Below the pieces are notes generated by a model. It saw only the letters and a list, made by a program, of their open reading frames with translations, had not been told where the DNA came from and did no database searches. Of a stretch of 64,000 nt of DNA, positions 1-64,000 are shown in pieces. Both the position numbers and the translations under genes were made by a program. The DNA is taken from positions 62,001-126,000 of the IMG/VR virus record IMGVR_UViG_3300042484_001840; one strand, written 5' to 3'. The stretch comes from a virus. Each line of letters opens with the position of its first letter. The stretch's first letter is position 1.

Positions 1-447
1 ACTGCAATTTTAGACGAGCCATTATCTGACGAGCAATTTGAGGAACTTGTTAGCGTTCTTGAATCAGACTCCGTTACTGAAGAGCAGGTTTCATCTGCTG
101 TTGATGAAATCATTGCTAATGAAATTTCAGAAGAGCAAGCAGTTGATCTTGCCACTAGTGCAAAAGTTTTGGAAAGCATTGATGGCGAGCAGGCAACAGA
201 AATTTTTGATGCGGTTGAAATTTCTGCCGTGTCAGAAGAAGAAGCCGCCCAACTTGTAGAGGCTGTTCAAGATGCTCCAACTGAAGTAAAAGAAGCATTT
301 GAAACTGAAATCAATATTTTCCAAGGCGCTATTGATATATATGTTCCGCTTGGCTCAAGTATTTCAGTTGGCGGACGGCGTGTAGTCGTTGCAGTCAGTA
401 CCGTCATTGTTATTGCCCCTGCCCCAATTATATCTAGGAGACGCTAG
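1..447 (+). CDS. Acidic virion/surface-type protein, C-terminal part (5' end outside window)
   Basis: The frame is open from the first base to TAG at 445-447, so this is the C-terminal 148 residues of a longer protein; the internal TTG at 169 is not needed as a start. The visible part is strongly acidic and helical, with repeated E-E-Q-A/V and D-E blocks that suggest a degenerate helical repeat. It ends in a Val/Ile-rich hydrophobic stretch followed by Arg-Arg-Arg, like a membrane or sorting tail. The next gene starts at GTG 447, overlapping the stop. Family not recognised. Confidence 0.75.
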   Translation, partial: TAILDEPLSDEQFEELVSVLESDSVTEEQVSSAVDEIIANEISEEQAVDLATSAKVLESIDGEQATEIFDAVEISAVSEEEAAQLVEAVQDAPTEVKEAFETEINIFQGAIDIYVPLGSSISVGGRRVVVAVSTVIVIAPAPIISRRR

Positions 448-1631
448 TGAAAAAGTTTAAATATGTGTTTGTTTTAGTTGCTGTTGTTTTTGGATTGACT
501 GCATCTCAATCTTTTGCAACAACAACTTCAATTGGCGATTCAGATTTTGAAAATGGCTCTTTGTCTGGATGGGAAAAAGGAACACAAACTGGTTCGCTTT
601 CTAGCGGTCAAGTTAGCGGAAGCGGAAGTGGCGTTACATTAATCAATAGTTCTGTAACTTTTTCTGCTGGATCTAAGAATGCCGTTGGAAGCCCCACTAT
701 TGGAGGTTTGCCCAACCCTTATTATGCTCCTGCCGTTGAGCCGACTACATGGACATTCTCCCCTTATGGGACATACGGGGTTGCGCTTCAGCCTAATGGT
801 CAACAAACATTTGATAATGCAACATCAGCATTGGGATTGAGTTCATCTGAAAATACTGCTATTAAGTCAATGCTTTCAACGCAAGCATCACAATCAGGAA
901 ATGGCAGTGGTGCGCCAACGGACGCTTCGTGGATTACAAAAGTAGTTACTCTTAATGCTGGAACGACATACACAATGTCATGGAACTACATTGGTACGGA
1001 CTATGTTCCATTCAATGATGGTTCTATTACTTCTCTTGTCTACCAAGGAAGTGGCACGCCTCCAGTAGTTACAGTCAATAACGGAGTATCAAAGTATGCC
1101 CTATTAGGTTTTACAAACCCAGGTACTGGAGATTACTCAACTGGAACCTTTGGTTCAACTGGGTGGCAAGTTTCAACATATCAAGTTTCTATTACGGGGA
1201 CTTACCTTTTAGGATTTGTTGTATTCAACCTAGATGACAATTCACTTTCTCCTGTTCTTTTGGTTGACAGTCAACCAGGTCTAACTTTAAAAAATGGTGA
1301 GAATTTTGGCGCAGTAACGCCAAATAATCCAGATGCACCTGTCGTCACGACATCCCCTCCAACAACTGTTCCCGCAGTAACAACTGCTCCGCCAACTACG
1401 GTTCCAGAAACCACGACCACAACACCGACTGTAACGATTGCTCCAGAAACAACAAGTCCTGAAGTTGTAGTTACCCCTGTAACGGAGCCAGTGGTAACCG
1501 TTCCTATTGAATCATTGCCAGTTACTGGAAATAGCGTCAATTTATTGTTTGTTTTTAGTTTGATATCAACCTTGATTGGACTCGGTTGTATTTGGATTCG
1601 CAAAGAAGGGATTAGTAAAGAAAATGTTTAA
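447..1631 (+). CDS. Secreted protein with LPVTG sortase-type sorting signal
   Basis: 394 residues. An N-terminal signal peptide ends near SQSFA (about residue 24). A Gly/Ser/Thr-rich beta-type ectodomain resembling choice-of-anchor or lectin-like domains follows. A Thr/Pro linker (about 290-350) leads to LPVTG at 357-361, a hydrophobic helix and a short charged tail with RK near its start. Signal peptide plus LPxTG, helix and charged tail is the classical Gram-positive cell-wall sorting signal. GTG start with TAGGAG 7 bp upstream; it overlaps the previous stop. A sorting signal on a phage gene suggests the product is displayed on the infected host wall. Confidence 0.8.
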   Translation: MKKFKYVFVLVAVVFGLTASQSFATTTSIGDSDFENGSLSGWEKGTQTGSLSSGQVSGSGSGVTLINSSVTFSAGSKNAVGSPTIGGLPNPYYAPAVEPTTWTFSPYGTYGVALQPNGQQTFDNATSALGLSSSENTAIKSMLSTQASQSGNGSGAPTDASWITKVVTLNAGTTYTMSWNYIGTDYVPFNDGSITSLVYQGSGTPPVVTVNNGVSKYALLGFTNPGTGDYSTGTFGSTGWQVSTYQVSITGTYLLGFVVFNLDDNSLSPVLLVDSQPGLTLKNGENFGAVTPNNPDAPVVTTSPPTTVPAVTTAPPTTVPETTTTTPTVTIAPETTSPEVVVTPVTEPVVTVPIESLPVTGNSVNLLFVFSLISTLIGLGCIWIRKEGISKENV

Positions 1632-1800
1632 AAAATTTCGTAGAGAGATTGCCGCACTTGCATGGACTCTTGGCGGAACCGCAATGGTTCTCATTACGCT
1701 GAGCGGTCAAACTTTGAATCAAGGTTTGTGGATTGTGCTTTTTTCATTTATTTTGCACATGATTGGCGTATTATTTACCAAAGATGATAACGATAAATAA
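1624..1800 (+). CDS. Two-TM small membrane protein, holin candidate
   Basis: 58 residues from ATG 1624, which overlaps the end of the LPVTG gene. A basic N-terminus (MFKKFRRE) is followed by two hydrophobic segments (about 10-25 and 31-50) and a charged tail ending DDNDK. Size, topology and position directly before the endolysin gene fit a class II holin. No family is recognised, so holin is inferred from context. Confidence 0.6.
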   Translation: MFKKFRREIAALAWTLGGTAMVLITLSGQTLNQGLWIVLFSFILHMIGVLFTKDDNDK

Positions 1801-1832
1801 TGTATAATATATAAAACACTTCTGGAGAAAAA

Positions 1833-2636
1833 ATGACACTTCCTTTCATTAAACTCGTCGTACCAACCGCTCTTAAGCAGTATAAGAATGGTCAGTTGGC
1901 AGAGAGTGTGCTTGCGCCAGTTAAAACAGGCGGAAAAATGTATGCACCTGTTGCTGCTGAATTCAACAAGATGTACGACGCGGCGCTTGCTGCTGGGTTC
2001 AAACTGAAGAATGTTGGTGACTATCGCTCTTTTCAGGGTCAGTTGTCAATGTTTATGGACCGCTATGTCACGACAGACACTGGCACTGGCGTGACTCGTC
2101 AATATGAGGGTAAGACTTGGTATCTCAAGAAGGGCAAGGCTCCTTCAGCCGCTCCAGACCCAACTGGTCTTAAGGGTTCTAATCATGGCTGGGGACTAGC
2201 AATTGACCTTGGTTACGATGTCAACGGCAAACTCACCTCAATGGGCGGTGCTTGCTTTGATTGGATGTGCGCTAACGCCCCTAAGTATGGTTTCTACCTT
2301 CAGGGCAACAATAAGGCATCCAAGGAATTTGAGGCTTGGCACTGGCAGTACTGCCTCGGTGATGCATCGCCAGACGGTTCAGTTCAAGCCGCTCCAGCGT
2401 CCGCTCCCGCACCTGCCCCTGCTGGCAGTGGAATGAAGTTTGATTACCCCGGCACGCCAGTTTCGCTAGGTTCAAAAGGACCAGCCGCTTCTCTTGTTCA
2501 AGCAATCATTGGTGCAAAGGCAGATGGAGACTTTGGTCCGAAGTCTGTTGCTTCACTGAAGGCTTGGCAAACTGCAAATGGCTTAACTGCCGATGGTTCA
2601 GTTGGTCCTGTTACATGGAAGAAAATGTTCGGCTAA
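1833..2636 (+). CDS. Endolysin: M15 (VanY-type) peptidase plus peptidoglycan-binding domain
   Basis: 267 residues. The N-terminal domain carries the M15 D-Ala-D-Ala carboxypeptidase/endopeptidase signature: SNHGWGLAIDLG (H118, D125) and EAWHW (E167, H170), the zinc ligands and catalytic residues that cut peptidoglycan stem peptides. An Ala/Pro linker (about 184-200) joins a C-terminal PG_binding_1 domain (about 205-267, GxxGPxxVxxLxAWQ pattern). There is no signal peptide, so a holin is expected. RBS GGAG lies 8 bp before ATG. Confidence 0.93.
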   Translation: MTLPFIKLVVPTALKQYKNGQLAESVLAPVKTGGKMYAPVAAEFNKMYDAALAAGFKLKNVGDYRSFQGQLSMFMDRYVTTDTGTGVTRQYEGKTWYLKKGKAPSAAPDPTGLKGSNHGWGLAIDLGYDVNGKLTSMGGACFDWMCANAPKYGFYLQGNNKASKEFEAWHWQYCLGDASPDGSVQAAPASAPAPAPAGSGMKFDYPGTPVSLGSKGPAASLVQAIIGAKADGDFGPKSVASLKAWQTANGLTADGSVGPVTWKKMFG

Positions 2637-2641
2637 GAATC

Positions 2642-2989
2642 ATGGAACCATCTAAAATTGCATTAATTCAAGCACTTCTTAATGGCGCGCAGATCAATGT
2701 CGTTCCAGATCAAATTCGTTTAAATCCAGCAGAAAAGGATTTGGCTGAATCTCTTCTGCGCATTGCTACAACTTACGGAAAATTTGACGAAGTAGGCGGA
2801 GGAATCTACGCGGCTTATGATTCTGGCGCACTGAATGAAACACAAAACATTGGCGTTAAATGCTCAAATTGTGTTTTGTATGCTGGTGGAGATCGTTGTA
2901 AAATTATTTCGCTAGCAGTTGAACCAACTGGTAAATGTAGATTTGCTGTTATCCCCGATGGAGTGGTTAAGGGATATGGCAAAATATGA
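2642..2989 (+). CDS. Small protein with four-Cys cluster (HiPIP-like)
   Basis: 115 residues from ATG 2642, six bases after the endolysin stop. The C-terminal third has CxxC-x8-C-x13-C (KCSNC...RCK...GKCRF), a pattern like the small HiPIP-like or zinc-binding domain at the ends of some phage structural proteins. The N-terminal part is helical. Translationally coupled by ATGA to the nuclease downstream. Function unknown; metal or Fe-S binding is inferred from the cysteines. Confidence 0.65.
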   Translation: MEPSKIALIQALLNGAQINVVPDQIRLNPAEKDLAESLLRIATTYGKFDEVGGGIYAAYDSGALNETQNIGVKCSNCVLYAGGDRCKIISLAVEPTGKCRFAVIPDGVVKGYGKI

Positions 2990-3366
2990 GCGACAGGTTC
3001 TTCTATCAAGCAAAGGTTGTGAATGTTGTTGACGGTGACACTCTGGACCTCTTGGTGGACCTTGGTTTCAATGTACATCACAATATCCGCGTTCGTTTGC
3101 ATGGCATCAATACGCCTGAATCAAAGACGACGGATATCAAAGAAAAAGAACTCGGACTAAAGGCAAAAGACTATACAAAAGACTGGATTGCTCGGCATCC
3201 CGTAGTTTTTGTTAGCACGGTTAAAGATAAGAAAGAAAAGTTTGGTCGCATACTTGCAAATATCTATAGCGACGAAACTAAGAATGTTTCACTAAATGAT
3301 TCTTTAGTAGATGCTGGCTACGCTCGCGTTTACAATGGCGAGAAAAGAACTGGGTGGTTTGATTGA
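2986..3366 (+). CDS. Staphylococcal nuclease-like (SNase/TNase) endonuclease
   Basis: 126 residues, start ATG overlapping the previous stop. It shows the SNase OB-fold signatures VVDGDTL (Ca-binding Asp), RVRLHGINTPES (catalytic Arg and Glu) and FGRILANIY (second catalytic Arg). There is no signal peptide, so it acts inside the cell or virion, plausibly in host DNA degradation or DNA processing. Slightly shorter than the secreted enzyme but all three catalytic positions are present. Confidence 0.88.
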   Translation: MSDRFFYQAKVVNVVDGDTLDLLVDLGFNVHHNIRVRLHGINTPESKTTDIKEKELGLKAKDYTKDWIARHPVVFVSTVKDKKEKFGRILANIYSDETKNVSLNDSLVDAGYARVYNGEKRTGWFD

Positions 3367-3406
3367 CATGGGACTCCAAAACCTACAGAAACAGTGGTAT
3401 TAAATC

Positions 3407-3925
3407 ATGGCAGATAGAAATGGTGACCTTATTGTTTATCATCGCTCAGACTGCGGTTCTGGCTATGTAAGAATGTATGGCTTCGGCGGAGATGGCACAG
3501 GTCAATCTTGCGGAAAATGGGGATTAGAAGATTGGCAAATAGACATCATTCATCAATATGACTGGAACTTCAAAGCGGAAGACCTGAACCAATTGAAAAT
3601 CTATCGCGATGGTGATTTATTTGGCAACGGGAAGTTATCCCCAGAGCAATTTCAGTTGGCAGTGAATTATGTAGCAGGATGCCATACGGATGCATATGGT
3701 CACCTACTCAACGACGATGGGAGTAGGCAGGATGGACAAAATCCTCAAGATTCCCAAGGTTTCTATTTGGCATTTAATGTAAACAATAGATGTCCAGATA
3801 GCACAAGAAGGGAATGCCCTGAGAATCACGCCCGTTGGAAAAGTTTAGAGGCATCAATGGGAGGGGACATGAGCGCTTTTGGCGGTGGACCCGAGACTTG
3901 GAAATTAATTCCGTACAACGGATAA
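3407..3925 (+). CDS. Hypothetical protein (172 aa), Asp/Gly-rich
   Basis: Soluble, with several Cys (DCGSGY, SCGKWG, AGCHTD, RCPDS, RECPEN) and Asp/Asn-rich turns (DGDLFGNGKLS resembles an EF-hand-like or dockerin-like loop). No transmembrane segment. It lies between the nuclease and a small membrane protein in the rightward lysis-side block, so a virion or envelope role is possible. Family not recognised. Confidence 0.65.
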   Translation: MADRNGDLIVYHRSDCGSGYVRMYGFGGDGTGQSCGKWGLEDWQIDIIHQYDWNFKAEDLNQLKIYRDGDLFGNGKLSPEQFQLAVNYVAGCHTDAYGHLLNDDGSRQDGQNPQDSQGFYLAFNVNNRCPDSTRRECPENHARWKSLEASMGGDMSAFGGGPETWKLIPYNG

Positions 3926-3942
3926 TAAAAGTTTGGATTGAT

Positions 3943-4143
3943 ATGGGACTACAAGAAGCACTTATTGGTTTTGCTGTAGCATTTATTGGCTTATTGACGG
4001 CACTTGTTGAAAAAGGTCGTCGCGAAAATTCCCGTGATCACAATACGGTTCGTGACCGCCTAGACGACATCAAGTTAGATGTTCGCGAGGTTCGCACTGT
4101 GTTAACCGACCATCTTCAGGCTCACTCAGAAGATAAAAAGTAA
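3943..4143 (+). CDS. One-TM protein with coiled-coil tail, holin-like
   Basis: 66 residues from ATG 3943. One N-terminal hydrophobic helix (about 5-22) is followed by a charged amphipathic helix ending in DKK. This layout is typical of single-TM holin-like or DUF2746-type actinophage membrane proteins. Its start context (GATTGATATGGGACTAC) is near-duplicated at 3360-3376, before a frame of only ten codons, perhaps a remnant copy. Confidence 0.55.
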   Translation: MGLQEALIGFAVAFIGLLTALVEKGRRENSRDHNTVRDRLDDIKLDVREVRTVLTDHLQAHSEDKK

Positions 4144-4341
4144 TTACTTTTTAGTTTTCTTCTTTTTCTTCTTAGTAAATTCAGCATCCTGCTGGCGCTT
4201 CCACGCCAAATATTCTGGCGGATACTTTCTTTTTTCTGGATGCATCAAGTATTCGTGAATATCAAATGATTGCTTTGTGTCCTTATTGCAGTGAGGACAA
4301 ATTTGAGTACTGGCAGGGTAGTCGCTAGTTTGCCAAGTCAC
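4144..4341 (-). CDS. Small zinc-finger protein with poly-Lys tail
   Basis: 65 residues if started at GTG 4341, which overlaps the upstream TGA and has GGAGAG 7-8 bp before it; an ATG at 4365 would add 8 residues. CPHC followed by HEYLMH gives a C2H2-type metal site. The C-terminus is a run of lysines (KKKKKKTKK), which suggests nucleic-acid binding. Coupled to the zinc ribbon gene upstream. Confidence 0.6.
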   Translation of the reverse strand: MTWQTSDYPASTQICPHCNKDTKQSFDIHEYLMHPEKRKYPPEYLAWKRQQDAEFTKKKKKKTKK

Positions 4342-4469
4342 TGGTACTCTCCGCAGGATGGGCACTTATCATCGCCCCATTTTAGCGGCTGACCGCAGTC
4401 ATAGCAATACAGGATTTCTTCTTCGGCGTTATTGTTTTCTTTACTGTCCACAGTTGGATTGTACCGCAT
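4338..4469 (-). CDS. 43-aa zinc ribbon protein
   Basis: Short frame from ATG 4469 to TGA 4338. It contains CYDCG and CPSCG about 15 residues apart, a complete four-Cys zinc ribbon, after an acidic N-terminus. It overlaps the next gene by a GTGA junction, supporting a two-gene leftward unit. Function unknown. Confidence 0.6.
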   Translation of the reverse strand: MRYNPTVDSKENNNAEEEILYCYDCGQPLKWGDDKCPSCGEYQ

Positions 4470-4567
4470 GATAAGTTTTACCTAGGTGAATGCAGACTAT
4501 GTAATAATAGGTATGCATGCCGAATTGAGCAAGATGAGCCTGTATTTTCTAATTTATATGGAGTAAA

Positions 4568-4900
4568 ATGAATGATGTAATTAGTAATGATGTTTTCTGG
4601 CATAAAGACAATCATGTCATTCATTTGCAACTAAACAAAAGCGAAGTATCTATCGTCCATGTTCACTGCCCTCATACTGAAGACAGAGAATGCCGTATTG
4701 GGAAATTTGAATGTATCGTTTCTTGGTTCTTGGATAGGTACGGACTTGAATGCAATGTTGGCATTTGTGAGATTTCGTCCGAGATTGAAATAGCATGGTC
4801 TGCGGTCGGGGAAGACTTTGACGATCCAGAACTATGCCAAGTTTGGGTAATCCCAGTAAACGATGAAGCGTTCTCCGCTTGGCTGATTACTCAGGCGTAA
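4568..4900 (+). CDS. Hypothetical protein (110 aa)
   Basis: ATG with GGAG nearby (TATGGAGTAAAATG). Mixed alpha/beta composition with several Cys and His (HVHCPHTEDREC, LECNVGICE) and an acidic C-terminal half. It converges with and slightly overlaps the HTH regulator gene on the other strand. Family not recognised. Confidence 0.6.
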   Translation: MNDVISNDVFWHKDNHVIHLQLNKSEVSIVHVHCPHTEDRECRIGKFECIVSWFLDRYGLECNVGICEISSEIEIAWSAVGEDFDDPELCQVWVIPVNDEAFSAWLITQA

Positions 4901-5369
4901 CTTCAGTATCTGTATATCTTTCGGCTTCTTCCACATACTTCTTAACCTCAGGCATAAGCGTGTCTAGGAACCTACTGATATCAGGGTGATTTAAGCCCTC
5001 TTTGAAATTGAACGAATAAGTGTTTCTGTTTTTGACTTTTGTCTTTGTTATGAGTTTACTTTTCAAAAGCAGTTTCACTGAGTGATTAATATTTGATTCT
5101 GAGACTCCGATGTATTTTGATAATGCTCGTTGAGTAATTCCAGAATCTTCAATGATTGCTATGAGAACTCGCCCATGACTATTGAGTAGTTGTACCTGAT
5201 TAGGTTTGGCGTAAGTAACAAGATGATGCCTGTCCAGTAAGTGCATGATCCTGTCGGTAACTGCTTCAGCAGATTCACCTTTATCCATTGCAATTTGAAT
5301 AGTGATCTTAAGTGGTTCAAAAATTTCAAGTTTACTATTAATTGACACTGGTTCAGCAGAATTAATCAT
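4887..5369 (-). CDS. Winged-helix transcriptional regulator (MarR/ArsR-like)
   Basis: 160 residues. A winged HTH is visible at about 60-125: GRVLIAIIEDSGITQRALSK, then SESNINHSVKLLLKSKLI as recognition helix, then a wing ending in NTYSFN. The N-terminus (1-55) is a separate helical region. Divergent from the gene at 5438 with about 68 bp between them, so it may control that operon or itself. Specificity cannot be told. Confidence 0.65.
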   Translation of the reverse strand: MINSAEPVSINSKLEIFEPLKITIQIAMDKGESAEAVTDRIMHLLDRHHLVTYAKPNQVQLLNSHGRVLIAIIEDSGITQRALSKYIGVSESNINHSVKLLLKSKLITKTKVKNRNTYSFNFKEGLNHPDISRFLDTLMPEVKKYVEEAERYTDTEVTPE

Positions 5370-5437
5370 ACAAATGCACTATAGTACATTGGACAACCAC
5401 GGCACGCCCATTGAGCCTCAATTTATGGAGACAGTAA

Positions 5438-5680
5438 ATGAGCCTTGAAAACAAACTCAATAGCCTCAAGCAAATTAGGGATCTGAAGAATGTGTGTACC
5501 GTTGGCGGCATTATCAATGAGTTACCAGAAGTAGAGAAGAAGGCGCTAGTCAGTGCCCTTAGTTCTAAAGCCTCAACACGAGGAATCTACGATGCTCTCA
5601 AATCTGAAGGTTTCAAGATTGATAGACAAACAATAACTCTTCACCGTAAGGGCTATTGCCGATGTAAGGAGCAAGAATGA
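5438..5680 (+). CDS. Small HTH-like protein
   Basis: 80 residues, RBS GGAG before ATG. Helical, with a likely HTH in the C-terminal half (STRGIYDALKSEGFKIDRQTI) and a Cys pair (CRCKEQE) at the end. Translationally coupled (ATGA) to the phosphoesterase gene. It resembles small phage DNA-binding or resolvase-type HTH units; no specific family. Confidence 0.6.
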   Translation: MSLENKLNSLKQIRDLKNVCTVGGIINELPEVEKKALVSALSSKASTRGIYDALKSEGFKIDRQTITLHRKGYCRCKEQE

Positions 5681-6900
5681 CCGATCTATCCAAGCGCCTC
5701 GCTGCTGTAGAGAATCAAGCAGAACTTGAGGACGCAGTAAAGAAGAAGAAGTCACCCCAAGGATGGGAACCTGGTGTTGTCTGGGAAGGCACAAAAGGAA
5801 CTATCACCACAAGTGCGGTATATGAACCGCCGAAGGAATGGTCATCACTCCTGAAAGAACGAGGACTAGACCCCGACCTTTACGAGATCGTCGGAGACAC
5901 AATTCGCTGGACATCTTTTGATGGATGGAAGCGAGATGCACCTGGCGACGAGGCATATAGCACTATTTGTTATTCTTACAAGGCTGATATACGCCTGAAG
6001 TCCCCAGAACGACCCAATTTGGACGAGATATATCAGGCTATAAAGAAGGCAAAAAAGCCCTCTAAAGAAGCACCCTCTGGAGACACCACTTTTGTCATTG
6101 CTCTGTCGGATTGGCAGACAGGAAACCGTGATGGTGGCGGAGTACAAAAGCAGGTAGAAGAGATCGCCGCGCTTCCAGATAAATTAGTTAAAAGAGTTCG
6201 TGACCTGCGCAAATGCGGTACGAAAATCAACCATATCCTTATTGTTGGCTTAGGCGACCTAGTAGAAGGAACTTGCGGACACTACCCAGCCCAGCAATTC
6301 CGTATTGAAGTAGACCGCCGAGAGCAGATGAAGATTGTCCGAAGGGGAATCCGCGACATCATTATGGCTCTAGCCCCCTTAGTAGAGCGCGTCACCGTTA
6401 CTGCTGTTGGTGGAAACCACGGTGAAAACAGAGGATTGAGCGGAAAAGCCTTCACCACAACTGGAGACAACGACGATGTTGCCATCTTTGAGCAGATTGC
6501 CGAAGCCTTCCAGATGAACAAAGAAGCCTTTCCCAATGTCAGTTGGCGTATTCCGCTAGAACGATTGACCACTTCTGTTGAGATTAACGGCAAGATCATC
6601 GCCTTTACTCACGGACACCTTAGTAAGCCTTCTGGGAACGCCGCACAATCTGTATGGAATTGGTGGAAAGACCAGGCTCACGGACGCGCTCACCCAGGTG
6701 TTGCCGATGCCGACATCCTCGTAACAGGGCATTATCACCACTTCAATGCCAAAGAACAGGAAGGGCGAGCACTATTCGTCTGCCCAAGCATCGTATCTGT
6801 TGGTGAATACTTCCAAGATACCTATGGAGTCAAGACTCGTGCAGGCACTTTGACCTTCTGTGTCAATAGCGTCGGATGGACAGAAATGTCAATTGTCTAA
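5677..6900 (+). CDS. Calcineurin-like metallophosphoesterase
   Basis: 407 residues. The metallophosphoesterase core occupies the C-terminal two thirds: LSDWQTG (motif I), GLGDLVEG (motif II), GGNHGENRG (motif III), FTHGH and TGHYHHF (motifs IV-V), the full dimetal ligand set. The N-terminal 130 residues form an accessory domain. Such phage enzymes act on DNA ends or nucleotides; substrate unknown. Coupled to the HTH-like gene upstream. Confidence 0.85.
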   Translation: MTDLSKRLAAVENQAELEDAVKKKKSPQGWEPGVVWEGTKGTITTSAVYEPPKEWSSLLKERGLDPDLYEIVGDTIRWTSFDGWKRDAPGDEAYSTICYSYKADIRLKSPERPNLDEIYQAIKKAKKPSKEAPSGDTTFVIALSDWQTGNRDGGGVQKQVEEIAALPDKLVKRVRDLRKCGTKINHILIVGLGDLVEGTCGHYPAQQFRIEVDRREQMKIVRRGIRDIIMALAPLVERVTVTAVGGNHGENRGLSGKAFTTTGDNDDVAIFEQIAEAFQMNKEAFPNVSWRIPLERLTTSVEINGKIIAFTHGHLSKPSGNAAQSVWNWWKDQAHGRAHPGVADADILVTGHYHHFNAKEQEGRALFVCPSIVSVGEYFQDTYGVKTRAGTLTFCVNSVGWTEMSIV

Positions 6901-6936
6901 GAAGTTCATATAAATCTAACGGAGAATTAGGGAAGT

Positions 6937-7548
6937 ATGACAACTATTATTGGACTACAAGGTGACCGCTGGTGTGCAGTAGGAGCGGACAGCCTCATTA
7001 CATCAATGGACGAAAGCGGGTTCATTACTAGTCAACAAGTCCTGTCTAGCACTTCATCTAAACTTATCTCAAAGAACGGTTACATCATAGGAGCGGCAGG
7101 AGATGTCAGAGCAATCAACATCCTGCATCATGTCTACGAACCGCCCACTATACCTAGAACACTAGTACCAAGCAGAATAGATCAGTTCGTCACTAAGGAA
7201 GTCATCCCAAGCCTAAGAGAGTGCTTTGACAACCAAGGCTACAGCCCTCCAGATAAATCTGACCGAGAACACCAAGCCCAACAAGACTCAACAATCCTCA
7301 TAGCAGTCAAAGCCCGTATCTACATTATTGACAACGACTACTCATGGGCACAAGACGAACGAGGCATTTACACCATTGGTACAGGTTGCCAGTATGCAAC
7401 AGCAACATTGCATCTACTTACAGGGAACACAACCAAAGCCCTTACCCAAGATAAGGCAATCTCCCATATACAGAAAGCCCTGTCCATCGCGTCTCACCAC
7501 GACCCGTACACAGGACCGCCACACCACATCCACACCCAGACCACATGA
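6937..7548 (+). CDS. Proteasome-beta/HslV-like Ntn hydrolase
   Basis: 203 residues starting MTTIIGLQGDRWCAVGADSL. Removing Met would expose Thr1, and Asp then falls at position 17 exactly as in HslV and proteasome beta subunits. SSKL gives a candidate catalytic Lys and YIIGAAGDVRA matches the glycine-rich GxxG region of the fold. A self-compartmentalising threonine protease or a monomeric relative is inferred. No partner ATPase of HslU type is visible. It precedes a WhiB gene by 18 bp. Confidence 0.72.
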   Translation: MTTIIGLQGDRWCAVGADSLITSMDESGFITSQQVLSSTSSKLISKNGYIIGAAGDVRAINILHHVYEPPTIPRTLVPSRIDQFVTKEVIPSLRECFDNQGYSPPDKSDREHQAQQDSTILIAVKARIYIIDNDYSWAQDERGIYTIGTGCQYATATLHLLTGNTTKALTQDKAISHIQKALSIASHHDPYTGPPHHIHTQTT

Positions 7549-7566
7549 AAGCCACACTTTTACCAC

Positions 7567-7857
7567 ATGTTTCCCATAAGCCAACCAGTGTTCTTCAAGA
7601 AGGCTAACTGCCTAGGACAGACACACTTAATGTTCCCCCAACACCATAAGGACATTACTTACATCCAACAAGCACGAGAACTCTGTAGTACTTGCAGTGT
7701 GAGCAAACAATGCCTAGAATATGCTCTTGAGTTTCCAGCAGCAGACATGCACGGAGTATGGGCAGGTTTGACAAGTAGGCAGTTATCTGCGGAACAAAAG
7801 CGCAGGGGAATCAAGGCAACACGACCCACATTGGCTCAAATGTGGGGAGATAAGTAA
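7567..7857 (+). CDS. WhiB-family Fe-S transcription factor (copy 1)
   Basis: 96 residues. Four conserved cysteines at 15, 40, 43 and 49 (C...CxxCx5C) to hold a 4Fe-4S cluster, and GVWAGLT at about 63-69 forming the WhiB turn, followed by a basic C-terminus (KRRGIK) for DNA contact. WhiB proteins are restricted to actinobacteria and their phages. Likely regulates host or phage sigma-A promoters. Confidence 0.93.
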   Translation: MFPISQPVFFKKANCLGQTHLMFPQHHKDITYIQQARELCSTCSVSKQCLEYALEFPAADMHGVWAGLTSRQLSAEQKRRGIKATRPTLAQMWGDK

Positions 7858-7941
7858 GTATCCCAATAAGTAACATAGATTTTACACAAAACACTACAAA
7901 TTCATGTAATTTACCACTATACAAACAATAGAAGGATAGTT

Positions 7942-8172
7942 ATGTCTACAACCCTCACCTACAACCAGTGGATAGCAATCGGAATAGAACAAGGATGGTG
8001 CGGACCAGCAGTCTGCTACACCCATGATGGACTACCGACTACGGCTGATGAGGACGACGAGTTTCAAGAGAGCGACCCGTGCATCCATATCATCAGACTG
8101 TATGAGGATCACGAGACGAGACTGGCGATAGAGAACAACCATTCGGCTAGCAACTGGCGCAAACCGATATGA
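7942..8172 (+). CDS. Hypothetical acidic protein (76 aa)
   Basis: ATG with GAAGGA RBS. N-terminus TLTYNQWIAIGIEQGWCGPAVCYTHDGLPTTADED has the feel of a conserved small phage protein (WCGPAVC with T/H/D). Overlaps the next gene by four bases (ATGA), so the two are coupled. Function unknown. Confidence 0.6.
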   Translation: MSTTLTYNQWIAIGIEQGWCGPAVCYTHDGLPTTADEDDEFQESDPCIHIIRLYEDHETRLAIENNHSASNWRKPI

Positions 8173-8375
8173 GCATCCTTGACGACCTCAAGGCGAGGAT
8201 AGATCAACTCATGAAGGACACTGAGGCTCTTGATGAGGAGTTGGATGAGTGGCAGATCACCAACAACAAGAACTGCATTGCGGAGTTGAAGAGTGACCTA
8301 GTGAGGTTACAGAAACTCATTGACGGGCACTTGAGTACTAAGCAACCCGAATCCGACACTCAGGGCAAAAACTAG
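8169..8375 (+). CDS. Small coiled-coil protein (68 aa)
   Basis: Almost entirely charged helix with heptad-like spacing of Leu/Ile (ILDDLKARIDQLMKDTEALDEELDEW). Start ATG coupled to the previous stop. The end overlaps the convergent RHH gene by 38 bp. Probably an oligomerising accessory protein; unknown function. Confidence 0.55.
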   Translation: MSILDDLKARIDQLMKDTEALDEELDEWQITNNKNCIAELKSDLVRLQKLIDGHLSTKQPESDTQGKN

Positions 8376-8691
8376 CACCGCCGAAACGCTCAGGGGAATC
8401 TGTGCCAGCACACCCCACGCCCTCGCGTCCGCACGGGAGCAGAATTTTGTCGCCAGTGAGGTAGGCGTGAATCATGTCGGTCTGAGTTGGGATCGGCACT
8501 CGCGCTGGCGGAGGCTCTGGTAATCCCAGTTCCTCGTCCAGTGCGCGCATCAGCGTCTGGATGCACCAGTTCGTGTAGGCTACACCTAACTTCTCTGCGT
8601 GCTCTACAAGTCGGTTCTTCTGTTTGCCCGGCAAGCGGAGAACGATTGTTGCTGGCTGGGTCTCGTTAGACTTGCGGGGTTTGGCGGGCAT
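8338..8691 (-). CDS. Ribbon-helix-helix protein with C-terminal zinc site (copy B)
   Basis: 117 residues. RHH DNA-binding region at about 14-55 (TIVLRLPGKQKNRLVEHAEKL then ...NWCIQTLMRALDE), then a Pro-rich linker and a Cys-rich C-terminus (LPCGREGVGC and CPEC). The start at 8691 lies inside the 3' end of an upstream paralogous RHH gene, so the two are translationally linked. Probably a repressor or antitoxin-type DNA binder. Confidence 0.68.
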   Translation of the reverse strand: MPAKPRKSNETQPATIVLRLPGKQKNRLVEHAEKLGVAYTNWCIQTLMRALDEELGLPEPPPARVPIPTQTDMIHAYLTGDKILLPCGREGVGCAGTDSPERFGGASFCPECRIRVA

Positions 8692-8839
8692 CGCGCTCCA
8701 CTAGCGTCAGCAGGTATTCGGTGATGGTCATGTCGTATCCTTCGGCTAGGGCGAGGATCTGGTTCTTCGTTTTGCCAGCGATCTTGAGAGTGATAGTCGT
8801 CTTAGGGGAGGCAGTTGGTTTTGGGGGTCGTCCGATCAT
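8666..8839 (-). CDS. Ribbon-helix-helix protein (copy A)
   Basis: 57 residues, ATG 8839 to TAA 8666. TTITLKIAGKTKNQIL, then a helix ending YLLTLVERD, parallels the RHH core of the downstream gene (TIVLRLPGKQKNRLV), so the two look like a duplicated pair. It overlaps that gene by 26 bp. It faces the phosphatase promoter on the other strand, so it could act as its repressor. Confidence 0.6.
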   Translation of the reverse strand: MIGRPPKPTASPKTTITLKIAGKTKNQILALAEGYDMTITEYLLTLVERDARQTPQV

Positions 8840-8862
8840 GTTGGTAGTTTACTGAAAGGAGG

Positions 8863-8915
8863 TTGCTTTTTGGGGATGGGTCCTGTATAATAGTGTTATA
8901 CCGAAAAGTGTTCGG
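8863..8915 (+). promoter_or_regulatory. Promoter and LexA-like site for the phosphatase gene
   Basis: TTGCTT (8863) and TATAAT (8886) are 17 bp apart. Just downstream, CCGAAAAGTGTTCGG (8901-8915) is an imperfect palindrome resembling the CGAAC-N4-GTTCG SOS box with one half altered. It covers the likely transcription start, where a repressor would block initiation. Confidence 0.6.
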
Positions 8916-8939
8916 TTTAAATTACTAAGGAGTATTACT

Positions 8940-9494
8940 ATGAACCGTTTAGATTTAGGCGACTTCAAGTTCGCAGAGAGTCTTGAACGACTCGTCACCC
9001 GACCGAAGGCATTGAATGGCATCGCCCTTCCGACTGTCCGTAACCTAGTTGAGTCGCGTCTTATCAACGCTGACTTTGACGCAGTGATTACATCAGGACC
9101 AAAGGAACGCGAAGTCAACTGGGATCACCCCAACCATCGCGTCTGGGAGTTTGACGATTCGGAAGATAGTTACGGTCCTAAGTTGGAACAAGTAGAAGAG
9201 ATGATCTTTTGGGGTGCACAGCAAGACGATGTTCTCGTTCACTGTCACGCAGGGATGAGTCGCTCTACTGCTACGGCTTGGGGTATCTGTATCGCTAAGG
9301 GCTTGGATGCCAAGGAGAGTCTTGTGGCTCTACTGGATGCTCACCCTAATGATGATGGATACGACGAGAAGCGTTGGTTCTGCCCGAATGGACTTCTTGT
9401 CCGCCACATGCAGACCATCTTCAATGATCCGACTCTCTTGGATATCCGTGAAGAAGTGCTACGCGACGACAAGCGCATCAGCCACTGGCTGTGA
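8940..9494 (+). CDS. Dual-specificity/tyrosine-type protein phosphatase
   Basis: 184 residues. VLVHCHAGMSRSTA contains the PTP signature HCxxGxxRS with nucleophile C102 and R108. An upstream DD pair (about 96-97) and DSEDS region could supply the general acid. Phage copies may reverse host Ser/Thr/Tyr phosphorylation or act on nucleotides. RBS AAGGAG before ATG; own promoter upstream. It converges with and overlaps the helicase-loader-like gene. Confidence 0.85.
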   Translation: MNRLDLGDFKFAESLERLVTRPKALNGIALPTVRNLVESRLINADFDAVITSGPKEREVNWDHPNHRVWEFDDSEDSYGPKLEQVEEMIFWGAQQDDVLVHCHAGMSRSTATAWGICIAKGLDAKESLVALLDAHPNDDGYDEKRWFCPNGLLVRHMQTIFNDPTLLDIREEVLRDDKRISHWL

Positions 9495-9947
9495 GAGTGC
9501 GTATAACTGTTTCTCATATTCCTTGACAATCTTGTCGTAGGTAGAGAGGAACATCTCTCGGTCCCCATTCGTGTGGAGGTTGTAGGAACTAACTCCTCCT
9601 AGAGCCTTCACCGTTTGGGAGACTAGAGCGTGGATAGATTCAGATGAATAGTTGCCAGAGTGTGCCGCATCAGCAGCACGCCTGAACTGCTGCCATGCTT
9701 CTCCGCCACTGGGTACTGATTCGCCGTGGATCAAATCAACAGTTCTCCGACGCACTTCGCCTACGCGAGGCATGTAACTGTTTTCTATAACAAGGTCGTC
9801 AAGCACGAGGTCAACATCATCCTTGTTTAAATCTTTGAGAATGCGCCACCACGCTTCGTACGCCTGCTTCTGATAGACAGGGTTAATCTGCTGGTTCCAA
9901 CTCAGATAAATTCTGTCAACAATTTGACACAGTTCTGTTTTAGTCAT
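9459..9947 (-). CDS. Helicase-loader-like replication protein (G39P-type N-terminus)
   Basis: 162 residues. The N-terminal 70 residues (VYQKQAYEAWWRILKDLNKD, then VDLVLDDLVIENSYMPRVGEVR) match the W-xxx-L-xx-L ... P-x-x-x-E-V/L-R pattern of SPP1 G39P-like helicase loader/inhibitor domains. The rest is helical. Paired with 9940-10347 by an 8-bp overlap, as phage replisome-organiser and loader genes often are. Family assignment is by pattern, not search. Confidence 0.58.
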   Translation of the reverse strand: MTKTELCQIVDRIYLSWNQQINPVYQKQAYEAWWRILKDLNKDDVDLVLDDLVIENSYMPRVGEVRRRTVDLIHGESVPSGGEAWQQFRRAADAAHSGNYSSESIHALVSQTVKALGGVSSYNLHTNGDREMFLSTYDKIVKEYEKQLYALSQPVADALVVA

Positions 9948-10347
9948 CTAAGAAGCCACCCTTGCTGTCATCCGCCACCGTGAGGTTAGAGAACCGCTCA
10001 ATGTGAGCCGAGTCCCGCAGGATTAATTCTAGCGAGTTGTAAACCGTTCCGCTTGGATTTTGTCCCATGTGCCAAGGAGATAGGGCACAGCCCCGTATCG
10101 CATCCTTAACAATGTCCGATCCAAATTGGTTGACTGCCACTGTGATCAACTTCGTCCGCTCGTCGGAGAGGCGGGGCTTCCTACCTTTACCTTGGAAAAA
10201 AGTATCTACATAGGTTTGCCAGACCTGAAGAATGATTGCGGGGCTAACAGGTTGTAGATAGTTAGCGCGCTTCTTCTCGGTGCGGGACTGTTTAGTTGGT
10301 TCATCTAAATCAAATAGACTTGGTTGTTCTGAAATAATTTCAGGCAT
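9940..10347 (-). CDS. Replisome organiser-like protein
   Basis: 135 residues from ATG 10347, chosen because GGGGAG lies just upstream; a longer start at 10398 lacks an RBS. The C-terminal half (QVWQTYVDTFF, KLITVAVNQFG, VYNSLELILRDSAHIERF) has the layout of the conserved C-terminal domain of phage replication-initiation proteins. N-terminus is charged and probably flexible (SLFDLDEPTKQ). Likely works with the next gene in loading the replicative helicase. Confidence 0.52.
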   Translation of the reverse strand: MPEIISEQPSLFDLDEPTKQSRTEKKRANYLQPVSPAIILQVWQTYVDTFFQGKGRKPRLSDERTKLITVAVNQFGSDIVKDAIRGCALSPWHMGQNPSGTVYNSLELILRDSAHIERFSNLTVADDSKGGFLDD

Positions 10348-10852
10348 AATTCTCCCCTTAACTTTAGTAATTCTTAGTTTACCAACAAGGATAAACATAT
10401 ATCAACTTATTCCACGGAATATTTAACAAGAAGAAAAGAACACATTACCCTGGAGTAATACGAAACTTGTTTCGTTTTACGACACCAGTAAAGAGTGCAA
10501 CATAACTAAAGAGAGATTAGGTAAGACCTGGAGGGGGGTCTGGGGGGAACCATCGTCTTTTGCTGTCGTACTTTGGGGTACGCTCAAGCAAGCCCTTCGG
10601 ACTAGAGTATGTTGTTCTGACGGGTATGAGGCCTCGTCGTGTTTGTAAGATACTGACTATAGCGCGAGTCATACGCCACCGTCGCATATAGGACATTTTT
10701 TTTGAAAAAGTTTTGCAACTGTAACATTCGTTGCGTGTTTTAGTGTAATGTAGTTACGCGGGGAATGTTTCGCCCCCTTATATTCACCGCATGGTTGAGG
10801 TGGTGGAGGTTAAGTGCGTCATGAGCGTTCTTTAACCTCCACCAACTCCCAC
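10348..10852. other. 505-bp non-coding region
   Basis: No credible gene on either strand. It holds the leader of 10347, a G-rich patch (about 10528-10550), one copy of the CGCCACCGTC motif at 10671 and a TTTTTTTTGAAAAAG run at 10687. A 12-bp stem hairpin near 10802-10843 marks the end of the leftward gene 10853. Confidence 0.6.
10802..10843 (-). terminator. Hairpin terminator after 10853 gene
   Basis: GGTGGAGGTTAA (10802-10813) pairs perfectly with TTAACCTCCACC (10832-10843), loop 18 nt, 10 bp beyond the gene end. No U-tract, so termination efficiency is uncertain. Confidence 0.6.
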
Positions 10853-11323
10853 TTAGATGATGGGGAGATTGAACTCTCGTCGTTCTACCATGATGCCAAG
10901 AGCGCAGTAGTTCACTAGATCTAAGAATGTATCTTGCATTGCTTCGTGATTAGGCTGTCTTCCGTCACCGTCAAGATTTTCTAAGCGCGCCACTTTGTCG
11001 TGGATGCGTACTAGCAATCCTTGTCGTCCAAAGCGAGTGATTGCATCTGGACCATAATCTTTTTGCTTTGATACAAGAATATTTACACATTCTTTTTTGT
11101 TTAGATCTAGTTCTCTCAATCGCGCTACTTCAATTGCTTCCGCACCAATCTGTGAGAAGAACACACAGGCTTGGATGTTTCCACCTCGTCGGTCGTAGAG
11201 TGATTCAATAAACCCATCTAGATACTTGCGTATCATTGCTGGTGATTTATCTTTCCTCTTTAAGACGAGTGAGAAGATGGCATCAATTGCTGACTCTGCT
11301 GATTCGTTCCATGTTTGTGGCAT
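10853..11323 (-). CDS. Nmad1/DUF1599-like, MazG-type helical nucleotide protein
   Basis: 156 residues. C-terminal half SKQKDYGPDAITRFGRQG, VRIHDKVARLENL and QDTFLDLVNYCALGIM follows the pattern of the DUF1599/Nmad1 family (K-x-x-DYG...G...R..DK..RL..L...E...DT..D..NY), an all-helical fold linked to phage nucleotide modification or NTP pyrophosphohydrolysis. Catalytic activity unproven. ATG 11323. Confidence 0.7.
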   Translation of the reverse strand: MPQTWNESAESAIDAIFSLVLKRKDKSPAMIRKYLDGFIESLYDRRGGNIQACVFFSQIGAEAIEVARLRELDLNKKECVNILVSKQKDYGPDAITRFGRQGLLVRIHDKVARLENLDGDGRQPNHEAMQDTFLDLVNYCALGIMVERREFNLPII

Positions 11324-11370
11324 GAATCTATTTTTATCACAGAGTCATACACCACCGTCGTTTGTTGAGA

Positions 11371-11595
11371 TCAGCCCTGCCAGATTTTTTGGTATGACAG
11401 TGGCCACTGAGACACTGGTTCGCATCCCTTGTCAAAGTGATCCTTGAGTGCTTCGTCGGTACCGCATGCGGAGCAGATCTCCGTCTTGTTATCCGCTCGC
11501 GAGATCGCGCCAGGGTATGCGCCTGGTGTTTCATTGTTCGGAATGTGGTTATTCACACAGCGCGGACAGATCTTGTGGACTGTTTTAGTATTCAT
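11371..11595 (-). CDS. Actinophage zinc ribbon protein
   Basis: 74 residues. ICPRC near the N-terminus and ICSACGTDEAL about 30 residues later form a zinc ribbon around the conserved core GAYPGAISRADNKTEIC, which recurs widely in actinobacteriophage proteins. Start ATG 11595 with TAGGAG RBS. Function unknown; possibly transcription related. Confidence 0.78.
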   Translation of the reverse strand: MNTKTVHKICPRCVNNHIPNNETPGAYPGAISRADNKTEICSACGTDEALKDHFDKGCEPVSQWPLSYQKIWQG

Positions 11596-11653
11596 TTTTA
11601 CTCCTAGTTAGTAGATTATTTATTGTTAGTAGATGATTTATTAGATAAGTTTA

Positions 11654-11941
11654 TCAGGACTCTTCAAAGTAGTCAACAATCATTTCAAACTTGAGTGATG
11701 TCAAGTGTGCGATCACTGTGTCGGTTAGGCATATCCAGAGTTCTTGATCCTCAAGGATCTGCTCTCCTAATATTTCTAAATCCAAATCAGTGAGTTCATA
11801 CACAAAGTCATACAGGCTGTTTGGTACTACTGGCTCAAAGTTGTCGTTAACAATGCTTCGTATTAGTTGTGGGGAAAGAACAAGCGCGTTAGACGGTGGT
11901 GTCCGATCCCTCTTCCACCACCGTCGCTTGTTGAGAGTCAC
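11654..11941 (-). CDS. Hypothetical protein (95 aa)
   Basis: Basic N-terminus (NKRRWWKRDRTPP), then an acidic helical body rich in Leu, Ile and Asp. Its ATG overlaps the upstream stop (ATGA), so it is the last gene of a four-gene coupled run from 12853. Not recognised. Confidence 0.6.
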   Translation of the reverse strand: MTLNKRRWWKRDRTPPSNALVLSPQLIRSIVNDNFEPVVPNSLYDFVYELTDLDLEILGEQILEDQELWICLTDTVIAHLTSLKFEMIVDYFEES

Positions 11942-12216
11942 TCTTCTCCGACCCAGCGGGCGAAGATGTCATAACGCTGTTTGCCGTCTTCCGATTGGAT
12001 GTATCGGCAAGTTGTTTCAATGCCGGGGTAAGCAATCTTCAGTCGTGTTGAGAATGTTGGCGATGATGCTCGCTTGAACACTGCCCATGACTTCGGCTTT
12101 TGCTTCAGTTCCTCCACGAATGGGAGATACTTCTTCATTGACTTTTCGGATGTGTCTTTTTTTTCTGTGCTCTTGCTGTGGGAAGGCTTTGGGTCTTCCC
12201 ATTGAATGTCAATCAT
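11938..12216 (-). CDS. Hypothetical protein (92 aa)
   Basis: Start ATG 12216, overlapping the upstream TGA with AAGGA before it; a frame extension to 12255 is unlikely. Charged, Lys/Ser-rich N-terminus, then KSWAVFKRASSPTFSTRLK and an aromatic C-terminal strand. Coupled on both sides by ATGA overlaps. Not recognised. Confidence 0.6.
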   Translation of the reverse strand: MIDIQWEDPKPSHSKSTEKKDTSEKSMKKYLPFVEELKQKPKSWAVFKRASSPTFSTRLKIAYPGIETTCRYIQSEDGKQRYDIFARWVGEE

Positions 12217-12401
12217 TTCCTTGTTTCCTTGTTCTGTGTAATCCCCATTAACCATGGGGTGTATTGGCTTGCGTACATTGACGCTTCAAAGAATGTTCTG
12301 AAGCGTCTCACTGTATCACTATGAGGAAAGTCTACACACCAATTGCGTGTGTCGCCATCCTTCTGAGTGATTTCTTCGTAGTAAATCGTAACCTTTCTCA
12401 C
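12213..12401 (-). CDS. Hypothetical protein (62 aa)
   Basis: GTG start overlapping the upstream TGA, preceded by AGGGGTGA. Short beta-rich protein (RKVTIYYEEITQ) with FRTFFEASMYASQY. Its composition resembles small single-domain phage proteins. Not recognised. Confidence 0.6.
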   Translation of the reverse strand: MRKVTIYYEEITQKDGDTRNWCVDFPHSDTVRRFRTFFEASMYASQYTPWLMGITQNKETRK

Positions 12402-12853
12402 TTCACCCCTCTTCCCTTAAACCTGTCGTGGGCTTCACGGATACCTTCCATGAATGAGAGATTGTAGGTTTCCCATAAATCGTCATCGCTCAAAATCCAA
12501 CTACCTGTCTCTTGGAGTTCTTCGTCAGTTGCGATACCAGCAACCCACAGGAGTGCGTCCTTGGTATCGGGGAATAAATCATAAGCACCAATGCCAATCA
12601 CTTCCCGTGCGTTCTCACGAAGCGCAGAGGGAGAGAACAGCATGGCATTGCCGTAGGTGACATCTGCTGGTACAGATGTATTGACAGGGCGACCGAGCCG
12701 TTCGGCAAGTTCGCACACGACACCATCGTCAAAGTAGTCGTCGCCAGTAATGCGAGCCTCGTCGTGGTCGTCAAGGTCGTCCATATCTATGATGACGCAT
12801 TCGCTAGCGTCAATGATTGTCTCAGTTCCTAAGTGAACAATAAACTTTGCCAT
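12398..12853 (-). CDS. Hypothetical acidic protein (151 aa)
   Basis: Start ATG 12853 fixed by the leader ACTACTAACAAAGGATT. Very acidic (MDDLDDHDEARITGDDYFDDG) with TETIIDASECVIID at the N-terminus. First gene of a coupled leftward run driven by the promoter at 12888-12916. Not recognised. Confidence 0.68.
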   Translation of the reverse strand: MAKFIVHLGTETIIDASECVIIDMDDLDDHDEARITGDDYFDDGVVCELAERLGRPVNTSVPADVTYGNAMLFSPSALRENAREVIGIGAYDLFPDTKDALLWVAGIATDEELQETGSWILSDDDLWETYNLSFMEGIREAHDRFKGRGVK

Positions 12854-12887
12854 AAGTAATCCTTTGTTAGTAGTTGCGTGTGTAATC

Positions 12888-12923
12888 ATTATAGCAGGGT
12901 TATGTAGATTACACAACCCTGCT
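12888..12923 (-). promoter_or_regulatory. Fused terminator-promoter upstream of 12853
   Basis: -10 TATAAT (12888-12893) and -35 TTGTGT (12911-12916) are 17 bp apart. AGCAGGGTT and AACCCTGCT form a 9-bp stem (12893-12923) that ends the 12935 gene and overlaps almost the whole promoter, with the -35 at the loop edge. Confidence 0.7.
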
Positions 12924-12934
12924 ACTTAGATTTA

Positions 12935-13633
12935 TCAGATTATTTGTTCTGCTCGCTCTTTTATTTTGACTAGAGCGTCGTCAAAGAAATTATAGAACTG
13001 TTCATAACCGTCATCGTCATCAAGGTCAATGTCTCCCGATGGTGATGGCTCTTCGCTTTCGTCAAACATGACATCGCCATCCATGACGACGACATAGCCG
13101 ACATAGCCCATACCCGTTTCGCTGTACGCAACACTAAATGTAAGCGTCGGATACATCTCGGAGATTTTGACGAGGAAACCATTTGAGAATGGACTCCAAG
13201 CAGTGTTGTAGAAAATCTCCAACTGTCCGATTGGGGTAGCAGTTCCTATGGGTGCGTTTGTAATTTCAGTATCGTAGTCGCCCCACTTAGTTCCCCAGTT
13301 ACTATTTGCCCAGTCATACCAGTTGCTGTAGCCAGTCTCGGCTAGAGACTTCTGCCCAGCCTCGTACTTTTCCACTGTGTCTTTGACTAGGTGGTCGTAC
13401 CATTCCTGAGTCATCTTGCCATCGTCCAGCATGACCTTCCAATTTGGGTGAGGTTCAGGGGATGTTGGGGTTGGTGACTGCGTGCCATCTAGAGCACTAG
13501 GCATTGGGACTAATGAGGCAATTTTGACAATTCGGTTGCCATCCTTGTCGGTAGATTGGATATCGTTCCAAAAACGAGATAGTAGGGCATTGTCACCCTT
13601 GACTGTCATAGTGTTATCGCAATGGTTAGGCAT
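12935..13633 (-). CDS. Api92-like / DUF1281-type protein
   Basis: 232 residues starting MPNHCDNTMTVKG, the hallmark start of the Api92-like family (MPNWCxNxLxV). Also typical are SLVPMPSAL, YDWANSNWGTKWGDYD and FYNTAWSPFSNGF, and a C-terminal acidic part. These are ferredoxin-fold proteins common on phages and plasmids, function unknown. RBS AAAGGA in the shared leader. Confidence 0.85.
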   Translation of the reverse strand: MPNHCDNTMTVKGDNALLSRFWNDIQSTDKDGNRIVKIASLVPMPSALDGTQSPTPTSPEPHPNWKVMLDDGKMTQEWYDHLVKDTVEKYEAGQKSLAETGYSNWYDWANSNWGTKWGDYDTEITNAPIGTATPIGQLEIFYNTAWSPFSNGFLVKISEMYPTLTFSVAYSETGMGYVGYVVVMDGDVMFDESEEPSPSGDIDLDDDDGYEQFYNFFDDALVKIKERAEQII

Positions 13634-13665
13634 TGTGTGTCCTTTCGGTAGTAGTTGATTGTATA

Positions 13666-13694
13666 AGTATACACTGTATTTTGTGTAATGTCAA
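13666..13694 (-). promoter_or_regulatory. Promoter for Api92-like gene; -35 overlaps upstream stop
   Basis: TTGACA (13689-13694) and TATACT (13666-13671), 17-bp spacer starting ATTACAC. The TGA stop of the upstream gene (13691-13693) lies inside the TTGACA hexamer. Confidence 0.78.
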
Positions 13695-13987
13695 CACGCA
13701 GAGTTAATAAAATCCTGAGCGAGGACACTAAAATCTTGATTGTCGTGCTTGAAAAATCTTTCCCAATCGCTATCCCCACAAGCAAGCAATACAGCAAGCC
13801 CTGCTAAAGCGACGGGGAGTGAGTCATATGTTTCGGTGTAATCGTTAGCAACGAAGTCTGTCCACCAAAGCGAATACTTGCCATCGTTCTCGTGGAGTTC
13901 TATGCCGATATGGTACTTGTCCACGATGAATGAGTAGAGGGAAATACCGTTCTCATTGTCTGTGCTGAAATCTTTGAAAATCTTCAT
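13691..13987 (-). CDS. Hypothetical protein (98 aa)
   Basis: Predicted alpha/beta protein (SLYSFIVDKYHIGIELHENDG, YSLWWTDFVANDY) with a hydrophobic helix PVALAGLAVLLACG. ATG overlaps the upstream stop by four bases. Not recognised. Confidence 0.62.
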   Translation of the reverse strand: MKIFKDFSTDNENGISLYSFIVDKYHIGIELHENDGKYSLWWTDFVANDYTETYDSLPVALAGLAVLLACGDSDWERFFKHDNQDFSVLAQDFINSAC

Positions 13988-14295
13988 TTGTAGTTTCTCC
14001 TTAGTGAGTTAGTACGGCTTTTTGCGTCCATTGCTTCTTTGCCCCACAGACTGTGGAGTGTGTAATGTTGGATAAGTAACCCAACAGCCTTCCAGATATC
14101 CTCTGCTGTCCATTCACTGTCGTCGCCCATGTCAGGGTTATCAAAGTCAATGTCGTAGATAAATCCATCTAAAGCAACTTCAGGAGTGCTGACAAGCGTG
14201 TAGTAGTGCTCGTCAATAATCTCAGCGAGTTCGTGAATTGCCCGACTTTCGTTGGCAAGTTCTTCCATCTCTGCGTGCTGTTCCCATGAAATCAT
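13984..14295 (-). CDS. Hypothetical protein (103 aa)
   Basis: Start ATG 14295 with the shared leader (CTACTACGAAAGGA). Acidic, helical N-terminus, Tyr-rich centre (DEHYYTLVS, FIYDIDFD), basic C-terminus (SRTNSLRRNYK). First gene of a two-gene unit. Not recognised. Confidence 0.62.
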   Translation of the reverse strand: MISWEQHAEMEELANESRAIHELAEIIDEHYYTLVSTPEVALDGFIYDIDFDNPDMGDDSEWTAEDIWKAVGLLIQHYTLHSLWGKEAMDAKSRTNSLRRNYK

Positions 14296-14327
14296 TACTG
14301 TGTCCTTTCGTAGTAGGTATAGGTGTA

Positions 14328-14367
14328 AGTATACACGCTGAGAAGCAATAAAGCAACCCAGCGTGTA
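14328..14367 (-). promoter_or_regulatory. Fused terminator-promoter upstream of 14295
   Basis: TTGCTT (14351-14356) and TATACT (14328-14333), 17-bp spacer. ACACGCTG and CAGCGTGT (14333-14340, 14360-14367) form a stem with the -35 hexamer in its loop; the stem lies just past the end of the 14382 gene. Confidence 0.65.
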
Positions 14368-14381
14368 AACTTTTTAAAAAA

Positions 14382-14846
14382 TCACCAAGATGATGAGTAG
14401 TTAAACTCCCAGTCTTCGGGGAGTGTCAGCAACTTCCCAATAGCGTCGGCGGTGTATTGGACATTGCCCATATACCACTCGTCGTATTCTGTGCCCCCAA
14501 AGAAAAAGCCCTCTTGGACTGGCAGGAGTTCGCTAGCGAGAGAGTTGTCAGCGAGAACCTTTTTGCAAATGTCCACGAGTTCCGTTAGTTGGTCTCGTGA
14601 CACATAGGAAGTCTGACAGTTGTCTAAACCGTCTTGACAGTTCTTGACGAACCAGCCGTGAACGGCATTAGCCTTTCGCCAGTAGGCAACCTTAACTTCA
14701 ATAGAAGCAGATGGAAGTTCGTCGCTAACGAAATCGCCAATCTTGGAAAGTTCCATAAGTGACTGATAGAGAGCATTGCTCTCAGGTGTGCTCCACTTCG
14801 TTCCCGAAGCGTATTTGCGTGCGTATAAAAATTGGTCAAGTCCCAT
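14382..14846 (-). CDS. Conserved phage protein of MGLDxxLYARK type
   Basis: 154 residues starting MGLDQFLYARKY, with VKVAYWRKANAVHGWFVKNC in the middle and a Gly/Tyr-rich C-terminus (FFFGGTEYDEWYMG). This set is seen in a family spread among actinobacteria, phages and plasmids with no known function. Start in the shared leader context. Confidence 0.75.
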   Translation of the reverse strand: MGLDQFLYARKYASGTKWSTPESNALYQSLMELSKIGDFVSDELPSASIEVKVAYWRKANAVHGWFVKNCQDGLDNCQTSYVSRDQLTELVDICKKVLADNSLASELLPVQEGFFFGGTEYDEWYMGNVQYTADAIGKLLTLPEDWEFNYSSSW

Positions 14847-14881
14847 TGTTGTGTCCTTTGTTAGTAGTTGTGTGTGTAATC

Positions 14882-14919
14882 ATTATACAGTATCTGTAGG
14901 GGTTTTGCAACCCCTACAG
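14882..14919 (-). promoter_or_regulatory. Fused terminator-promoter upstream of 14846
   Basis: TTGCAA (14905-14910) and TATAAT (14882-14887), 17-bp spacer. CTGTAGGGG and CCCCTACAG (14894-14919) form a perfect stem whose loop holds the -35 TTGCAA. Confidence 0.75.
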
Positions 14920-14928
14920 AAAGATTTA

Positions 14929-15240
14929 TCAGAGTGACCGAAAGTAATAGCCGTCTGTTTCCCAAAAGTCGCCACCTTGGAATAGGTCATGGGCATACTT
15001 GGCGAAATCAAAGTATCGCCAAACTCGCTCGTGAATGCCATCCATAAAGCAACTCTCATAAGCATGGAACTCTCCGAACTCTTTATGCGAGCCGAAGTAC
15101 CCATAATAGGAGTCGGTATAGTCACTGATTTCGCCCTCTGCGTCCTCGGCAGAAATATGGTAATTGAGACAAAACTCAGTGAATGAATTGACATCTAAAC
15201 CGTTGTCCTCGGCAATGCTTTCATAAGTAATGGTGTCCAT
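14929..15240 (-). CDS. Short ArdA-like antirestriction protein
   Basis: 103 residues. YTDSYYGYFGSHKEFGEFHA, then FMDGIHERVWRYFDFAKYAHDL and ETDGYYF match the C-terminal domain of ArdA DNA mimics (D.Y.G.F.....FA...; Y.D....A.D....DGYYF). Very acidic, as expected of a DNA mimic of Type I restriction enzymes. It is shorter than usual ArdA (about 165 aa) and lacks the N-terminal domain. Own promoter at 15269. Confidence 0.75.
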   Translation of the reverse strand: MDTITYESIAEDNGLDVNSFTEFCLNYHISAEDAEGEISDYTDSYYGYFGSHKEFGEFHAYESCFMDGIHERVWRYFDFAKYAHDLFQGGDFWETDGYYFRSL

Positions 15241-15268
15241 AGTAATCCCTTCGTAGTGGTGTTAGATA

Positions 15269-15297
15269 AGTATAGCAGGTCTGTGTAAGGTTTACAA
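15269..15297 (-). promoter_or_regulatory. Shared-class promoter (ArdA-like gene)
   Basis: TTGTAA (15292-15297), 17-bp spacer, TATACT (15269-15274). TGTAA-ACC-TTACA is a perfect palindrome covering the -35. Confidence 0.8.
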
Positions 15298-15318
15298 CCT
15301 TATCATCAGATTTCTTTC

Positions 15319-15615
15319 TCAGAGCCGACCACCGTAGTCTCGCTCGTTGTAGTAGCGATTTTCCCACTGTGCTTGCTTTTCAGCATCAGCGATTTCGGTT
15401 TCCAACTCTTCAAAGATTTCCTTCATTGCTTCAATGACGAGTGAGTGGATATCGGCAACAGTGCCGTGGTTTTTAATTCCGATACCGACATTCTGTGCTT
15501 CTCGCACTTCGTCATACCAATTGAAAAGTGCTTGCCACTCTCCAATGTTGCGAGCGTTGTATTCGTCAGCAATAAGTTGCTTGATGACTTCCGTAAAGTT
15601 AGTGGTGGTTTCCAT
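15319..15615 (-). CDS. Hypothetical helical protein (98 aa)
   Basis: Start ATG 15615 set by AAAAGGACAAC in the shared leader; the frame extends upstream to 15732 but that part reads through promoter sequence. Helical and acidic with Glu-rich C-terminal coil (EELETEIADAEKQAQWENR). Not recognised. Confidence 0.65.
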   Translation of the reverse strand: METTTNFTEVIKQLIADEYNARNIGEWQALFNWYDEVREAQNVGIGIKNHGTVADIHSLVIEAMKEIFEELETEIADAEKQAQWENRYYNERDYGGRL

Positions 15616-15650
15616 AGTTGTCCTTTTCCGTAGTAGTGGCTTACCAGATA

Positions 15651-15679
15651 AGTATAGCAGATATGTGTAACAATTACAA
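15651..15679 (-). promoter_or_regulatory. Shared-class promoter, proximal copy (15615 gene)
   Basis: TTGTAA (15674-15679), TATACT (15651-15656), 17-bp spacer, palindrome TGTAA-TTG-TTACA. Confidence 0.8.
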
Positions 15680-15731
15680 CATCTAAATAGATATTTATTA
15701 GATTTTTTTTTGCGCCGTAACCTATAGGACA

Positions 15732-15760
15732 AGTATAGCAGATGGGTGTAACAATTACAA
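15732..15760 (-). promoter_or_regulatory. Shared-class promoter, distal tandem copy
   Basis: TTGTAA (15755-15760), TATACT (15732-15737). Nearly identical over about 30 bp to the proximal copy 81 bp away, but with no gene start behind it, so a duplicated or orphan promoter. Confidence 0.75.
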
Positions 15761-15777
15761 CCTATTTATAGATAAAG

Positions 15778-15810
15778 TTATCCACAAAGTTATCCACAGA
15801 CTTATTCACA
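15778..15810. other. DnaA-box mini-cluster
   Basis: TTATCCACA at 15778 and 15790 and TTATTCACA at 15802, all same orientation with 12-bp periodicity. Confidence 0.75.
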
Positions 15811-15958
15811 GGCAAAAAATAGGGGGTCATCCGCCACCGTACGAAAAAGAGACACACAGTCCCGTACCCCAAATCGGGGAGCGGGGCTATCAACCTTCAT
15901 GACAAATTCTGTCAATACTTGCAAGCATTAGCCCCGCAACCGAACTAATGTTCGTAGC

Positions 15959-16324
15959 ATGATCAACCAGAATAAGTGGACAACCCACATCACAGCACTC
16001 CGCTCATATGCGGAACGAACAGGAACTACGCGAGTCCCGCGGACTCATGTAGAAAATACAGAAACAGGTGAAGTGCGCCTCGGCGCTTGGGTGTCGTATG
16101 TTCGTCACCGCCAGCGCAAGGGACACTTGTCAGTTGTGCAGATTCAGGAACTTGCAACACTCCCGAATTGGCACTACGAACCACTGCCCGCAGGACGGAC
16201 AGGCGACTCTGCCCGTGACGCTCTCATTCAAGCACGGTCTGAAGATGGCGCACGAGTCCGTGAACTCTCACAAGAGTTTGGTCTTACTCGTCAGCGGATT
16301 CATCAAATTATTTCAGCCAAGTGA
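15959..16324 (+). CDS. Helicase-associated (HA) domain plus sigma-r4-type HTH protein
   Basis: 121 residues. N-terminal half matches the HA domain (W..HI.AL..YAERTG..RVP..H...GE.RLG.WVSYVR.R...G.L...Q...L..LP.W.Y.P). The C-terminal 35 residues (VRELSQEFGLTRQRIHQII) are a sigma-70 region-4-like HTH. Probably a DNA-binding regulator. Coupled to the TM gene that follows by a GTGA overlap. Confidence 0.72.
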   Translation: MINQNKWTTHITALRSYAERTGTTRVPRTHVENTETGEVRLGAWVSYVRHRQRKGHLSVVQIQELATLPNWHYEPLPAGRTGDSARDALIQARSEDGARVRELSQEFGLTRQRIHQIISAK

Positions 16325-16608
16325 ACAAGATGAATGAGTCATACGCCGAGTGGCAGAGAGAGTTTAGGAAGTCACAACAGGTGAAGCCGAAGAGTGAGAA
16401 AGTGAAACCAAAAGGTTTCGTACTGTTTCTCGCAATGATCTTCTACTCGCTCATAGTGTCTGTGATTTTTTTCGTTGTCGTCACTCTTGCCCTAAGTATT
16501 GCAGGGTGGTCAGACTTCCTGTCTGCTCGTGAAGTGTTCGGTATATGTTTTGGCATCTCTTCACTCAGGGGACTTGACAGAGTTTTCTACGGTAGGAATC
16601 CTTTTTAG
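16321..16608 (+). CDS. Small membrane protein
   Basis: 95 residues from GTG 16321 (coupled) or 92 from ATG 16330. Charged N-terminus, one strong hydrophobic segment (VLFLAMIFYSLIVSVIFFVV) with likely extension, then FGISSLRGLDRVFYG. Followed by a strong bidirectional terminator. Not recognised. Confidence 0.6.
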   Translation: MNKMNESYAEWQREFRKSQQVKPKSEKVKPKGFVLFLAMIFYSLIVSVIFFVVVTLALSIAGWSDFLSAREVFGICFGISSLRGLDRVFYGRNPF

Positions 16609-16615
16609 ATATAGC

Positions 16616-16651
16616 AAAGAGCGGTAGGTGATAAACACCTACCGCTCTTTT
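16616..16651. terminator. Bidirectional intrinsic terminator
   Basis: AAAGAGCGGTAGGTG (16616-16630) and CACCTACCGCTCTTT (16636-16650) form a perfect 15-bp stem with 5-nt loop and T/A runs on both sides, between convergent genes. Confidence 0.92.
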
Positions 16652-16694
16652 GTGAAGCAGAGAGGAAAGGACAAGTAACCCTCTGCTAAGAAAG

Positions 16695-18044
16695 TCAGTC
16701 GTCTAAGTTTCGTTCTTTCCAAACTGACGAGTTCTTGATTTCACCAACAGCGTTAGCCTTAAGTCTCTTGCCTTGCTTGACTTGTTTCAATGCCTTGATA
16801 GCACCTTCAACATCATTAACTTGGTGAATACTGTGCTTAATAACAAGGTTCGCACACTCATCAGTCAGGTTGGCAAAGTTATTGTCGCCCTTGCCATCGG
16901 TAACATAACCATCGCAAACCCAAATGAATGGTTCGCCTTGCTTACGCTTGGCTTGTGCGAAACGAATAGCAGGACCATCAACGCCGTTACCGCCGTTGCC
17001 AGTAGGAACTTTCTCAACAACCTTGCCTCGTTCTGCCATTACCCAAACATTCGGGATTTCCTCAGAACCAACTCGGTGAGAGTAACCAATGATTACGCAA
17101 CCGGGCGCTTCCTCAATAATCTCCCACAAGTTTTCTGTTTCCAAACGCATTGAACCTGATTGGTCAATAAGAACAACACCGCCTCGTCCCTTAGCACGAC
17201 GATCAAAAATGCGTCGCTCAGGGTCTGTCAACATTCGTCCAATGCGACGAGGGTTGCGACCAATGTTAGTAGCAACTCTTTTTCGTCCAAGGTTTCCGTC
17301 AACAGCACGAGGCTTTGGAAGTTCTAATTCAATGAGTCTAGCGAACGCACCAGCGCCTGATTTTGCAATGTTCTTGACATCAGGAATTTCCTCGTTACCA
17401 AACTCATCAGGAGTTCCATCGTTACCTTCAGGCTTTAGCAAACTTTCAAGAAGTCGTGCGATAGGAACGGTCAACTTGTTGAAACCTTGCGGTAGACCAT
17501 TCTCATCCGCCACCGTGGAAGCAACAGCAGGTGTTTTTTTCCATATCTTGGCGAGTGCTTTTTGCAATTCTCGTGCTTGCTTCTCAAACTCAGGATTCGT
17601 TGTCTTGAGTCCTCGTAAGAAGTTTGCACCAGCCTTAGTGCCAGCGACAGCAGGAAGGAAACGAACAACTCCGTTCCAATCTCCGTTCTCGCCAATGATT
17701 TTTCCTGTCTGCGATTCAGAACCGTCTGCTAGTGCGTCAATAGGGAAGCCCTGTTTTGCAACCAACATATTCACACGAAACTCCTCTGCCATCATAAGCA
17801 GGTCAGTTTCAATTCCTAGTGCCAGCATTGCTTCAGGATTCGTTGGCGAAACTTTTGCGTGCATAAGTTCGTGAGCACGAACGACACGAGAAGTGTCGTC
17901 AGCGCCGTACGGTACTCGCATTTTTGCCGCTCGCATTTCTGTCCAAGCGTCACCTCGCACGGGGTTGCCCTCTTGGACTTCCCACGCACGAGGCTCAATG
18001 TCACGCCTGTTGATAAATTCGGGCATTGCTTTCATAACCTGCAT
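16695..18044 (-). CDS. VWA-domain protein with N-terminal HExxH metallopeptidase-like domain
   Basis: 449 residues. HELMH at 58-62 within VVRAHELMHAKVSP is a zincin HExxH, as in the putative metallopeptidase domain (DUF2201_N type) that precedes VWA-like domains. A middle helical region follows. VVLIDQSGSM (MIDAS DxSxS, D294) starts the VWA domain, with VWVCDGYVTDG later. Directly downstream of a MoxR ATPase (one base apart), the usual partner of such VWA proteins in remodelling or metal insertion of target proteins. Confidence 0.85.
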   Translation of the reverse strand: MQVMKAMPEFINRRDIEPRAWEVQEGNPVRGDAWTEMRAAKMRVPYGADDTSRVVRAHELMHAKVSPTNPEAMLALGIETDLLMMAEEFRVNMLVAKQGFPIDALADGSESQTGKIIGENGDWNGVVRFLPAVAGTKAGANFLRGLKTTNPEFEKQARELQKALAKIWKKTPAVASTVADENGLPQGFNKLTVPIARLLESLLKPEGNDGTPDEFGNEEIPDVKNIAKSGAGAFARLIELELPKPRAVDGNLGRKRVATNIGRNPRRIGRMLTDPERRIFDRRAKGRGGVVLIDQSGSMRLETENLWEIIEEAPGCVIIGYSHRVGSEEIPNVWVMAERGKVVEKVPTGNGGNGVDGPAIRFAQAKRKQGEPFIWVCDGYVTDGKGDNNFANLTDECANLVIKHSIHQVNDVEGAIKALKQVKQGKRLKANAVGEIKNSSVWKERNLDD

Positions 18045-18045
18045 A

Positions 18046-18765
18046 TCAAGAAACTCCGTTCACTAAGATTGCGTCTAATACGGACTGATAGTGTTTTCCG
18101 AAAGTTAGGCGTGCCGCCTTCTCCACAGAAACTGTTTTGCGTAGAGTGTCAAACGCCATAAATGCTCGGATAGAGAAACGCCTATCCTTGTCAGCGTCAG
18201 CCGAAGCGGCCGCCGCTCCTCGCAAATCAGGCGAGAGCATTGTCAGAGCGTCAGGGTGAGGCGTGTTGATTCGCACAGCAACGGGAAAGCGGTCTTTGAG
18301 AGCCTGAGGCAACTCACGCATATCCTCAATGTTCGTGGTCATAAACACCGAGAAGCCTTTTTTCGGCTTCAAGATTCGTCCTGTCTCAGGATGTTCCCAA
18401 GAGGCAGATTCCTCACTGTCAAACATCGCAAGTAGTTGCGACATAACATCGCCTGACGCACGGTCAATTTCGTCAGCGACAACTCGTCCGCCGTTGATAC
18501 CGTCGCCTTGCCACGCCTTGATAACAGTGCCATCTTGCCATTTCCAAGTGCCATCGCCTGATGGCTTGAAGTGACCAGTAACATCGGCACTCGTCATATC
18601 CTCGTTACAGATAAGACGGTGAGCACCTGCCGAAACATTGCCAAATGTAAGACCAGCGAATGTTTTGCCCGTTCCTGGCGGTCCGAACAGAATTAGTTTG
18701 TTGATTCCTGAGTCAAGAATGTCGTTGACATCTTGCCAGCATTCGGGGAGATTAGTAGTAGTCAT
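18046..18765 (-). CDS. MoxR-type AAA+ ATPase
   Basis: 239 residues. Walker A GPPGTGKT (28-35), Walker B VVADEIDRAS (about 95-104), sensor TTN (FMTTNIEDMREL) and arginine-finger region QALKDRFPV. The insert DVTGHFKPSGDGTWKWQDGT before Walker B is the MoxR/dynein-clade type. Short for the clade, lacking a long C-terminal lid. Works with the adjacent zincin-VWA protein. Own promoter at 18807. Confidence 0.9.
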   Translation of the reverse strand: MTTTNLPECWQDVNDILDSGINKLILFGPPGTGKTFAGLTFGNVSAGAHRLICNEDMTSADVTGHFKPSGDGTWKWQDGTVIKAWQGDGINGGRVVADEIDRASGDVMSQLLAMFDSEESASWEHPETGRILKPKKGFSVFMTTNIEDMRELPQALKDRFPVAVRINTPHPDALTMLSPDLRGAAAASADADKDRRFSIRAFMAFDTLRKTVSVEKAARLTFGKHYQSVLDAILVNGVS

Positions 18766-18806
18766 AGTTTGTCCTTTGCTAGTAGCGGGTTTTCCCGTGT
18801 TTGATA

Positions 18807-18835
18807 AGTATACACCCTGTGTGTAGAAATTGCAA
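18807..18835 (-). promoter_or_regulatory. Shared-class promoter (MoxR-VWA operon)
   Basis: TTGCAA (18830-18835), 17-bp spacer with CTACAC, TATACT (18807-18812); leader with AAAGGA. Confidence 0.78.
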
Positions 18836-18874
18836 CTTTATTTCAGAAATTATTTGACATTTTTTTTAGAATGT

Positions 18875-18903
18875 AGTGGCAGGGAGATTTCCCCCCTGCC
18901 ACT
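18875..18903 (-). terminator. Hairpin terminator after 18910 gene
   Basis: AGTGGCAGGG and CCCTGCCACT form a 10-bp stem seven bases past the gene; no U-tract on the leftward strand. Confidence 0.65.
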
Positions 18904-18909
18904 CACTCA

Positions 18910-19308
18910 TCAGGCGACCTGAGAGATATTGACTACATTCTCAGTGTCGTTGGCGATTTCCGTGACTCGTACTTGGTCGTACTTAGTGACGGTAGTAATC
19001 GCCTCAGCAATATCGCTGGGGATAACGCCCAACTCAACGGCGGACTTGAATTTCTTACCGTCCACTTCAAGTTTGGTAACTTGCTTGAGAACGATAGGCG
19101 AGACAAGTTCGGTCAATGCCTTCAGGTTGTACTTGGGTCGCTCACCATTGACGATGAGAACCTTTTGTCCGTCCACGACATTGAAGTTGAGTCCCTTTTC
19201 AGCGTAGGCAAGTTTCAAGTCTGCCTCTGCTTGGGCTTTAGCCTTTTCAGCATTTTCCAATGCTTGCTTGGCATTCAAGTAGTTGAGAGTGATTTGTGTG
19301 AGATTCAT
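18910..19308 (-). CDS. Coiled-coil hypothetical protein (132 aa)
   Basis: N-terminal helix rich in Ala/Glu/Lys (AKQALENAEKAKAQAEADLKL), then a beta part (NVVDGQKVLIVNGERPKYNL). The Ala-rich coil resembles small phage scaffolds but nothing supports that here. Leader CACTACTGAAAGGGACAAA before ATG. Not recognised. Confidence 0.65.
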   Translation of the reverse strand: MNLTQITLNYLNAKQALENAEKAKAQAEADLKLAYAEKGLNFNVVDGQKVLIVNGERPKYNLKALTELVSPIVLKQVTKLEVDGKKFKSAVELGVIPSDIAEAITTVTKYDQVRVTEIANDTENVVNISQVA

Positions 19309-19339
19309 AATTTGTCCCTTTCAGTAGTGGTGTGTATTC

Positions 19340-19368
19340 ATTATACAGGTTGTGCGTAACAATTGCAA
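19340..19368 (-). promoter_or_regulatory. Shared-class promoter (19308 gene)
   Basis: TTGCAA (19363-19368), 17-bp spacer with TTACGCAC, TATAAT (19340-19345). Confidence 0.78.
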
Positions 19369-19387
19369 CCTTATTTCTAAATTATTT

Positions 19388-19615
19388 TCAGAATTCGTAT
19401 TCGTCGCCTGTTGATACCCAACAGATTTCGCCATCTTGAAAACCTTGGCGGTAAAGTTTGCCAAGAACAACAAGTAAGCCGTTAGAGATACTCCCCAACT
19501 TGCTTGTGATGTATTCCTCGGCGGTAGCGTCGGTACTAAACAACTCGTAATTAGTGGCAATGTAATCGCCGTGCATTTCTCCATAAAGAACCGCTTGAAA
19601 GAAATTCGTACTCAT
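19388..19615 (-). CDS. Hypothetical protein (75 aa)
   Basis: ATG 19615 in the shared leader (CTAACGAAGGGACAC). Mixed composition with FFQAVLYGEMHGDYIATNYELF and ICWVSTGDEYEF. Single-gene unit with its own promoter. Not recognised. Confidence 0.62.
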   Translation of the reverse strand: MSTNFFQAVLYGEMHGDYIATNYELFSTDATAEEYITSKLGSISNGLLVVLGKLYRQGFQDGEICWVSTGDEYEF

Positions 19616-19651
19616 ATTGTGTCCCTTCGTTAGTAATTGCTTGCGGAAATA

Positions 19652-19680
19652 AGTATATCAGGTGGGTGTATGAATTACAA
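19652..19680 (-). promoter_or_regulatory. Shared-class promoter (19615 gene)
   Basis: TTGTAA (19675-19680), 17-bp spacer with ATACACCC, TATACT (19652-19657). Confidence 0.8.
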
Positions 19681-19698
19681 CATTATTACTTAGATTTA

Positions 19699-19764
19699 TC
19701 AGATATTTTTCAGAACCATAGATAATGTTCCGAGTAGGTATAGACCAACGAATAAGAGTCCCAT
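19699..19764 (-). CDS. 21-aa single-TM micropeptide
   Basis: ATG 19764 to TGA 19699 encodes MGLLFVGLYLLGTLSMVLKNI, a single hydrophobic helix with a C-terminal Lys. It has a full promoter (19794-19822) and the leader CTACTACAGAAGGATT in the same geometry as neighbouring genes, which is the main reason to believe it is expressed. Confidence 0.5.
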   Translation of the reverse strand: MGLLFVGLYLLGTLSMVLKNI

Positions 19765-19793
19765 AGTAATCCTTCTGTAGTAGGTGAAATATA

Positions 19794-19822
19794 AGTATAC
19801 AGGTTGGGTGTAAGAATTACAA
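19794..19822 (-). promoter_or_regulatory. Shared-class promoter (19764 micropeptide)
   Basis: TTGTAA (19817-19822), TATACT (19794-19799), 17-bp spacer with TTACACCC and palindrome TGTAA-TTC-TTACA. Confidence 0.8.
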
Positions 19823-19880
19823 CCTTATTTATGTTACAGAATGATTACAATAATTGTAACAGAAATGTTATATTAAAATG

Positions 19881-19909
19881 TTGTATTTGTTACACAGAAG
19901 TGCTATACT
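19881..19909 (+). promoter_or_regulatory. Shared-class promoter (19948 gene)
   Basis: TTGTAT (19881-19886), 17-bp spacer with TTACACAG, TATACT (19904-19909); divergent from the micropeptide promoter. Confidence 0.8.
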
Positions 19910-19947
19910 TATATTCGTAAGTTACTACTACCGAAAAGGACAAAACT

Positions 19948-20145
19948 ATGGAAGCGAAATGTTGCGCCGATAAGCCGATGCTAGAAGTTTATGGTTACGA
20001 GGGTTGTGCGGATTGTTACGATAAATGGTGCGAGGGCGAACTTATCGCCTATGAAGATTTACGCCGTGCAGAGTTCGCAAACTCTTGGGTGATTGGTGGC
20101 GGTTACGCCTCAGACGCTGATCTCGCTTACGAACAGTTTGCGTGA
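19948..20145 (+). CDS. Cys-rich small protein (65 aa)
   Basis: ATG in leader CTACTACCGAAAAGGACAAAAC. Six Cys at the N-terminal half (KCCADK, GCADCYDKWCEG) suggest a zinc or Fe-S site, and the C-terminus is Ala/Tyr-rich. Not recognised. Confidence 0.65.
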   Translation: MEAKCCADKPMLEVYGYEGCADCYDKWCEGELIAYEDLRRAEFANSWVIGGGYASDADLAYEQFA

Positions 20146-20298
20146 TGGCGAGTCCCACTGCTGAAAGGCGGTGGGACAACCACTTAGTCCCGCTTGGGCA
20201 GTCTCATCCGCCACCGTCATTCATTGGGAGCGCGCGTGCGGGGCTATCTCGGTATACCCCACCCCTAAAGCCCCGTATCCCCCAAAAATTTCTGGGGG

Positions 20299-20330
20299 TT
20301 ATCCACAGGCTGGGGATAACCTGTGGATAA
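20299..20330. other. DnaA-box mini-cluster
   Basis: TTATCCACA at 20299 and inverted TGTGGATAA at 20322, facing each other. Confidence 0.7.
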
Positions 20331-20340
20331 CTTTGACCCG

Positions 20341-20517
20341 TCAGCAAGCCCCCTCACAATACTCGCAAGTGGTCTCGTCAACTTCGTGACAGCCATTCCA
20401 GCCTTCGTCAACTTTGTTGTTGTCGGCGCAATACTGTATGCGACACCAGTCAGAACAGAAAACAATTCTGTCAACGATGTCGCCACTCTTATCTTCAATC
20501 AAAAGTAGGTGAGCCAT
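20341..20517 (-). CDS. Cys-rich small protein (58 aa)
   Basis: ATG 20517 to TGA 20341. Leader CTACTACCGAAGGGACAAAATA and promoter at 20555-20583 support it. Starts MAHLLLIEDKSGDIVDRIVF, then CSDWC, QYC, GCHE and CEYCEGAC, a probable double zinc site (SDWC..C / CEYC). No conflict with other genes. Not recognised beyond that. Confidence 0.72.
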   Translation of the reverse strand: MAHLLLIEDKSGDIVDRIVFCSDWCRIQYCADNNKVDEGWNGCHEVDETTCEYCEGAC

Positions 20518-20554
20518 TATTTTGTCCCTTCGGTAGTAGTGCCTTACCTTATCT

Positions 20555-20583
20555 ATTATAGCAGGCGGGTGTAGAAATTACAA
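20555..20583 (-). promoter_or_regulatory. Shared-class promoter (20517 gene)
   Basis: TTGTAA (20578-20583), 17-bp spacer with CTACACCC, TATAAT (20555-20560). Confidence 0.8.
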
Positions 20584-20610
20584 CTCGATTTGTTAAATTT
20601 ATTTAGAACT

Positions 20611-20638
20611 TTGGGGGCGGACTTTCGCCCGCCCCCAA
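20611..20638 (-). terminator. Hairpin terminator after 20648 gene
   Basis: TTGGGGGCGG and CCGCCCCCAA form a 10-bp stem, loop 8 nt, ten bases past the stop. Confidence 0.7.
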
Positions 20639-20647
20639 CGCTCATGA

Positions 20648-20935
20648 TCAGGCTTCGCACTCGCAGTCGTAGTGGAGTTCTTCGCACCAACCGCAGTGGT
20701 CACGATCCCACTCTTCGTCTTCGTCTTCTTCGTCCTGAATGTCAAAAGACACCCAAGCCATGACGGTACGAAGCAAGTGGTCGTAATCGCCAGCAGTGGC
20801 GTTCTGAGTGAACTCAGCGATTACTTCCCGTGATACGCCGTGATTACGGAGCGCACCACAAACTCTTGCGATAATGCTGAACGCATTACCGTCCTGCCCG
20901 ACGAGCAGAACCGAAACTTCAGGATACTTAACCAT
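20648..20935 (-). CDS. Conserved actinophage protein (VSVLLVGQDGNAFSI type)
   Basis: 95 residues. The core LLVGQDGNAFSIIARVCGAL, SREVIAEF and GDYDHLLRTVMAWV recurs in many actinobacterial and phage small proteins of unknown function. The C-terminus is an acidic Glu/Asp run ending in HCGWCEELHYDCEC, a possible metal site. Own promoter. Confidence 0.78.
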   Translation of the reverse strand: MVKYPEVSVLLVGQDGNAFSIIARVCGALRNHGVSREVIAEFTQNATAGDYDHLLRTVMAWVSFDIQDEEDEDEEWDRDHCGWCEELHYDCECEA

Positions 20936-20973
20936 AATTTGTCCCTTCGTTAGTAGTTTTTCCTTACCTGATA

Positions 20974-21002
20974 AGTATAGCAGATAGGTGTAACAACTAC
21001 AC
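20974..21002 (-). promoter_or_regulatory. Shared-class promoter (20935 gene)
   Basis: GTGTAG (20997-21002), 17-bp spacer with TTACACC, TATACT (20974-20979). Confidence 0.72.
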
Positions 21003-21012
21003 CATTGTAGAG

Positions 21013-21028
21013 CGTGTCATTTGTCACA
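21013..21028. promoter_or_regulatory. CRP/GlxR-like palindrome between divergent promoters
   Basis: CGTGT-CATTTG-TCACA; the right half is exact and the left half differs by two bases from TGTGA-N6-TCACA. Centred between the -35 boxes of 20935 and 21109. Confidence 0.55.
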
Positions 21029-21048
21029 TAAGATTTATTCGTAAAAGT

Positions 21049-21077
21049 GTGTAAATGCTACACCCACCTGCTATAAT
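21049..21077 (+). promoter_or_regulatory. Shared-class promoter (21109 gene)
   Basis: GTGTAA (21049-21054), 17-bp spacer with CTACACCC, TATAAT (21072-21077). Confidence 0.78.
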
Positions 21078-21108
21078 ATATATATCACCTACTACGAAAG
21101 GAAAAAAT

Positions 21109-21441
21109 ATGATTTGGAAAGCAAAAGCCTCCGACATTATTGACCACCTTGTTTACTCAGGGGCAGACACCTATGAGTGGTATCACGAACTCACCGAAAC
21201 CAAAGACGGACAAATTGTCTGTACGATGGAAACGGGCGAGTACGACGATGAGTCTGAACCGTTGACAGCGAGTGTTGCGTTCTCCCCCACTCACGCCTTG
21301 ACAGTCGCCAATGCGATTATCAAGGGACAGGGAGCGGGTTGGCGCACCGTTCAGTCAGCAGTCGCTAATGACGACTTTGACTCCGATGCCGCGGACATCG
21401 TTCTCCAGCACATCGTGCTGAGCGACTTGGTGTTCGGCTGA
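21109..21441 (+). CDS. Hypothetical protein (110 aa)
   Basis: Start ATG 21109 after CTACTACGAAAGGAAAAA; the frame upstream is promoter. MIWKAKASDIIDHLVYSG, then ETGEYDDESEPLTASV and ALTVANAIIKGQG. Acidic overall. A G-rich hairpin follows. Not recognised. Confidence 0.68.
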   Translation: MIWKAKASDIIDHLVYSGADTYEWYHELTETKDGQIVCTMETGEYDDESEPLTASVAFSPTHALTVANAIIKGQGAGWRTVQSAVANDDFDSDAADIVLQHIVLSDLVFG

Positions 21442-21452
21442 GACTTCAGGGC

Positions 21453-21472
21453 GGGGGAGGGAAACCTCCCCC
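21453..21472 (+). terminator. Hairpin after 21109 gene
   Basis: GGGGGAGG-GAAA-CCTCCCCC, a tight GNRA-type tetraloop stem without U-tract. Confidence 0.65.
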
Positions 21473-21479
21473 AAGACCC

Positions 21480-21523
21480 TGTGGATAACCTTTTCCACAG
21501 CCTGTGGATAACCCTGTGGATAA
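21480..21523. other. DnaA-box mini-cluster
   Basis: TGTGGATAA at 21480, 21503 and 21515 plus TTTTCCACA at 21491, four boxes in 44 bp. Confidence 0.75.
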
Positions 21524-21631
21524 CTTTCCCGATAGCCCCGTATACAAAGTGCGGGTGCGGGACTGTCACGATAAATAGTCGTGGAAATTCTTGAATTGAA
21601 AAAACGGGAAGCGGGGCTAACAAACTAAATA

Positions 21632-21650
21632 GCAGGGGTCAAGCCCCTGC
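21632..21650 (-). terminator. Terminator hairpin enclosing the stop codon of 21806 gene
   Basis: GCAGGGG and CCCCTGC stem; the loop contains the TGA stop. Confidence 0.65.
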
Positions 21651-21806
21651 CACACTAGTCACTCGGTCCACGAGAACCCGCAAATCCAACAGAATGTCTG
21701 TCATTTTGCCCGCCTCGGCAATACTGACTCCCCGCAAATCACGGAGAGTCTCGTCAATGAGGTTATATATTTCCTCGGTTGGCGTGAGTAAATTTAACTG
21801 ACTCAT
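21639..21806 (-). CDS. Hypothetical protein (55 aa)
   Basis: ATG 21806 overlaps the stop of the DUF3846 gene (ATGA). Helical: LTPTEEIYNLIDETLRDLRG then AEAGKMTDILLDLRVLVDRV. Its TGA falls in the loop of the hairpin GCAGGGG...CCCCTGC at 21632-21650. Not recognised. Confidence 0.65.
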   Translation of the reverse strand: MSQLNLLTPTEEIYNLIDETLRDLRGVSIAEAGKMTDILLDLRVLVDRVTSVAGA

Positions 21807-22195
21807 ACTGTCGCCCCTTCCTTGATCTTGGCTAGTTGTTCGGCACGAATTGCGTTTACTTCCTCGGCTGAGAATACCTTACCGAACACGCTCAACATGG
21901 TACGAATGTCGTCGTCCACGCCCGTAGTGTTACCTTCCTCGTCGTACCCTGCGATAACAGCAGGTCCGACAAGTCGGTAACCTTCGCCAGCCAAAGTAGA
22001 AGCGAACTCGTTTAAGGCGAAGTCAGAACGGAATAAACCTTCCTCGTTCAACCACAAGTCAAGACCGTTCACCAATTGAACGCTCTCAATGAGTCCCTGA
22101 ACGAGACTCTGGAGAAACTCCAAAGACTTTTGACCTTCGGGCTTCTGAACAATGTACGGCGAACCGTCTAAATCGTTGATGTAAATGACTTGCAT
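21803..22195 (-). CDS. DUF3846-type protein
   Basis: 130 residues. FLQSLVQGLIESVQLVNGLDLWLNEEG and GEGYRLVGPAVIAGYDEEG match the DUF3846 pattern (LQ.LV.G.IE.V......D.W.NEEG ... GPAVI.G), small ubiquitous phage and plasmid proteins of unknown role. Start in leader CTACTACGAAAGGGACTAATT. Confidence 0.82.
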   Translation of the reverse strand: MQVIYINDLDGSPYIVQKPEGQKSLEFLQSLVQGLIESVQLVNGLDLWLNEEGLFRSDFALNEFASTLAGEGYRLVGPAVIAGYDEEGNTTGVDDDIRTMLSVFGKVFSAEEVNAIRAEQLAKIKEGATV

Positions 22196-22225
22196 AATTA
22201 GTCCCTTTCGTAGTAGTGTTTATAT

Positions 22226-22268
22226 ATTATAGCCTTGTGGGGCAGGAAAGTCAAATCCTGCCCCACAA
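22226..22268 (-). promoter_or_regulatory. Fused terminator-promoter upstream of 22195
   Basis: The clearest case: stem TTGTGGGGCAGGA / TCCTGCCCCACAA (13 bp, 22235-22268) has -35 TTGACT (22249-22254) in its loop, and its other arm is most of the 17-bp spacer before TATAAT (22226-22231). Confidence 0.82.
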
Positions 22269-22287
22269 TTATTTCATTTCTTTAGGC

Positions 22288-22476
22288 TCAGACCGTGACC
22301 TTGCGTGCCTTGCGTCGCGCGCGGACATTGCGGATCTCTGCGCGAAGTGATGCGGTGAGTCCAGCCTTGATCCAAATGGCGGTTATCAAAGAAGCGTTGA
22401 TCATAACCAGCAAGCCTCTGATGACTTCCAAAGTGTAATCCGAGAGAGTGAAGTTGATAGTGTATTGAGCAATCAT
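22288..22476 (-). CDS. Small membrane protein (62 aa)
   Basis: A hydrophobic helix (VIRGLLVMINASLITAIWI) after a short polar start and before a very basic tail (RAEIRNVRARRKARKVTV). Typical one-TM phage membrane protein. Leader CTACTACGAAAGGCAC. Not recognised. Confidence 0.65.
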   Translation of the reverse strand: MIAQYTINFTLSDYTLEVIRGLLVMINASLITAIWIKAGLTASLRAEIRNVRARRKARKVTV

Positions 22477-22505
22477 TTTGTGCCTTTCGTAGTAGGTATG
22501 AGATA

Positions 22506-22534
22506 AGTATAGCGACTTTGTGTAACTTTTACAA
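22506..22534 (-). promoter_or_regulatory. Shared-class promoter (22476 gene)
   Basis: TTGTAA (22529-22534), 17-bp spacer with TTACAC, TATACT (22506-22511). Confidence 0.8.
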
Positions 22535-22544
22535 CCTTCTAGTA

Positions 22545-22560
22545 AGTGTCATTTGTCACA
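22545..22560. promoter_or_regulatory. CRP/GlxR-like palindrome between divergent promoters
   Basis: AGTGT-CATTTG-TCACA, midway between the -35 boxes of 22476 and 22631. Confidence 0.55.
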
Positions 22561-22570
22561 CTACTCAATG

Positions 22571-22599
22571 TTGTAATTTCTACACAGACTCGCTATAAT
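22571..22599 (+). promoter_or_regulatory. Shared-class promoter (22631 gene)
   Basis: TTGTAA (22571-22576), 17-bp spacer with CTACAC, TATAAT (22594-22599). Confidence 0.8.
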
Positions 22600-22630
22600 A
22601 TACTTGTACACAACTACTAAAGGAGAAAAT

Positions 22631-22864
22631 ATGCTCAGCACCAAAATTGGAAATAGTGACTGGTACTTCGTTCTCAACAACGGAGCGACTCGCAAGTTCT
22701 CAGTTCAGTTTCTCGGCAGACGACGAGGAGACGACAAGCGAGACATCGTGACATTCCGTGAAGGTGCGCCACACTACGAGGCGTACACGACCGAGACGGG
22801 CAAAGCAATTCCGAAGTTTGTCGCAAAAGCAATTTGGGAAGCAATGGAAAAGTCCCCCGCCTGA
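22631..22864 (+). CDS. Hypothetical protein (77 aa)
   Basis: ATG 22631 after ACTAAAGGAGAAAAT. Basic N-terminal beta half (WYFVLNNGATRKFSVQFLG, RRRGDDKRD) and helical C-terminus (KFVAKAIWEAMEK). The stop lies in the loop of a strong hairpin. Not recognised. Confidence 0.68.
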   Translation: MLSTKIGNSDWYFVLNNGATRKFSVQFLGRRRGDDKRDIVTFREGAPHYEAYTTETGKAIPKFVAKAIWEAMEKSPA

Positions 22865-22875
22865 CAAGCGGGGGA
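22853..22875 (+). terminator. Terminator hairpin enclosing the stop codon of 22631 gene
   Basis: TCCCCCGC and GCGGGGGA pair across loop CTGACAA, which contains the TGA stop (22862-22864). Confidence 0.75.
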
Positions 22876-23045
22876 AACCCTTTAGCCCCGTTGGATATAT
22901 GCGTGCGTGGAAAGTTTTGACGCTTCTCTTCCGCCACCGTCAATAGTAGGGAACACAGGGGCGGGGCTGTCACCCCTAAATAGGGGTGTTCAGGGGGCGT
23001 ACCTCACGATACGCCCCCTTCGGGTGGCCAAACTCGCCACTCGCC

Positions 23046-23492
23046 TCACTCCTCGTTGAACAAGTCGTTCAGCATTTGCGTTTCTAAGTTCCGCATACTA
23101 GAACTTTCCACGATGTCACTAACCATCTTGCCTAGGTCAAAGCCCGCTTCTGCGAGTTCTGCTAGAAGTTCCTCAGACGGTTCTTCCTCAACTTCGGCGT
23201 AGTGTTGTTGCTTCTCGTCGTCGCTCATCGCTTGGATACTGCGGTCATAGCCAACCCAATTCCCAATGTTTGAGTACTCGTCTAGTTGCTCGTGAGTAAG
23301 ATTGAACTCACGCATAACACGCTCGGTCATGACCGATGAAGGTATGCCTTCACCTAACTCCACGCTTCGCTTAGCGTTCTCTATGAGAAGGCTCGTACGG
23401 TAGTTACAAAGCCGTACGAAGTGGTCAGGGTAGTAGAACGATACTCCATTGGGGAATTCGCTATCAGGGAAAAAATCGGACTTGGTAATCAT
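23046..23492 (-). CDS. Hypothetical protein (148 aa)
   Basis: ATG 23492 after CGAAAGGATTACTA; upstream ATG at 23531 lacks an RBS. Acidic helical protein (EEEPSEELLAELAEAGFDLG) with FYYPDHFVRLCNYRTSLLIENAK. Together with 23736 it forms a two-gene unit. Not recognised. Confidence 0.66.
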   Translation of the reverse strand: MITKSDFFPDSEFPNGVSFYYPDHFVRLCNYRTSLLIENAKRSVELGEGIPSSVMTERVMREFNLTHEQLDEYSNIGNWVGYDRSIQAMSDDEKQQHYAEVEEEPSEELLAELAEAGFDLGKMVSDIVESSSMRNLETQMLNDLFNEE

Positions 23493-23508
23493 TAGTAATC
23501 CTTTCGGG

Positions 23509-23736
23509 TCAGAGGTCTGGTAAGTAATCAAATTCTACGGTTGTCTCCCAAGAGATATCTTTCATTTCCCAACCGTAGTGGTAGCGAAGGTTCTTGGTTG
23601 CCATGTCAATGGCGACTTCTGTTAGTTGGTCATTATCCAAGTTGGTGAATGACGGCTCCTCTAAATCTATCTCAACAAAGTGAGTCAGAGAAAAGAAATC
23701 TCCAACAAAGGTGACATTACAACTTGCGTGCTTCAT
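23509..23736 (-). CDS. Hypothetical protein (75 aa)
   Basis: ATG 23736 in leader CTACAACCGAAAGGATT. Beta start (SCNVTFVGDFFSLTHFVEI), acidic middle, C-terminal WEMKDISWETTVEFDYLP. Not recognised. Confidence 0.62.
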   Translation of the reverse strand: MKHASCNVTFVGDFFSLTHFVEIDLEEPSFTNLDNDQLTEVAIDMATKNLRYHYGWEMKDISWETTVEFDYLPDL

Positions 23737-23770
23737 AGTAATCCTTTCGGTTGTAGTTGGTATGGGGTGA

Positions 23771-23793
23771 AGTTGGGGGTCAGACCCCCAACT
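23771..23793 (-). terminator. Terminator hairpin enclosing the stop codon of DUF6011 gene
   Basis: AGTTGGGGG and CCCCCAACT pair around a 5-nt loop holding TGA (23780-23782). Confidence 0.75.
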
Positions 23794-24295
23794 CCTCGGC
23801 TAGTTGCTTCTGAGTCTTACCTAGGTGCTTCTTAGCGCACACAGGGCCGACTCCGACACGATGACCGTAGCCATCCTTGTCGTCTAGTTCGGCACTACAG
23901 AACAAACAAACGCCCGTACGCACGCCGTACTCCATAGCGACGAGTGCGGTGACCTTTTCGGTTGGCGAGAGCAGGGAGATCGCTCCACGCTCGTAAATCC
24001 AACCGCTTTCGCCACGACGCATTGCGTAGAGATTGCCACCTTCGGATTGCTTCACCTTGTAGATCAAGTGACCGACGAGGTAGAAACCGACTTCGGTAAC
24101 CTTCTCGGCAGGCTTGACTTCCGTAGCAGGCTTAGCCATAACCTTGGCGAACATTGAACGGATAGCCTTTTCTTGCGCTTCGCTCAATGCGCCCTTGTTC
24201 TCAAAAGTCTTAGCGATTGAGATTGCGAACGCACTCCACTGTTGGGCTTTCGCCCATTCAATGACGGAAGTAATCGGGGTCAATGTGGTAGTCAT
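23780..24295 (-). CDS. DUF6011-type phage protein
   Basis: 171 residues. C-terminal CLFCSAELDDKDGYGHRVGVGPVCAKKHLG is the DUF6011 zinc motif (CxxCxxxL...S/G..GxGPxCxxK). The middle YLVGHLIYKVKQSEGGNLYAMR is a beta domain often found before it. N-terminal helical part. Common on actinophages; function unknown. Own promoter and leader. Confidence 0.82.
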   Translation of the reverse strand: MTTTLTPITSVIEWAKAQQWSAFAISIAKTFENKGALSEAQEKAIRSMFAKVMAKPATEVKPAEKVTEVGFYLVGHLIYKVKQSEGGNLYAMRRGESGWIYERGAISLLSPTEKVTALVAMEYGVRTGVCLFCSAELDDKDGYGHRVGVGPVCAKKHLGKTQKQLAEELGV

Positions 24296-24328
24296 AATTT
24301 CTCCTTAGTAGTAGTGGTGATAAATACA

Positions 24329-24364
24329 AGTATACAGCAGGGGTGTATGAATTACAACCCCTGC
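24329..24364 (-). promoter_or_regulatory. Fused terminator-promoter upstream of 24295
   Basis: TTGTAA (24352-24357) and TATACT (24329-24334), 17-bp spacer. GCAGGGGT and ACCCCTGC (24337-24344, 24357-24364) form a stem with the -35 in the loop. Confidence 0.78.
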
Positions 24365-24370
24365 CTCGGC

Positions 24371-24493
24371 TCACCAAGTTGGTGGCCGACCGATGAAGTT
24401 GCCATCGGAGTCGTAGCAACCATTGTCGGGGTCAAGGTAGCCCTGAGCGTCGTAGCGGTCAGGATCGTTGTAGTCGTCATGATCGTTATTCAT
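24371..24493 (-). CDS. 40-aa Asp/Tyr-rich protein
   Basis: ATG 24493 to TGA 24371 with leader CTACTACAAAGGGGAAATT and promoter at 24526. Sequence is rich in D, Y and N (NNDHDDYNDPDRYDAQGYLD, then NGCYDSDGNF), like a small Ca-binding or disordered protein. Believable mainly because of its full regulatory cassette. Confidence 0.62.
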   Translation of the reverse strand: MNNDHDDYNDPDRYDAQGYLDPDNGCYDSDGNFIGRPPTW

Positions 24494-24525
24494 AATTTCC
24501 CCTTTGTAGTAGTTGGTATTTAATA

Positions 24526-24591
24526 AGTATACAGGCTTCGTGTAAGAATTACAACCTTATTCGCAAGATTATTGGTGTGACATTGGTCACA
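24526..24591 (-). promoter_or_regulatory. Shared-class promoter with perfect CRP-type site (24493 gene)
   Basis: TTGTAA (24549-24554), TATACT (24526-24531), 17-bp spacer. TGTGA-CATTGG-TCACA at 24576-24591 is an exact CRP/GlxR consensus, centred about 65 bp upstream of the expected start. Confidence 0.75.
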
Positions 24592-24779
24592 GGCCAGTCG
24601 TCTGGGGGCTTGGGGGTCGTCGGCCGGGTTTGGGGAGTTTGGCCACCCTGCTTCGGAGGCATTTAGTCCCGCTTGGTTATGGCGAGTTTCCCGTGTTTGT
24701 CGCAAGCCCCGCAGGTGAAAACGGCAAAGCGGAGATGCGGGGCTAGTGGTGGTTTTCGGATTAGCAATTATATGTAAGG
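24592..24779. other. Non-coding stretch with GCGGGGCT repeats
   Basis: No gene seen in 24494-24816 apart from the promoter and terminator. It contains AAGCCCCGC (24704) and ATGCGGGGCTAG (24736), inverted copies of the regional GCGGGGCT motif, and a G-rich patch at 24602-24640. Confidence 0.5.
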
Positions 24780-24807
24780 GGTGGGGCAGGGTTTCCCCCG
24801 CCCCACC
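24780..24807 (-). terminator. Hairpin terminator after 24817 gene
   Basis: GGTGGGGC and GCCCCACC stem around AGGGTTTCCCCC. Confidence 0.6.
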
Positions 24808-24816
24808 ATGCCCCTG

Positions 24817-25185
24817 TCACCACACAGGAGTAAATCGTCGCTCGTCGGCGTTGTAAGCGTGTTCGTAGTGAGTGCCTTTATTCTCAAGGTTACGAACTTC
24901 AATTTCTTGAACGAGACGCTTGGCAATTGCGCTGAAGTTCAAGCCATCAGTGCCTGCCACCATTCGCTTGCGTCGGTGGGCGATAACCGAAGCGGTAACC
25001 AATTCCGAACGCTTGAGTGCGTTCTCGTCGGCGTACACCTTCGTTACTGCGTCGGCTACTTGTTGGTAATCCCAACAGGCGTTGTACATTCCGCCGAGCA
25101 GTGTAATTAAATCAAATCGTGACGGAAGTGAATAGTAATCGCCCTGTAATTTGGTGGGCTTATTCTTATGCCATTTGGTAAGCAT
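24817..25185 (-). CDS. Hypothetical protein (122 aa)
   Basis: ATG 25185 in leader CTACTACGAAAGGAAAAA. Basic N-terminus (TKWHKNKPTKLQGDYY), helical centre (FDLITLLGGMYNACWDYQQV; VTASVIAHRRKRM) and an aromatic tail. Possibly DNA-associated by charge; not recognised. Confidence 0.66.
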   Translation of the reverse strand: MLTKWHKNKPTKLQGDYYSLPSRFDLITLLGGMYNACWDYQQVADAVTKVYADENALKRSELVTASVIAHRRKRMVAGTDGLNFSAIAKRLVQEIEVRNLENKGTHYEHAYNADERRFTPVW

Positions 25186-25219
25186 ATTTTTTCCTTTCGT
25201 AGTAGTGGTTATGAATATA

Positions 25220-25248
25220 AGTATACACCTTCTGTGTAGGAATTACAA
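25220..25248 (-). promoter_or_regulatory. Shared-class promoter (25185 gene)
   Basis: TTGTAA (25243-25248), 17-bp spacer with CTACAC, TATACT (25220-25225). Confidence 0.8.
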
Positions 25249-25268
25249 CTTCTAGCGTCAAATAATTG

Positions 25269-25284
25269 TGTGACAAATGACACT
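25269..25284. promoter_or_regulatory. CRP/GlxR-like palindrome between divergent promoters
   Basis: TGTGA-CAAATG-ACACT; left half exact, lying between the promoters of 25185 and 25359. Confidence 0.55.
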
Positions 25285-25294
25285 AGGCAGAACT

Positions 25295-25323
25295 GTGTAA
25301 ATGCTACACCCACCTGCTATACT
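25295..25323 (+). promoter_or_regulatory. Shared-class promoter (25359 operon)
   Basis: GTGTAA (25295-25300), 17-bp spacer with CTACACCC, TATACT (25318-25323). Confidence 0.78.
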
Positions 25324-25358
25324 TGTATATGTAAGGAAAACCTACCGAAAGGAATACT

Positions 25359-25541
25359 ATGAATAACGCAGAATTGTTCGTGTGGAATGAAATTGAAGAG
25401 GGCTTCATTCGTGAGTATGGAATTGAAGACGGTATACGAGTGTGCGATTACGCACAGCGTGTATATTACAGGAGTGGCAAGATGACCCTAGCCGTCAAGG
25501 CGGCAACGGAATGGGCTAGCAGAATGAGAATGGGAGTCTGA
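25359..25541 (+). CDS. Small helical protein, family P (60 aa)
   Basis: LFVWNEIEEGFIREYGIEDGIRVCDYAQRV parallels 27375-27554 (FLWDEIHENLIRQYGLERG) and 30374-30541 (ELYEALIRKHGFEVADRI), giving a three-member paralogue family with pattern E..LIR.YG.E.G.RI...A.R. Leader ACCGAAAGGAATACT. Function unknown. Confidence 0.68.
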   Translation: MNNAELFVWNEIEEGFIREYGIEDGIRVCDYAQRVYYRSGKMTLAVKAATEWASRMRMGV

Positions 25542-25542
25542 T

Positions 25543-25743
25543 ATGGCAAGTGTTTCAGTAAGCGGTGTCGCCCTACTAGGTAAGACAACGGCAGTAGGTT
25601 CTCATATAGATTTACGAGAACGCCTAGCCTACCTAGAGGGCGTTCTCAGCGGGCTAGAGAACGCTGGAGTAGTTCTGCCTACGGGAGACTACGAGACGCT
25701 CTACAGGACGCTCAAAGATACCAAAGAATTTCTTTACGAATAA
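25543..25743 (+). CDS. Hypothetical protein (66 aa)
   Basis: Starts one base after the previous stop. Leu/Glu-rich helix (LRERLAYLEGVLSGLENAG) in the middle and a helical C-terminus ending KEFLYE. Its stop is one base before the -35 of the next promoter. Not recognised. Confidence 0.6.
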   Translation: MASVSVSGVALLGKTTAVGSHIDLRERLAYLEGVLSGLENAGVVLPTGDYETLYRTLKDTKEFLYE

Positions 25744-25744
25744 C

Positions 25745-25773
25745 TTGACATTCCTACACCTAGGGTGTATAAT
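25745..25773 (+). promoter_or_regulatory. Strong promoter (25809 pair)
   Basis: TTGACA (25745-25750), 17-bp spacer with CTACACC, TATAAT (25768-25773): consensus at both hexamers. Confidence 0.85.
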
Positions 25774-25808
25774 ATACCTATAACGAAAACTAACCGAAAG
25801 GACTACTA

Positions 25809-25979
25809 ATGGCTACCGTTCCCAACTACGAAATTGAACGACTAAATGAGTTTGTCGCAGAAATTGAAATTGCGATTAAGGAACACGGTTACGCATATGC
25901 GTACGGTGCGACAATGTTCAACTTGAAGTCTTTGCTCAACCAAATTACCCGTGAGCCAGCACCTTGGGAGAACCTATGA
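25809..25979 (+). CDS. Hypothetical protein (56 aa)
   Basis: ATG 25809 after CGAAAGGACTACTA. Helical (YEIERLNEFVAEIEIAIKEH) with a Tyr/Ala stretch and FNLKSLLNQITREP. Coupled by ATGA overlap to the next gene. Not recognised. Confidence 0.66.
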   Translation: MATVPNYEIERLNEFVAEIEIAIKEHGYAYAYGATMFNLKSLLNQITREPAPWENL

Positions 25980-26098
25980 AATACAAATGGAATGAACTAG
26001 AAAAGTTCGCCTTCGCCACGCAGAAGTTGCGGGCGAACCGAATTCCTGACAAGAAAAAAGAGTCAAACCGAAAAGCGTGTAGGAAGCGAGACTACTGA
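25976..26098 (+). CDS. Basic 40-aa protein
   Basis: Coupled by overlap to the previous gene. KYKWNELEKFAFATQKLRAN followed by a Lys/Arg-rich tail (KKKESNRKACRKRDY), suggesting RNA or DNA binding. The stop lies in the loop of a hairpin (26086-26105). Confidence 0.58.
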   Translation: MKYKWNELEKFAFATQKLRANRIPDKKKESNRKACRKRDY

Positions 26099-26105
26099 GT
26101 CTCGC
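26086..26105 (+). terminator. Hairpin enclosing the stop codon of 25976 gene
   Basis: GCGAGACT-ACTG-AGTCTCGC; TGA (26096-26098) spans the loop edge. Confidence 0.6.
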
Positions 26106-26364
26106 CAACTACTCCGCTAGCCCCGCCCTCATCTTGAGCGTGCGGGGCTTTTGCTTTCCATAAACCAATTGGACATTCTGCATTGGACAGGGTTGTCTTC
26201 AATGGCATGAAGCACCCGCAAATTCCGCAAGTGCTTAGACGCTTACTGAAGTGGTCACAGCCCCGACAGATGTCTAAGCGTTCTTTTCGTTCCAAGCGGG
26301 TCAAGCGGGGGATTGACGGGCGTAGTAAATCCGTGAATTGCGCAGGAGATTGTTCTTCGTTCAT
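26092..26364 (-). CDS. Zinc-binding protein (CxxC...CGICGCFM type)
   Basis: 90 residues. CRGCDHFSKRLSTCGICGCFM, then LSNAECPIGLW, is the cysteine pattern of a common phage zinc protein (DUF6171-like) with 5-6 Cys. Basic N-terminal helix RLTRLERKERLD. Its 3' end overlaps the convergent operon terminator. Function unknown. Confidence 0.75.
   Translation of the reverse strand: MNEEQSPAQFTDLLRPSIPRLTRLERKERLDICRGCDHFSKRLSTCGICGCFMPLKTTLSNAECPIGLWKAKAPHAQDEGGASGVVGETQ
26119..26152 (+). terminator. Intrinsic terminator of the 25359-26098 operon
   Basis: AGCCCCGC and GCGGGGCT (26119-26126, 26142-26149) followed by TTTT. It is built from the regional GCGGGGCT motif in inverted pair. Confidence 0.8.
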
Positions 26365-26393
26365 ACGCTAATTGTATCCACGGAAGTATACCT

Positions 26394-26429
26394 AAGGGGT
26401 ATGACATAGTTGCCCATGCCATACCCCTT
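26394..26429 (-). terminator. Hairpin terminator after 26435 gene
   Basis: AAGGGGTATG and CATACCCCTT, 10-bp perfect stem five bases past the stop. Confidence 0.7.
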
Positions 26430-26434
26430 GATTA

Positions 26435-26788
26435 TCACAATTGGATAAACCTACCCAATTTGAATATCTGCTGGATAAGTGCGCCCCATGAGCAGTAGTA
26501 GTGCATGACTACCAATTTCTTGCTCGCTGGGTAATACTTGCCCGTACCCCAAGTATCTGTCTTAGTGGGGTTCTCGCCTTGATTAACAGCATACGGTTGA
26601 TTGAGTGCCACTCCGCAACAGGAACAGGGTAGTGAACCAAATTCGCCATCAAGGGCTAAGTGGATCATCTGCATGTTGCGCTTACGCTTCATGCCTTGGC
26701 GGAGTGCTTCAAGCGTGTCTGCTTCGGCGTATGCCTTAGCACCGTGTTCCCACGGTTTACGGTAAGCGGGTTTAGTAATGGTAGTCAT
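26435..26788 (-). CDS. Hypothetical protein with CSCCG zinc site (117 aa)
   Basis: ATG 26788 after GAGAGGACTACTA; upstream frame to 26854 runs through the promoter. Basic N-terminus, then LPCSCCGVALNQPY and VMHYYCSWG, which may form a C/C/H/C zinc site. Two promoters drive it (26818 and 26904). Not recognised. Confidence 0.68.
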   Translation of the reverse strand: MTTITKPAYRKPWEHGAKAYAEADTLEALRQGMKRKRNMQMIHLALDGEFGSLPCSCCGVALNQPYAVNQGENPTKTDTWGTGKYYPASKKLVVMHYYCSWGALIQQIFKLGRFIQL

Positions 26789-26817
26789 TAGTAGTCCTCT
26801 CAGTAGTTGTAAATATA

Positions 26818-26846
26818 AGTATACAGGAGAAGTGTAACAATTACAA
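26818..26846 (-). promoter_or_regulatory. Shared-class promoter, proximal (26788 gene)
   Basis: TTGTAA (26841-26846), palindrome TGTAA-TTG-TTACA, 17-bp spacer, TATACT (26818-26823). A related inverted repeat TGACAATTGTCA lies upstream at 26859-26870. Confidence 0.8.
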
Positions 26847-26903
26847 CATTGCATAGTATGACAATTGTCACTATCGGTATTGCGCCTAATTACTTATGAG
26901 TAT

Positions 26904-26932
26904 ATTATACACGATAGGTGAATGAATGTCAA
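26904..26932 (-). promoter_or_regulatory. Consensus promoter, distal (26788 gene)
   Basis: TTGACA (26927-26932), 17-bp spacer, TATAAT (26904-26909): perfect consensus, leftward. Confidence 0.85.
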
Positions 26933-27187
26933 GTATTTACACAAAATAATTTATTATATTTAGTTTTATAAATAATATCTATAATATATAAATGTCTTCC
27001 GCCACCGTCAATAGTAGAAGCGCTTAGCCCCGTTCATTTTTTGGCAAATTTATATCATTTCTACCAATTTCATATCAGTTCGGGTGCGGGGCTGTCAGCC
27101 TTCTGAAATACTTTGTAATACAAGGTGATACAGGGAATTACTGCGTGCGGGGCTAATAGTTTTCTTTCCCGCCAATCAAGTCGCCCC
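26933..27187. other. Non-coding AT-rich region with motif copies
   Basis: 26935-26992 is almost pure A/T. Then come TCTTCCGCCACCGTCAATAG (26994), CTTAGCCCCGTT (27024) and two GTGCGGGGCT copies (27084 and 27149). No gene seen. Confidence 0.6.
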
Positions 27188-27292
27188 TCATTCCATCAAA
27201 TCTTTAAAATCATCCCAAAACAGAGCGACAATAATTCCCGCAACCATTCCAAGCGCCCCAAGTCCAATCAAAAAGTCGTTTAGCAATTCCAT
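27188..27292 (-). CDS. 34-aa single-TM protein
   Basis: ATG 27292 after CTACTACAAAGGAGAAATT; the longer frame upstream is promoter and terminator sequence. MELLNDFLIGLGALGMVAGI begins a long hydrophobic helix, ending FKDLME. Own regulatory cassette. Likely a membrane micro-protein. Confidence 0.6.
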   Translation of the reverse strand: MELLNDFLIGLGALGMVAGIIVALFWDDFKDLME

Positions 27293-27326
27293 AATTTCTC
27301 CTTTGTAGTAGTTGGTTACATAGACA

Positions 27327-27368
27327 ATTATACAGGAGGGGTGTGGCAGAGTTTCCCCTGCCACCCCC
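27327..27368 (-). promoter_or_regulatory. Fused terminator-promoter, GAAACT type (27292 gene)
   Basis: TATAAT (27327-27332) with GAAACT at the -35 place (27350-27355). The GGGTGTGGCAG / CTGCCACCCCC hairpin (27338-27368) surrounds the -35; second subclass without TTGTAA. Confidence 0.6.
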
Positions 27369-27374
27369 AAGCGA

Positions 27375-27554
27375 TCAGTAGACCGCTCGCTCTCGGCGTT
27401 CCCACTCAATCGCATTGGCGACTGCCTTGGCAATCCCCTTGGCGGTTTGGCTATGAGTACGACTGGCTCGTTCACCAATTCGCAACCCTCGCTCTAACCC
27501 GTACTGGCGGATTAGGTTTTCGTGGATCTCATCCCATAAGAATTTGGTATTCAT
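27375..27554 (-). CDS. Small helical protein, family P (59 aa)
   Basis: ATG 27554 after ACTACTAAGGGAGAAAAT. FLWDEIHENLIRQYGLERGL, then RIGERASR, is paralogous to 25359-25541 and 30374-30541. C-terminal WERRERAVY is basic. Function unknown. Confidence 0.68.
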   Translation of the reverse strand: MNTKFLWDEIHENLIRQYGLERGLRIGERASRTHSQTAKGIAKAVANAIEWERRERAVY

Positions 27555-27593
27555 ATTTTCTCCCTTAGTAGTGGTGACTTCCTTACATATATA

Positions 27594-27631
27594 AGTATAC
27601 ACAAGGGGTGTGGCAGAGTTCCCTCCGCCAC
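27594..27631 (-). promoter_or_regulatory. Fused terminator-promoter, GGAACT type (27554 gene)
   Basis: TATACT (27594-27599) and GGAACT (27617-27622), 17-bp spacer. Stem GTGGCAGAG / CTCCGCCAC (27610-27631) with the -35 overlapping its loop. Confidence 0.6.
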
Positions 27632-27642
27632 GCCCCCAGCGA

Positions 27643-28008
27643 TCAGTAATCCTCATCCTCATCGTCCTCGTCCTCTTGGCTGAGAAACTCCTCATCGTCC
27701 ATCCATTCGCCCTGCCCGATGAGACTCACGAAACCTGCGTTGGGGTTCTCGTGGTTGGTTGTGACTGCGTTGATGAACTTCAGACCACACGACTCGTCCC
27801 ACCAAACTTTGAGCGTGGTGAGCATTTCCTCAGAAGTGCCCTCAAAAGTGCGGTCATCGCAGTGAACGCCGTTATAGTTCTCACGGAACCAGCCCGCCTG
27901 CTCCTCGTCCATTGCGAGGTAGATTTTGTGGCAACCGTCCCAAGCGATAAGGAGAGCGCCCTCAAGAGCGTCCTCAACTGGGTCAAATAAATTGTCTAAG
28001 GTTTTCAT
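27643..28008 (-). CDS. Hypothetical acidic protein (121 aa)
   Basis: ATG 28008 in leader CAACTACTGAAAGGGACAAA. ALEGALLIAWDGCHKIYLAMDEEQ, then WFRENYNG and WWDESCGLKFINAVTTN; C-terminal Asp/Glu run (SQEDEDDEDEDY). Resembles small phage proteins of the IAWDGCHKIYL type with unknown role. Confidence 0.68.
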   Translation of the reverse strand: MKTLDNLFDPVEDALEGALLIAWDGCHKIYLAMDEEQAGWFRENYNGVHCDDRTFEGTSEEMLTTLKVWWDESCGLKFINAVTTNHENPNAGFVSLIGQGEWMDDEEFLSQEDEDDEDEDY

Positions 28009-28044
28009 AGTTTGTCCCTTTCAGTAGTTGTTGCTTACTTAGTA

Positions 28045-28082
28045 ATTATACACAAGGGGTGTGGCAGAGTTTCCTCCGCCAC
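28045..28082 (-). promoter_or_regulatory. Fused terminator-promoter, GAAACT type (28008 gene)
   Basis: TATAAT (28045-28050), GAAACT (28068-28073), 17-bp spacer; stem GTGGCAGAG / CTCCGCCAC (28061-28082). Near-identical to 27594-27631. Confidence 0.6.
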
Positions 28083-28098
28083 CCCCTGACGCTTGAGA

Positions 28099-28314
28099 TC
28101 AGATCTCAGCCTCCCACATACGGCAGATCTCCTTGGTGATATGGAGACCCTGAACAAGTGCCAAGCCAATGGCTCGCTTTAGTTCGTTGGGCGTTGCCAA
28201 GGGGAGGTAGTTGTCAATGTCCTCCCAAGCCTTGAGACCAGCAAGGATTTCCTCGTAGGTCTTGCTGGCATAAGCCTTGTCATTACTAGTTGGGAACTTG
28301 GTTTCGGTAGTCAT
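28099..28314 (-). CDS. Hypothetical protein (71 aa)
   Basis: ATG 28314 in leader CTACCGAGAGGACAAATT. Helical, with YEEILAGLKAWEDIDNYLPL and LKRAIGLALVQGLHITKEI. The stop sits in a small palindrome GAGATCTGATCTC. Not recognised. Confidence 0.65.
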   Translation of the reverse strand: MTTETKFPTSNDKAYASKTYEEILAGLKAWEDIDNYLPLATPNELKRAIGLALVQGLHITKEICRMWEAEI

Positions 28315-28351
28315 AATTTGTCCTCTCGGTAGTGGTTTTCCTTACCTAGTA

Positions 28352-28380
28352 AGTATACACCTTGGGTGTAGCACTTACAC
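28352..28380 (-). promoter_or_regulatory. Shared-class promoter (28314 gene)
   Basis: GTGTAA (28375-28380), 17-bp spacer with CTACACCC, TATACT (28352-28357). Confidence 0.76.
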
Positions 28381-28654
28381 CATTATTCGTGTTACAGAAT
28401 GGTTACAGATTTATGACGGAAATGTAATGGAGAGCCAAAATGCCGATATGGGCAATGTGTCACCATTACACGCTAGAACGCCCCCTAAGCGCCTGACCCC
28501 CCTCTCCGCCCCTAGCACCCAATCCTGAGCCTGAAACGGCTGAGAGACGATTTCCACAGATTTATACACAGCCTCTGAGCAGGGGAAATGTGGCAAAACC
28601 CCAGCGTGAGGGCACTTTTTGCATAACCCCTGCTAGTGGGCTTACACACGGTGG

Positions 28655-28950
28655 TTATCCACAGAAGTGACCACTTACCACCAGATTTCACCAGTAGTTA
28701 TCCACAGGGGTGTGTATAAAGTTGGGGATAAGGTTATCCACAGGATATCCACAGGGTGTGGATAAAGTAGTTGTACTGTGCAAGTAAGTTATCCACAGGG
28801 GGTGTGGATAAAGGTGTGGATAAAGTTTTCCACAGGGTGTGGATAAACCTGTGGAAAAGATAGTTGTAGTCTACAAGTAAGTTTTCCACAGGATGGGGAT
28901 AAAGTTGTGGATAAAGTTATCAACAGGGCTGTGGATAAAGTTGTGGATAA
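28655..28950. other. DnaA-box array (13 boxes), candidate origin
   Basis: TTATCCACA at 28655, 28698, 28734, 28789; TGTGGATAA at 28757, 28803, 28815, 28838, 28906, 28930, 28942; TTTTCCACA at 28826 and 28882; TGTGGAAAA at 28850; plus near matches ATATCCACA and TTATCAACA. This is the high-affinity host DnaA consensus in both orientations. Confidence 0.82.
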
Positions 28951-29060
28951 CTTTTTGCTCTGTAAAAAATTCTCTTCCGCCACCGTCAAAGTTTTAGAAA
29001 CGAGGGGGCGGGGCTAGTCCCCTACTAACAAGAATTGAAAAATCTGAACTTATAAAAAAA

Positions 29061-29111
29061 AGCATTAGCCCCGTTTGTTTTTTCAAGAAGCATTAGCCCC
29101 GTTTGTTTTTT
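29061..29111. repeat. 23-bp direct repeat, two copies
   Basis: Copies at 29061-29083 and 29089-29111, each AGCATTAGCCCCG then TTTGTTTTTT. They contain the CGGGGCT motif followed by a T-run, like a one-arm terminator. Confidence 0.8.
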
Positions 29112-29114
29112 GAG

Positions 29115-29147
29115 TTTTCCACAGGTTTTTCCACAGGCTGTGGATAA
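29115..29147. other. DnaA-box mini-cluster
   Basis: TTTTCCACA at 29115 and 29127, TGTGGATAA at 29139; 12-bp period as at 15778. Confidence 0.75.
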
Positions 29148-29179
29148 GGGGGTAGGGTTTGACCCCCACCCCCACTCAA

Positions 29180-29377
29180 TCACCAAGGGCACTCGTTGTG
29201 TCCTTTTCTCATTATCCATCGCGATTTCATTTCGCTGACGAATCGGTAGGCAACTTTGTGCGGACTCCATAAGTAAGCGAGTCGCCTGATGCCTGTCATG
29301 TCCTCAGCCTCGTCCAATTCGCAATTGGCGGGCATGTAAAGCGAACCGCTCCACTCTAGTCCTTTGAGCCATTTCAT
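29180..29377 (-). CDS. Hypothetical protein (65 aa)
   Basis: ATG 29377 after ACTAGAAGGAGAAAAT. MKWLKGLEWSGSLYMPANCE, then TGIRRLAYLWSPHKVAYRF and RKGHNECPW. Basic with many Trp. Not recognised. Confidence 0.64.
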   Translation of the reverse strand: MKWLKGLEWSGSLYMPANCELDEAEDMTGIRRLAYLWSPHKVAYRFVSEMKSRWIMRKGHNECPW

Positions 29378-29410
29378 ATTTTCTCCTTCTAGTAGTTCCT
29401 TACATATACA

Positions 29411-29439
29411 AGTATAGCAGACTTGTGTAACCATTACAA
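29411..29439 (-). promoter_or_regulatory. Shared-class promoter (29377 gene)
   Basis: TTGTAA (29434-29439), 17-bp spacer with TTACAC, TATACT (29411-29416). Confidence 0.8.
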
Positions 29440-29459
29440 CATTTATCAACAAATATCTT

Positions 29460-29475
29460 TGTGACAAAAGACACG
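29460..29475. promoter_or_regulatory. CRP/GlxR-like palindrome between divergent promoters
   Basis: TGTGA-CAAAAG-ACACG; exact left half, between promoters of 29377 and 29556. Confidence 0.5.
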
Positions 29476-29485
29476 CCGTACAATG

Positions 29486-29514
29486 GTGTAAACTCTACAC
29501 CCTCATGCTATACT
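29486..29514 (+). promoter_or_regulatory. Shared-class promoter (29556 gene)
   Basis: GTGTAA (29486-29491), 17-bp spacer with CTACACCC, TATACT (29509-29514). Confidence 0.77.
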
Positions 29515-29555
29515 TATGGAGTACGGAAAACCTACTACTAAACAAGGGAGACAGT

Positions 29556-29834
29556 ATGAAGTTCATGACCGAAACGCTAGTGACAGACACGCTCTGCTAC
29601 GAAGTAATTGCCGAGACAGCCAAGACGCTGACAATCAGGTCAATGGCACGAGGCGAGCAGGTGTACACCGATGGCGCACCATTGCCAGTAATCGGACTCC
29701 GAGCGATTTCTGATCCGAACGGAGACACCAAAGTGGTGAGACTCCGTAAAGACGGAACTTACCGCAAGGCTCAGGGATACAACCCCCTGCGGTTCACCGA
29801 GACTCCGATCTTCTACACGGACTACAAGTACTGA
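29556..29834 (+). CDS. Hypothetical protein (92 aa)
   Basis: ATG 29556 after AACAAGGGAGACAGT; frame upstream of it is leader. Beta-rich (CYEVIAETAKTLTIRSMARG, GDTKVVRLRKDGTYRKAQG) with an aromatic end. Resembles small phage beta-barrel proteins; not recognised. A G-rich/C-rich hairpin (29844-29860) follows. Confidence 0.66.
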   Translation: MKFMTETLVTDTLCYEVIAETAKTLTIRSMARGEQVYTDGAPLPVIGLRAISDPNGDTKVVRLRKDGTYRKAQGYNPLRFTETPIFYTDYKY

Positions 29835-29840
29835 GAGATG

Positions 29841-29866
29841 GGCGGGGGGCGAAAGCCCCCCCCCCC
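29841..29866 (+). terminator. Hairpin after 29556 gene
   Basis: GGGGGGC-GAAA-GCCCCCC with a long C tract; stable GNRA-loop stem. Confidence 0.65.
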
Positions 29867-29870
29867 CCAG

Positions 29871-29893
29871 TTATCCACAGGGCTGTGGACAAC
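29871..29893. other. DnaA box with degenerate partner
   Basis: TTATCCACA at 29871 and TGTGGACAA facing it at 29884. Confidence 0.55.
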
Positions 29894-30008
29894 TTTGCGC
29901 GGAAAATCCGTGCGGGGCTATGGGCTTCCCGACGCGCCCGCTAGCCCCGTTGCTTCAAAATCTGGAGACTCACGGTATGGGCAGAACCCCGCAGGGCTTA
30001 GCGCCCCC

Positions 30009-30296
30009 TCAATCGGGGACGCTTGCCCATGCTTCGGCTTCGGTACTGAACTCGCCAAACTCGGAGACGGTACGAACTTCGGTCAGGCTTACGGCTTGAC
30101 GGACAGTAAAGCGACGCTCGCCGTCCCAAGCGAAGCCGTTAGGGTCTTGCTCAGAAGTGACAAAGTAGCCATCGCCGTAGATATCTCCGTGAACCCTTGA
30201 CGCAAACCAGCGCATAGTGCTATCGGAGAAAAAGTGGTAGCCAGCGTCTTTACTAGCCTCCACGAACTCACTTAGTGTCATGGTTGAAATACTCAT
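30009..30296 (-). CDS. Hypothetical protein (95 aa)
   Basis: ATG 30296 after ACTAAGGAGATAACT. SISTMTLSEFVEASKDAGYH, then FFSDSTMRWFASRVHGDIYGDGYF and FTVRQAVSL. The C-terminal codons and stop take part in an AGCGCCCC...GGGGACGCT hairpin. Resembles small phage proteins with RYF.S...GDGYFVTSE; not named. Confidence 0.66.
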   Translation of the reverse strand: MSISTMTLSEFVEASKDAGYHFFSDSTMRWFASRVHGDIYGDGYFVTSEQDPNGFAWDGERRFTVRQAVSLTEVRTVSEFGEFSTEAEAWASVPD

Positions 30297-30324
30297 AGTT
30301 ATCTCCTTAGTAGTTGATGGATAA

Positions 30325-30365
30325 ATTATACCGAGGGGGTGTGGCTCAGTTCCCCAAGCCACACC
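30325..30365 (-). promoter_or_regulatory. Fused terminator-promoter, GGAACT type (30296 gene)
   Basis: TATAAT (30325-30330), GGAACT (30348-30353), 17-bp spacer; stem GGTGTGGCT / AGCCACACC (30338-30365) with the -35 in the loop. Confidence 0.65.
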
Positions 30366-30373
30366 GAAGCCCC

Positions 30374-30541
30374 TCAGAACCGAGGTAGTTGGCTTAGGAC
30401 ATAATCCTCGGCACGGGTGATGTACTTAGCCGTAACAGCGCCTCGTGCTTTTCTATAAGCGAGGTCATAGATACGGTCAGCAACTTCAAAGCCATGCTTA
30501 CGGATAAGAGCCTCGTAAAGTTCATTTTCTGAGAATGTCAT
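30374..30541 (-). CDS. Small helical protein, family P (55 aa)
   Basis: ATG 30541 after ACTAAGGAGAAAATA. ELYEALIRKHGFEVADRIYD and LAYRKARGAVTAKYITRAED match the pattern of 25359-25541 and 27375-27554. Function unknown. Confidence 0.66.
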   Translation of the reverse strand: MTFSENELYEALIRKHGFEVADRIYDLAYRKARGAVTAKYITRAEDYVLSQLPRF

Positions 30542-30572
30542 TATTTTCTCCTTAGTAGTGGTGACAGATATA

Positions 30573-30603
30573 AGTATACACCCGCCGAGTGTAGAAACTA
30601 CAA
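30573..30603 (-). promoter_or_regulatory. Shared-class promoter, 19-bp spacer variant (30541 gene)
   Basis: TTGTAG (30598-30603), CTACAC in spacer, TATACT (30573-30578). The spacer is 19 bp, unlike the others. TGTGT-CTCTTG-TCACA, a CRP-like site, lies just upstream at 30612-30627. Confidence 0.6.
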
Positions 30604-30636
30604 CCATACGGTGTGTCTCTTGTCACACTACCTAAC

Positions 30637-30772
30637 CGAACAGGTGTTCGCACGGAGACACCGAACAAGTGTTCCCCGAACGGGTGTTCGTACCGAACAA
30701 GTGTTCGCTTGATAAAAATACGCACCGACGCATAAAAATACACCGAACAGGTGTTCTACGAACAGGTGTTCG
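30637..30772. promoter_or_regulatory. Array of six SOS-box-like palindromes (CGAAC-N4-GTTCG)
   Basis: 14-bp sites start at 30637, 30662, 30677, 30694, 30744 and 30759; four are perfect and two have one end base changed. Two sites abut TTGATA (30709) and TTGACA (30774) -35-like hexamers. CGAAC-N4-GTTCG is the LexA box of actinobacteria and Bacillus. It fills the 316-bp gap before the SNF2 helicase gene. Confidence 0.82.
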
Positions 30773-30858
30773 CTTGACAAATGTAGCCACATTACGGAGG
30801 GAATGTGGACACAATAAAAGCACAGAACTAGAACCGATAGCCCCGCTAGACTAAAGAT

Positions 30859-32766
30859 ATGAATGGGCAACTAATACTAGGAACGGACACGCTTGTTGCC
30901 GTGTTCCCGTACGATAAGGCGCAAGTTGCGCGGATCAGAACCATACGCGGGGCTGTATGGGACAACGCATCTAAAACATGGCGGATACCCCTTACTCAAT
31001 TCTCCAAGGCAACAGAATTGGCGTTGGAACTCGGCTGGTGGATTAGCCCCGAAGTAGCAATGCTGAACATACCCAGTGAACCCGTGGACATGATGACGGT
31101 GAACAGCAAAACCGTGAGGCTTTCGTTCTCGTTTGACCCAGTAAAAGTGCGTGCGGTTAAGCGGATACCAGGCATAACTTGGGACAAAAAGACGGCATCG
31201 TGGGAAGCCCCGCTCTCGTCACTATCGGAATGTGCTGACTGGGCGAAGCAGTTTGACATGGAAGTAAGCGAAGATACGCAGACGCAAATATCAGAAATAA
31301 CCGAAACCAGGTCAAAACTGATTGAGCAGTCAAGGCAAACCGATGCTGACCTTGAAGTGGCGGGACTACCACTGCTTCCGTACCAAAGAGCGGGCGTGAA
31401 GTACGCTGCTGAGGCACGCAGATGCTTCATTGCTGACGACATGGGACTTGGTAAAACACTCCAAGCAATCGCAACTCTTGAGTATGTTATGGATAGTTAC
31501 CCCGCAGTTGTTGTCTGCCCACCCACGCTGGTACTGAACTGGAAGAACGAGTACAACAAGTGGCTACCAGGTAGAAATGTTGTCACGGTGAAGAACCGAA
31601 GCGAATTCCCAGACGGGGCTTATGATGTTGTCGTTGTTGGTTACTCAAACATCAACGCATGGGCGAACAAACTCCAAAAGCACCGAAGTTATGTGTTTGA
31701 CGAGTCGCATTACTGCAAAAGTGCTGATGCGCAGCGCACGAAGGCTGCCATCAAGATGGCGAAGTCGGCACCGAAAGAAGGAATTGTTCTTTGTTTGACT
31801 GGTACGCCCGTAACCAACCGCCCCGCTGAATACGCCCCGCAGTTGGACATGCTTGGAAAACTTTCTGATTTTGGTGGCAAATGGGGCTTTTACCGACGAT
31901 ATTGCGCGGCTTTCCGAGACAGATTTGGGCAATGGAACATCTCAGGCAACTCCAACTTGGAAGAACTCAACGACAGACTCCGAGGAAACTGTTATATCCG
32001 AAGAACTAAGGACCAGGTACTGGAAGAACTCCCACCCGTGCGTCACAACACGATCCTGATTGAAGGAACTGATGCGGGGCTGAAGGAGTATCGCAAGGCG
32101 GAAAACGACATCGTAAAATATCTAATGGAGCGTGCACGGCAAATCGCTGAAGAACTTGGTGAATCACCGAACTCCGCTGCTGTGCGAGCAAAAATGAGGG
32201 CAGAACGGAACGAACATTTGATTCGCATCGGCGTTCTTCGGAAGTTAGCCGCTAAAGCGAAGATGCCCGCTGTTATTGAATGGGTTGATGGGCGCATTGA
32301 AGCGGGGCAAAAGGTGGTTATCGCCGCTCACCACCGTGAAATCGTTGATGAACTTGCTCAGAAGTATGGGAACATAAAGATTCAGGGAGGCATGGATGTC
32401 AATGATGTGGAAGCAAACAAGAAGATGTTTCAAGAGAAAAGTGTCACAGAAAGCCCCGTTATCGTTCTTTCCATCCAAGCAGCGAAAACAGGTCACACGC
32501 TGACCGCTTCTCAAGATGTTCTCTTCGTGGAACTTCCATGGACACCGAGCGATGTGGATCAAACTTACTCAAGATGCCACCGACTGGGACAAAAGGGCAG
32601 TGTAACAGCAACTTATCTGCTTTGTCAAGGAACTGTTGATGAAAAAATCTACGATGTCATTGAGCAGAAGCGTGGAGTTGTGAACGCTGCGACTGAAGGA
32701 ACCGAAGTGAGCGGGGCTGGTGGAGAATTGTTTGACCATTACCTCCAACTGTCAATGAAATACTGA
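30859..32766 (+). CDS. SNF2-family (SMARCAL1-like) DNA helicase/translocase
   Basis: 635 residues. Walker A DDMGLGKT (193-200), DESH box, LTGTPVTNRP (motif III), and QTYSRCHRLGQKGSV (motif VI) identify a complete SNF2 ATPase. The first 135 residues hold two tandem copies of a beta/alpha unit (13-60 and 87-133, each F.xD...V..I/..I.G..WD.....W..PL) like HARP-type domains of annealing helicases. Suited to fork restart or recombination. SOS-type array upstream suggests DNA-damage control. Confidence 0.92.
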   Translation: MNGQLILGTDTLVAVFPYDKAQVARIRTIRGAVWDNASKTWRIPLTQFSKATELALELGWWISPEVAMLNIPSEPVDMMTVNSKTVRLSFSFDPVKVRAVKRIPGITWDKKTASWEAPLSSLSECADWAKQFDMEVSEDTQTQISEITETRSKLIEQSRQTDADLEVAGLPLLPYQRAGVKYAAEARRCFIADDMGLGKTLQAIATLEYVMDSYPAVVVCPPTLVLNWKNEYNKWLPGRNVVTVKNRSEFPDGAYDVVVVGYSNINAWANKLQKHRSYVFDESHYCKSADAQRTKAAIKMAKSAPKEGIVLCLTGTPVTNRPAEYAPQLDMLGKLSDFGGKWGFYRRYCAAFRDRFGQWNISGNSNLEELNDRLRGNCYIRRTKDQVLEELPPVRHNTILIEGTDAGLKEYRKAENDIVKYLMERARQIAEELGESPNSAAVRAKMRAERNEHLIRIGVLRKLAAKAKMPAVIEWVDGRIEAGQKVVIAAHHREIVDELAQKYGNIKIQGGMDVNDVEANKKMFQEKSVTESPVIVLSIQAAKTGHTLTASQDVLFVELPWTPSDVDQTYSRCHRLGQKGSVTATYLLCQGTVDEKIYDVIEQKRGVVNAATEGTEVSGAGGELFDHYLQLSMKY

Positions 32767-32874
32767 AATCACCCCACCCGTAGTATTCATTTGATAAACT
32801 ATAGGGGCACAGAAAAACTACTACTTGCTATCGGCGTATGCGCCTGACCTTATCCACCGAACAACGGAGCAAAA

Positions 32875-33426
32875 TTGAAACCATCAACTGTAGCGAAGCA
32901 TTATCTAATACCAATTTCTATCATCGCAAGTGCCATCATATTCATCTCAAGTACATTTGGAAGTAATCCAAGTAATCAAACATCGGTCTCTATAACCCCA
33001 ACAGAAACACCAACAACTACTAGCGTTTTGACAACCGAAGCCCCGTCAACTACTACGACAACGCTTCTTCCCCCGAACTGGACTCCACCGACATTGCCGT
33101 CTGATGTTCCATGTCAAGAGTGGACTCAAACAGCACTTGATGCTGGCTGGCATTGGGCGCTCCTACCCGACCTGCTCCGTATTGTATGGCGTGAATCTCG
33201 CTGTCAGAATGTGATTGAAGGTCACCCTCAATGGAATGGACATGACCGAGGACCGCTTCAGATCAATCAGGTGTGGCTTGACGAGATTGAGGCGAAGTAT
33301 GGCACTTGGGAAGTGGTTGACGATCCCCACTACAACTTTGCTTGGGCGTGGGAAATGTACATCTGGTTTGAGGCTAATCGTGGGTGTGGATTTGACCCGT
33401 GGTACAAAACACATTCGTGTAAGTGA
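32875..33426 (+). CDS. Membrane-anchored lysozyme-like transglycosylase (copy 1)
   Basis: 183 residues from TTG 32875 (GGAG 5 bp upstream). N-terminal hydrophobic anchor (LIPISIIASAIIFISS), a Thr/Pro linker and a lysozyme-like domain: LRIVWRESRCQN gives the catalytic Glu, GPLQINQVW the conserved GxxQI, and FAWAWEMY the C-terminal helix. Probably cuts cell-wall glycan outside the membrane, for entry-related or superinfection roles since it is far from the lysis genes. Confidence 0.75.
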   Translation: MKPSTVAKHYLIPISIIASAIIFISSTFGSNPSNQTSVSITPTETPTTTSVLTTEAPSTTTTTLLPPNWTPPTLPSDVPCQEWTQTALDAGWHWALLPDLLRIVWRESRCQNVIEGHPQWNGHDRGPLQINQVWLDEIEAKYGTWEVVDDPHYNFAWAWEMYIWFEANRGCGFDPWYKTHSCK

Positions 33427-33435
33427 GGAGCAAAA

Positions 33436-33948
33436 ATGAACATATTCAACAAATGGATCATCGGAGTCACCCTCTCCTTCGCAGTCATCGGCGTTTCCTT
33501 ATGCGGGACTGCGGACAACAAGGCAAATGCTGAAAAAATAGTTCCAGCAACAGCACCGATTGACCTTTCGGGAGTGAATTGGACTGAACTCGCTCGTTTT
33601 ATGTATGGAAGATGCGGGGAATACCATGACCTCGCCATCGCAGTCGGCTGGACTGAAGCGCATTGGAAGAAGTTGAGTTTCGTCATGTACCGCGAGTCCC
33701 GCTGTAACACGATGTCGTTCAACAAGAAGGACCCAAACGGTGGAAGTCGTGGACTTATCCAGATCAACGGTTTCTGGTGTAAACCAAGCAAGTACAACAA
33801 ATCTGGCTGGTTACAGGCGCAAGGAATACTTAACACTTGCGAGGATCTGTTCATTCCCGAAGTAAACCTCCGTGCGGGGCTAGCGATGTGGAACTACAGC
33901 CAACAGCGCAACAAGTGCGGCTGGCAGCCATGGGCAACACGGTGCTGA
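33436..33948 (+). CDS. Secreted lysozyme-like transglycosylase (copy 2)
   Basis: 170 residues with signal peptide (IIGVTLSFAVIGVSLC). FVMYRESRCNTMS contains the Glu, GLIQINGFW the substrate-site motif and LAMWNYSQQRN the C-terminal helix. Paralogue of the preceding gene, 9 bp downstream in the same operon, with extra Cys pairs suitable for an extracellular fold. SLCG after the hydrophobic stretch could be a weak lipobox. Confidence 0.75.
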   Translation: MNIFNKWIIGVTLSFAVIGVSLCGTADNKANAEKIVPATAPIDLSGVNWTELARFMYGRCGEYHDLAIAVGWTEAHWKKLSFVMYRESRCNTMSFNKKDPNGGSRGLIQINGFWCKPSKYNKSGWLQAQGILNTCEDLFIPEVNLRAGLAMWNYSQQRNKCGWQPWATRC

Positions 33949-34014
33949 CCCCATTGTTCTGATAAATCTAACGGAACACAAAAGTGCTGGTCAGAGGCTT
34001 TTTTGTCGTATGAC

Positions 34015-34043
34015 TTGCTTTAGATAAATCCATACGCTAGTAT
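34015..34043 (+). promoter_or_regulatory. Promoter for DUF932 gene
   Basis: TTGCTT (34015-34020) and TAGTAT (34038-34043), 17-bp spacer; leader GATACTAAGGAGAAATA. Confidence 0.65.
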
Positions 34044-34078
34044 TTCATATAAATCCAAACAGATACTAAGGAGAAATA

Positions 34079-35107
34079 ATGGCACATGAACTAGAAATGA
34101 AGGCAGACGGAACAGCGAAGTTCGCTTATTCGCTCAAGGGCGGTATCCCGTGGCATCGCCTCGGAGTCCCGCTTGAAGGTTTACAGACAGTAGACGCAAT
34201 GCTCAAAGCATCGGAAGCCGACTACGAAGTAAAACTCACCAAAGTGGCGGCAGTTGATGATGATGGCAACTTCATTCTTGATGGCAATGGAAAGCCGATC
34301 ATTATTGAAGATACCCGTGCCACTATCCGAGACAACGGAGATGGAACGCTTGACGCACTTTCTTCAGTTGGAACTCGCTATGTGGTCAAACAGAACAGGG
34401 AAGTAGCAGAACGCGCGCTCGCAGTAGTCGGGGCTTCTGAGGGAGAGGCAGTTGTTGACACCGCTGGCGTTCTTCAGAACGGAAAGCGTTTCTTCATGAC
34501 GCTTGACTTAGGATCACTCATCATTGATCCGATGGGTGTGAATGACAAGATCGCTCGCTATCTCGTTGTATCCACGGGACATGACGGAGTGTGGCCAGTT
34601 CGCTACGCAAATACCGACATTCGTGCTGTTTGTAACAATACTGTTCGCCTTGGAATCAAGGAAGCAGAACGAGTGTTCGTGGCACGACATACAAAGAACA
34701 TGGACTCAGCGTTTGACGATGCGAAGGAAGTCTTGCGCATCAGCGTTGACTGGGCGAAGAACTTCAAGGTCATGGCAGAAGAGATGCTGTCTATCGCAGT
34801 CCCGAAAGATTCAGGCAAGGTGGACAAGGTTCTCAACCGAGTCTTCCCCATCAAGAAAGATGAGACGGATCGCCAACGAACGAATCGTGAACGCACCAAC
34901 ATGATTATCCGTTCACTCTACGAATCGGACAAGAACGCTGGTGGTTTCGGACATAACGGCTGGAGTATGTACAACGCCATTGGCGAATACCTTGACCATC
35001 ACCGAGACGCAGAGTTAGATGAGCGAGCATTTGCTTCACTTGACGACAACTCATGGGTGACACGCATCAAGTTGGAAACCCAGCAGGCTGTTCTTTCACT
35101 AGTCTGA
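34079..35107 (+). CDS. DUF932 phage/plasmid-like protein
   Basis: 342 residues. Typical DUF932 features: PWHRLGVPL near the N-terminus, SVGTRYVVKQNREV, a GKRFFMTLDLG strand, NTDIRAVCNNTVRLG, and C-terminal NMDSAFDDAKEVLRIS helices. Abundant on large phages and plasmids; thought to bind nucleic acid but unproven. Single-gene unit with own promoter and terminator. Confidence 0.9.
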   Translation: MAHELEMKADGTAKFAYSLKGGIPWHRLGVPLEGLQTVDAMLKASEADYEVKLTKVAAVDDDGNFILDGNGKPIIIEDTRATIRDNGDGTLDALSSVGTRYVVKQNREVAERALAVVGASEGEAVVDTAGVLQNGKRFFMTLDLGSLIIDPMGVNDKIARYLVVSTGHDGVWPVRYANTDIRAVCNNTVRLGIKEAERVFVARHTKNMDSAFDDAKEVLRISVDWAKNFKVMAEEMLSIAVPKDSGKVDKVLNRVFPIKKDETDRQRTNRERTNMIIRSLYESDKNAGGFGHNGWSMYNAIGEYLDHHRDAELDERAFASLDDNSWVTRIKLETQQAVLSLV

Positions 35108-35129
35108 CAAACATCAAAAATAGAGTCAT

Positions 35130-35167
35130 AATGGGGTGGGACAAAATAGTCCCGCCCCATTCTATTT
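35130..35167 (+). terminator. Intrinsic terminator after DUF932 gene
   Basis: AATGGGGTGGGAC and GTCCCGCCCCATT (13 bp with one G-U) then TCTATTT. Confidence 0.85.
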
Positions 35168-35176
35168 GGAGAAAAA

Positions 35177-35542
35177 ATGAACTACGAAGGTATGGACCCT
35201 GACAAACTTCATAAAATAGTTCAATCCGCAATCAACCCGCTTGAGGTTTTTCGGAGGGCTTTCTGCCAACGAGTAGTTGAATCGGTGAACAGCCAATTCG
35301 GTGACGAAGGTTTGTACGACTTACTTCTTGGAATAGATGCAGTGGGCAACTTTGGTTCAGTAGTTGTTATCAACCGAGATGAAATAGATAACTATATGTT
35401 TTCAACATTCGGGACTTTTGACGAGTACATGTACGACAAAATCGTCATGTCAGAAGAATGGGCGGACTTCTTGGGTCATGTTATGGCGGAAGCGGGCGCA
35501 ACCTTAGGTAAAATCATTGACGACGCAATGGATAACGACTAA
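35177..35542 (+). CDS. Hypothetical acidic protein (121 aa)
   Basis: ATG after TTGGAGAAAAA. Helical acidic protein (DKLHKIVQSAINPLEVFRRAF) with VVVINRDEIDNYMF and a C-terminal helix. End overlaps the convergent gene. Not recognised. Confidence 0.62.
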   Translation: MNYEGMDPDKLHKIVQSAINPLEVFRRAFCQRVVESVNSQFGDEGLYDLLLGIDAVGNFGSVVVINRDEIDNYMFSTFGTFDEYMYDKIVMSEEWADFLGHVMAEAGATLGKIIDDAMDND

Positions 35543-35772
35543 CTCCAGCCGTTGATGGGGTGGAACTCAGCGTAAGCAGTGTTATCTGAGAACGCAGTAA
35601 CTACTAATCCAAGTTCCGTAACGAGAAGGTCTGCGACTTGACCGAAATGGTCCCGCATCACTTCTAAGTCAACATCTTCTCCGCCGTCATTCGCCAAATC
35701 AACGAGCAAATCACGAATGTAGTTTGTGATGAAAAGTTGAGCAGTATGAGTTTCTGAAATTTCTGAATTCAT
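35539..35772 (-). CDS. Hypothetical acidic protein (77 aa)
   Basis: Helical (AQLFITNYIRDLLVDLANDG) with HFGQVADLLVTELGLVV. Head-to-head with the SSB promoter, so the intergenic region may be shared. Start codon ATG without strong RBS. Not recognised. Confidence 0.52.
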   Translation of the reverse strand: MNSEISETHTAQLFITNYIRDLLVDLANDGGEDVDLEVMRDHFGQVADLLVTELGLVVTAFSDNTAYAEFHPINGWS

Positions 35773-35773
35773 G

Positions 35774-35802
35774 TTGACAATCTAGCATGATGCTGGTAAC
35801 CT
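35774..35802 (+). promoter_or_regulatory. Promoter for SSB
   Basis: TTGACA (35774-35779) and TAACCT (35797-35802), 17-bp spacer. Confidence 0.55.
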
Positions 35803-35843
35803 TGTCGGTAACAACCCCACAGGGGAACACGAGGAGAATACGA

Positions 35844-36305
35844 ATGTCAGCATCACCGACAACACTTACAGGAAACCTTGTTTCAGATCCCGAACTCAAG
35901 TTCTTGGATAATGGAACAGCGAAACTATCAGGCTCAATTGCCGTTGGTCACTATTGGACTGACGCATCGGGCGAAAAGCAAGAAAAGACTTCATTCATTG
36001 ACTTCGTTGCTTGGCGTTACCTTGCCGACGACGCAGCACGAGTGTTGGAAAAGGGCGTTCGTATCATTGTTACGGGTCGCCTTGAACAGCGTTCGTGGGA
36101 ACAAGACGGGGCTAAGCGAAGCAAGGTTGAACTTATCGCTGACGACATCGCAGTCGCAGTGAAGTCAATTGAGTCGTTTGACCGTCGCCGTGCTGGTGAA
36201 AAGGGTGCTGTTGCGCCGAAGCCAGCCGCTGCTAGGCAGGCACAACGCCCTGTACTTAAGGCGACACCAACGCAATCCGTAATGGAAGATGCCGAGCCAT
36301 TCTGA
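35844..36305 (+). CDS. ssb: Single-stranded DNA-binding protein
   Basis: 153 residues from ATG 35844 (GAGGAG RBS). OB-fold typical of SSB: TLTGNLVSDPELKFLDNG, then FIDFVAWRYLADDAARVLEKG and IIVTGRLEQRSWEQDG. A disordered Ala/Pro linker leads to the acidic tip EDAEPF, the protein-interaction tail (like DDDIPF). Coats single-stranded DNA at replication forks. Confidence 0.95.
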   Translation: MSASPTTLTGNLVSDPELKFLDNGTAKLSGSIAVGHYWTDASGEKQEKTSFIDFVAWRYLADDAARVLEKGVRIIVTGRLEQRSWEQDGAKRSKVELIADDIAVAVKSIESFDRRRAGEKGAVAPKPAAARQAQRPVLKATPTQSVMEDAEPF

Positions 36306-36365
36306 GCGAATTCTCGTTCTTCATAGTGTGTCTACTAGGGACATACGCAGTAGTGAAATTGGTTG

Positions 36366-36395
36366 ATGGTCGGGGCAAGAAATAGCCCCGACCAT
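36366..36395 (+). terminator. Hairpin terminator after SSB
   Basis: ATGGTCGGGGC and GCCCCGACCAT, 11-bp perfect stem; between convergent genes. Contains the CGGGGC motif. Confidence 0.75.
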
Positions 36396-36598
36396 TACCA
36401 TTTCTGATGTATGAATTCCCACACTTCAACTGGCACAGAGTCCTCGTAGTACGGATCAAGGATTGTACCGATGAGTTCCGAAGCAATGTCGGGTCTGACC
36501 ATCGCAAGGAAGTTTGATATCGCCTGCCCTAGTCGTTGACTCTCCCTATTGCGTTCAAAGTAATCGGTTGAGTTACTAAGGAACTCTATGTAGTTCAC
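36395..36598 (-). CDS. Hypothetical protein (67 aa)
   Basis: Start taken as GTG 36598, overlapping the upstream TGA with GGGAG 8-9 bp before it; TTG 36613 or GTG 36607 are alternatives. Helical (GQAISNFLAMVRPDIASELI) with acidic ends and VEVWEFIHQKW. Not recognised. Confidence 0.55.
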   Translation of the reverse strand: MNYIEFLSNSTDYFERNRESQRLGQAISNFLAMVRPDIASELIGTILDPYYEDSVPVEVWEFIHQKW

Positions 36599-36858
36599 TC
36601 TGTCCACTCCCAAGTTCCGTTTTGGTGAAGCGTAGCATTTGACGGAGCGTCACAGTTCTTGATGTCCACGAACATTTGCCCGTCGTTCTCCCAAGTAAAG
36701 TTAGCGTTGAGCACTACTGGGCAGGGATTGTCATTATCGGGGTCTACGATGTCTGCTAGGCGTGTTATACCAAGCATAGAGAATATTCCTAGTCCACCCC
36801 AAAAAGTGAAGCGGACTGCTGTGCGGATAGAGTAGTAGAGTGATGTTTTAGTAGTCAT
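36595..36858 (-). CDS. Membrane-anchored small protein (87 aa)
   Basis: ATG 36858, the first codons reading MTTKTSLYYS. A hydrophobic helix (VRFTFWGGLGIFSMLGI) then an extracytoplasmic part with two Cys (NPCPVV, DIKNCDAP). The C-terminus ends WEWTE. No conventional RBS is obvious. Not recognised. Confidence 0.6.
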   Translation of the reverse strand: MTTKTSLYYSIRTAVRFTFWGGLGIFSMLGITRLADIVDPDNDNPCPVVLNANFTWENDGQMFVDIKNCDAPSNATLHQNGTWEWTE

Positions 36859-36864
36859 AGTTAC

Positions 36865-36893
36865 ATTATACAAAACCTATCCATGAATGTCAA
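36865..36893 (-). promoter_or_regulatory. Consensus promoter (36858 gene)
   Basis: TTGACA (36888-36893), 17-bp spacer, TATAAT (36865-36870). Only about 7 bp separate the -10 from ATG, so the transcript may be leaderless or nearly so. Confidence 0.78.
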
Positions 36894-36901
36894 GGATTGT
36901 T

Positions 36902-37354
36902 ATGGCAGATAAGATAAACAAAAAATCAGCACCAAGACAGAAAATCTTAGGGATAGAACGGGAAGGCGCATGGGGAAGGGTTGAGTATCTCCATCGGTTG
37001 GCGTGCGGGCATACCGAGCGACGGAAGCGACCAGCGAAAACTGAGATTATCTCTTGTTCGTGGTGCGTGGTTGCGGAAGAGCAAACGGAAGTTCTACAGA
37101 GTTTCGCCACGAAGAGACCACAAAGCCCCGCTGAAGATGATGTTTTTGACAGAATGGGATCGCTGATTGCTGTTTCGGAAAGAGAAGTTTCCAAACTGAA
37201 GGCAGAAATTGCGTCTAAGTTTGATGTTCCTGTGGACTATGTTGATGTTGTCGTGGAAGACGATGACGGGACTCTTTCGGTTTCGTACGCAATTATCTTC
37301 TTGTCAGCGCAAGACATCAAGAACATTCTCGTGGACTCTAAAGAAAATACTTGA
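36902..37354 (+). CDS. Hypothetical protein with CGH/CSWC zinc site (150 aa)
   Basis: ATG 36902 with AAGGA RBS. HRLACGHTERRKRPAKTEI then CSWC form a C/H...CxxC zinc site in a basic N-terminal domain. The C-terminal half is acidic (VDYVDVVVEDDDGTLSV). Its stop TGA lies within the next promoter's TTGACA. Not recognised. Confidence 0.62.
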   Translation: MADKINKKSAPRQKILGIEREGAWGRVEYLHRLACGHTERRKRPAKTEIISCSWCVVAEEQTEVLQSFATKRPQSPAEDDVFDRMGSLIAVSEREVSKLKAEIASKFDVPVDYVDVVVEDDDGTLSVSYAIIFLSAQDIKNILVDSKENT

Positions 37355-37379
37355 CATTCACCCACTCACTCAGTAGACT
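37351..37379 (+). promoter_or_regulatory. Promoter for lipoprotein operon, -35 contains upstream stop
   Basis: TTGACA (37351-37356), 17-bp spacer, TAGACT (37374-37379). TGA stop at 37352-37354 is inside the -35. Confidence 0.65.
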
Positions 37380-37420
37380 ATGGCTAAAGTTACTACTAAC
37401 AACAACAGAAAGATACAATC

Positions 37421-37837
37421 ATGAAGCGACTTATCCCAATTATCATCGCCACCCTCGCACTTACTGCGTGTGGAACTAAAACCGTGTATGTCACCAGCAC
37501 CGAAGCACCCGACACAACTGTAGAAGTTACCGAGACGACTGATGCGCCAATTGCGACTCCTGCGCCTACAGTCCCGTCTTACACTTCAGAAGATGAATTC
37601 ATCGCAGACATCTACAACGAAAACACTGGTCCCATCTACCTTGAAGACCAAGACCTGATTGACACAGGATATGCGGTTTGTGATGGTTTGCGTAGTGGTA
37701 TGACTGGCTACGATGCACTTGATGCAATTGTCTCATCATCTGAAGGTGATACCGCTGTAGAGGAACTGCTTATCAATGTTACAGCATCGGCGGTTGTGAA
37801 CTTCTGCCCTGAGCAGGCATACAAGTTCGGAGAATGA
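37421..37837 (+). CDS. DUF732-like lipoprotein (copy 1)
   Basis: 138 residues. Signal peptide with lipobox LTAC (Cys about 17), a Thr/Pro linker, then EDEFIADIYN, ...GYAVCDGLRSGM and AVVNFCPEQAYKF: the DUF732 pattern with two Cys (one disulfide) as in many actinobacterial secreted proteins. A surface lipoprotein made during infection; superinfection exclusion is possible but inferred. Confidence 0.78.
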   Translation: MKRLIPIIIATLALTACGTKTVYVTSTEAPDTTVEVTETTDAPIATPAPTVPSYTSEDEFIADIYNENTGPIYLEDQDLIDTGYAVCDGLRSGMTGYDALDAIVSSSEGDTAVEELLINVTASAVVNFCPEQAYKFGE

Positions 37838-37838
37838 T

Positions 37839-38024
37839 ATGACCAATAGAGACACTTACGACATTTTGTCATACGAAGAAGAACAGAAGCAATCAAAAAG
37901 CGGGACTAACATTCAGATCAACACCCTGATTGACGCAATGATTGATGCGGAGAAGTGTTTATTCCGTAACAAAGACGAAAACCTAATGCCTGTCAGTGAA
38001 CAAGAATACAAATTAGGAGAATGA
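37839..38024 (+). CDS. Hypothetical protein (61 aa)
   Basis: ATG one base after the previous stop. Charged helix (DTYDILSYEEEQKQSKSG, NTLIDAMIDAEKCLF). It sits between the two lipoproteins with tight spacing, so part of the same operon. Not recognised. Confidence 0.6.
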   Translation: MTNRDTYDILSYEEEQKQSKSGTNIQINTLIDAMIDAEKCLFRNKDENLMPVSEQEYKLGE

Positions 38025-38025
38025 A

Positions 38026-38457
38026 ATGAAGCGACTCGCCTTAATCGCACTACTAGTCCCGTTACTCGTTTCATGTAGCGCAGCCATGAGCAACGAGACA
38101 ACAACTCTTCAGCCGCTACCAACAACGATCAACATTCCCGTTTTTGACACAATTCCCGCACTAGATGGCAAGCCATACACCGACGAAGAGTTCGCGTTTT
38201 TTGATGATGTAACTTTCTTCTACGGGGCTAGTACCGACTTGAGCGATGAGAAACTTCTTGAGTTGGGAGTTACATGGTGTCAGTTAATGATCGGAGGCAT
38301 GAGTGCCGAAGATGTTATCGGGCGGATCAACGAAGGATCAAGCGATAACGCCGATGCTCTTCTTCACTTCTCTGTTGTAAATGCAGGGATTGAGAACTTA
38401 TGCCCCTCGCAGTGGGATAAAGCGGAGTATATTGCTCTCAATTCGTTCTTGCCGTGA
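38026..38457 (+). CDS. DUF732-like lipoprotein (copy 2)
   Basis: 143 residues. Lipobox VSC (LLVSCSA), Thr-rich linker, then LGVTWCQLMIGGMSAEDVIG and ...AGIENLCPSQWDKA, the same two-Cys DUF732 layout as copy 1. Start ATG coupled to the previous gene (GGAGAATGAA). Confidence 0.76.
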   Translation: MKRLALIALLVPLLVSCSAAMSNETTTLQPLPTTINIPVFDTIPALDGKPYTDEEFAFFDDVTFFYGASTDLSDEKLLELGVTWCQLMIGGMSAEDVIGRINEGSSDNADALLHFSVVNAGIENLCPSQWDKAEYIALNSFLP

Positions 38458-38508
38458 TGTCATACGGGACTATCTGAAAGTGTGAGAAACTTTGTGATGG
38501 GGAAAAAA

Positions 38509-38685
38509 ATGAAATTAGCCTCAGTTGGCATCGCCACAATTACTGTTTCGTATGTTTTTTCAGCACTTCTGTTCATGCTTATTGCCATGACTCTCATGAA
38601 CCCTACGCCTCGTGTTCGGGAGATATTCCTACAGCCCCGCACTACGGGTCGTCGGCGTGGTTCGTTGTCTGACTTCACTTCATAG
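38509..38685 (+). CDS. Small membrane protein (58 aa)
   Basis: ATG 38509 with GGGG upstream; ATG 38497 or GTG 38482 possible. One long hydrophobic segment (VSYVFSALLFMLIAMTL) then a basic tail (RTTGRRRGSL). Not recognised. Confidence 0.5.
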   Translation: MKLASVGIATITVSYVFSALLFMLIAMTLMNPTPRVREIFLQPRTTGRRRGSLSDFTS

Positions 38686-38845
38686 GTTTTTCGGTGAGTC
38701 TGATGTACGGACTTGCCATCGCCTTCGCATAGGCGCGCGAGTGGCTTAGTCCTTCTTGGTGGCGCTGTAGGACATACTCCATAGAGAACGCCCTACTCCA
38801 CCTATTCGCCTTCATCGTTCTGAGTGTTAGTAGTTGGTAGTTCAT
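38675..38845 (-). CDS. Basic 56-aa protein
   Basis: ATG 38845 (GAGGGCAACA before it) to TGA 38675. Strongly basic, Arg/Tyr-rich (LRTMKANRWSRAFSMEYVLQ, RHQEGLSHSRAYAKAMASPY), resembling small DNA-associated phage proteins. Ends inside the convergent membrane-protein gene by 11 bp. Confidence 0.6.
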   Translation of the reverse strand: MNYQLLTLRTMKANRWSRAFSMEYVLQRHQEGLSHSRAYAKAMASPYIRLTEKPMK

Positions 38846-38879
38846 TGTTGCCCTCCGTTCTAGGGGAACAGTACAGCGG

Positions 38880-39143
38880 TCACCACCCGCTGTACTGTTC
38901 GTATTCTTCCCGTGTTGGTACTTCGTTCAGCATACGCTGGTAGGACTCAACGCAACTCTCAAAGTCGCTGGTCTCGTGCCAATCTTCTTCGGACTTGCCT
39001 TCGTTGGTCTCTAGCCAAAAGCCGTATGACTCGTGGTAGGAGTCGGTTCCGATGAAACTCTCTGATGCCTCATCGTAAGCGTCTTGCGCTTCGTGCCTGT
39101 CTTGGTATGGCTGTTGTAGCCAAGTGTCGTAGTCAACGCCCAT
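38880..39143 (-). CDS. Hypothetical acidic protein (87 aa)
   Basis: ATG 39143 after ACTACAAAGGAGCAAGACA. Very acidic, aromatic (YDTWLQQPYQDRHEAQDAYD, SEEDWHETSDFESC), possibly a DNA mimic by charge. Single-gene unit. Not recognised. Confidence 0.65.
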   Translation of the reverse strand: MGVDYDTWLQQPYQDRHEAQDAYDEASESFIGTDSYHESYGFWLETNEGKSEEDWHETSDFESCVESYQRMLNEVPTREEYEQYSGW

Positions 39144-39183
39144 TGTCTTGCTCCTTTGTAGTAGTTGCTTCCTTATGAATACA

Positions 39184-39212
39184 AGTATAGCGAGAATGTG
39201 TAAGGTTGTCAA
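39184..39212 (-). promoter_or_regulatory. Shared-class promoter (39143 gene)
   Basis: TTGACA (39207-39212) inside the small palindrome AAGGTTGACAACCTT, 17-bp spacer with TTACAC, TATACT (39184-39189). Confidence 0.8.
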
Positions 39213-39255
39213 CCTTTTGTTGGAAAATATTTAGAAATATATTTTTGGGAAATAG

Positions 39256-39284
39256 TTGACATTCTCTCACTTATCCCGTATAAT
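39256..39284 (+). promoter_or_regulatory. Consensus promoter (39318 gene)
   Basis: TTGACA (39256-39261), 17-bp spacer, TATAAT (39279-39284); leader CTACTAAAAGGAAAAAT. Confidence 0.85.
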
Positions 39285-39317
39285 GTATCTATACACAAAT
39301 CTACTAAAAGGAAAAAT

Positions 39318-39506
39318 ATGAAAATCTTAGAAATCCCCGAAAACGAAACTATTGAAATCATCTCGGCTAATGTCATAGAGTTTTGGCGAGACGGGCAACT
39401 GATGGGCGATACCCACAAGGGTCTAGCCGATACCATTCGCCTGACGGGTATCAAGGGGCTGACAGTAGTCCTGACCGACAGACTCCCCAACGAGAGCGAG
39501 CGGTGA
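39318..39506 (+). CDS. Hypothetical protein (62 aa)
   Basis: KILEIPENETIEIISANVIE, WRDGQLMGDTHKGLADTIRL and TVVLTDRLPNE: alternating beta and helix in a small compact domain. The stop lies in the loop of hairpin CGAGCGG/CCGCTCG. Not recognised. Confidence 0.66.
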   Translation: MKILEIPENETIEIISANVIEFWRDGQLMGDTHKGLADTIRLTGIKGLTVVLTDRLPNESER

Positions 39507-39516
39507 CAGCCGCTCG
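39497..39516 (+). terminator. Terminator hairpin enclosing the stop codon of 39318 gene
   Basis: CGAGCGG and CCGCTCG pair around TGACAG, which holds the TGA. Confidence 0.65.
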
Positions 39517-39745
39517 GCAAGCGGGGCTAGTTGAGATACTGGGGTAAAACCCGAACGACCTGAGTATGTCGTAAAACTACTCTTCTTTGCTATCTCCCGA
39601 TAGCCCCGTACTCGCCACGAACTCGGATTTTTTTGTGACGGACTTTTTGCTACTGCCGTTTTTTCATTTCGTGCTTCGGATTTTTTTGTGAAAACTTTTC
39701 GCTACTGCTATTTTTTCAGTACGGGCTTTTATGCAAAAAAAAAAG

Positions 39746-39778
39746 TTATCCACAGGCTGTTGATAAACCTGTGGATAA
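39746..39778. other. DnaA-box mini-cluster
   Basis: TTATCCACA at 39746 and TGTGGATAA at 39770, with a one-mismatch box between them. Confidence 0.7.
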
Positions 39779-39781
39779 CTC

Positions 39782-40090
39782 TCATTGCTGACTCGTGGAA
39801 ACTTTTGTTCTGTTCCGTAACCCAATCATTGCGGACAAATAAAATCCTGCCGCGTGACGCTCCATCTCTGTTTCTCCGCCCCACACGCCGTACTCGTGGT
39901 TTTTCCTGCCGTACTCTCGGCACTCTGCGGATACAGGGCATTGCCGACATATAGCGACCGCTTGTGCTTCACGCTTTACCCGTCTCTCAGGTCGCTCGGC
40001 AACCTTAGGGAAGAATAGGTCTAACTTGCCACTACAAATTCCCAACTTCTGCCATTCGGTATCTAGAGTTTGAGTGTCGTTGTCGGTCAT
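39782..40090 (-). CDS. WhiB-family Fe-S transcription factor (copy 2)
   Basis: 102 residues. Cysteines at 19, 48, 51 and 57 (CRQCPVSAEC) and GVWGG at about 68-72. Basic stretch RPERRVKRE lies before the cluster rather than after it. ATG overlaps the stop of the phosphoesterase gene (ATGA), so it is made from the same transcript. Confidence 0.93.
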   Translation of the reverse strand: MTDNDTQTLDTEWQKLGICSGKLDLFFPKVAERPERRVKREAQAVAICRQCPVSAECREYGRKNHEYGVWGGETEMERHAAGFYLSAMIGLRNRTKVSTSQQ

Positions 40091-40782
40091 ACAAACTCCA
40101 TAATCAGAACTGAGTCGTCTTCCATTGTGTCTCTGCCAAGCACATGAACTTCCGTGCCTTCGCTATTCCATATTGCTCGCACATGATGATGACCGCAAAT
40201 GTGAAAGCGAGGCTTCACCTTCTGCTGGATCTCAAGTACTAACTCTCGCTGGTACACAGATACGGGAATGTCGTCCTTGTATGTGAGTTCAACTCCGTAG
40301 GGTGCGTCATGAGTAATGAGCACATCTACTTCCTCGTCGCTGAGTGTGTCAATATGGTAGGGGCTGATGAGTTCTTGCTTCCACCAAGTACGACCTAGTT
40401 CCCTATCTTTCCAATCCACGCTATACGCTCCGCCATACCCCATAAAGGTATAGCCGTTCATATCAAAGCGACAGCCACGAGGTATCCACTTCACCCATTC
40501 GTTGGGCGTAGGGATAGGTCTAGTGTCTCCGTGCTGAGTGCGTAGGTCGTCTAGTAGGTCGTGGTTCTCGTGGTTGCCATCTATCCACATGAGTGGAATA
40601 TTGTTGGCTTCTGCGAGTGCCACACAGCGTGCTAGGAACTTCTTACCAAAGGGCAAATGTACCCAGTAGCCAAAGTCACCGCAAGCGATAATCGTATTCA
40701 CTTCGTTCTTGTGTGCGTGGGCGTATAGCCATTCAAGGTGCTGAATGTTTCCGTGAATGTCGCCTGCGAATAGTACTTTCAT
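40087..40782 (-). CDS. Metallophosphoesterase
   Basis: 231 residues from ATG 40782 (GGAGG 8 bp before). Full calcineurin-like set: FAGDIHGN, ACGDFGYW, DGNHENHD, LITHDAPYG and HICGHHH. Shorter than the 5677 enzyme and without its extra N-terminal domain. Likely a Ser/Thr-type or diadenosine-type phosphatase; substrate unknown. First gene of an operon with WhiB copy 2. Confidence 0.88.
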   Translation of the reverse strand: MKVLFAGDIHGNIQHLEWLYAHAHKNEVNTIIACGDFGYWVHLPFGKKFLARCVALAEANNIPLMWIDGNHENHDLLDDLRTQHGDTRPIPTPNEWVKWIPRGCRFDMNGYTFMGYGGAYSVDWKDRELGRTWWKQELISPYHIDTLSDEEVDVLITHDAPYGVELTYKDDIPVSVYQRELVLEIQQKVKPRFHICGHHHVRAIWNSEGTEVHVLGRDTMEDDSVLIMEFV

Positions 40783-40819
40783 TATGTTCACCTCCAGGGT
40801 GATTAGTAGTTATGTGTAT

Positions 40820-40876
40820 AGTATATCAGAATTGTATATAGATTACAACCCCGATGAGCGTGTGATTAGTCACACG
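40820..40876 (-). promoter_or_regulatory. Shared-class promoter with palindrome (40782 operon)
   Basis: TTGTAA (40843-40848), 17-bp spacer, TATACT (40820-40825). CGTGTGATTAGTCACACG (40859-40876) is an 18-bp palindrome upstream, CRP-like half-sites but with N4 spacing. Confidence 0.7.
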
Positions 40877-40877
40877 A

Positions 40878-41183
40878 TTACTTGACATCTCCCCAACCTC
40901 GCCAAGCCTTACCCCAACGAGGCGAGGTAGTGCGTAGGTAGCACGCCCACAAGGGGTGGCGCTCTACGACCATCTCGGGCAAGATGACATGAACGAATAG
41001 GTCTAGTCGCCGTATGAACCTACAAGGCGAACCTAACCTATAGCGAGACACAGGGGCGCTCTCATGAGCCTCCACGAACGCTCTAAGGCTCGTAGGGTCT
41101 ATATCCCAAGGGTCAAGCCCTACTCTGTCTGCGAGTGTGCGTATCAAACTAGTTCGTACCACTTCATGATATGCGGACCACAA
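40878..41183 (-). CDS. Hypothetical basic protein (101 aa)
   Basis: Start uncertain: ATG 41183 overlaps the upstream gene by 40 bp; GTG 41162 or TTG 41147 (overlapping the TGA) are alternatives. Arg/Trp-rich (RRLDLFVHVILPEMVVERHP, SPRWGKAWRGWGD). Not recognised. Confidence 0.52.
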   Translation of the reverse strand: MWSAYHEVVRTSLIRTLADRVGLDPWDIDPTSLRAFVEAHESAPVSRYRLGSPCRFIRRLDLFVHVILPEMVVERHPLWACYLRTTSPRWGKAWRGWGDVK

Positions 41184-41410
41184 CCCCCATAGTGGATAGC
41201 CATGATCTCGGCAAGCACTAACTCAAACTCTTTGCCTTGTGAGTAGGTCAAGGTAGGGTCGTTGCCTAGCACTTGCTTGACTCCCTTGTATGTGTCTGCG
41301 ATGAGTTGAGCCTGCCTAAGTGACTCAAGGCGAGGCGTTGTATTCTTTGATACTGCCTTGCTTCTGACGATCTCTCGTACTTGCTCTATGTTGCTGAGTA
41401 GGTCGTTCAT
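41144..41410 (-). CDS. Hypothetical protein (88 aa)
   Basis: Helical (LLSNIEQVREIVRSKAVSKN; RLESLRQAQLIADTYKGVKQ) with YGGCGPHIMKWYELV at the end. One base separates it from the 41412 gene. Not recognised. Confidence 0.6.
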   Translation of the reverse strand: MNDLLSNIEQVREIVRSKAVSKNTTPRLESLRQAQLIADTYKGVKQVLGNDPTLTYSQGKEFELVLAEIMAIHYGGCGPHIMKWYELV

Positions 41411-41411
41411 C

Positions 41412-41642
41412 TCATTTCCCCTTCGTTGTTTGTAGTCGTACTCGTGTGCTCGTGACTTTCTTTTGCTCTGTTGCCTTGCGTGTCAAGCGACCCCAACCCC
41501 AACTAGTAGGTGACTTCACTTCGCTTTGCTTTGCCTTGCGTGTCAAGTAAAAGTGTGCGACAAGTGTGTCATTGGGATTGAACTCTGACAGTTCATCTAT
41601 GAGCATTTGTACTGTCATTTTTGATAATGTATTGCGTGTCAT
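41412..41642 (-). CDS. Basic protein with internal repeat (76 aa)
   Basis: ATG 41642 after ACTACTAAAGGACAAAG. Acidic N-terminus (MTVQMLIDELSEFNPNDTLV), common in phage and bacterial proteins of this type. A 16-bp direct repeat (41473, 41531) encodes duplicated LTRKA. Lys/Arg-rich C-terminus. Function unknown. Confidence 0.6.
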   Translation of the reverse strand: MTRNTLSKMTVQMLIDELSEFNPNDTLVAHFYLTRKAKQSEVKSPTSWGWGRLTRKATEQKKVTSTRVRLQTTKGK

Positions 41643-41672
41643 GCTTTGTCCTTTAGTAGTAGTGACAAGGTA

Positions 41673-41701
41673 ATCATACACAACTATCAAACAAAAAGCA
41701 A
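41673..41701 (-). promoter_or_regulatory. Promoter (41642 gene)
   Basis: TTGCTT (41696-41701), 17-bp spacer, TATGAT (41673-41678). Confidence 0.6.
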
Positions 41702-41805
41702 CCTTTATCAAAAGAAATATTTATTATAGTTATGTGACATAATCAACAACTATCATAACAATAATGATTACATATATAGCAATTACATATCAGTTATACA
41801 CAACC

Positions 41806-41968
41806 TGTGGATAAGGTGTGGATAACTTTGTACACAGGCTGTGGGTAACGCTGTGGATAACGATGAGTGCTGTGGATAATGCTGTGTATAACCTGTGTAT
41901 AACCTGTGGATAAAGCGAGGCATCAACTGTGGATAACTAGCACCATCTGTGGACAAAGATGTGGATAA
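41806..41968. other. Second DnaA-box array (7 exact plus variants)
   Basis: TGTGGATAA at 41806, 41817, 41852, 41871, 41905, 41928, 41960 and TGTGTATAA at 41883 and 41894, nearly all in one orientation, unlike the mixed array at 28.7 kb. Confidence 0.82.
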
Positions 41969-42079
41969 CTGTTGCGAAAATGAGGATGCGGGGCTATTTT
42001 TCAGACGACCTCAGAACAGGGGGGTAGAGACACACACACCATATTGCATTGTTTCCATATAGATTTATCCAAAGTCGTC

Positions 42080-42117
42080 GTAGTGCACTACCCTTTAATC
42101 TCGGTGTAGTGCACTAC
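42080..42117. promoter_or_regulatory. Paired 12-bp palindromes GTAGTGCACTAC
   Basis: Two identical perfect palindromes at 42080-42091 and 42106-42117, 26 bp apart. Typical dimer-binding operator geometry. They lie downstream of the leftward gene 42133 and beside the DnaA array. Confidence 0.7.
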
Positions 42118-42132
42118 TTCAACTTTTCGTGA

Positions 42133-42360
42133 TTACAGCGACGCGATGAATTCGCGTGATGCGCTGTCGTACGCTACGAGTGACAAGCCTGCATAACCCA
42201 GTGCGTCCAGTAGGAGGCTAGGTGTGAGTTCGCCACCGTCATCTTCATACGGCATGAATTGCGCGAGTTCTTTGAGGAGGGCTTCTGCATAAGCAGTTTG
42301 CTTACCATCCGCAAGTTTTTGTAGTGTTTTTTCTTCTGTTGAGTTAAGTATGATTTCCAT
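42133..42360 (-). CDS. Hypothetical protein (75 aa)
   Basis: ATG 42360 chosen; a longer frame to 42483 runs back over the previous gene. Helical (STEEKTLQKLADGKQTAYAE, ALLKELAQFM) then LLLDALGYAGLSLVAYDS. Not recognised. Confidence 0.55.
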   Translation of the reverse strand: MEIILNSTEEKTLQKLADGKQTAYAEALLKELAQFMPYEDDGGELTPSLLLDALGYAGLSLVAYDSASREFIASL

Positions 42361-42370
42361 AGTTGATATT

Positions 42371-42577
42371 CTACCTTCCAGTTTCAGTATTGTCAAGTGT
42401 TTGTTTGATTTGTTTTCTTTTACCATTTTTGCTCGTGGATAGTCCGTTGATGCACTTGTGGTTTTTATGCCAGTCTTCAACATGTTTCCATTCGCCCCAT
42501 CTGAATGATTTTCTATTACAGAGGGTGCATTGACCCCTGTGATTTTTACCAGTTGTTATGTTCTTTAGGGTCAACAT
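42371..42577 (-). CDS. Zinc-finger-like basic protein (68 aa)
   Basis: QCTLCNRKSFRWGEWKHVED, then WHKNHKC gives CxxC...HxxxHxC, a candidate metal site. Rich in Lys/Arg. Overlaps the upstream gene by 32 bp. Not recognised. Confidence 0.58.
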   Translation of the reverse strand: MLTLKNITTGKNHRGQCTLCNRKSFRWGEWKHVEDWHKNHKCINGLSTSKNGKRKQIKQTLDNTETGR

Positions 42578-42782
42578 TTTTATTTACTCTGCGTTGTTTC
42601 TGTTTAGATTTATCTAACTTTTTCTCATACTCGCGCCGATCTTGCTCGTAATATTTTTGCATCTCTTCTTCGTAATATTTTTGCAATTTACGATGAGCGA
42701 GTTGCGTTTTGATGGCATCTCTCGCGTAGTCAAAAAACATAAGTGCGTGTACTGTCAGACTGATTGTCAAGATTGTTTTCAC
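42546..42782 (-). CDS. Signal-anchor coiled-coil protein (78 aa)
   Basis: GTG 42782 overlapping the upstream TGA. Hydrophobic N-terminus (TILTISLTVHALMFF) then a Glu/Lys/Tyr coil (KYYEEEMQKYYEQDRREYEK). Probably membrane-attached; not recognised. Confidence 0.55.
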   Translation of the reverse strand: MKTILTISLTVHALMFFDYARDAIKTQLAHRKLQKYYEEEMQKYYEQDRREYEKKLDKSKQKQRRVNKNVDPKEHNNW

Positions 42783-42973
42783 TTGAATATCTCCTCTAAT
42801 TTTTGCATGATGTCTTCAGGTAAGTTTTTTTGCGTTGTGTAAATTTGCTTCAGCACTTCGTAGTAATACTCTCGTTCTTCTACTTCACAATGATGACAAC
42901 CTTTTACAGAGCATCGTACAAGTGCAAGATTTTTTACTATCGGTTCTTTGTCTGTTTTTTGGTAATAGTTCAT
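42779..42973 (-). CDS. Small protein with RCSVKGCHHCE site (64 aa)
   Basis: ATG 42973 with GAGAGG RBS; upstream frame is leader. CSVKGCHHC may bind zinc. C-terminal helix with DIMQKLEEIF. First gene of the 42371-42973 run; preceded by a possible attenuator at 43085-43133. Confidence 0.6.
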   Translation of the reverse strand: MNYYQKTDKEPIVKNLALVRCSVKGCHHCEVEEREYYYEVLKQIYTTQKNLPEDIMQKLEEIFK

Positions 42974-43084
42974 GGGGTGCCTCTCAAAAAAAAAATCGGT
43001 TTTGTTCTGTGCGTTTAGATTTATCTGATATTGCATGTGGGCTGTTTCTAAATACGAGGGGGTTTTGTTTCTAAACACGAGGGT

Positions 43085-43224
43085 AAAAAAGTTATACCCT
43101 CTACCATCATTTTCAGATCGCAGAGGGTACAACCCCGTAGTTGGTTTAAGTTGTCAATGGCAATTTTTGCCACCGTCAGATTTCTCTGCACCAACATATT
43201 ATCTGCGCCCGCTATTTTTGTCAA
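43085..43224 (-). ncRNA. Candidate ~105-nt small RNA or attenuator leader
   Basis: Leftward promoter TTGACA (43219-43224), 17-bp spacer, TAATAT (43196-43201) predicts a start near 43189. The RNA would end at a 12-bp hairpin (43133-43091, GTTGTACCCTCT with AGAGGGTATAAC, one mismatch) followed by TTTTTT (43090-43085). No good frame lies inside. It may be a free sRNA or an attenuator for 42973. Confidence 0.6.
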
Positions 43225-43241
43225 CCTAAGCAACAAAATTT

Positions 43242-43538
43242 TCAGTCCATTAAGGATTCAAATTCTTCATAAATCTTGCCTGTGATATCTGCGATCTGAT
43301 TGTTCCACCAGTGTTCGGGTGGGCAGGTTGGCGAGATGAGAACTTCAATTGACTTGGAAACTTTTTTTGCTTCGGGATGGCTCTTGAAGAACTTGTCAAC
43401 TTCTGTCATGTTCTTGAATGGACCGAAGAACACTCGGTCAGTTGCTCGGACATGATGAAGGATGAGTGAATAGTTGGGCGTTTCGGGCTTCTCGGGTTCG
43501 TTATTCTCCACGAAAAGCATTTCTCCTCGGTAAATCAT
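43242..43538 (-). CDS. Hypothetical protein (98 aa)
   Basis: ATG 43538 with AAGGAG 7 bp upstream; ATG 43520 with GAGGAG is an alternative. ATDRVFFGPFKNMTEVDKFF looks like a sub-domain present in small phage proteins. C-terminal helix DITGKIYEEFESL. Not recognised. Confidence 0.6.
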   Translation of the reverse strand: MIYRGEMLFVENNEPEKPETPNYSLILHHVRATDRVFFGPFKNMTEVDKFFKSHPEAKKVSKSIEVLISPTCPPEHWWNNQIADITGKIYEEFESLMD

Positions 43539-44138
43539 TTATGCGCTCCTTATAGCAGTTTTGATGTATGTGATTGCTTTGCCAATGTCTCGGGCGTAGT
43601 TGAATATCCAGTCATTGGCATTCTTGTATGAATTGTCTTTGATTGGGTGCCAAAAGAAATGACCCTCATCTATGGGTGTGTGTAAAAAATCTTTGAGTTC
43701 AGAGACAGCCAAAAAGTTCTTATTGAAGTCAGTCAATTTTCTAACGATTGACTTGCCTGTATCTATATTGTATGCGTGTCGGTCAAATTGACTTGAAGAT
43801 AAATCAACAAAATGAGTTCGTGTTACCGTCACTAGATGGGCATTGAAATCGCCTGTAGTGCTTTTGATTTCTCCGACCCAGTTCGGTCCAACACCAACAC
43901 TCCAAGCAGTCTTAGACCATTTATCCCGTGGTACAGAGGTGCTGATGCTCTCTACCATCTCCTCATTGCAAACAAACGCAGACACAGGTATCACTTTGTT
44001 CTGAATATTGAAGTAGTTGAATACTTCTGATGTGATCCGTGCTGAAAGTATGCAACAATTCTTTTTGACATTTGGGGCTACTTCTGCTTGCCAAAATTCG
44101 TTGAGTTTCTCGGTTACAAATGCTTGTTTAGTAGTCAT
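43539..44138 (-). CDS. Hypothetical protein, papain-like layout (199 aa)
   Basis: ATG 44138 overlaps the previous stop. KKNCCILSARITSEVFNYF followed by VIPVSAFVCN, a central FNAHLVTVT and HFVDLSSSQFD suggests a Cys...His...Asp order as in transglutaminase/papain-like folds. Other Cys/His are not conserved here to prove it. Function inferred only. Confidence 0.58.
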   Translation of the reverse strand: MTTKQAFVTEKLNEFWQAEVAPNVKKNCCILSARITSEVFNYFNIQNKVIPVSAFVCNEEMVESISTSVPRDKWSKTAWSVGVGPNWVGEIKSTTGDFNAHLVTVTRTHFVDLSSSQFDRHAYNIDTGKSIVRKLTDFNKNFLAVSELKDFLHTPIDEGHFFWHPIKDNSYKNANDWIFNYARDIGKAITYIKTAIRSA

Positions 44139-44359
44139 GAAATTTTGATTTTCTTGATTTTGATTTCGTCTAGCGGAAGCCAACCGAACCATTTGTTATT
44201 GATGCTTTTCAATAGAACCTGATTGACTCTATTTGGATTGGGCATCATAAAGAATTCAGGTCCGTGTTCTTTGACTCGGTTGCGTGTTCTCTTTGATGCA
44301 GTTTGACCGTTGATTGTAATAAATACTTCTTCGGTAATTTGAGGGTCAGGCGCTGTCAC
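44135..44359 (-). CDS. Basic hypothetical protein (74 aa)
   Basis: TEEVFITINGQTASKRTRNR, then MPNPNRVNQVLLKSINNKWF. Basic and compact. Coupled on both sides by ATGA overlaps. Not recognised. Confidence 0.6.
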   Translation of the reverse strand: MTAPDPQITEEVFITINGQTASKRTRNRVKEHGPEFFMMPNPNRVNQVLLKSINNKWFGWLPLDEIKIKKIKIS

Positions 44360-44811
44360 TTCTCTGCCTTTCTCTCTTCTTTCGGATTACGAACTTGGTA
44401 AAGACCTTTTTTGATCTTTCTAAAGTACTGAGGGTTTGATTCAATAAACTTAAGAATTGTCGGATATGACATTTCGGATAAGTCTGTCAAAAATTGAGTA
44501 GTGACGGTTGCTTCAGCGTTGTCATCTAGCCACTTGTAGATTTCGTCATACTTGTCAACACGCTTAACTTTTGGTTCTAGACCATCAAACTCGGGATTGA
44601 CCTTGGCAATAATGCTCGGTGGGAACATATATTTACTGAGTGTTTCAGCGGTGACTTTGCCTTCGTATTTTTGCATGGTGTAGCGAAGGCGAATAATCTC
44701 TGACGGCTCCCGCATTTCTTCGGGTGGAACGCTTGTGGCATTACCATACTTAGCAATGAGATTTTGAATTGCGATGCGGTATTCGTTTTCGGCGGTTTCA
44801 ATAGTTGTCAT
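44356..44811 (-). CDS. Putative winged-helix protein (151 aa)
   Basis: C-terminal half KYDEIYKWLDDNAEATVTTQ, LTDLSEMSYPTILKFIESNP and KIKKGLYQVRNPK looks like a winged helix with wing. N-terminal helical oligomerisation part. First gene of the 43242-44811 operon. Start in leader CTAGCAAAGGACAATT. Confidence 0.58.
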   Translation of the reverse strand: MTTIETAENEYRIAIQNLIAKYGNATSVPPEEMREPSEIIRLRYTMQKYEGKVTAETLSKYMFPPSIIAKVNPEFDGLEPKVKRVDKYDEIYKWLDDNAEATVTTQFLTDLSEMSYPTILKFIESNPQYFRKIKKGLYQVRNPKEERKAEK

Positions 44812-44842
44812 AATTGTCCTTTGCTAGTAATCGGTTATGTAT

Positions 44843-44871
44843 ATTATGGCATGTCTAAAAGCAAAAAGCAA
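44843..44871 (-). promoter_or_regulatory. Promoter (44811 operon)
   Basis: TTGCTT (44866-44871), 17-bp spacer, CATAAT (44843-44848). Confidence 0.55.
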
Positions 44872-44904
44872 ATAATTATTAAAAATAGCCTCTGACCAGC
44901 GGTT

Positions 44905-45237
44905 TTAGTCAACTATGTTTTTGGTGAATTTGCTTTCTTTTACCTTTTTGACAATTCTTGAGATGTCATCTTCCGAAGCATCGTCAACAATGAAGAGTTC
45001 TGCCGTGGATGTTGACCCAAGGTTCATCTTGTAACAATCCTTGATAAATTCATATGAATCACTAGCCATACTTTGTTCGCCATTTTTTGTGTAGCGAACA
45101 GCAGTTTTCTTATCTTCTAGGAGAACGGCGAACGGAATGTTCCCATTTTTGTTTTCATAGTAGAAAATTGCTGGATATGTGAATTTTTCTTTCAGATTCT
45201 TCTTTGCTCGCTCTGTTACATCAATATCTTGCTTCAT
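44905..45237 (-). CDS. Hypothetical protein (110 aa)
   Basis: Lys-rich, with FTYPAIFYYENKNGNIPFAV, EDKKTAVRYTKNGEQ and a C-terminal amphipathic helix (ISRIVKKVKESKFTKNI). ATG adjoins the kinase-like gene stop, so made together. Not recognised. Confidence 0.6.
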   Translation of the reverse strand: MKQDIDVTERAKKNLKEKFTYPAIFYYENKNGNIPFAVLLEDKKTAVRYTKNGEQSMASDSYEFIKDCYKMNLGSTSTAELFIVDDASEDDISRIVKKVKESKFTKNIVD

Positions 45238-47276
45238 CAGAGTCCGCCAGTGGAATTGCTTGCGCCGAAGCCCAAGTCACTAAATGTCTCCGTAAGAGCG
45301 CCGGGGTTGTCTTCTAGATATTTAAGTCGTGTCATAGCAAGTGTCCTCATCGCATTCATATGCGCTTTCTCAGTAGGTGTCAATTCTATACCACGACCAC
45401 TAAGCCTGTCAAGTGAAAAAATCTGGTCAAGTTGGGCACGAATTCTTTCTACGGCAATTTTTTGCCCATTATTAAATCGTTCCATTGCTTCATCATCACT
45501 AAAAACCCTAGTTCCAAAATCGCCCAAATAATTAAAAAATATGTTTCCCCCACTACTTGAATAGTTTGTCGGAGTCATATCTTTGCGATATAGGGCATGT
45601 TCGTCAAATTCGGTGCCTAAGACTTCTACATCGTAACCTATTGACATAAGTTCTGACGCTCGCCCTCCGAACATTAAACCATTGTCAATCACGCCGAGTC
45701 GCTGGTCGCCCTTTTCGTCATATGCAACTTTTACATTAAACTCATGGCGGTCAAGATTGTCAAAAATATAATCAAGCGCAAGAATTTGGGCAACATCTTC
45801 AGGACTTACATTGTCTGCGTCAATTCCACCAGCATCGCCAGAGTCACGCCAAAGTACAGTCTCACCCTCATCGTCCATTTGAGTTTTTAGGGGCACTGTC
45901 GTTTCCCATGACTCAATACTCCTCATTGCTGTCCAGCGAACACTTCTTCCCTGTGTGTTATTCCAGTCTGGTGATTGAGGGTTAACAACTGGAACCCTTG
46001 TCCCTGTACGAATTTCCTTGGAATCATTCCTAGCAGCGAGGTCAAGAACGGCGGATGCTTCCATCCCGATATTTTCAAGAAGTCCATCGTTAGCGCCAAA
46101 TGTTGAAGCCTTCATGTACCAGACTTCGCCAGTTTCTTTATCTTCTACCTTAAATACAGTCCAGAGTCCGCCATACTCATGACCACCATTTGACTCTTTA
46201 CCTTGATTACCCTTGAGCGCCTTGAATTTAAAACGCTTATTTTCAAATGTTGTGTCCTTGTCTATCGTGTCTGGTTCAAAGTTCCCAGTCATGATGTCCT
46301 CAAATGTGATGTCAACACCCTGAGGATTTAGTAGACCTAGCCCACTATTTTCATCAATAATAATATTTTCGTCAAAGACTGCGGCTGCAAAAATATCATC
46401 ATCAAGGTCAGCGACATCGCCACCTCCATAGTGAATATCGGCTACAGCATTGCGATACTTCTCGTCATCAATTGTACTAATGCGGGTTGGACCAATAAGT
46501 TCAGCCTTTGCTTCTTCTGCTCCAGCAAATTGGACCTTGGGCTTTCCGTATCGCATGACTTCTACGCCATCGGGTACATTTCCAGATCCGCCAATTCTGT
46601 TAATAAAATCGTCGTAGTCTCGCTTTGAAAGAACTAATATTTCCTTATCCGTCTCAACAACATAATGGTCGCCCGAAGTAAATGCGAGTTCTTGTGCTTT
46701 TTCGTCAGCACGCTTAAATGCGCGATTTCTATTGATACGAATAGGGACACGCTGGTCCTGAGGTAGACCTCGCGCGAGGGCACTAAATGCATCTTCAAAA
46801 TCTTCTGCTGGCTCTTCTGGAGCACTGGTATCTGCAATGCTCGCATCAAAACCAAGACGATCTTGTGAAATTTCACTAGATGGCTGTGGAGGGTCAAGAA
46901 TGTTCTCAACCGATGGAACCCGAGTTTCAAGACCGGGGTATCCAATTTCCTCAAGCGATGAAGATCCCAGCGATAGCCCACGCTCTGAAAGTGATGGGTA
47001 TCCAAGTTTTCCTAATTGAGAAGGTTTCCCGCGCTTTTTTGCAGACGCAGCCGACCCATAGGAAGGCTTGTAGGAAATATCCGCACCGTCAGAACCGACC
47101 ACCCTCATTGAGGGACGGTTCATTGAGGTTAATCCCCGCTGAACCTCATTGCCAATTTCGTCAAGTAAGCGACTCCCAGCAGGGCGTTCCCATGCTGTAC
47201 CTTCTTGGACAATGCCGTCATTGTCAGCATCTATGGCATCTGGGTCATAGGGTTCTACGCGGAGTTTTAGTGCCAT
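45237..47276 (-). CDS. PI4K/HipA-like kinase fused to Ca-loop N-terminus
   Basis: 679 residues. The N-terminus DADNDGIVQEGTAWERPAG is an actinophage motif resembling an EF-hand loop, followed by a long disordered Pro/Ser region (about 45-165). The C-terminal third shows a kinase-like layout: GEVWYMKAS (possible nucleotide Lys), then FDNLDRHEFN (catalytic-loop D509, N514) and GVIDNGLMF (metal D531), as in PI3/4-kinase and HipA-like folds. May phosphorylate protein or lipid; could be a virion-injected effector. Confidence 0.62.
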   Translation of the reverse strand: MALKLRVEPYDPDAIDADNDGIVQEGTAWERPAGSRLLDEIGNEVQRGLTSMNRPSMRVVGSDGADISYKPSYGSAASAKKRGKPSQLGKLGYPSLSERGLSLGSSSLEEIGYPGLETRVPSVENILDPPQPSSEISQDRLGFDASIADTSAPEEPAEDFEDAFSALARGLPQDQRVPIRINRNRAFKRADEKAQELAFTSGDHYVVETDKEILVLSKRDYDDFINRIGGSGNVPDGVEVMRYGKPKVQFAGAEEAKAELIGPTRISTIDDEKYRNAVADIHYGGGDVADLDDDIFAAAVFDENIIIDENSGLGLLNPQGVDITFEDIMTGNFEPDTIDKDTTFENKRFKFKALKGNQGKESNGGHEYGGLWTVFKVEDKETGEVWYMKASTFGANDGLLENIGMEASAVLDLAARNDSKEIRTGTRVPVVNPQSPDWNNTQGRSVRWTAMRSIESWETTVPLKTQMDDEGETVLWRDSGDAGGIDADNVSPEDVAQILALDYIFDNLDRHEFNVKVAYDEKGDQRLGVIDNGLMFGGRASELMSIGYDVEVLGTEFDEHALYRKDMTPTNYSSSGGNIFFNYLGDFGTRVFSDDEAMERFNNGQKIAVERIRAQLDQIFSLDRLSGRGIELTPTEKAHMNAMRTLAMTRLKYLEDNPGALTETFSDLGFGASNSTGGL

Positions 47277-47288
47277 AGGTTAACTATT

Positions 47289-47654
47289 TTACTCTTTTTT
47301 CTGTTGACTGACAGGTTCCCAACCTTGTTCACAAAAAGAATGATGAAGCGTTTTGAAATGACCGTGTTTACCCTTGCGCATAAGTTCGCCAGGTTTCCCT
47401 GTTACTTCACAAGTTAAAAGGGAGATCCGTTCTGCATTTCGTATTAAGCCATCAATTCGTTCGCTGAATTCAGGATTTGAAGGTGCGTAGTAAAATCGTA
47501 AACCACCAAATTTTTCTTTAATTTGGTAGATCTTATAATCTGGGTCTATTTTGAGAATATCATTATGTAGTCGCTCAATCAGCGGGAACCAACCCTCATC
47601 ACAACTAACTGTTGCGGGAAATGTTGGGTGGAATCTTAGTAAAATATCTTCCAT
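47289..47654 (-). CDS. Conserved phage/bacterial protein (KEKFGGLRFYY type)
   Basis: 121 residues. CDEGWFPLIERLHNDI, QIKEKFGGLRFYYAPSN and LLTCEVTGKPGELM...HGHFKTL are hallmarks of a widespread small family with CxxxG zinc-like features. Function unknown. RBS AAGGA. Confidence 0.76.
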   Translation of the reverse strand: MEDILLRFHPTFPATVSCDEGWFPLIERLHNDILKIDPDYKIYQIKEKFGGLRFYYAPSNPEFSERIDGLIRNAERISLLTCEVTGKPGELMRKGKHGHFKTLHHSFCEQGWEPVSQQKKE

Positions 47655-47677
47655 AAAATCCTTATCGTTTATTTTGC

Positions 47678-48298
47678 TTAAAAATCATATTGCAAAAAAT
47701 ACCCTGCTGTCTCGTGTAAGCCAACAGAAATTGCTAGATGAAATGTATCTATGTCTTCTGGAATTATACCAGTTTCCATATTTAAAATTTCTTGCGCTTC
47801 GCTAATATATTCATTATTTCTAAGTACAGTAGGGTCTTCCGAATGGACCAAAGCGCCCCATGTAACCTTTTTACCTAATTTTATCTTAAATGGTATAGCG
47901 CATAAATCTATAGTGTCTACATCAACATAATTTATTGTTAAGCATTCATTAACTCCGCTTTTTGGATCAAGAAATGCCTCTACTAGGTTTTTGTCGCGGG
48001 TTAGTTCGGGGTTTTTAGACATATACCCCTCTGCTAGGACGGTGAATGAATCACAATGCCACCCTCGCCTGAGTGCATTATATGCATCGTGCGTGCGCTC
48101 AATCTTTTCATCGTCATCGCTCATAAAAGATGTGTCCATTTGCGCCACGCAAACAAGTTCATCATCGCGCCATCCAAAAATATTCATGGCTAGTTCTTCA
48201 CCGATACCGTGGTCTTTGACAACTTGCGTTTTAGCAGCCTGACCAACAGCGAGTGTCAAACTAATCTTTGAAATAGAATCTGGATATTTTCCCTGCAT
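47678..48298 (-). CDS. Hypothetical protein (206 aa)
   Basis: Central ELVCVAQMDTSFMSDDDEKI, AYNALRRGWHCDSFTVLAEG and LTINYVDVDTIDLCAIPFKI suggest an alpha/beta protein. Neighbour of the kinase-like gene on the same strand. Not recognised. Confidence 0.6.
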   Translation of the reverse strand: MQGKYPDSISKISLTLAVGQAAKTQVVKDHGIGEELAMNIFGWRDDELVCVAQMDTSFMSDDDEKIERTHDAYNALRRGWHCDSFTVLAEGYMSKNPELTRDKNLVEAFLDPKSGVNECLTINYVDVDTIDLCAIPFKIKLGKKVTWGALVHSEDPTVLRNNEYISEAQEILNMETGIIPEDIDTFHLAISVGLHETAGYFLQYDF

Positions 48299-48378
48299 AT
48301 AGACAACTTAGTAGGAAAATAGTATGGGTGGGGGGAACCTTCCACTAGCGGTCAAAGTAATCCACTAATGTTTCGTTT

Positions 48379-48702
48379 ATGACACAGAGCAATAATCCCA
48401 AAAAGAAGGCAGTAGCCAAAAAAACTACTGTCCCCAAAAAAGCAACAGCAAAGAAAACCAGTCCTTCACTAGCCCCAGCAAAGCGTGGTCGCCCACCGAA
48501 GAAGAAGGCAGAAGAAGTTGTTGAGGAAATCAACAATGCAGTAGATTCAGCACAAGATACTGTTACTGAAATTGTTGAAGAAAAAATTGATCAGGCTTTT
48601 GCCTTGATTGATGATTTGGTTGAATATGTTGTTACACCAGAAAACATCAAAAAGGCAAATCGGGTACAACGATTTTTCCGTTCACTTTTTAAGCGTAAGT
48701 AA
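48379..48702 (+). CDS. Histone H1-like Lys/Ala protein with AT-hook
   Basis: 107 residues. N-terminal half has Lys-Ala-Pro repeats (KKKAVAKKTTVPKKATAKK) and KRGRPPKKK, a GRP AT-hook. C-terminal acidic coil (DTVTEIVEEKIDQAFALIDD) and basic end (RSLFKRK). Likely nucleoid or virion DNA-binding protein. A lone rightward gene among leftward ones. Confidence 0.72.
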   Translation: MTQSNNPKKKAVAKKTTVPKKATAKKTSPSLAPAKRGRPPKKKAEEVVEEINNAVDSAQDTVTEIVEEKIDQAFALIDDLVEYVVTPENIKKANRVQRFFRSLFKRK

Positions 48703-48704
48703 AA

Positions 48705-49022
48705 CTATTTAATATTTTTCCCGCACTTCATACAGCGCGTTCCCCACGGAAACCATTTTAGTGTTTCCGCTGGGTGACCACACTCAAGGATGCCTATTGC
48801 CATCTTGTTTGCTGCGTTGCGTAAAAATTCACTGAGAGTAATGTTTTCTTTGTCTGCAGCGCGCTTCCAGTAAGCGTGATCTTCGTCTGTTGTCCTAATT
48901 AAAACTTGTTTTGTAGCAGTAGAACCATCTTCTGCTCCAGTATTAGGCTTGCGAGTGGGCGTAATTGTTTCAGCAACTTTAGCCATGGCTGCTTCTACAT
49001 TGTCAATATTTTCGTCATTCAT
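48705..49022 (-). CDS. RHH-type protein with zinc ribbon end (105 aa)
   Basis: ATG 49022 near the upstream stop. TKQVLIRTTDEDHAYWKRAA, then ENITLSEFLRNAANKM is an RHH-like or helical DNA-binding unit. The C-terminus CGHPAETLKWFPWGTRCMKC has CGH...CMKC zinc ligands. Possibly a regulator of the terminase/primase operon. Coupled to the terminase-like gene. Confidence 0.6.
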   Translation of the reverse strand: MNDENIDNVEAAMAKVAETITPTRKPNTGAEDGSTATKQVLIRTTDEDHAYWKRAADKENITLSEFLRNAANKMAIGILECGHPAETLKWFPWGTRCMKCGKNIK

Positions 49023-49653
49023 AAACTGTTTCCTCATCGTCGTCTATATCTGCTGTCTGCGCTTCAATTTCCGCAAGGGAAGGCAAAGCCCTAACATTTT
49101 CTCCTAGAATTTGCTTAACCGTATCAGATGGAAGTACTCCAGATAATCCCATAAGTTCAAGAAGTGCTCGCGCCTCTGTCTCGGGGTTAAATTTATTGAT
49201 TTCTGCTGGTCCAGCATTGGAAGTACCAGCAAGAATAGCCCGTGGCAAACTATCTATTGTCTCCACTGTCAGGTTGACGGTCTGTTGCTCCATGCCTAGT
49301 AGTTTTGCTCGCCTGTCCATAATTCCAAGTACCTGTTGTATTGCCTTCAAATCTGGCTCTACGGTAATTTCAGTACCATCATCTAGCGTGGTTTTACGGT
49401 GCTGGGTTAGCGGCCAGATTGCTTGTTGCAATGCGTCTAGTCGCTCTAATTCCATGCGAAGCACTTCGGGATATGCCATTAGTGCTTCTTTATTCATTTT
49501 TTCCAGTTGACGCTTAATAGCAGCATTAACTGATTGGGTCGTAATATTGAAACGCCGACCAATTTCCTGCGGAGAAACACCTGCTTGACGCATCTTGAAA
49601 ATACGCAAATCGCGTTCAGCCAAAAATTCTTTTGTCAAGCCTTTGCTACTCAT
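49015..49653 (-). CDS. Terminase small subunit candidate
   Basis: 212 residues. N-terminal HTH (RIFKMRQAGVSPQEIGRRFN, ITTQSVNAAIKRQL), then a long helical rod (PEVLRMELERLDALQQAIWP) and DLKAIQQVLGIMDRRAKLLG, the typical layout of small terminases that oligomerise and bind packaging sites. C-terminus acidic. Upstream it overlaps the primase gene by one base. The large terminase is not in the window. Confidence 0.65.
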   Translation of the reverse strand: MSSKGLTKEFLAERDLRIFKMRQAGVSPQEIGRRFNITTQSVNAAIKRQLEKMNKEALMAYPEVLRMELERLDALQQAIWPLTQHRKTTLDDGTEITVEPDLKAIQQVLGIMDRRAKLLGMEQQTVNLTVETIDSLPRAILAGTSNAGPAEINKFNPETEARALLELMGLSGVLPSDTVKQILGENVRALPSLAEIEAQTADIDDDEETVYE

Positions 49654-51365
49654 CAGTCACCTTCTAGGAATTCTAGCACTTCAAACGGAAATACCTTCCC
49701 ACGCTTCATTTTAGTCGGCCATCTACGCTGGTCACGGGCACCTCGGAAGTGTCTGACCTCGTAAACATAGCCATCAACTGATGTTGGATCTGGCTGTAAG
49801 GACAAGCCAAATTCAGGCCAGCGTGACCATACGGCGGAACCAAATGGTCGTAGATCTCTTGATGCCATGGCGCTACCAAGCGGAGCATGATGCTCAAACC
49901 AAAAGGCGCACTTAAAATACTCACGAAGAGTGTCAAAGTATTTAGCAATCTCAATTGCTACCGATTCGCTTGTTCTTCCGCCTGGGTCAATAAATGACTT
50001 ATAAATAGGACCAAGGAATACAATGTCAGGCTTAACTATTTCAAGTTTTTCCTCAATCATCATCCTGTCCTGCATTCTCATCAAGTCAATACCGTCAGGC
50101 TTGATAAGTAGATGGGCATCAGGAACATGCTTATTGCCGTAATGCAATGTCGCATTATAGATATTTCGCGATGTTCGCCTAATGATTCTTTCTGGGTTTT
50201 CCAAGTCAATCATGAGAGTACGCATAGGTGGAATTGCCTCAAAGGTAAAAGGATGCAGACCAGAGGAAACGCAAAGTGCCACCTGTCGTGCAAGCATTGT
50301 TTTTCCAACACCCTCGGCAGCAACAACCATAACTCGCTCGCCACGCTCTAGGAGACCAGGTATAACCCAATCGTATGTATCCGTCTCTGACTCATTAACG
50401 AATTCTCCCCACTCAACTAATCGTCCCTCGTTCTTTACTGCCACCACCTGAGGGTCTAATTCAAGAAGAATTCTTTCAGCACGCTGGATTTTTGCTTGAT
50501 GGGATAAATTATCTTTCTCAAATAATTTGTGAAGTTTGTCTAAGACTGGCGCATATGGATCGTGAGCCTCAGGCTCATCTACCATTTGATCAAAATCACG
50601 CAAGTCCTCAAGTTTCCCGCCACCCTTAAGAAGATCAGTTACATCTTTTACCTTGTCGGCAATTTTAACTGAGACTTGACACTCTGCTTGGATTAATCTA
50701 TTTGAAACATCAATAGCGTGCTTTTTACCAACTTCATCGTTGTCAGCAACTATGACGATCTTTGCACCAGCAAGTGTCTCGGTGTGAATGTCTAGCCATT
50801 TACCAGCACCGCCCGGCATTGTTGTTGCAGGTATTCCCATTTTAATAAGGGTATTTGAGTCCTTTTCACCCTCAACTACCCAAATTGTTTCGTCTGCATC
50901 ACGAGCAGCACAAATCATTGGCAAGTTATATAGGACTTTTTCAATCCCATCAAGATTCATTACCCATTCGCCACTTACTGGGTCTACACGGCGTTGACGG
51001 AATGTTTTTTTACCATCCTCATCAACAAATCTTTGTTTTTGAAATAGTAATTCACCCAAAGCATCACGATAATCGTAAGTTTCTACGAGGGTTAATCTTT
51101 GTTTCTTTTTTGGAATATCTTTCGGTGGCATTAGATCAGAAACTGTCATTCCAACCGACCCACAAATAGTTTCCACATCACACGGAATTCCGCGGTGACA
51201 TGTAACTAGGACGCGACCATCAGTACCTTGACCAATTGAAAGGGATGGGTTTTTATCATCATTTCTACACGGGCATTGTGCTGACCAATTTTGACCGTTT
51301 TGTTTTACGCCATTAAGTTTTGATAGAAATTTCTCTACCTCTGATGAAGTATTTTCCCTTGCCAT
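49653..51365 (-). CDS. Primase-helicase (zinc finger, TOPRIM, RecA-like ATPase)
   Basis: 570 residues. An N-terminal zinc finger (CPCRND...TCHRG...C, about 31-62) precedes TOPRIM motifs IWVVEGEKDS and IVIVADNDEVG. AAEGVGKTMLARQVAL (Walker A) and IVFLGPIYKS (Walker B type) make a RepA/RecA-like ATPase. Such a fused primase-helicase lays primers and unwinds phage DNA. ATG with GAGGA RBS. Confidence 0.9.
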   Translation of the reverse strand: MARENTSSEVEKFLSKLNGVKQNGQNWSAQCPCRNDDKNPSLSIGQGTDGRVLVTCHRGIPCDVETICGSVGMTVSDLMPPKDIPKKKQRLTLVETYDYRDALGELLFQKQRFVDEDGKKTFRQRRVDPVSGEWVMNLDGIEKVLYNLPMICAARDADETIWVVEGEKDSNTLIKMGIPATTMPGGAGKWLDIHTETLAGAKIVIVADNDEVGKKHAIDVSNRLIQAECQVSVKIADKVKDVTDLLKGGGKLEDLRDFDQMVDEPEAHDPYAPVLDKLHKLFEKDNLSHQAKIQRAERILLELDPQVVAVKNEGRLVEWGEFVNESETDTYDWVIPGLLERGERVMVVAAEGVGKTMLARQVALCVSSGLHPFTFEAIPPMRTLMIDLENPERIIRRTSRNIYNATLHYGNKHVPDAHLLIKPDGIDLMRMQDRMMIEEKLEIVKPDIVFLGPIYKSFIDPGGRTSESVAIEIAKYFDTLREYFKCAFWFEHHAPLGSAMASRDLRPFGSAVWSRWPEFGLSLQPDPTSVDGYVYEVRHFRGARDQRRWPTKMKRGKVFPFEVLEFLEGD

Positions 51366-51407
51366 AATGTCCTCTTGTTTAGCATAGAACTACTAGAAGG
51401 ACGCAGA

Positions 51408-52085
51408 TTACGGCGCTTTTCTTCCATTAGCAATAAATGAATTATATGTCGCTGGCATTTGTTCGGCAAGGATTTGCTCTAATGCATTGGCATAGTCACG
51501 AATTTCTTTTTGTGCATGCGAGTCTGCCCTTAGTTCAATGAAGTTCATCAAAGAACGAGCATTACATGTTGCGTAGAACTGAGTAAATGTCCCTACAGGA
51601 AGAACAACACGAGCAAGTTCCTTAGCAACACCAAGTTCTAAAAGTAAACGATACGAATCATAAGCATGAAGCATGAGTCCGTTCATTATCTCTGACGCAT
51701 CAACCGCAATATCCTCATTTAGTGGTTCAAAAGAGTAGCGACCAGGTACGCCAACTTGCGTACGAAAATCTTCAATTTCTGGGATAAAAAACTCATCGGT
51801 CATTTCTGCATACCGCGCTGAAAATTCGTTATACGACCAGCCGATTCTGTGACGGAACCATTCTCTTGTTACAAAAATAGGTGCCTTGATATGAAGTCTA
51901 AAAAAGTTATGTTCAAATGGCGTGCCGTGCTGATTTTTTAAAAGATAGTTAATGAGTCCAATGTCTCCATCGGAAATTTCCTCTACGCGCTTTCCAAAAG
52001 ACACTCGCGCACTATTCACAACACTTCTGTCATCAGCCATTACTGCGTCTAGGCGTACAAAACCGCCACCTGCTATTTCAATCAT
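51408..52085 (-). CDS. thyX: Flavin-dependent thymidylate synthase
   Basis: 225 residues from ATG 52085, coupled (ATGA) to the WhiB gene. Signature FRHRIGWSYNEFSARY (RHRX8S spacing, one more than RHRX7S) and HGTPFEHN, RADSHAQKEIR near the C-terminus. Converts dUMP to dTMP using FAD and folate. With ribonucleotide reductase it supplies dNTPs for phage DNA. Confidence 0.95.
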   Translation of the reverse strand: MIEIAGGGFVRLDAVMADDRSVVNSARVSFGKRVEEISDGDIGLINYLLKNQHGTPFEHNFFRLHIKAPIFVTREWFRHRIGWSYNEFSARYAEMTDEFFIPEIEDFRTQVGVPGRYSFEPLNEDIAVDASEIMNGLMLHAYDSYRLLLELGVAKELARVVLPVGTFTQFYATCNARSLMNFIELRADSHAQKEIRDYANALEQILAEQMPATYNSFIANGRKAP

Positions 52086-52339
52086 TTTGATATTGCACTC
52101 ACTCTCCGTGAAACACCTCGTTCTATCGGTGTTTTTCCTCCCCAAATACCAAAAATTTCTTTATTCTCTAAAGCGGACAACAAGCATTGTTCCCTGACTT
52201 TACATATACCGCAAAGTGTTTTTGCCTGAACCATCAACTTACGACTTTCGCGACTGTTCATTTCTTTTGGGTACCACCATTCTTGTGGTTGCCCCTTGCA
52301 CATGGCATCTTTAGCCCAATCGTTATTTTTGAATTCCAT
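52082..52339 (-). CDS. WhiB-family Fe-S transcription factor (copy 3)
   Basis: 85 residues, start ATG 52339 after AAGGAGGCAAA, an ideal RBS. Cys at 14, 43, 46, 52 and GIWGG at 64-68, with a basic end (ERGVSRRV). Coupled to thyX downstream by an ATGA overlap, so nucleotide synthesis and WhiB are co-expressed. Confidence 0.93.
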   Translation of the reverse strand: MEFKNNDWAKDAMCKGQPQEWWYPKEMNSRESRKLMVQAKTLCGICKVREQCLLSALENKEIFGIWGGKTPIERGVSRRVSAISK

Positions 52340-52505
52340 TTTGCCTCCTTGGAAATGAAGAATTGATCTTACGCACAATGTTTTTCAATGTCAAGTATTT
52401 GCGATTTAAATATTTACTTTTACTCCGAGAAGGCGCAATCCAATTTTTGTATTCAGGATTATTCGTAAAATCTTTGTACCTGAAATACTGATTGCTATCG
52501 TTCAC
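52323..52505 (-). CDS. Basic 60-aa protein
   Basis: GTG 52505 overlaps the methyltransferase stop (GTGA), and the end overlaps the WhiB start by 17 bp. Rich in Lys, Arg, Asn and Tyr (YRYKDFT, SRSKSKYLNRKYLTLKNIVR). No domain recognised; the tight coupling is the main support. Confidence 0.5.
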   Translation of the reverse strand: MNDSNQYFRYKDFTNNPEYKNWIAPSRSKSKYLNRKYLTLKNIVRKINSSFPRRQNGIQK

Positions 52506-53614
52506 AGTTCCCCAAATAAAGATAACTGTTCTTGCTTTTCGGAATGAGCCTTTACTGCTTCGTTGACTCGCTTATCAATAAGCGTTAAGTATTCAGGGTT
52601 TAACTCTATGGCAACGCCTTTTCTGTCATTCAAAATTGCAACAGCAACAGTTGTTCCAGATCCACCAAAAGGATCAATTACAGTTCCGTCTGGCGGACAA
52701 CCAGCAAGAATGCAAGGTTCAATAAGGTCTGGTGGGAAAGCGGCAAAGTGTGCGCCCTTGTATGGTCGCGTTGCTACTGTCCACACTGATCTTTTATTCT
52801 TGAATTCTCCCGTAGCGCCTGACATGTTATTCATTGCTGTACCACGGCGTGAGTCTTTTCGTGCACCCCTATTATCGCCTGCATAAACTGCTGGCTCTTT
52901 GATTGCGTCAGCATCAAAGTAGTAGTGAGGATTCTTGGATAGTAAGAAAATATACTCGTGCGCTTTTGTGCACCTATCTTTTACAGACTCAGGCATTGGG
53001 TTCGGCTTGTGCCAAATAATGTCTTGGCGTAAATACCAACCATCAGCCTGCAATGCAAGTGCTACTCGCCAAGGAATTCCTACAAGGTCTTTTGGCTTTA
53101 GACCATCGGAAATTCTGTTAGTTATCGTTTCTCGTGGATTGCCAAATCCAGCCCTGCCTCCATTGCTGGCGCGCGAATTATTCCCTGCGTATGAATCACC
53201 AAGATTCAACCAAAGCGTTCCATCATCTTTAAGCACTCGTCGTAGTTCTCTAAATACCAAGACCATTTGCTCAACGAATTCATCGGGGGATTGCTCTAAG
53301 CCAATTTGTTGATCAATTCTAGTTGCTCCGCACAAATGGCAGTTGTCTGATGCTCCGCCCCTATTCGCCACCTCTGGTCGTAGTACTTGAGTCCCACGCT
53401 TTGGGTCGTTCCATTTGGTTGGCATGGAAATTGTATGTTCACAGTCGGGTTCGCCACCTTCCCACTCTGCTGTGCCATAGTCGCGAAGCCCCCAATAGGG
53501 TGGAGAAGTTACACAGCAATTAATGCTTTTTTCTGGCAACAGCGACAATACTTCTCGGCAGTCGCCATTATAAATGCGATATTTCTCGCCCTCTAATGCG
53601 GGTAAAATGTCCAA
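52502..53614 (-). CDS. DNA methyltransferase (beta-class, N4-C/N6-A)
   Basis: 370 residues with TTG 53614 preferred (GGAG 7 bp upstream; TTG 53626 possible). Motif IV TSPPYWGLRDYG comes first and motif I DPFGGSGTTVAVA last, the beta-class order. A CHLCG...Cys region between suggests a zinc-bearing recognition insert. No restriction partner of matching type is adjacent, so protection against host restriction or regulation is likely. Confidence 0.88.
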   Translation of the reverse strand: MDILPALEGEKYRIYNGDCREVLSLLPEKSINCCVTSPPYWGLRDYGTAEWEGGEPDCEHTISMPTKWNDPKRGTQVLRPEVANRGGASDNCHLCGATRIDQQIGLEQSPDEFVEQMVLVFRELRRVLKDDGTLWLNLGDSYAGNNSRASNGGRAGFGNPRETITNRISDGLKPKDLVGIPWRVALALQADGWYLRQDIIWHKPNPMPESVKDRCTKAHEYIFLLSKNPHYYFDADAIKEPAVYAGDNRGARKDSRRGTAMNNMSGATGEFKNKRSVWTVATRPYKGAHFAAFPPDLIEPCILAGCPPDGTVIDPFGGSGTTVAVAILNDRKGVAIELNPEYLTLIDKRVNEAVKAHSEKQEQLSLFGEL

Positions 53615-53629
53615 TTTGGTCTCCAATAG

Positions 53630-53707
53630 TTAAGATAAATGTGAAAATACATACAAAAGCAAATATGCTGACGCTACCAAGGCAGTAATTTCTTGCCAGT
53701 CTCGCAT
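53630..53707 (-). CDS. 25-aa single-TM micropeptide
   Basis: ATG 53707 to TAA 53630 with AAGGA 8 bp before. MRDWQEITALVASAYLLLYV begins a hydrophobic helix ending FSHLS. Fits between 53709 and the methyltransferase without overlap. Judged by RBS and fit only. Confidence 0.48.
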   Translation of the reverse strand: MRDWQEITALVASAYLLLYVFSHLS

Positions 53708-53708
53708 T

Positions 53709-54086
53709 TTAGAATCCTTGTGATTTTGCTTCATCAGTTAACGCCTTCCTATAGTCCTGCCACTCTGTAATTGGCGAGATATCAATTTCTGACATCAGAC
53801 TAGGGTCAGTGAATACTAGGCGGTCATAGAGCGCCTGAGATAGGTCTGCAAGCGATTGCGCATGGTCTGTCTCTGTTGAGTACAAAGAAAATCCACTCAC
53901 CGCCATTGCCATCAATACCAAGAGTGAACGGGATGCCGTAGAAATGACCTGAGCGTCTTCTTCAGACATGTTTTCATACTTGCCAATTTTGCCCAGTAGT
54001 GTAGATGTTGCTAGAATATAGTCAACCATGTCTTCATCTGGCGGACGGAATTCAGTATTAAATAAATTCTCTGGAGTATCAGGCAT
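53709..54086 (-). CDS. Hypothetical acidic protein (125 aa)
   Basis: Helical (DEDMVDYILATSTLLGKIGK, SRSLLVLMAMAVSGFSLYST) with acidic N-terminus. Abuts the next gene by one base. Not recognised. Confidence 0.62.
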   Translation of the reverse strand: MPDTPENLFNTEFRPPDEDMVDYILATSTLLGKIGKYENMSEEDAQVISTASRSLLVLMAMAVSGFSLYSTETDHAQSLADLSQALYDRLVFTDPSLMSEIDISPITEWQDYRKALTDEAKSQGF

Positions 54087-54304
54087 TACTTGCTCCTCGT
54101 TTGTAGGGTTGAATCTCTAAATGAACCTATTGCCCTCTGAACTAACGAATTAGAAGCCAAGTCTGGGTATATTTTTACACAATTAAAGAGTGCATCAACT
54201 AGTTCTTTATTAATACTAGCAAGATGATCTTGTTCGGTTAGTTTTTTTCTTTTTGCGTAAAACATTCGGCAACAGTAATCAGGGAAGATGCGCTTGTCAA
54301 GCAT
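54086..54304 (-). CDS. Hypothetical protein (72 aa)
   Basis: Basic N-terminus (LDKRIFPDYCCRMFYAKRKK) then helical (NKELVDALFNCVKIYPDLAS, VQRAIGSFRDSTLQTRSK). First gene of the leftward pair with 53709. Not recognised. Confidence 0.58.
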   Translation of the reverse strand: MLDKRIFPDYCCRMFYAKRKKLTEQDHLASINKELVDALFNCVKIYPDLASNSLVQRAIGSFRDSTLQTRSK

Positions 54305-54348
54305 TTGAATGACTGTAAAAATAAAATTGAAAAATATTCTTACAGAAG

Positions 54349-54377
54349 TTGCATAATTATTTGACTGTAGGTACTAT
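54349..54377 (+). promoter_or_regulatory. Promoter (54428 gene)
   Basis: TTGCAT (54349-54354), 17-bp spacer, TACTAT (54372-54377). Confidence 0.5.
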
Positions 54378-54427
54378 GTACTCGTGGTTAGAACCACAAC
54401 AACTACAAACATTTAGGAGAAACTATT

Positions 54428-54679
54428 ATGGCAACAGAGTTTGAAAAACTTGCGAGCAGTCCAACTGGGATGCGCCGTGGACGCATTAGTCGTCTTACGG
54501 CGGAACAGAAGGCTGAAAAACTTGTTGAGACAAAGGCAAAGAATCGTCTTCGCAACGAAGCGCGTCGCCGTGCTCACATCGTCTTACAGTATCGCTACCA
54601 GAGCGAATTTGAACAATTGATTGAATCAGAAATGAAGAATTTGATTGCTAACGATCCTCGTTACGCAACAATTTCCTGA
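54428..54679 (+). CDS. Basic helical protein (83 aa)
   Basis: RBS TTAGGAGAA. Arg/Lys-rich central helix (LTAEQKAEKLVETKAKNRLR, NEARRRAHIVLQYRYQSEFE). Probably DNA or RNA binding by charge. A clear terminator follows. Not recognised. Confidence 0.65.
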   Translation: MATEFEKLASSPTGMRRGRISRLTAEQKAEKLVETKAKNRLRNEARRRAHIVLQYRYQSEFEQLIESEMKNLIANDPRYATIS

Positions 54680-54700
54680 AAATAAAAAATATGTGGCGGG

Positions 54701-54725
54701 AGGCACCCTTCGGGGTGTCTTTTTG
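54701..54725 (+). terminator. Intrinsic terminator
   Basis: AGGCACCC-TTCG-GGGTGTCT stem with UUCG loop then TTTTT. Confidence 0.9.
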
Positions 54726-54773
54726 CTTTATAAGGTCTAACGGCAAAACCCCGTTGTGATGTACCATCTTTAG

Positions 54774-55079
54774 ATGAGTTATGAAGCCGACAAAAACACA
54801 GAATATGTTCTCGGCAACATAAAAGTCCTCAGGCAAAGTCATGAACCGTGCATTGTTTGTGGACACCCAACAGGAGACTGCTCAACTAGCACATCTCAGC
54901 CTCATCATATTTGGGGGATGACGGAAGTGCCGTCGCTACAAGATACAAACATGATGCTTGTAGAGCATGATGTTATTGAATGGAGACAAATAACGCCATT
55001 CACAAAAGCGAAAGTGATTATTGTTCGTGCTGGACAACAGATACCAGTCTCACGAGCAATAGAACTCGGAATCATCTAG
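54774..55079 (+). CDS. Zinc-binding phage protein (101 aa)
   Basis: EPCIVCGHPTGDCST gives CxxCGH...C, a zinc knuckle. C-terminal half VEHDVIEWRQITPFTKAKVI and VRAGQQIPVSRAIELG is compact beta/alpha. Seen as a small conserved type in actinophages; function unknown. 84 bp before ribonucleotide reductase. Confidence 0.64.
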   Translation: MSYEADKNTEYVLGNIKVLRQSHEPCIVCGHPTGDCSTSTSQPHHIWGMTEVPSLQDTNMMLVEHDVIEWRQITPFTKAKVIIVRAGQQIPVSRAIELGII

Positions 55080-55162
55080 TCTGTCCGTTAAACCAACGAG
55101 CAGACGAAAGATTTTTTGACTCTGCTTTATAACATCAACCAAAAACATAGAAAGAAAAAAAA

Positions 55163-57091
55163 GTGGCTCACATTAGCGACCAATTTGTATCAAAGTACGC
55201 AGCACAGCAAGCACCTTGGGGATTCGGTGGACTTGGAGAAATTGTTTATCTCCGAACCTACAGTCGTCGTATTGAAGAAATTGATCGTAATGAAATGTGG
55301 CATGAAACAATTCAGCGCGTCATCAATGGTGCCATTGAAATTGGAGTTCCATATACGCAAGAAGAAGCAGAAGTTTTATTTGACCACATGTTCAATCTTC
55401 GTTGCTCATTTTCTGGTCGCGCATTGTGGCAACTAGGAACGCCATTAGTCAAGCAATTCAACGCCGCTTCGCTTAACAATTGTTACTTTGTAAACATTGA
55501 ATCTGTTAACGATTTTGAATTTCTTTTTGATCACTTGATGCTTGGCGGTGGAGTTGGTTTCTCTGTTGAACGAGCAAAAATTCACGAATTGCCAAAAGTT
55601 AAAAGCAATGTGAAGATTTCGCATGAGCGAACAAACGATGCCGACATCATTGTTCCAGACTCGCGTCAAGGATGGAGCAGACTTCTTCATTCCGTATTGA
55701 AGTCATACTTTGAAACAGGAAAATCTTTTACTTATTCAACAATTCTTGTTCGTGAATTTGGCGCTCCACTAAAGAAGTTTGGTGGCACAGCATCAGGACC
55801 GGGCGCTCTTATTGATGGCGTTACCGACATCTGTAAGGTCATGGAAAATCGCGCTGGCAAGAAGTTGCGTTCAGTTGATGTGTTGGATATTTGTAACATC
55901 ATTGGTCGTATTGTTGTTTCAGGTTCATCGCGCCGTTCAGCGCAAATTGCAATCGGAGACCCCGACGATGTTTTGTTCCTTCGTGCAAAGAACTGGTCAT
56001 CAGGAACTGTTCCAGCATGGCGAGCAAATAGCAACAACAGTATTTATGCCGATGCGTGGGACGAAATTCTTCCCGAAGTATGGAAAGGCTATGACGGTTC
56101 TGGTGAGCCGTATGGTCTCGTAAATCGCAAGTTGGCTCGTACCGTTGGTCGTTTGGGCGAGAAGCACGCAGACCCATCAATTGAGGGATACAACCCTTGT
56201 GCAGAAATCGCACTTGGCGATGGTGAGTCGTGCAACCTTGCAACACTTTTCTTGCCCAATGTTGAATCACTTGAGCAGATGAAAGAAATCTCTCGCTTGC
56301 TTTACATGTGCCAAAAGCAAATTACTCGTCTTGAGTACCCATACGAAAAGACCAATAAGATTGTTGCAAAGAATGCTCGCCTAGGTCAGTCAATCACTGG
56401 AATTCTTCAGTGTGATGAAGAGCACCTTTCATGGTTGTCGCCAACATACGACTATCTGCGTTCAGTAGATAAAGAGTACTCAAAAGAGCACGGCTTCCCC
56501 GAGAGTATTCGCTTAACGACTGTTCAGCCATCAGGAACATTGGCACTCTTGCCTGGTAATACGCCTGGTATTCACCCCGCTTATGCCCGTTACTACATTC
56601 GCCGTGTTCGTTTCGGTGCATCAGATCCACTAGTTGATGCCTGTCGTCGCCGTGGATATGCCGTGAAGTGGGATGTCGGTCTTGATGGACGCGAAGACCA
56701 CACTCGTTATGTGGTTGAGTTCCCAGCAGAGTCGCCAGAGAACGCTGTCCTCGCTAAGGACATGACTGCCGTTGAGCAGTTGGAATGGGTAAAGAAGATG
56801 CAGACCGAATGGGCGGACAACGCCGTATCAGTAACGGTCTATTACCGCAAGGAAGAACTTCCGTCCATTAAAGAATGGCTTGCATCTAACTACACGAATT
56901 CAGTGAAGTCAGTTTCATTCCTTCTCCACAGTGACCACAACTTCCCACTTCCCCCTTATGAGGAAATCACCAAGGATGTTTACGACAAGATGCTTTCAAA
57001 GGTTGATTATTCATTACCCTTGGTTTTGATCGCTTCGGGAACCGAGTTGGACGATACTGACTGCGCTACTGGCGCTTGTCCAATCCGCTGA
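55163..57091 (+). CDS. B12-dependent ribonucleotide reductase (monomeric class II)
   Basis: 642 residues from GTG 55163 (AGAAAG upstream). NNCYFVNIES (first active-site Cys), NPCAEIALGDGESCNLAT (the NxCxE radical/proton site), PSGTLALLPGNTPGIHPAY and a C-terminal CATGACPIR redox pair identify an adenosylcobalamin-dependent class II enzyme of NrdJ/RTPR type. It reduces ribonucleotides for DNA synthesis without a small subunit or oxygen. Its end overlaps the next gene on the other strand. Confidence 0.93.
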   Translation: MAHISDQFVSKYAAQQAPWGFGGLGEIVYLRTYSRRIEEIDRNEMWHETIQRVINGAIEIGVPYTQEEAEVLFDHMFNLRCSFSGRALWQLGTPLVKQFNAASLNNCYFVNIESVNDFEFLFDHLMLGGGVGFSVERAKIHELPKVKSNVKISHERTNDADIIVPDSRQGWSRLLHSVLKSYFETGKSFTYSTILVREFGAPLKKFGGTASGPGALIDGVTDICKVMENRAGKKLRSVDVLDICNIIGRIVVSGSSRRSAQIAIGDPDDVLFLRAKNWSSGTVPAWRANSNNSIYADAWDEILPEVWKGYDGSGEPYGLVNRKLARTVGRLGEKHADPSIEGYNPCAEIALGDGESCNLATLFLPNVESLEQMKEISRLLYMCQKQITRLEYPYEKTNKIVAKNARLGQSITGILQCDEEHLSWLSPTYDYLRSVDKEYSKEHGFPESIRLTTVQPSGTLALLPGNTPGIHPAYARYYIRRVRFGASDPLVDACRRRGYAVKWDVGLDGREDHTRYVVEFPAESPENAVLAKDMTAVEQLEWVKKMQTEWADNAVSVTVYYRKEELPSIKEWLASNYTNSVKSVSFLLHSDHNFPLPPYEEITKDVYDKMLSKVDYSLPLVLIASGTELDDTDCATGACPIR

Positions 57092-57800
57092 TAACAGTTT
57101 CAATAAATGTGTTGACCACTTGCTCAATTGCTTGTTCTAGCGGTTGAAGCAAGTGGGATACACCTTTTATTTGCGTAACTGGCTTTCCCCAGACATGATT
57201 GTCTGCCGTAATAAGAGAAACTTCTAGTTCTTTGGGGAATTCTTCGGTATCTAAAACAAATGCCGTTGAGTTTGAGTAGCAGATACCAAAAAGGACAGTT
57301 CTTTGCGACATTAGTTTCTTAAATTTGTCATCTCTAATATCGCATTTGTTGTGCGTTTTCCAGTGCGTTTTCAGATCAGTAACTAATTCAAGATTTCTTA
57401 TAAATTTATTAAATCCAAATGTAAAGTCTGCACTTGAACTAACACTTGCACCTTTTAGAAAAACACGATTTTTATCTGCTCCATGCGTTCTTAGTGGAAG
57501 CCCTGCGTCCTTGAATTGTATGGCTATTGCATCCTCGCAGAGCCAACCAAGAGCAATGTCCGTTGCGTACTCCACTGGCGTACGAGTATCCCTATTATGA
57601 GAAAGACTTTGCGATCCAAGTATTGAATCTATATAAGCCTGTGTTTTTTCGCTAACTTGGCTATTGACAAGTTCATAAAATACTTCAGACTTGATAATGT
57701 CGCTATTTGGAAATGTTTCATTTTCGTATTCAGATAATAATGAAGACATATCTATTTGAGAACGCTCAAGAAATTGTGTAAAAATTTTAGTACTGTTCAT
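57066..57800 (-). CDS. PD-(D/E)XK-like nuclease candidate
   Basis: 244 residues. SVSSSADFTFGF, then RNLELVTDLKTHW supplies D...(E)..DxK, the core of the PD-(D/E)XK fold, and HNKCDIRDDKFKKL follows. N-terminal helices and a C-terminal Leu-rich helix. Tail-to-tail 26-bp overlap with ribonucleotide reductase. Could degrade host DNA or repair phage DNA; activity inferred. Confidence 0.55.
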   Translation of the reverse strand: MNSTKIFTQFLERSQIDMSSLLSEYENETFPNSDIIKSEVFYELVNSQVSEKTQAYIDSILGSQSLSHNRDTRTPVEYATDIALGWLCEDAIAIQFKDAGLPLRTHGADKNRVFLKGASVSSSADFTFGFNKFIRNLELVTDLKTHWKTHNKCDIRDDKFKKLMSQRTVLFGICYSNSTAFVLDTEEFPKELEVSLITADNHVWGKPVTQIKGVSHLLQPLEQAIEQVVNTFIETVISGLDKRQ

Positions 57801-57819
57801 TTTCTACTCTCGTTCGCCC

Positions 57820-58506
57820 TTAAATCCAGTCATCCTTAAGATACCCAATAGCAATAGGAGTATCCTCGGTCATATCAAGGATTGTTCGCCCAACGGTCAA
57901 GGTTAGCACATGTCTTAGTTGCCCAATCCAGTGTTCGGCAAAATATCTATTTATATATCCAAGTGGAGAGTTTAGTCGGACCGCATCACATCGTGCCCAC
58001 CAATATGTTCCACCATAAAACATATTTTCATCTGGCGTTCCTCTGGCTACCTCTAGCCAATGACATCCTGCAAGGTACATACCATTAACTAGTGCCTGCC
58101 TCGGTATTTCCCAATTTACAAAGTTGTGGTATTCCATACTTCGTCGCCACGATGTATTAATTTCTGACGGATGAGCGGAACCTTTTGAATGGGAGTAAAT
58201 TACTATCCCATCGTTTTCTTTACTAAATTTATGTAAATGCTCTAGCGTCACTTGTTCCCAGCCAGATTCTTGCTCCGCTATGACGGTATAGGTTAAATTT
58301 TGGTCATTTAAAAATTGTTTTACTGCTTGAGTATTTTCTACTGAACCAACAAGCCCAATATTTATTGATGACAATTGTTGGTCAAATGAATTCCTTCTTA
58401 GTGCTGTGATATGCTCGGATACAGGTTCATGCCAACTCCCATCGGCATAAATATGGTAAAAATGATGTAACTCCAACTTGTGAGGTCCTTTTGTCAATTG
58501 AAACAT
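57820..58506 (-). CDS. Glycosyltransferase-like protein (HSKG...WWAR type)
   Basis: 228 residues. VIYSHSKGSAHPSEINTSWR, then FYGGTYWWARCDAVRLN and RYFAEHWIG follow the pattern of a family of sugar-transferase-like proteins (YSHSKG...WR...G.FWWA...E.WI) in phages and giant viruses. Divergent and overlapping at the start with 58491. Start ATG 58506; longer frame to 58530 lacks an RBS. Confidence 0.62.
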   Translation of the reverse strand: MFQLTKGPHKLELHHFYHIYADGSWHEPVSEHITALRRNSFDQQLSSINIGLVGSVENTQAVKQFLNDQNLTYTVIAEQESGWEQVTLEHLHKFSKENDGIVIYSHSKGSAHPSEINTSWRRSMEYHNFVNWEIPRQALVNGMYLAGCHWLEVARGTPDENMFYGGTYWWARCDAVRLNSPLGYINRYFAEHWIGQLRHVLTLTVGRTILDMTEDTPIAIGYLKDDWI

Positions 58507-59225
58507 ACATAACAGTTCACGATTCAACAATAGTTGCTGAATGCGAGAATTCGGGGAGGTTCAATTCGGTTAGCCATACATATTTATTTGTTGGACCGAG
58601 GACTGTTGATGTTGCGGATGATATTAAAATAATTGTTTGTAAAGACATACAGCCAAACTATGAACACCTACCGCATTTTTATGATTTCACTGGATGGTTT
58701 GTCCTTGGAAAATACGAATTATTTTCAACAGACAACGCCATATTTTTACAGTATGACCACCTCATTAACTCCGAAAACTTAGAGTCTCAGACTGAATCAG
58801 CATTGGCTGATAATCACATGATTGGGTATGCGCCAGCAGGACCAGAGTTATGGACATTGCAATTGCCAAACTTCTACGAACGACAATTAGATGGCATTAG
58901 GGCGTGTGGCAACGACTGGGAAAAACTGCTGACTGAAGTTCCCTTTACAATTTGGCCAACGACTCAAGGTACGGCTTGGCGAACAAATGAATTTTGCCAG
59001 TTTATGAAGTGGTTTGAACCAGCCTTTGAATCCTTTAAAGACCACACATTTGCTGGACATCTTGCTGAACGAATGATTCAGCCATTTTTGATGGCAAACG
59101 GCATGACTGCTGGTTATTTACCAGGCTTAATTTCTCATGAATCACTTGACTGCCATGGAACTAAGGATTTAATTTTGGGGAATATTGATTCCTACAATAA
59201 AAAAACATCAACCTTCGGATTATAG
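58491..59225 (+). CDS. Glycan-related protein partner (244 aa)
   Basis: TTG 58491 with GAGG 5 bp before. TIWPTTQGTAWRTNEFCQFM, then GHLAERMIQPFLMANGMTAG and LISHESLDCHGTK resemble the companion proteins (TsN.W....E R...HDSHGT) of the above glycosyltransferase type. The only rightward gene of the module, so it has its own promoter. Function inferred. Confidence 0.55.
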   Translation: MSIETYITVHDSTIVAECENSGRFNSVSHTYLFVGPRTVDVADDIKIIVCKDIQPNYEHLPHFYDFTGWFVLGKYELFSTDNAIFLQYDHLINSENLESQTESALADNHMIGYAPAGPELWTLQLPNFYERQLDGIRACGNDWEKLLTEVPFTIWPTTQGTAWRTNEFCQFMKWFEPAFESFKDHTFAGHLAERMIQPFLMANGMTAGYLPGLISHESLDCHGTKDLILGNIDSYNKKTSTFGL

Positions 59226-59831
59226 AATTTTTTTATTGACATACCAGTCTTCGTAGGGCTTCATGTAATACAGGGGATTCGTGTCAAGACATGGCGCATC
59301 TTCAACAACTCGCTCAAATCCATTATTTGACATAATTTGGAATATTAAGTTTTTATTTACTGGACCATCCATGTATAGATTATGCTCAATTGTTGCTGAG
59401 TTAATTTGATATTTAGAAAAATCAAAAGACAGCAATACATCTGGTTCCATGCCCTCAATGTCCATTGACATGTAATCAATCTCATATGGGGCGTTTGCCA
59501 ACTCAAGAATTGTCTCAAGTTTTGAACAAGGAACTAATGGGGCATTTTTATCTGATGTTGATGAAAATCCAGAAAAGTTTATTTCTCCTTCAAATGAAGC
59601 AGCGGCTACATTTAAATTTTTACAGTTAGGGCGATTAACAATAAGCGACTGAAATACCTCTGGGCTTGCTTCAACGCATACCCCAGTCCATCCTTGTTCT
59701 TCCAATGCCCATGTATTGCTCGTATTGATGCCATCGTATGCGCCAATATCCACAAAAAATTTAGGAGATTGCTTGTACTGCATTATTTCTAAAACCCACT
59801 TATCCTGACCTGCTTGGGAATAGAAGTTCAT
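59220..59831 (-). CDS. FkbM-family methyltransferase
   Basis: 203 residues. FVDIGAYDGINTSNTWALEE (motif I), GVCVEASPEVFQSLIVNRPN and SMDIEGMEPDVLLSFD are the FkbM SAM-methyltransferase pattern. O-methylates sugars or other groups in glycan assembly. ATG overlaps the upstream stop (ATGA). Confidence 0.85.
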   Translation of the reverse strand: MNFYSQAGQDKWVLEIMQYKQSPKFFVDIGAYDGINTSNTWALEEQGWTGVCVEASPEVFQSLIVNRPNCKNLNVAAASFEGEINFSGFSSTSDKNAPLVPCSKLETILELANAPYEIDYMSMDIEGMEPDVLLSFDFSKYQINSATIEHNLYMDGPVNKNLIFQIMSNNGFERVVEDAPCLDTNPLYYMKPYEDWYVNKKIL

Positions 59832-60778
59832 AAAATCTCCTTAATCATTTTTTCAATATCATTAATAAATAAGTTTGCATATTTATTCTTCAAGTCAATA
59901 GCATTATTGCTAAATGTATCGTAACTATTAACAATATCTGCAAAGTTTACATTTGGATATCTTGGGACACTTTCATCAATGTGCCTAAAAAGTGCACAGT
60001 CGCTCAATAACATTGGTTTTCCAGATGCAATCAAATAGTCAGCAGAAGAAGATATCCCAGCATTGCTTGGTGGGAGTTCATAAAATAGTGCATTGATATC
60101 ATTTGAGGCAAGCATTTCAACAATTTCTTCTTCACTTACATAATCACTAGTGTGGTTAAAGCGAATATTGGGTTTTGTAATTTCCCTAAGGATTGATTGA
60201 ATAATCTCATCTGTATAATCCCCAGTAAAAGTACCAACTGTCATGTGTAGGTTAAAAACGGCATTATCAAAATGTTTGTTTATTTCTCGCATAATGATAT
60301 GAAAATTCTTATGGGGTAAACCAAAGCCAAAACTGCCTATTCGTATTTCGCCATCACTTAGTTGGGTGTCTACGCTTTTACCCGCGTGAATTGTTCTACC
60401 AACTGGGAATATACGATTATCCGATGTTTTTAGTGTTGGATCATTGCATATCATGTAGTCAAACAAGCCAGAATAACCATTCATTATTGCGGTGATGCTT
60501 GTTGGATCAAATAGGTGCTGTACTACGACTCTCTTGGCGGGGAAACCAGATATTGAGTCTTTTGATACCCATGGCATAACAAGTTGCATATAATTAAAGA
60601 AAACAATAGACGGCTGATGTATTGCGTAGATAGAGGCGTACTCGTCTGCTGAATTACACTCAGCGTAAACAGCATCCAAGAGTGAACTCTTCGCTAACTG
60701 ATTAAACTGCCGTTTTCCAAAGTCATAAACACCACAGCGAGAACCGAGACCGTGGTTTATATAAAGGACTTTTATCAT
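59828..60778 (-). CDS. GT-B fold glycosyltransferase
   Basis: 316 residues. KVLYINHGLGSRCGVYDFGK (Rossmann-like start), then IGSFGFGLPHKNFHIIM and ALFYELPPSNAGISSSADYL, a GT4-type donor-site pattern with DYLIASGKPMLLSD. Attaches sugars to a protein or wall target. Coupled on both sides, in a four-gene glycan operon. Confidence 0.78.
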   Translation of the reverse strand: MIKVLYINHGLGSRCGVYDFGKRQFNQLAKSSLLDAVYAECNSADEYASIYAIHQPSIVFFNYMQLVMPWVSKDSISGFPAKRVVVQHLFDPTSITAIMNGYSGLFDYMICNDPTLKTSDNRIFPVGRTIHAGKSVDTQLSDGEIRIGSFGFGLPHKNFHIIMREINKHFDNAVFNLHMTVGTFTGDYTDEIIQSILREITKPNIRFNHTSDYVSEEEIVEMLASNDINALFYELPPSNAGISSSADYLIASGKPMLLSDCALFRHIDESVPRYPNVNFADIVNSYDTFSNNAIDLKNKYANLFINDIEKMIKEIL

Positions 60779-62001
60779 GAACCAACTATATCAAACACTG
60801 GACAAGGGAAAACAAACTTTCCGCCACCATCAAGGTATGACTTTTCGCGGGTAATGAATTCAGCGCGGAAGTGCCAAGGGAGTACAAGGAGATAGTCTGG
60901 TTTTGCTTCTCGCATTTCATCTTCTGATTTGATCGGGATATTTGTGCCGATAGTGCGGAGACCAAACTTATACGGAGAGCGTTCTGCAATTGCGTCTACC
61001 ATTGTTTCGTCAATGCCAAAGTATTGCAACAATGTATTGCCCTTAGTTGAGGCACCGTAACCCCAAACAGTCTTACCTTCTTCTTTTGCCTTCTTAAGAA
61101 AAGCCAAAGTTTGCGCTTTAAGGTTTTCAATCTTTACAAAGAAATCATTCCATACTTCTGGAGTATTAACTTTTGTTTCGCGCTCATGAGCAAGAATAGA
61201 ATCAACTCTAAATTTACATACATCACGATGAGGCTGTGTGCCAAATTTTGTCTTATCAGCAACATCTTTCATCGCGTAAATTCGGAAACTTCCGCCGTTT
61301 ACATCATTGAGTTGACAGTCCATAATTTTAAAACCGCATGATTCAAATAGTGTTTTGATTGATTCAAGGCTGTAATAATAAACATGTTCGTGGCAAATAT
61401 TATCAAATGCGACTTGAGCCAACATTAATGGCGTATAACTCATCTGAAGAATAAAAATTCCATCATCGTCCAAGACTGAATATGCATCATTCAAGAATGG
61501 ACGCGGATTGTCTAAATCATAGAACATAGCAATACATGTAATAATGTCCGCTTTTGGAGCATTTGAAGGGTATGACTTGGCAGAAAAATAATCACGGATA
61601 ACTACATCGCCGTGCTTTTTTGCTTCTTCCGTAAAAGACTCATCAGCAGGGTCAATGCCGATTTTGTAGATATTCTGTGGGATTTTTTCAAGAAGTGTTC
61701 CGTCATTACAGGCAATATCAAGCCATGTTGAAATATTCTTTTGCCCCTTAACTTGAAGTGCAGAAGCAACAATTCCAGCAAGTTCATCTTTCATAGTTTG
61801 GTTAGTGCCAGACCGATACCAATAACGACCATACATAAATGAAGGATCAGCAGTTTGCTTAAGGCGGGCACAGTTGAGTTCTGAGTCCCACTCCAACTGA
61901 AGATCAACTGGCTCGCATCGCGGTTCTTCACCATTGGCAAGAAAGTCAGACAGAAATAGATTTCCAAGATTGAACAAATCCACAATAAACTCCAAAGTCA
62001 A
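60775..62001 (-). CDS. Sugar C-methyltransferase (TylC3/NovU-like)
   Basis: 408 residues. YGRYWYRSGTNQTM, LDIACNDGTLLEKIP (SAM motif) and CHEHVYYYSLESIKTLFESC match NDP-hexose C-methyltransferases. GYGASTKGNTLLQYFGI is the C-terminal Methyltransf_14 domain. The usual N-terminal zinc region is shortened, beginning at MTLEFIVDLFNLG without the first CxxC. Makes branched methyl sugars. Confidence 0.85.
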   Translation of the reverse strand: MTLEFIVDLFNLGNLFLSDFLANGEEPRCEPVDLQLEWDSELNCARLKQTADPSFMYGRYWYRSGTNQTMKDELAGIVASALQVKGQKNISTWLDIACNDGTLLEKIPQNIYKIGIDPADESFTEEAKKHGDVVIRDYFSAKSYPSNAPKADIITCIAMFYDLDNPRPFLNDAYSVLDDDGIFILQMSYTPLMLAQVAFDNICHEHVYYYSLESIKTLFESCGFKIMDCQLNDVNGGSFRIYAMKDVADKTKFGTQPHRDVCKFRVDSILAHERETKVNTPEVWNDFFVKIENLKAQTLAFLKKAKEEGKTVWGYGASTKGNTLLQYFGIDETMVDAIAERSPYKFGLRTIGTNIPIKSEDEMREAKPDYLLVLPWHFRAEFITREKSYLDGGGKFVFPCPVFDIVGS

Positions 62002-62054
62002 AACATTGTTTATTTTTGTTTATTATAGATCAATATTTTTTTACAAGGTATAAG

Positions 62055-62840
62055 TCAATTTATTGTCTTTAATTCTTTGAACCTAGCCGTCATATCATCG
62101 CGATATAAATTTGCAATATCAGCAACTAATGTTTGAATTTGTTCGTTGCGTACTCGTTGTGCAGTAGATGGTCCAATATGTTGTTTATATAATAACTTAC
62201 CAATATGAAACATCTTAGTTATAAGAAAAGTTCTAACAATTAATTCATAGTCATCAGCAACAGGATATTTGGGATCGTGACCATTTAGTGCTCTATAAAC
62301 ATCAGCGCGCCAAGCACGAACATGATTAGGTGCAGAAACGATATGACGGATAGTTGCATCATTAATTTCAGGTGCGCTCATTACACTCACACCATACTCC
62401 TCGGACCAATACTCTGAACCAAAACCAAAAGCCCAACCCATAGGGTAAACGCCTGATTGACCGTTTGGTAACAGTTCACACCAGTCCGAGTAAACAAATC
62501 CAACTTCGGGGTCTTGAAAGGCGTTATGGATTTCCTGCAAACAGTCAGGGGTTAACTCATCATCGTGGTCTAACTCAACAAGAATGTCGCCCTCAGCAAC
62601 CATAAAGCCTTGACGCTTTAGACGACCAATGTTGCCTGAGTGAACATGTGAACGATGCATGGAAATCTTGTAGCGTTCATCAGAACAGAATCCGTATAGT
62701 TGACTCCAAGTTTCAGTATTAGTAGAGTCATCCCAAATAACCCATTCCCAGTCTGTGAAAGTTTGTGCTTTTAGCGATGCCCAAGTGCGAGCAAGAATGT
62801 CTGGGTCTGTGTTATAGGTTGGCGTAATAACTGAGATCAT
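62055..62840 (-). CDS. GT2 family glycosyltransferase
   Basis: 261 residues. MISVITPTYNTDPDILARTW, WEWVIWDDSTN and ILVELDHDDELTPDC (DxD-type metal site) show a GT-A fold inverting transferase. C-terminal YPVADDYELIVRTFLI is the acceptor side. Adds a sugar in the phage glycan module next to tail-fibre genes. Confidence 0.92.
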   Translation of the reverse strand: MISVITPTYNTDPDILARTWASLKAQTFTDWEWVIWDDSTNTETWSQLYGFCSDERYKISMHRSHVHSGNIGRLKRQGFMVAEGDILVELDHDDELTPDCLQEIHNAFQDPEVGFVYSDWCELLPNGQSGVYPMGWAFGFGSEYWSEEYGVSVMSAPEINDATIRHIVSAPNHVRAWRADVYRALNGHDPKYPVADDYELIVRTFLITKMFHIGKLLYKQHIGPSTAQRVRNEQIQTLVADIANLYRDDMTARFKELKTIN

Positions 62841-62909
62841 TGAAAAACATTAACACGCATCAACATCTAGTTGTACATTGGACATTGGTTATTTTCCTAT
62901 GGCGTTTTA

Positions 62910-63170
62910 TTAAATGACAGAATTATTATATGATGGAACTACAAAAGTATCTGTTTCGGGATCGTATGTGTAACCAATTCCTGGATAACATCCACGGAAG
63001 TTAGCATTATATGATGCCTGAATCCATGTCCCTCCCCCGAAGAGGTTAGTGCAGAAAGCAATACCAATCTCTTCTGATTCATTACCATCTTCATCAAAAA
63101 TATCAAAGTTGTTAACAACAATAATCTGTACTACCTGGTTAAGTTCGTCTAACTGAGCAAAATGTGCCAT
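62910..63170 (-). CDS. Virion-associated MAHFAQLDE-type protein
   Basis: 86 residues from ATG 63170 overlapping the previous TAA; GGGAGG RBS. MAHFAQLDELNQVVQIIVVN, then GIAFCTNLFGGGTWIQASYN and YPGIGYTYDPETDTFVVP match a small family common in phage virions (also cyanophage and pelagiphage). Probably tail or whisker-associated. Confidence 0.82.
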   Translation of the reverse strand: MAHFAQLDELNQVVQIIVVNNFDIFDEDGNESEEIGIAFCTNLFGGGTWIQASYNANFRGCYPGIGYTYDPETDTFVVPSYNNSVI

Positions 63171-64000
63171 TATGCCTCCCATCCGATAAACACTACGCCA
63201 CTTCCGCCTGAGCCACCAGACCCCGAGTTACCAGCACCGCCTCCGCCACCACCATGATTTGCTAATCCAGCACTTGCAGCAAATACACTTCCATAAGTTC
63301 CACCACTACCACCATTACCACCACTACCTGTTGCAAGTCCTCTACCATAAGTTAAACCATTGTTTGCTTCATCTTGTGCGCCGCCGCCACCACCCGAACT
63401 ACATGCGGTACTTGTTACAAATCCTGCAAAACCAGGACTTATTCCAATACCACCGTTACCACCAGTTCCTGTTCCAGTTGATACTGTGGCGTTTGAACCA
63501 GCGGTTAGGGCACCACCTCCACCACCACCACCAAAAGTACCTGTACCAGAACCACTGTTGTATCCTGTTCCTCCACCGTATCCTTGAGAACCTATCCAAG
63601 TAATTGCTGGGGCTGGTGGAAATGCGTGACTACCGCCACCACCGCAACCACCCGCTGCACCAGAAGTGCTTGGATGCCAACCTTGACCACCACCACCACC
63701 AATAGCAACCGTTAAAGGATCAAGAAGGCTGTTACAAATAGAAGTAGTAATTCCCATGCTTCCACCTGTACTTGAACCAGATGAACCACCAGCACCCCCC
63801 GCACCAACAACAATAGTGTAAGTTCCGACGGGTACATTTGTTATATATTGTTGAAGATATCCGCCACCGCCACCGCCACCACCTGCTCTTAGTACACCAG
63901 AATCAGCACCTGCGCCACCTCCACCACCACCACACGCAAACACTCTCAATACACCACCACCATTAACTACAGTAAAAGTACCTGAACCATTCCATTTTGC
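63170..64000 (-). CDS. Glycine-rich tail-fibre protein, C-terminal part (5' end outside window)
   Basis: The frame runs open to the window edge; the TTG at 63949 is not a needed start. 276 residues are visible, dominated by Gly (GGGGGG runs) with VRVFACGGGGGG and YITNVPVGTYTIVVGAG, the glycine-rich domain pattern of phage tail fibres. Ends VVFIGWEA. The reverse strand shows spurious His/Pro-rich frames. Confidence 0.85.
   Translation of the reverse strand, partial: AKWNGSGTFTVVNGGGVLRVFACGGGGGGAGADSGVLRAGGGGGGGGYLQQYITNVPVGTYTIVVGAGGAGGSSGSSTGGSMGITTSICNSLLDPLTVAIGGGGGQGWHPSTSGAAGGCGGGGSHAFPPAPAITWIGSQGYGGGTGYNSGSGTGTFGGGGGGGALTAGSNATVSTGTGTGGNGGIGISPGFAGFVTSTACSSGGGGGAQDEANNGLTYGRGLATGSGGNGGSGGTYGSVFAASAGLANHGGGGGGAGNSGSGGSGGSGVVFIGWEA

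Follow-up and report, generated by a model that had tools for sequence, protein, structure and literature searches.

Tandem LexA-type boxes in phages that lack detectable lysogeny genes

An array of LexA-type boxes in a viral genome

Six tandem palindromes of the form CGAAC-N4-GTTC(G) were found in a 64-kb stretch of viral DNA (the window, as we call the whole stretch that was analysed), packed into 136 bp (30637 to 30772) between a small leftward gene and a gene for a SNF2-type DNA helicase. We assign a probability of roughly 0.5 to the reading that these boxes are operators for the LexA protein of the host in a phage that is apparently free of lysogeny genes, making LexA-dependent both the divergent region in which they lie and a distant gene for a small DNA-binding protein (HA-HTH).

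The boxes start at 30637, 30662, 30677, 30694, 30744, and 30759, which confirms the positions given in an earlier note on this DNA. Four of them are perfect, as that note had said, while those at 30662 and 30744 are short of the final G only. With at most one mismatch allowed, 9 matches occur in the window, where shuffles give 1.65 ± 1.22; since the highest count in any shuffled window was 5 and 9 was never reached, a chance origin of the array was ruled out. Three of the 9 matches lie outside the array, namely a perfect and intergenic one at 15941, one at 34666 in a DUF932 gene, and one at 35891 in an SSB gene. Boxes within RuvC-like, DUF932, and SSB genes were not used as support, as coding constraint is possible there. 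Perfect matches in the whole 145-kb record number 5, made up of the 4 in the array and the one at 15941. The array is directly flanked by 2 other elements: a CRP-like palindrome, GTGTGTCTCTTGTCACAC, immediately upstream (30611 to 30628), and AATGTAGCCACATT immediately downstream (30780 to 30793), of which a close relative, L007, has a second copy.

The window belongs to a virus record of 145,042 bp, the ends of which repeat over approximately 11.3 kb, so that it is apparently complete and comprises 133.7 kb of unique sequence. Its genes include those for a terminase, a portal protein, a primase-helicase, ThyX, a ribonucleotide reductase, and a VanY-type lysin. Judged by terminase, portal, and helicase, most of its nearest cultured relatives are actinophages (approximately 31% to 43% amino-acid identity), and the host is probably an actinobacterium. 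No match to the LexA DNA-binding domain (PF01726) or to S24 peptidase (PF00717) was found anywhere in the record, including the part beyond the window, where the earlier note had proposed to look for a phage LexA-like gene. Likewise, no genes for a tyrosine integrase, a serine integrase/recombinase, or a ParA-type ATPase were detected in the record; a plasmid-like state of such a phage is possible.

The boxes fit the Gram-positive LexA consensus

The published LexA consensus of Gram-positive bacteria is CGAACRnRYGTTYC (PMC2248561). The array boxes match this consensus, including at bases that were not used for their retrieval, and all 6 fit CGAACRNRYGTTC. Among 279 boxes sampled from 93 non-redundant viral arrays, the N4 spacer starts with R in 95% and ends with Y in 98%, of which only the R end is free of search bias. 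Both the motif and this N4 preference are shared by unrelated phages that range in GC content from 0.32 to 0.69 and differ in gene content, and this argues for a conserved host protein as the binder. As no LexA-like gene was found in the phage record, the host LexA is the expected candidate. Judging from this fit, the boxes are of the LexA type, as proposed earlier, and very probably are bound by the LexA of the host.

Arrays recur among phages and are rare in bacterial genomes

A two-box pattern was found in at least 119 IMG/VR stretches, against 3 for the same pattern reversed as a control, and a three-box pattern in 11. Copy number ranges from 2 to 8 boxes across the 93 non-redundant viral regions. 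Across 16 further records with arrays, the count of perfect boxes was 77, as against 2 for reversed controls, and tyrosine integrases, S24 peptidases, and serine recombinases were detected in none of these 16. The genes beside the array differ among phages, and no single gene is tied to it. Arrays were mildly enriched in divergent regions (16 of 48 versus 88 of 478, p = 0.02) and not depleted in convergent ones, a placement test that carries little weight because the gene calls spanned only 53% of the DNA.

Among 84,980 bacterial and archaeal genomes, counted as species, the three-box pattern was found in just 12 stretches, none of them labelled actinobacterial, which bears out the view that 6 boxes is an extreme number. 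Of these 12 LexA-like arrays, 5 (L139, L142, L143, L144, and L149) belong to just 2 Elusimicrobia genomes (MAGs).

The array and the neighboring helicase gene

The helicase gene (30859 to 32766, plus strand; 635 aa; PF00176, E = 2.3e-27; phrog_62, DNA helicase) starts 86 bp past the end of the array. The small divergent gene on the other side (30374 to 30541, minus strand) has no assigned function and gave no match in Pfam or PHROGs. The earlier note had pointed to 2 −35-like hexamers abutting the boxes and had suggested tight damage control of the helicase. Both hexamers are present (TTGATA, 30709 to 30714; TTGACA, 30774 to 30779), but neither is conserved in L007, the closest relative, with a helicase that is 99% identical, where they read ATTATA and TTGACG. 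L007 carries 8 boxes, the 2 extra ones having been added as units of approximately 15 bp. Between L007 and the window, the array and the leftward promoter region differ very little, whereas the stretch from the array to the helicase has diverged. The only conserved −10-like element in that stretch is TAGACT (30847 to 30852, plus strand), 6 bases 5′ of the helicase ATG and approximately 75 bp beyond the array, which suggests that the helicase is expressed from a leaderless promoter, with TAGACT as its candidate −10.

In more distant relatives, arrays were found further from the helicase gene, at 2.6 kb upstream in L042 (helicase 65% identical) and 5.5 kb upstream in L008 (59%). No boxes were present in the 1.4 kb upstream of the helicase gene in L005 (80%) or in the 420 bp upstream in L010 (55%). 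Damage control of the helicase in particular is weakened by the distant or missing arrays, the loss of the −35-like hexamers, and the distance to the conserved −10-like element, and these sequence comparisons argue against the array being a fixed promoter of this gene. In Skysandviruses and in GTE5, a box is present 26 bp ahead of the helicase; it was set aside, as it lies inside an overlapping WhiB reading frame, where coding constraint is possible.

A conserved lone box at the start of a putative regulator gene

The sole perfect box of this phage outside the array, CGAACTAATGTTCG (15941 to 15954), ends 4 bp ahead of the start codon of a gene for a small DNA-binding protein that combines an HA domain with an HTH resembling sigma-70 region 4 (15959 to 16324, plus strand; PF03457, E = 1.7e-13). 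In L165, the homologue has an additional match to Sigma70_r4 (E = 1e-5). The box is identical at 14 of 14 positions in L166 and in L165, even though the noncoding flanks of the latter no longer align, and L092 has 2 boxes at the start of the same gene; this putative operator is conserved in 3 lineages. A LexA block at the HA-HTH start would follow a textbook pattern, so that of the individual steps proposed for this genome, the one with the best support is that LexA controls a phage regulator, with the HA-HTH gene as the candidate.

Arrays in cultured Gordonia phages

A direct BLAST search with the array gave no match among named phages. Cultured carriers were found through contigs L127 and L130, and 2 array contigs were identified as Emianna and Lollipop1437, both phages of Gordonia terrae. 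Within the Emilbogenvirinae (Foxborovirus, Skysandvirus, and Gruunavirus), each of the 11 genomes inspected has 3 or 4 boxes grouped in a single divergent intergenic region, which is approximately 200 to 600 bp long and lies a few kilobases from the helicase. The distance from the array to the leftward gene is near-constant within each genus, and copy number is fixed within genera as well. When 6 Skysandvirus genomes were aligned, 1 of 40 columns in the box arms was variable, versus 9 of 26 in the N4 and spacer positions (p = 0.0006); with GTE5 added, these counts became 4 of 40 and 16 of 26 (p = 1.6e-5). On these alignments, the conservation of the arms has the character of a binding-site footprint. 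No obvious core promoter was found within the Gordonia phage arrays.

DnaA-box islands near the array

The window also contains 29 perfect DnaA boxes (TTATCCACA), where 0.45 would be expected, whereas the remaining 70 kb of unique sequence has only about 2 more. They form 6 clusters. The main island (28562 to 29147) shares the divergent boundary of the array and contains 2 AT-rich direct repeats, and a second island lies at 41794 to 41968. Smaller clusters were found at 15778 to 15810, near the lone LexA-type box, and at 20299 to 20330, 21480 to 21523, and 39746 to 39778. These islands may represent an origin of replication or a sink for DnaA.

How the array may act

If the boxes are host LexA operators, LexA dimers would sit centrally within the divergent intergenic region, ahead of the replication genes. 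The level of free LexA would then set the expression of the replication region and, via the operator at 15941, of the HA-HTH regulator. Cleavage of LexA during the SOS response would open the divergent region, and so might the accumulation of many phage copies, with approximately 7 sites each, which would dilute LexA and give the phage a form of self-relief. That LexA binds the boxes, that it thereby acts on transcription, and that copy number plays a part is what we infer from the DNA sequence. The operator reading draws on the fit to the consensus, the conservation of the arms, the recurrence in unrelated phages, the lack of a detected phage LexA or S24 protein, and, by analogy, the precedent of phage GIL01, in which host LexA acts on tandem boxes (PMC6182141). 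Against it, the array is not linked to any one gene across phages, and self-repression brings no obvious benefit to a lytic phage. Nor does the array overlap a clear core promoter, either in the Gordonia phages or in the window, whose −35-like hexamers lack conservation, so that a simple steric mode of repression by the array finds no support.

The same lack of promoter overlap would fit a second explanation, raised in the earlier note as well, which we consider possible though doubtful, namely that the array mainly soaks up LexA as phage copies rise and thereby switches on the host SOS response, with repair enzymes, nucleotide supply, and division arrest as outputs, while the DnaA islands would likewise stop the initiation of host replication. 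A sponge of this kind would agree with the range of 2 to 8 copies among phages, the difference between 6 and 8 boxes in near-identical relatives, the presence of arrays beside different genes, the near absence of three-box arrays from bacterial genomes, and the excess of DnaA boxes in the window. However, few sites per genome are available when infection starts, the geometry and copy number that are fixed within genera of the Gordonia phages are operator-like, and the one conserved box at the HA-HTH start cannot act as a sponge. The conserved HA-HTH operator and the fixed Gordonia geometry place regulation somewhat ahead, while the missing promoter overlap, shifting array location, and varying copy number favor titration; both may operate together. 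A broader and slightly more speculative idea is that virulent-looking phages carry islands of dense, evolvable sites that strip host master regulators off the chromosome as the phage DNA is amplified, without the need for an anti-regulator protein. Such sites would be those for LexA in the array and for DnaA nearby and, elsewhere among phages, the CRP-like or TTAGG-N4-CCTAA palindromes.

It is improbable that the LexA and DnaA boxes at the divergent boundary work together as an initiation module, in which LexA would modulate initiation at a replication origin. The main DnaA island lies 1.5 to 2 kb from the array with its AT-rich repeats at a divergent gene boundary, and DnaA-type boxes directly adjoin LexA arrays in L008, L042, L151, L091, and L069. 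Yet only 14 of the 93 arrays have TTATCCACA in their vicinity, for which reason DnaA boxes were rejected as a partner of the arrays in general, and the Gordonia loci contain essentially no DnaA-type boxes. Six separate clusters in 64 kb are also unlike a single origin, and the local change in GC skew is no more than weak. Least probable is the suggestion, made in the earlier note, of operators for a phage-encoded repressor, which would share the LexA motif by coincidence. Palindromes clustered in a divergent region do resemble phage operators, and the phage encodes small HTH proteins, but neither the record nor the 16 other array-carrying records showed a LexA or S24 domain, and the same motif and N4 preference in unrelated phages of such different GC content again argue for a conserved host protein.

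Relation to known systems

The use of host LexA by phages is already known; it is the multi-box array form that appears to be new. In CTX-type phages, in coliphage 186 (tum), and in colicin genes, host LexA boxes control genes of the element. These are temperate or plasmid elements with one or two boxes at a promoter, unlike the array described here. On the E. coli chromosome, the datA locus titrates DnaA through dense DnaA boxes. The islands reported here are similarly dense but differ from datA in being phage-borne, in occurring as several clusters, and in having LexA boxes nearby.

The temperate Bacillus tectivirus GIL01 uses host LexA as its lytic switch, with tandem LexA boxes in the phage promoters (PMC6182141). 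These boxes overlap mapped promoters, and GIL01 encodes gp7 and the LexA homologue gp6 (PMC6182141). Our phage resembles GIL01 in its tandem LexA-type boxes and in the apparent lack of a dedicated phage repressor, with LexA binding shown for GIL01 and predicted here. It differs in its 6 to 8 boxes, the lack of detected lysogeny genes, and the lack of a clear promoter overlap, and profile searches with PF01726 and PF00717 gave no counterpart of gp6 in the phage record. The lexA promoters of Firmicutes contain 1 to 3 boxes each (PMC2248561); host SOS promoters such as those of lexA and recA share the consensus, whereas the phage array has 6 to 8 boxes spaced approximately 15 bp apart. No earlier report of such arrays (3 to 8 boxes in phages with no lysogeny genes detected) was found in the open-access literature, with most subscription journals outside the scope of this search.

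Host LexA was previously known to silence some temperate phages and mobile elements. The presence of multi-box arrays in many phages with no detected lysogeny genes, cultured Gordonia phages among them, suggests that lytic phages, too, read or manipulate the SOS repressor of their host. The cultured carriers Skysand, Emianna, and GTE5, which grow on Gordonia terrae, make the role of phage DNA as a regulator sink testable.

Other recurrent motifs

Several other repeated motifs were observed. TAGCCCCG/CGGGGCTA occurs in 25 copies in the window (10239 to 41996), several of them as inverted pairs, versus 2.4 expected for the whole genome, and is absent from the other large pieces of the record. 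Palindromes of the type TGTAA-N3-TTACA recur upstream of leftward genes (for example at 28365, 29411 to 29439, and 15740), where they overlap promoters resembling TTGTAA-N17-TATACT and are possibly operators of a phage-specific regulator. Finally, 12 TTAGG-N4-CCTAA palindromes were found in 9 of the 93 array regions (L023, L025, L051, L061, L063, L068, L069, L098, and L129), versus 1 in 913 kb of background, making this palindrome a candidate regulator site near LexA arrays.

Follow-up and report, generated by a model that had tools for sequence, protein, structure and literature searches.

DnaA-box arrays and LexA-type sites in a large phage genome, with a possible oriC-like start site

Background

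Plasmid and P1 replicons are mobile elements that make use of host DnaA, and the oriR of P1 carries about five DnaA boxes adjoining the RepA iterons. In bacterial oriC, consensus DnaA boxes follow one another in one direction at 11–12-bp steps next to the weakest DNA, and the same arrangement is found at one of the arrays described here, array 2. Unlike bacterial oriC, this array is phage-borne and accompanied by several further arrays, and its AT-rich element is not conserved in distant relatives; the likeness is one of sequence.

The datA locus of E. coli and plasmid-borne titration boxes resemble the phage boxes in being dense sets of DnaA boxes away from promoters which could bind much DnaA. 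The phage set, however, is viral, comprises more boxes and is paired with LexA-type sites, and its binding is predicted. DnaA and LexA sites also lie side by side in the uvrB/DARS1 promoter region of E. coli, but this concerns a single chromosomal gene, whereas the sites described here are viral, the LexA boxes are of the actinobacterial type and, in G000, 1.7 kb separate the two kinds of array.

DnaA boxes in phages are already known, for example in T5 (PMC13250531), likewise a large tailed phage with boxes in a repeat-rich non-coding region. T5 has few boxes, located in the terminal repeat, whereas the present phage has 29 within 26 kb, which lie outside the terminal overlap. In the open literature we found no report of phage DnaA titration or phage LexA decoys and no description of a comparably large phage array set with LexA-type operators; as far as this literature was searched, the combined DnaA/LexA arrays appear to be new.

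The phage record and its likely host

The record IMGVR_UViG_3300042484_001840 (G000) comprises 145,042 bases. The window is the stretch of 64,000 bases that corresponds to its bases 62001–126000, and positions refer to the window unless stated otherwise. Genes were predicted with a simple codon-usage caller made for the present analysis, not with a published one.

The ends of the record (L009:1-11341 and L013:7702-19042) share an overlap of 11,341 bases that contains 40 mismatches (99.63% identity). The ends of a near relative, G001 (128,966 bases), overlap by 193 bases and the break point is a different one, beside array 2. As the ends overlap and the break points differ, both records look circular, with roughly 134 kb for G000 and 129 kb for G001, and the 11,341-base overlap probably reflects a circular assembly from mixed strains that was left unclosed, and not a true terminal repeat. 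A long terminal repeat like that of T5 was rejected because of the 40 mismatches and because G001 breaks elsewhere.

The structural genes include terminase, portal, head protease, major head and tail-fibre proteins; primase-helicase, SSB, SNF2-type helicase, thymidylate synthase and class II ribonucleotide reductase are also encoded. A near-identity search of reference phages gave no match. The nearest relatives of the primase-helicase and the terminase include phages of Arthrobacter, Gordonia and Brevibacterium, and since the LexA-type boxes described below have the actinobacterial form as well, the host is likely to be an actinobacterium.

Number and placement of DnaA boxes

There are 31 copies of the strict box TTATCCACA in the 145-kb record, against an expectation of 1.35–1.5 (Markov order 1–3) or 4.65 (order 5). 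Among 1,680 permutations of its letters the box ranks first, the runner-up having 9 occurrences and the mean being about 1.3, and the reversed-pattern control has no match. Nearly all strict boxes (29 of 31) are confined to the 34 kb between 9.4 and 43.3 kb of the window (binomial p 1e-15). All 29 are non-coding, although only 42% of that region is non-coding (p 1e-11); the remaining two (record positions 19242 and 35896) lie inside genes. The preliminary description of this DNA, made from the letters alone, had noticed no boxes in the outer parts of the window. Counting over the whole record bears out both the excess (31 against 1.35–4.65) and the uneven density, the structural half not being equally dense and only two of the 31 boxes lying outside the 34 kb.

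Array 2 and its flanks comprise the following features:

41704–41803: AT-rich stretch of 100 bp with 20% GC, touching array 2
41794–41802, minus strand: opposite DnaA-box variant TTATACACA just outside array 2, absent from the aligned part of G001
41806–41968, plus strand: DnaA-box array 2, seven TGTGGATAA and two TGTGTATAA, period about 11 bp
42080–42117: two perfect palindromes GTAGTGCACTAC beside array 2, 26 bp apart

The composition and single orientation of array 2 were recovered exactly as previously described, with TGTGGATAA starting at 41806, 41817, 41852, 41871, 41905, 41928 and 41960 and TGTGTATAA at 41883 and 41894, all on the plus strand. The duplex stability of 41704–41803 is within the lowest 0.015 percent of the genome, and we regard this stretch as a candidate unwinding element. 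Its counterpart in G001 is shorter and still at the 0.34 percentile for 50 bp. Such a low-stability AT-rich element at the boxes is thus present at array 2 and in G001, and absent at array 1 and in the distant relatives G016/G017. The palindrome GTAGTGCACTAC has just two copies in the record, one of which is altered in G001.

The other boxes of the window form a second large array and six smaller groups:

15778–15810, minus strand: mini-cluster of two strict boxes and TTATTCACA, lying some 20 bp upstream of one copy of the repeated early promoter
20299–20330: mini-cluster of two strict boxes and one near-consensus box
21480–21523: mini-cluster of three strict boxes and TTTTCCACA, between two convergent genes and terminators
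28562–28570, minus strand: TTATACACA variant upstream of array 1
28655–28950: DnaA-box array 1, 19 boxes at no more than one mismatch, 11 of them strict, in both orientations
28769–28785, plus strand: 17-mer AGTTGTACTGTGCAAGT within array 1, a weaker copy of a conserved element
28862–28878, plus strand: 17-mer AGTTGTAGTCTACAAGT within array 1, shared with the DnaA-box flanks of G016/G017
29115–29147: mini-cluster of two TTTTCCACA and one strict box
29871–29892: pair of one strict box and TTGTCCACA, between convergent genes
39746–39778: mini-cluster of two strict boxes and one variant

For array 1 the best box period is 11.5 bp, for array 2 it is 11.0 bp. Of the mini-clusters named previously, those at 15778, 20299, 21480, 29871 and 39746 are real, while the one at 29115 consists of two TTTTCCACA and a single TGTGGATAA (29139). 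The genes converging on the clusters at 21480 and 29871 are supported by codon-position differences between G000 and G001, and since the flanking genes converge, these two clusters lie outside the promoters of their neighbours. An element GCGGGGCTA/TAGCCCCG is found close to each DnaA cluster. Except for the cluster at 15778, the boxes have no fixed position relative to the early-promoter-like repeat.

LexA-type sites

A second kind of site occurs in the same region and had escaped the preliminary description, as had the relatives of the phage and the promoter-linked DnaA boxes of G034 (see below):

15941–15954: single LexA-type box CGAACTAATGTTCG near the 15778 DnaA cluster
30637–30772: LexA-type SOS-box array, six CGAACN4GTTCG sites at no more than one mismatch
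30859–32766, plus strand: SNF2-family helicase, downstream of the LexA-box array

The array is placed directly before the helicase gene, over and upstream of two promoter-like -35 elements, and G001 has an equivalent array with 8 sites. The bacterial genomes that contain pairs of CGAACANNTGTTCG are mainly those of actinobacteria. The largest family among the genes adjoining these pairs accounts for 28 of 113, and one representative of it carries a LexA DNA-binding domain (PF01726) together with an S24 peptidase domain. Since the bacterial pairs precede LexA-family genes, the CGAACN4GTTCG sites are, as judged by their sequence, LexA-type SOS boxes of the actinobacterial form.

No LexA DNA-binding domain was found in the phage by Pfam, and the DnaA families PF00308 and PF08299 are absent from G000 and G001. 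As the phage has neither, both kinds of site should address host proteins. A parS site is absent from G000.

Arrays in related phages and in public sequences

G001 retains most of the DnaA boxes, and array 2 differs there by one repeat unit. The difference in conservation between box bases and spacers in G000 and G001 is not significant (p 0.34). In G016/G017, a cluster with four same-direction DnaA boxes is found at the position syntenic to array 2, adjoining orthologues of 43539–44192, 44356–44811 and 45237–47276 that are 36–60% identical. This counterpart also contains about seven LexA-type boxes (at most one mismatch), a perfect, canonical parS TGTTTCACGTGAAACA and the 17-mer AGTTGTAGNCTACAAGT, which is also present in array 1 of the window. 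Another relative, G021, has three strict DnaA boxes, one variant and four LexA-like sites.

Among the matches listed, viral contigs commonly carry tandem DnaA boxes, so DnaA-box arrays as such are not unique. The combination with LexA-type sites was examined at 120 viral loci with the LexA pair, sampled among the matches listed: 33 had a strict DnaA box within 1 kb and 19 had two or more, whereas same-letter shuffled 9-mers gave averages of 1.55 and 0.03, respectively. Bacterial loci with the same LexA pair had a DnaA box within 1 kb in 3 of 118 cases and two or more in none of 118. The 120 viral loci (among the matches listed) form 64 nucleotide clusters, 12 of which have two or more DnaA boxes. 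In the sampled public viral contigs, paired actinobacterial-type LexA boxes therefore lie near DnaA boxes far more often than expected by chance.

In the reverse sample of 229 viral loci with DnaA arrays, LexA-type sites were not clearly enriched (13 against 2 and 10 in two controls), which presumably reflects different hosts for most of these phages. Gamma- and alpha-proteobacterial-type LexA boxes were not enriched beside the DnaA arrays of these 229 loci either. Four freshwater actinobacterial genomes, which may not be hosts, contain 1–5 strict boxes per roughly 2 Mb compared with 31 in the phage, and in three of the four a strict box is located next to dnaA.

Possible functions of the arrays

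The preliminary description had offered two readings, titration of DnaA and secondary origins; both are partly supported and neither is proven. The origin idea is supported because the 100 bp adjoining array 2 rank with the least stable DNA of the genome, the titration idea because there are many clusters, some of them in convergent gaps, and because LexA boxes co-occur in phages. We tentatively favour, with somewhat less than even confidence, an initiation at array 2 that depends on DnaA and would thereby also capture it, ahead of a dedicated decoy, which follows close behind, and then of promoter control.

From the observed sites, their density and placement, the weak stretch and the arrays of the relatives, we infer binding of DnaA, melting, initiation and an effect on the host. 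The boxes would be high-affinity sites, and they should address the DnaA of the host because no phage DnaA was found. Host DnaA would load cooperatively on the regularly spaced arrays, and array 2, with its same-direction boxes against a weak AT-rich stretch, would act like a bacterial oriC. The AT-rich DNA would be melted by DnaA, whereupon a phage- or host-encoded helicase/primase could start replication. The other clusters might be accessory DnaA reservoirs, and with accumulating phage copies the whole box set would pull DnaA from the host oriC. If the arrays do initiate replication, a large virulent-type phage would use host DnaA and not just an initiator of its own.

The replication genes of the window bear on this in both directions:

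9459–9947, minus strand: weak match to the G39P helicase loader/inhibitor (E 0.0022), overlapping the initiator-like gene
9940–10398, minus strand: protein related to phage replication initiation (O-like) proteins
45237–47276, minus strand: 679-aa protein next to the replication genes
49653–51365, minus strand: primase-helicase (Toprim and RecA-like AAA)

The phage has no recognisable copy of Pol A or Pol III alpha and may therefore lean on the host replisome. At the sequence level, the absence of phage DnaA, Pol A and Pol III alpha, the primase-helicase and SSB genes, and the boxes of actinobacterial genomes, which are rare and lie by dnaA, would all count for an origin, as would the box density, the non-coding placement, the 11-bp phasing, the weak stretch and the syntenic cluster in G016/G017. 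On the other hand, DnaA may be unnecessary, since the phage itself encodes an O-like initiator-type protein and possibly a helicase loader, the G39P-like protein, whose predicted structure is of low confidence (pLDDT 57). The AT-rich stretch is absent at the syntenic array of G016/G017, and eight or so clusters are more than an origin needs. That box bases are not significantly better conserved than spacers between G000 and G001 (p 0.34) also speaks against an origin, as does GC skew; the latter was rejected as a marker because the skew turns with gene direction, so that it is explained by gene orientation and provides no origin signal.

Somewhat less probable is a dedicated decoy, in which clustered consensus sites for host DnaA, LexA and, in relatives, ParB would allow the multiplied phage DNA to stop host initiation and disturb other programmes. 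In E. coli, extra boxes are known to titrate DnaA (PMC5835720, PMC12371093), which counts for this explanation. It is also suggested by the six-box LexA array in the same region with its 8 sites in G001, by the mixture of 4 DnaA boxes, about seven LexA boxes and the perfect TGTTTCACGTGAAACA in G016/G017, and by the proximity of DnaA boxes to 33 of 120 viral LexA-pair loci (among the matches listed) against 3 of 118 bacterial ones. Further indications are the clusters at 21480 and 29871, whose flanking genes converge and are supported by codon-position tests, and the 31 boxes of the phage, which outnumber the 1–5 in four freshwater actinobacterial genomes that may not be hosts. The promoter-like position of the LexA boxes, however, suits regulation, parS is seen in G016/G017 only, and the 229 viral loci with DnaA arrays lack a clear LexA enrichment. 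The wider proposal that composite arrays of DnaA, LexA and sometimes ParB sites serve actinobacterial phages as protein-free multi-target decoys over replication timing and SOS is more doubtful still. As decoys, the arrays would enable the phage to stop host replication and to alter the SOS response without any protein. Whether they are origins or decoys, DnaA/LexA arrays recur in unrelated viral contigs and constitute sequence-defined elements which can be directly cloned and tested.

Control of transcription is a third live option, because another phage contig, IMGVR_UViG_3300027974_000040 (G034; L511-L513), builds single DnaA boxes into about 20 promoter-like elements; we consider it unlikely for the present phage. 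DnaA together with LexA on phage promoters would tie expression to the replication or DNA-damage state of the host, and the joint control of E. coli uvrB by DnaA and LexA, with seven and four sites, respectively, is a precedent (PMC6015884). G034 (60.4 kb) contains 33 strict DnaA boxes and 30 promoter-like CAACTA-N14-CCGATA elements, three control patterns giving 0–1. Many of these elements lie just before gene starts, often about 16 b from the ATG as if leaderless. An exact TGTGGATAA is found upstream of 20 of the 30, in 16 cases at exactly 9 bp, and 8 elements have no DnaA box, most of these showing CGAATAAA at that place. To judge from their arrangement, the elements look like a DnaA-linked phage regulon. 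In G000 itself, two arrangements are consistent with such control: ahead of the SNF2 helicase, LexA sites adjoin two -35-like elements, and a promoter copy follows closely downstream of the 15778 cluster. Yet the G034 promoter is absent from G000, whose own roughly 20 repeated promoters have no boxes at a constant position. At least two clusters occupy convergent gaps, and 19 boxes would be a large number for a single promoter.

A structural or DNA-entry signal resembling the injection stop region of T5 is very improbable. The T5 stop signal has been reported with repeats and DnaA boxes (PMC13250531). T5 has boxes in its terminal repeat at 6121, 6194 and 9510, with iss annotated at 9140–10149, and blastn also matched the arrays to T5-like and other large phages. 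Against this, the G000 and G001 assemblies look circular with different break points, and the 11.3-kb end overlap differs at 40 sites and contains no arrays. Chance or a compositional artefact has a negligible probability, being refuted by the counts (first of 1,680 permutations, none for the reversed pattern).

Additional observations

The 679-aa protein (45237–47276) gave no clear family or structure match. It matches the same stretch of relatives as a 2041-aa protein elsewhere in the record, so that the two look like paralogues. A tryptophan halogenase-like gene is located at L013:2756-4231 on the minus strand (phrog_2928, E 8e-99). The idea of a Neisseria uptake sequence (AGGTCGTCTGAA at 42000) was dropped because there is a single copy.

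About twenty early-promoter-like repeats (TGTAATTNTTACACCC...TATACTTAT ... GTAGTA) precede small ORFs between 15247 and 29446 of the window. The element GCGGGGCTA has 14 copies, which are found solely at 10238–41988 of the window, near every DnaA cluster and often together with TAGCCCCGC; similar words, AAGCCCCGC, recur in distant relatives. In distant relatives (L271:9571-10097 and L272:4591-5117), DnaA boxes, LexA-type boxes, a perfect parS TGTTTCACGTGAAACA and TTAGGNNNNCCTAA share a single intergenic region. Finally, the 69.5-kb contig G027 contains three consecutive modules composed of terminator-like sequence and DnaA boxes (L349:60-1760), which in two of the three are followed by LexA boxes and then by a promoter-like stretch and a small ORF.
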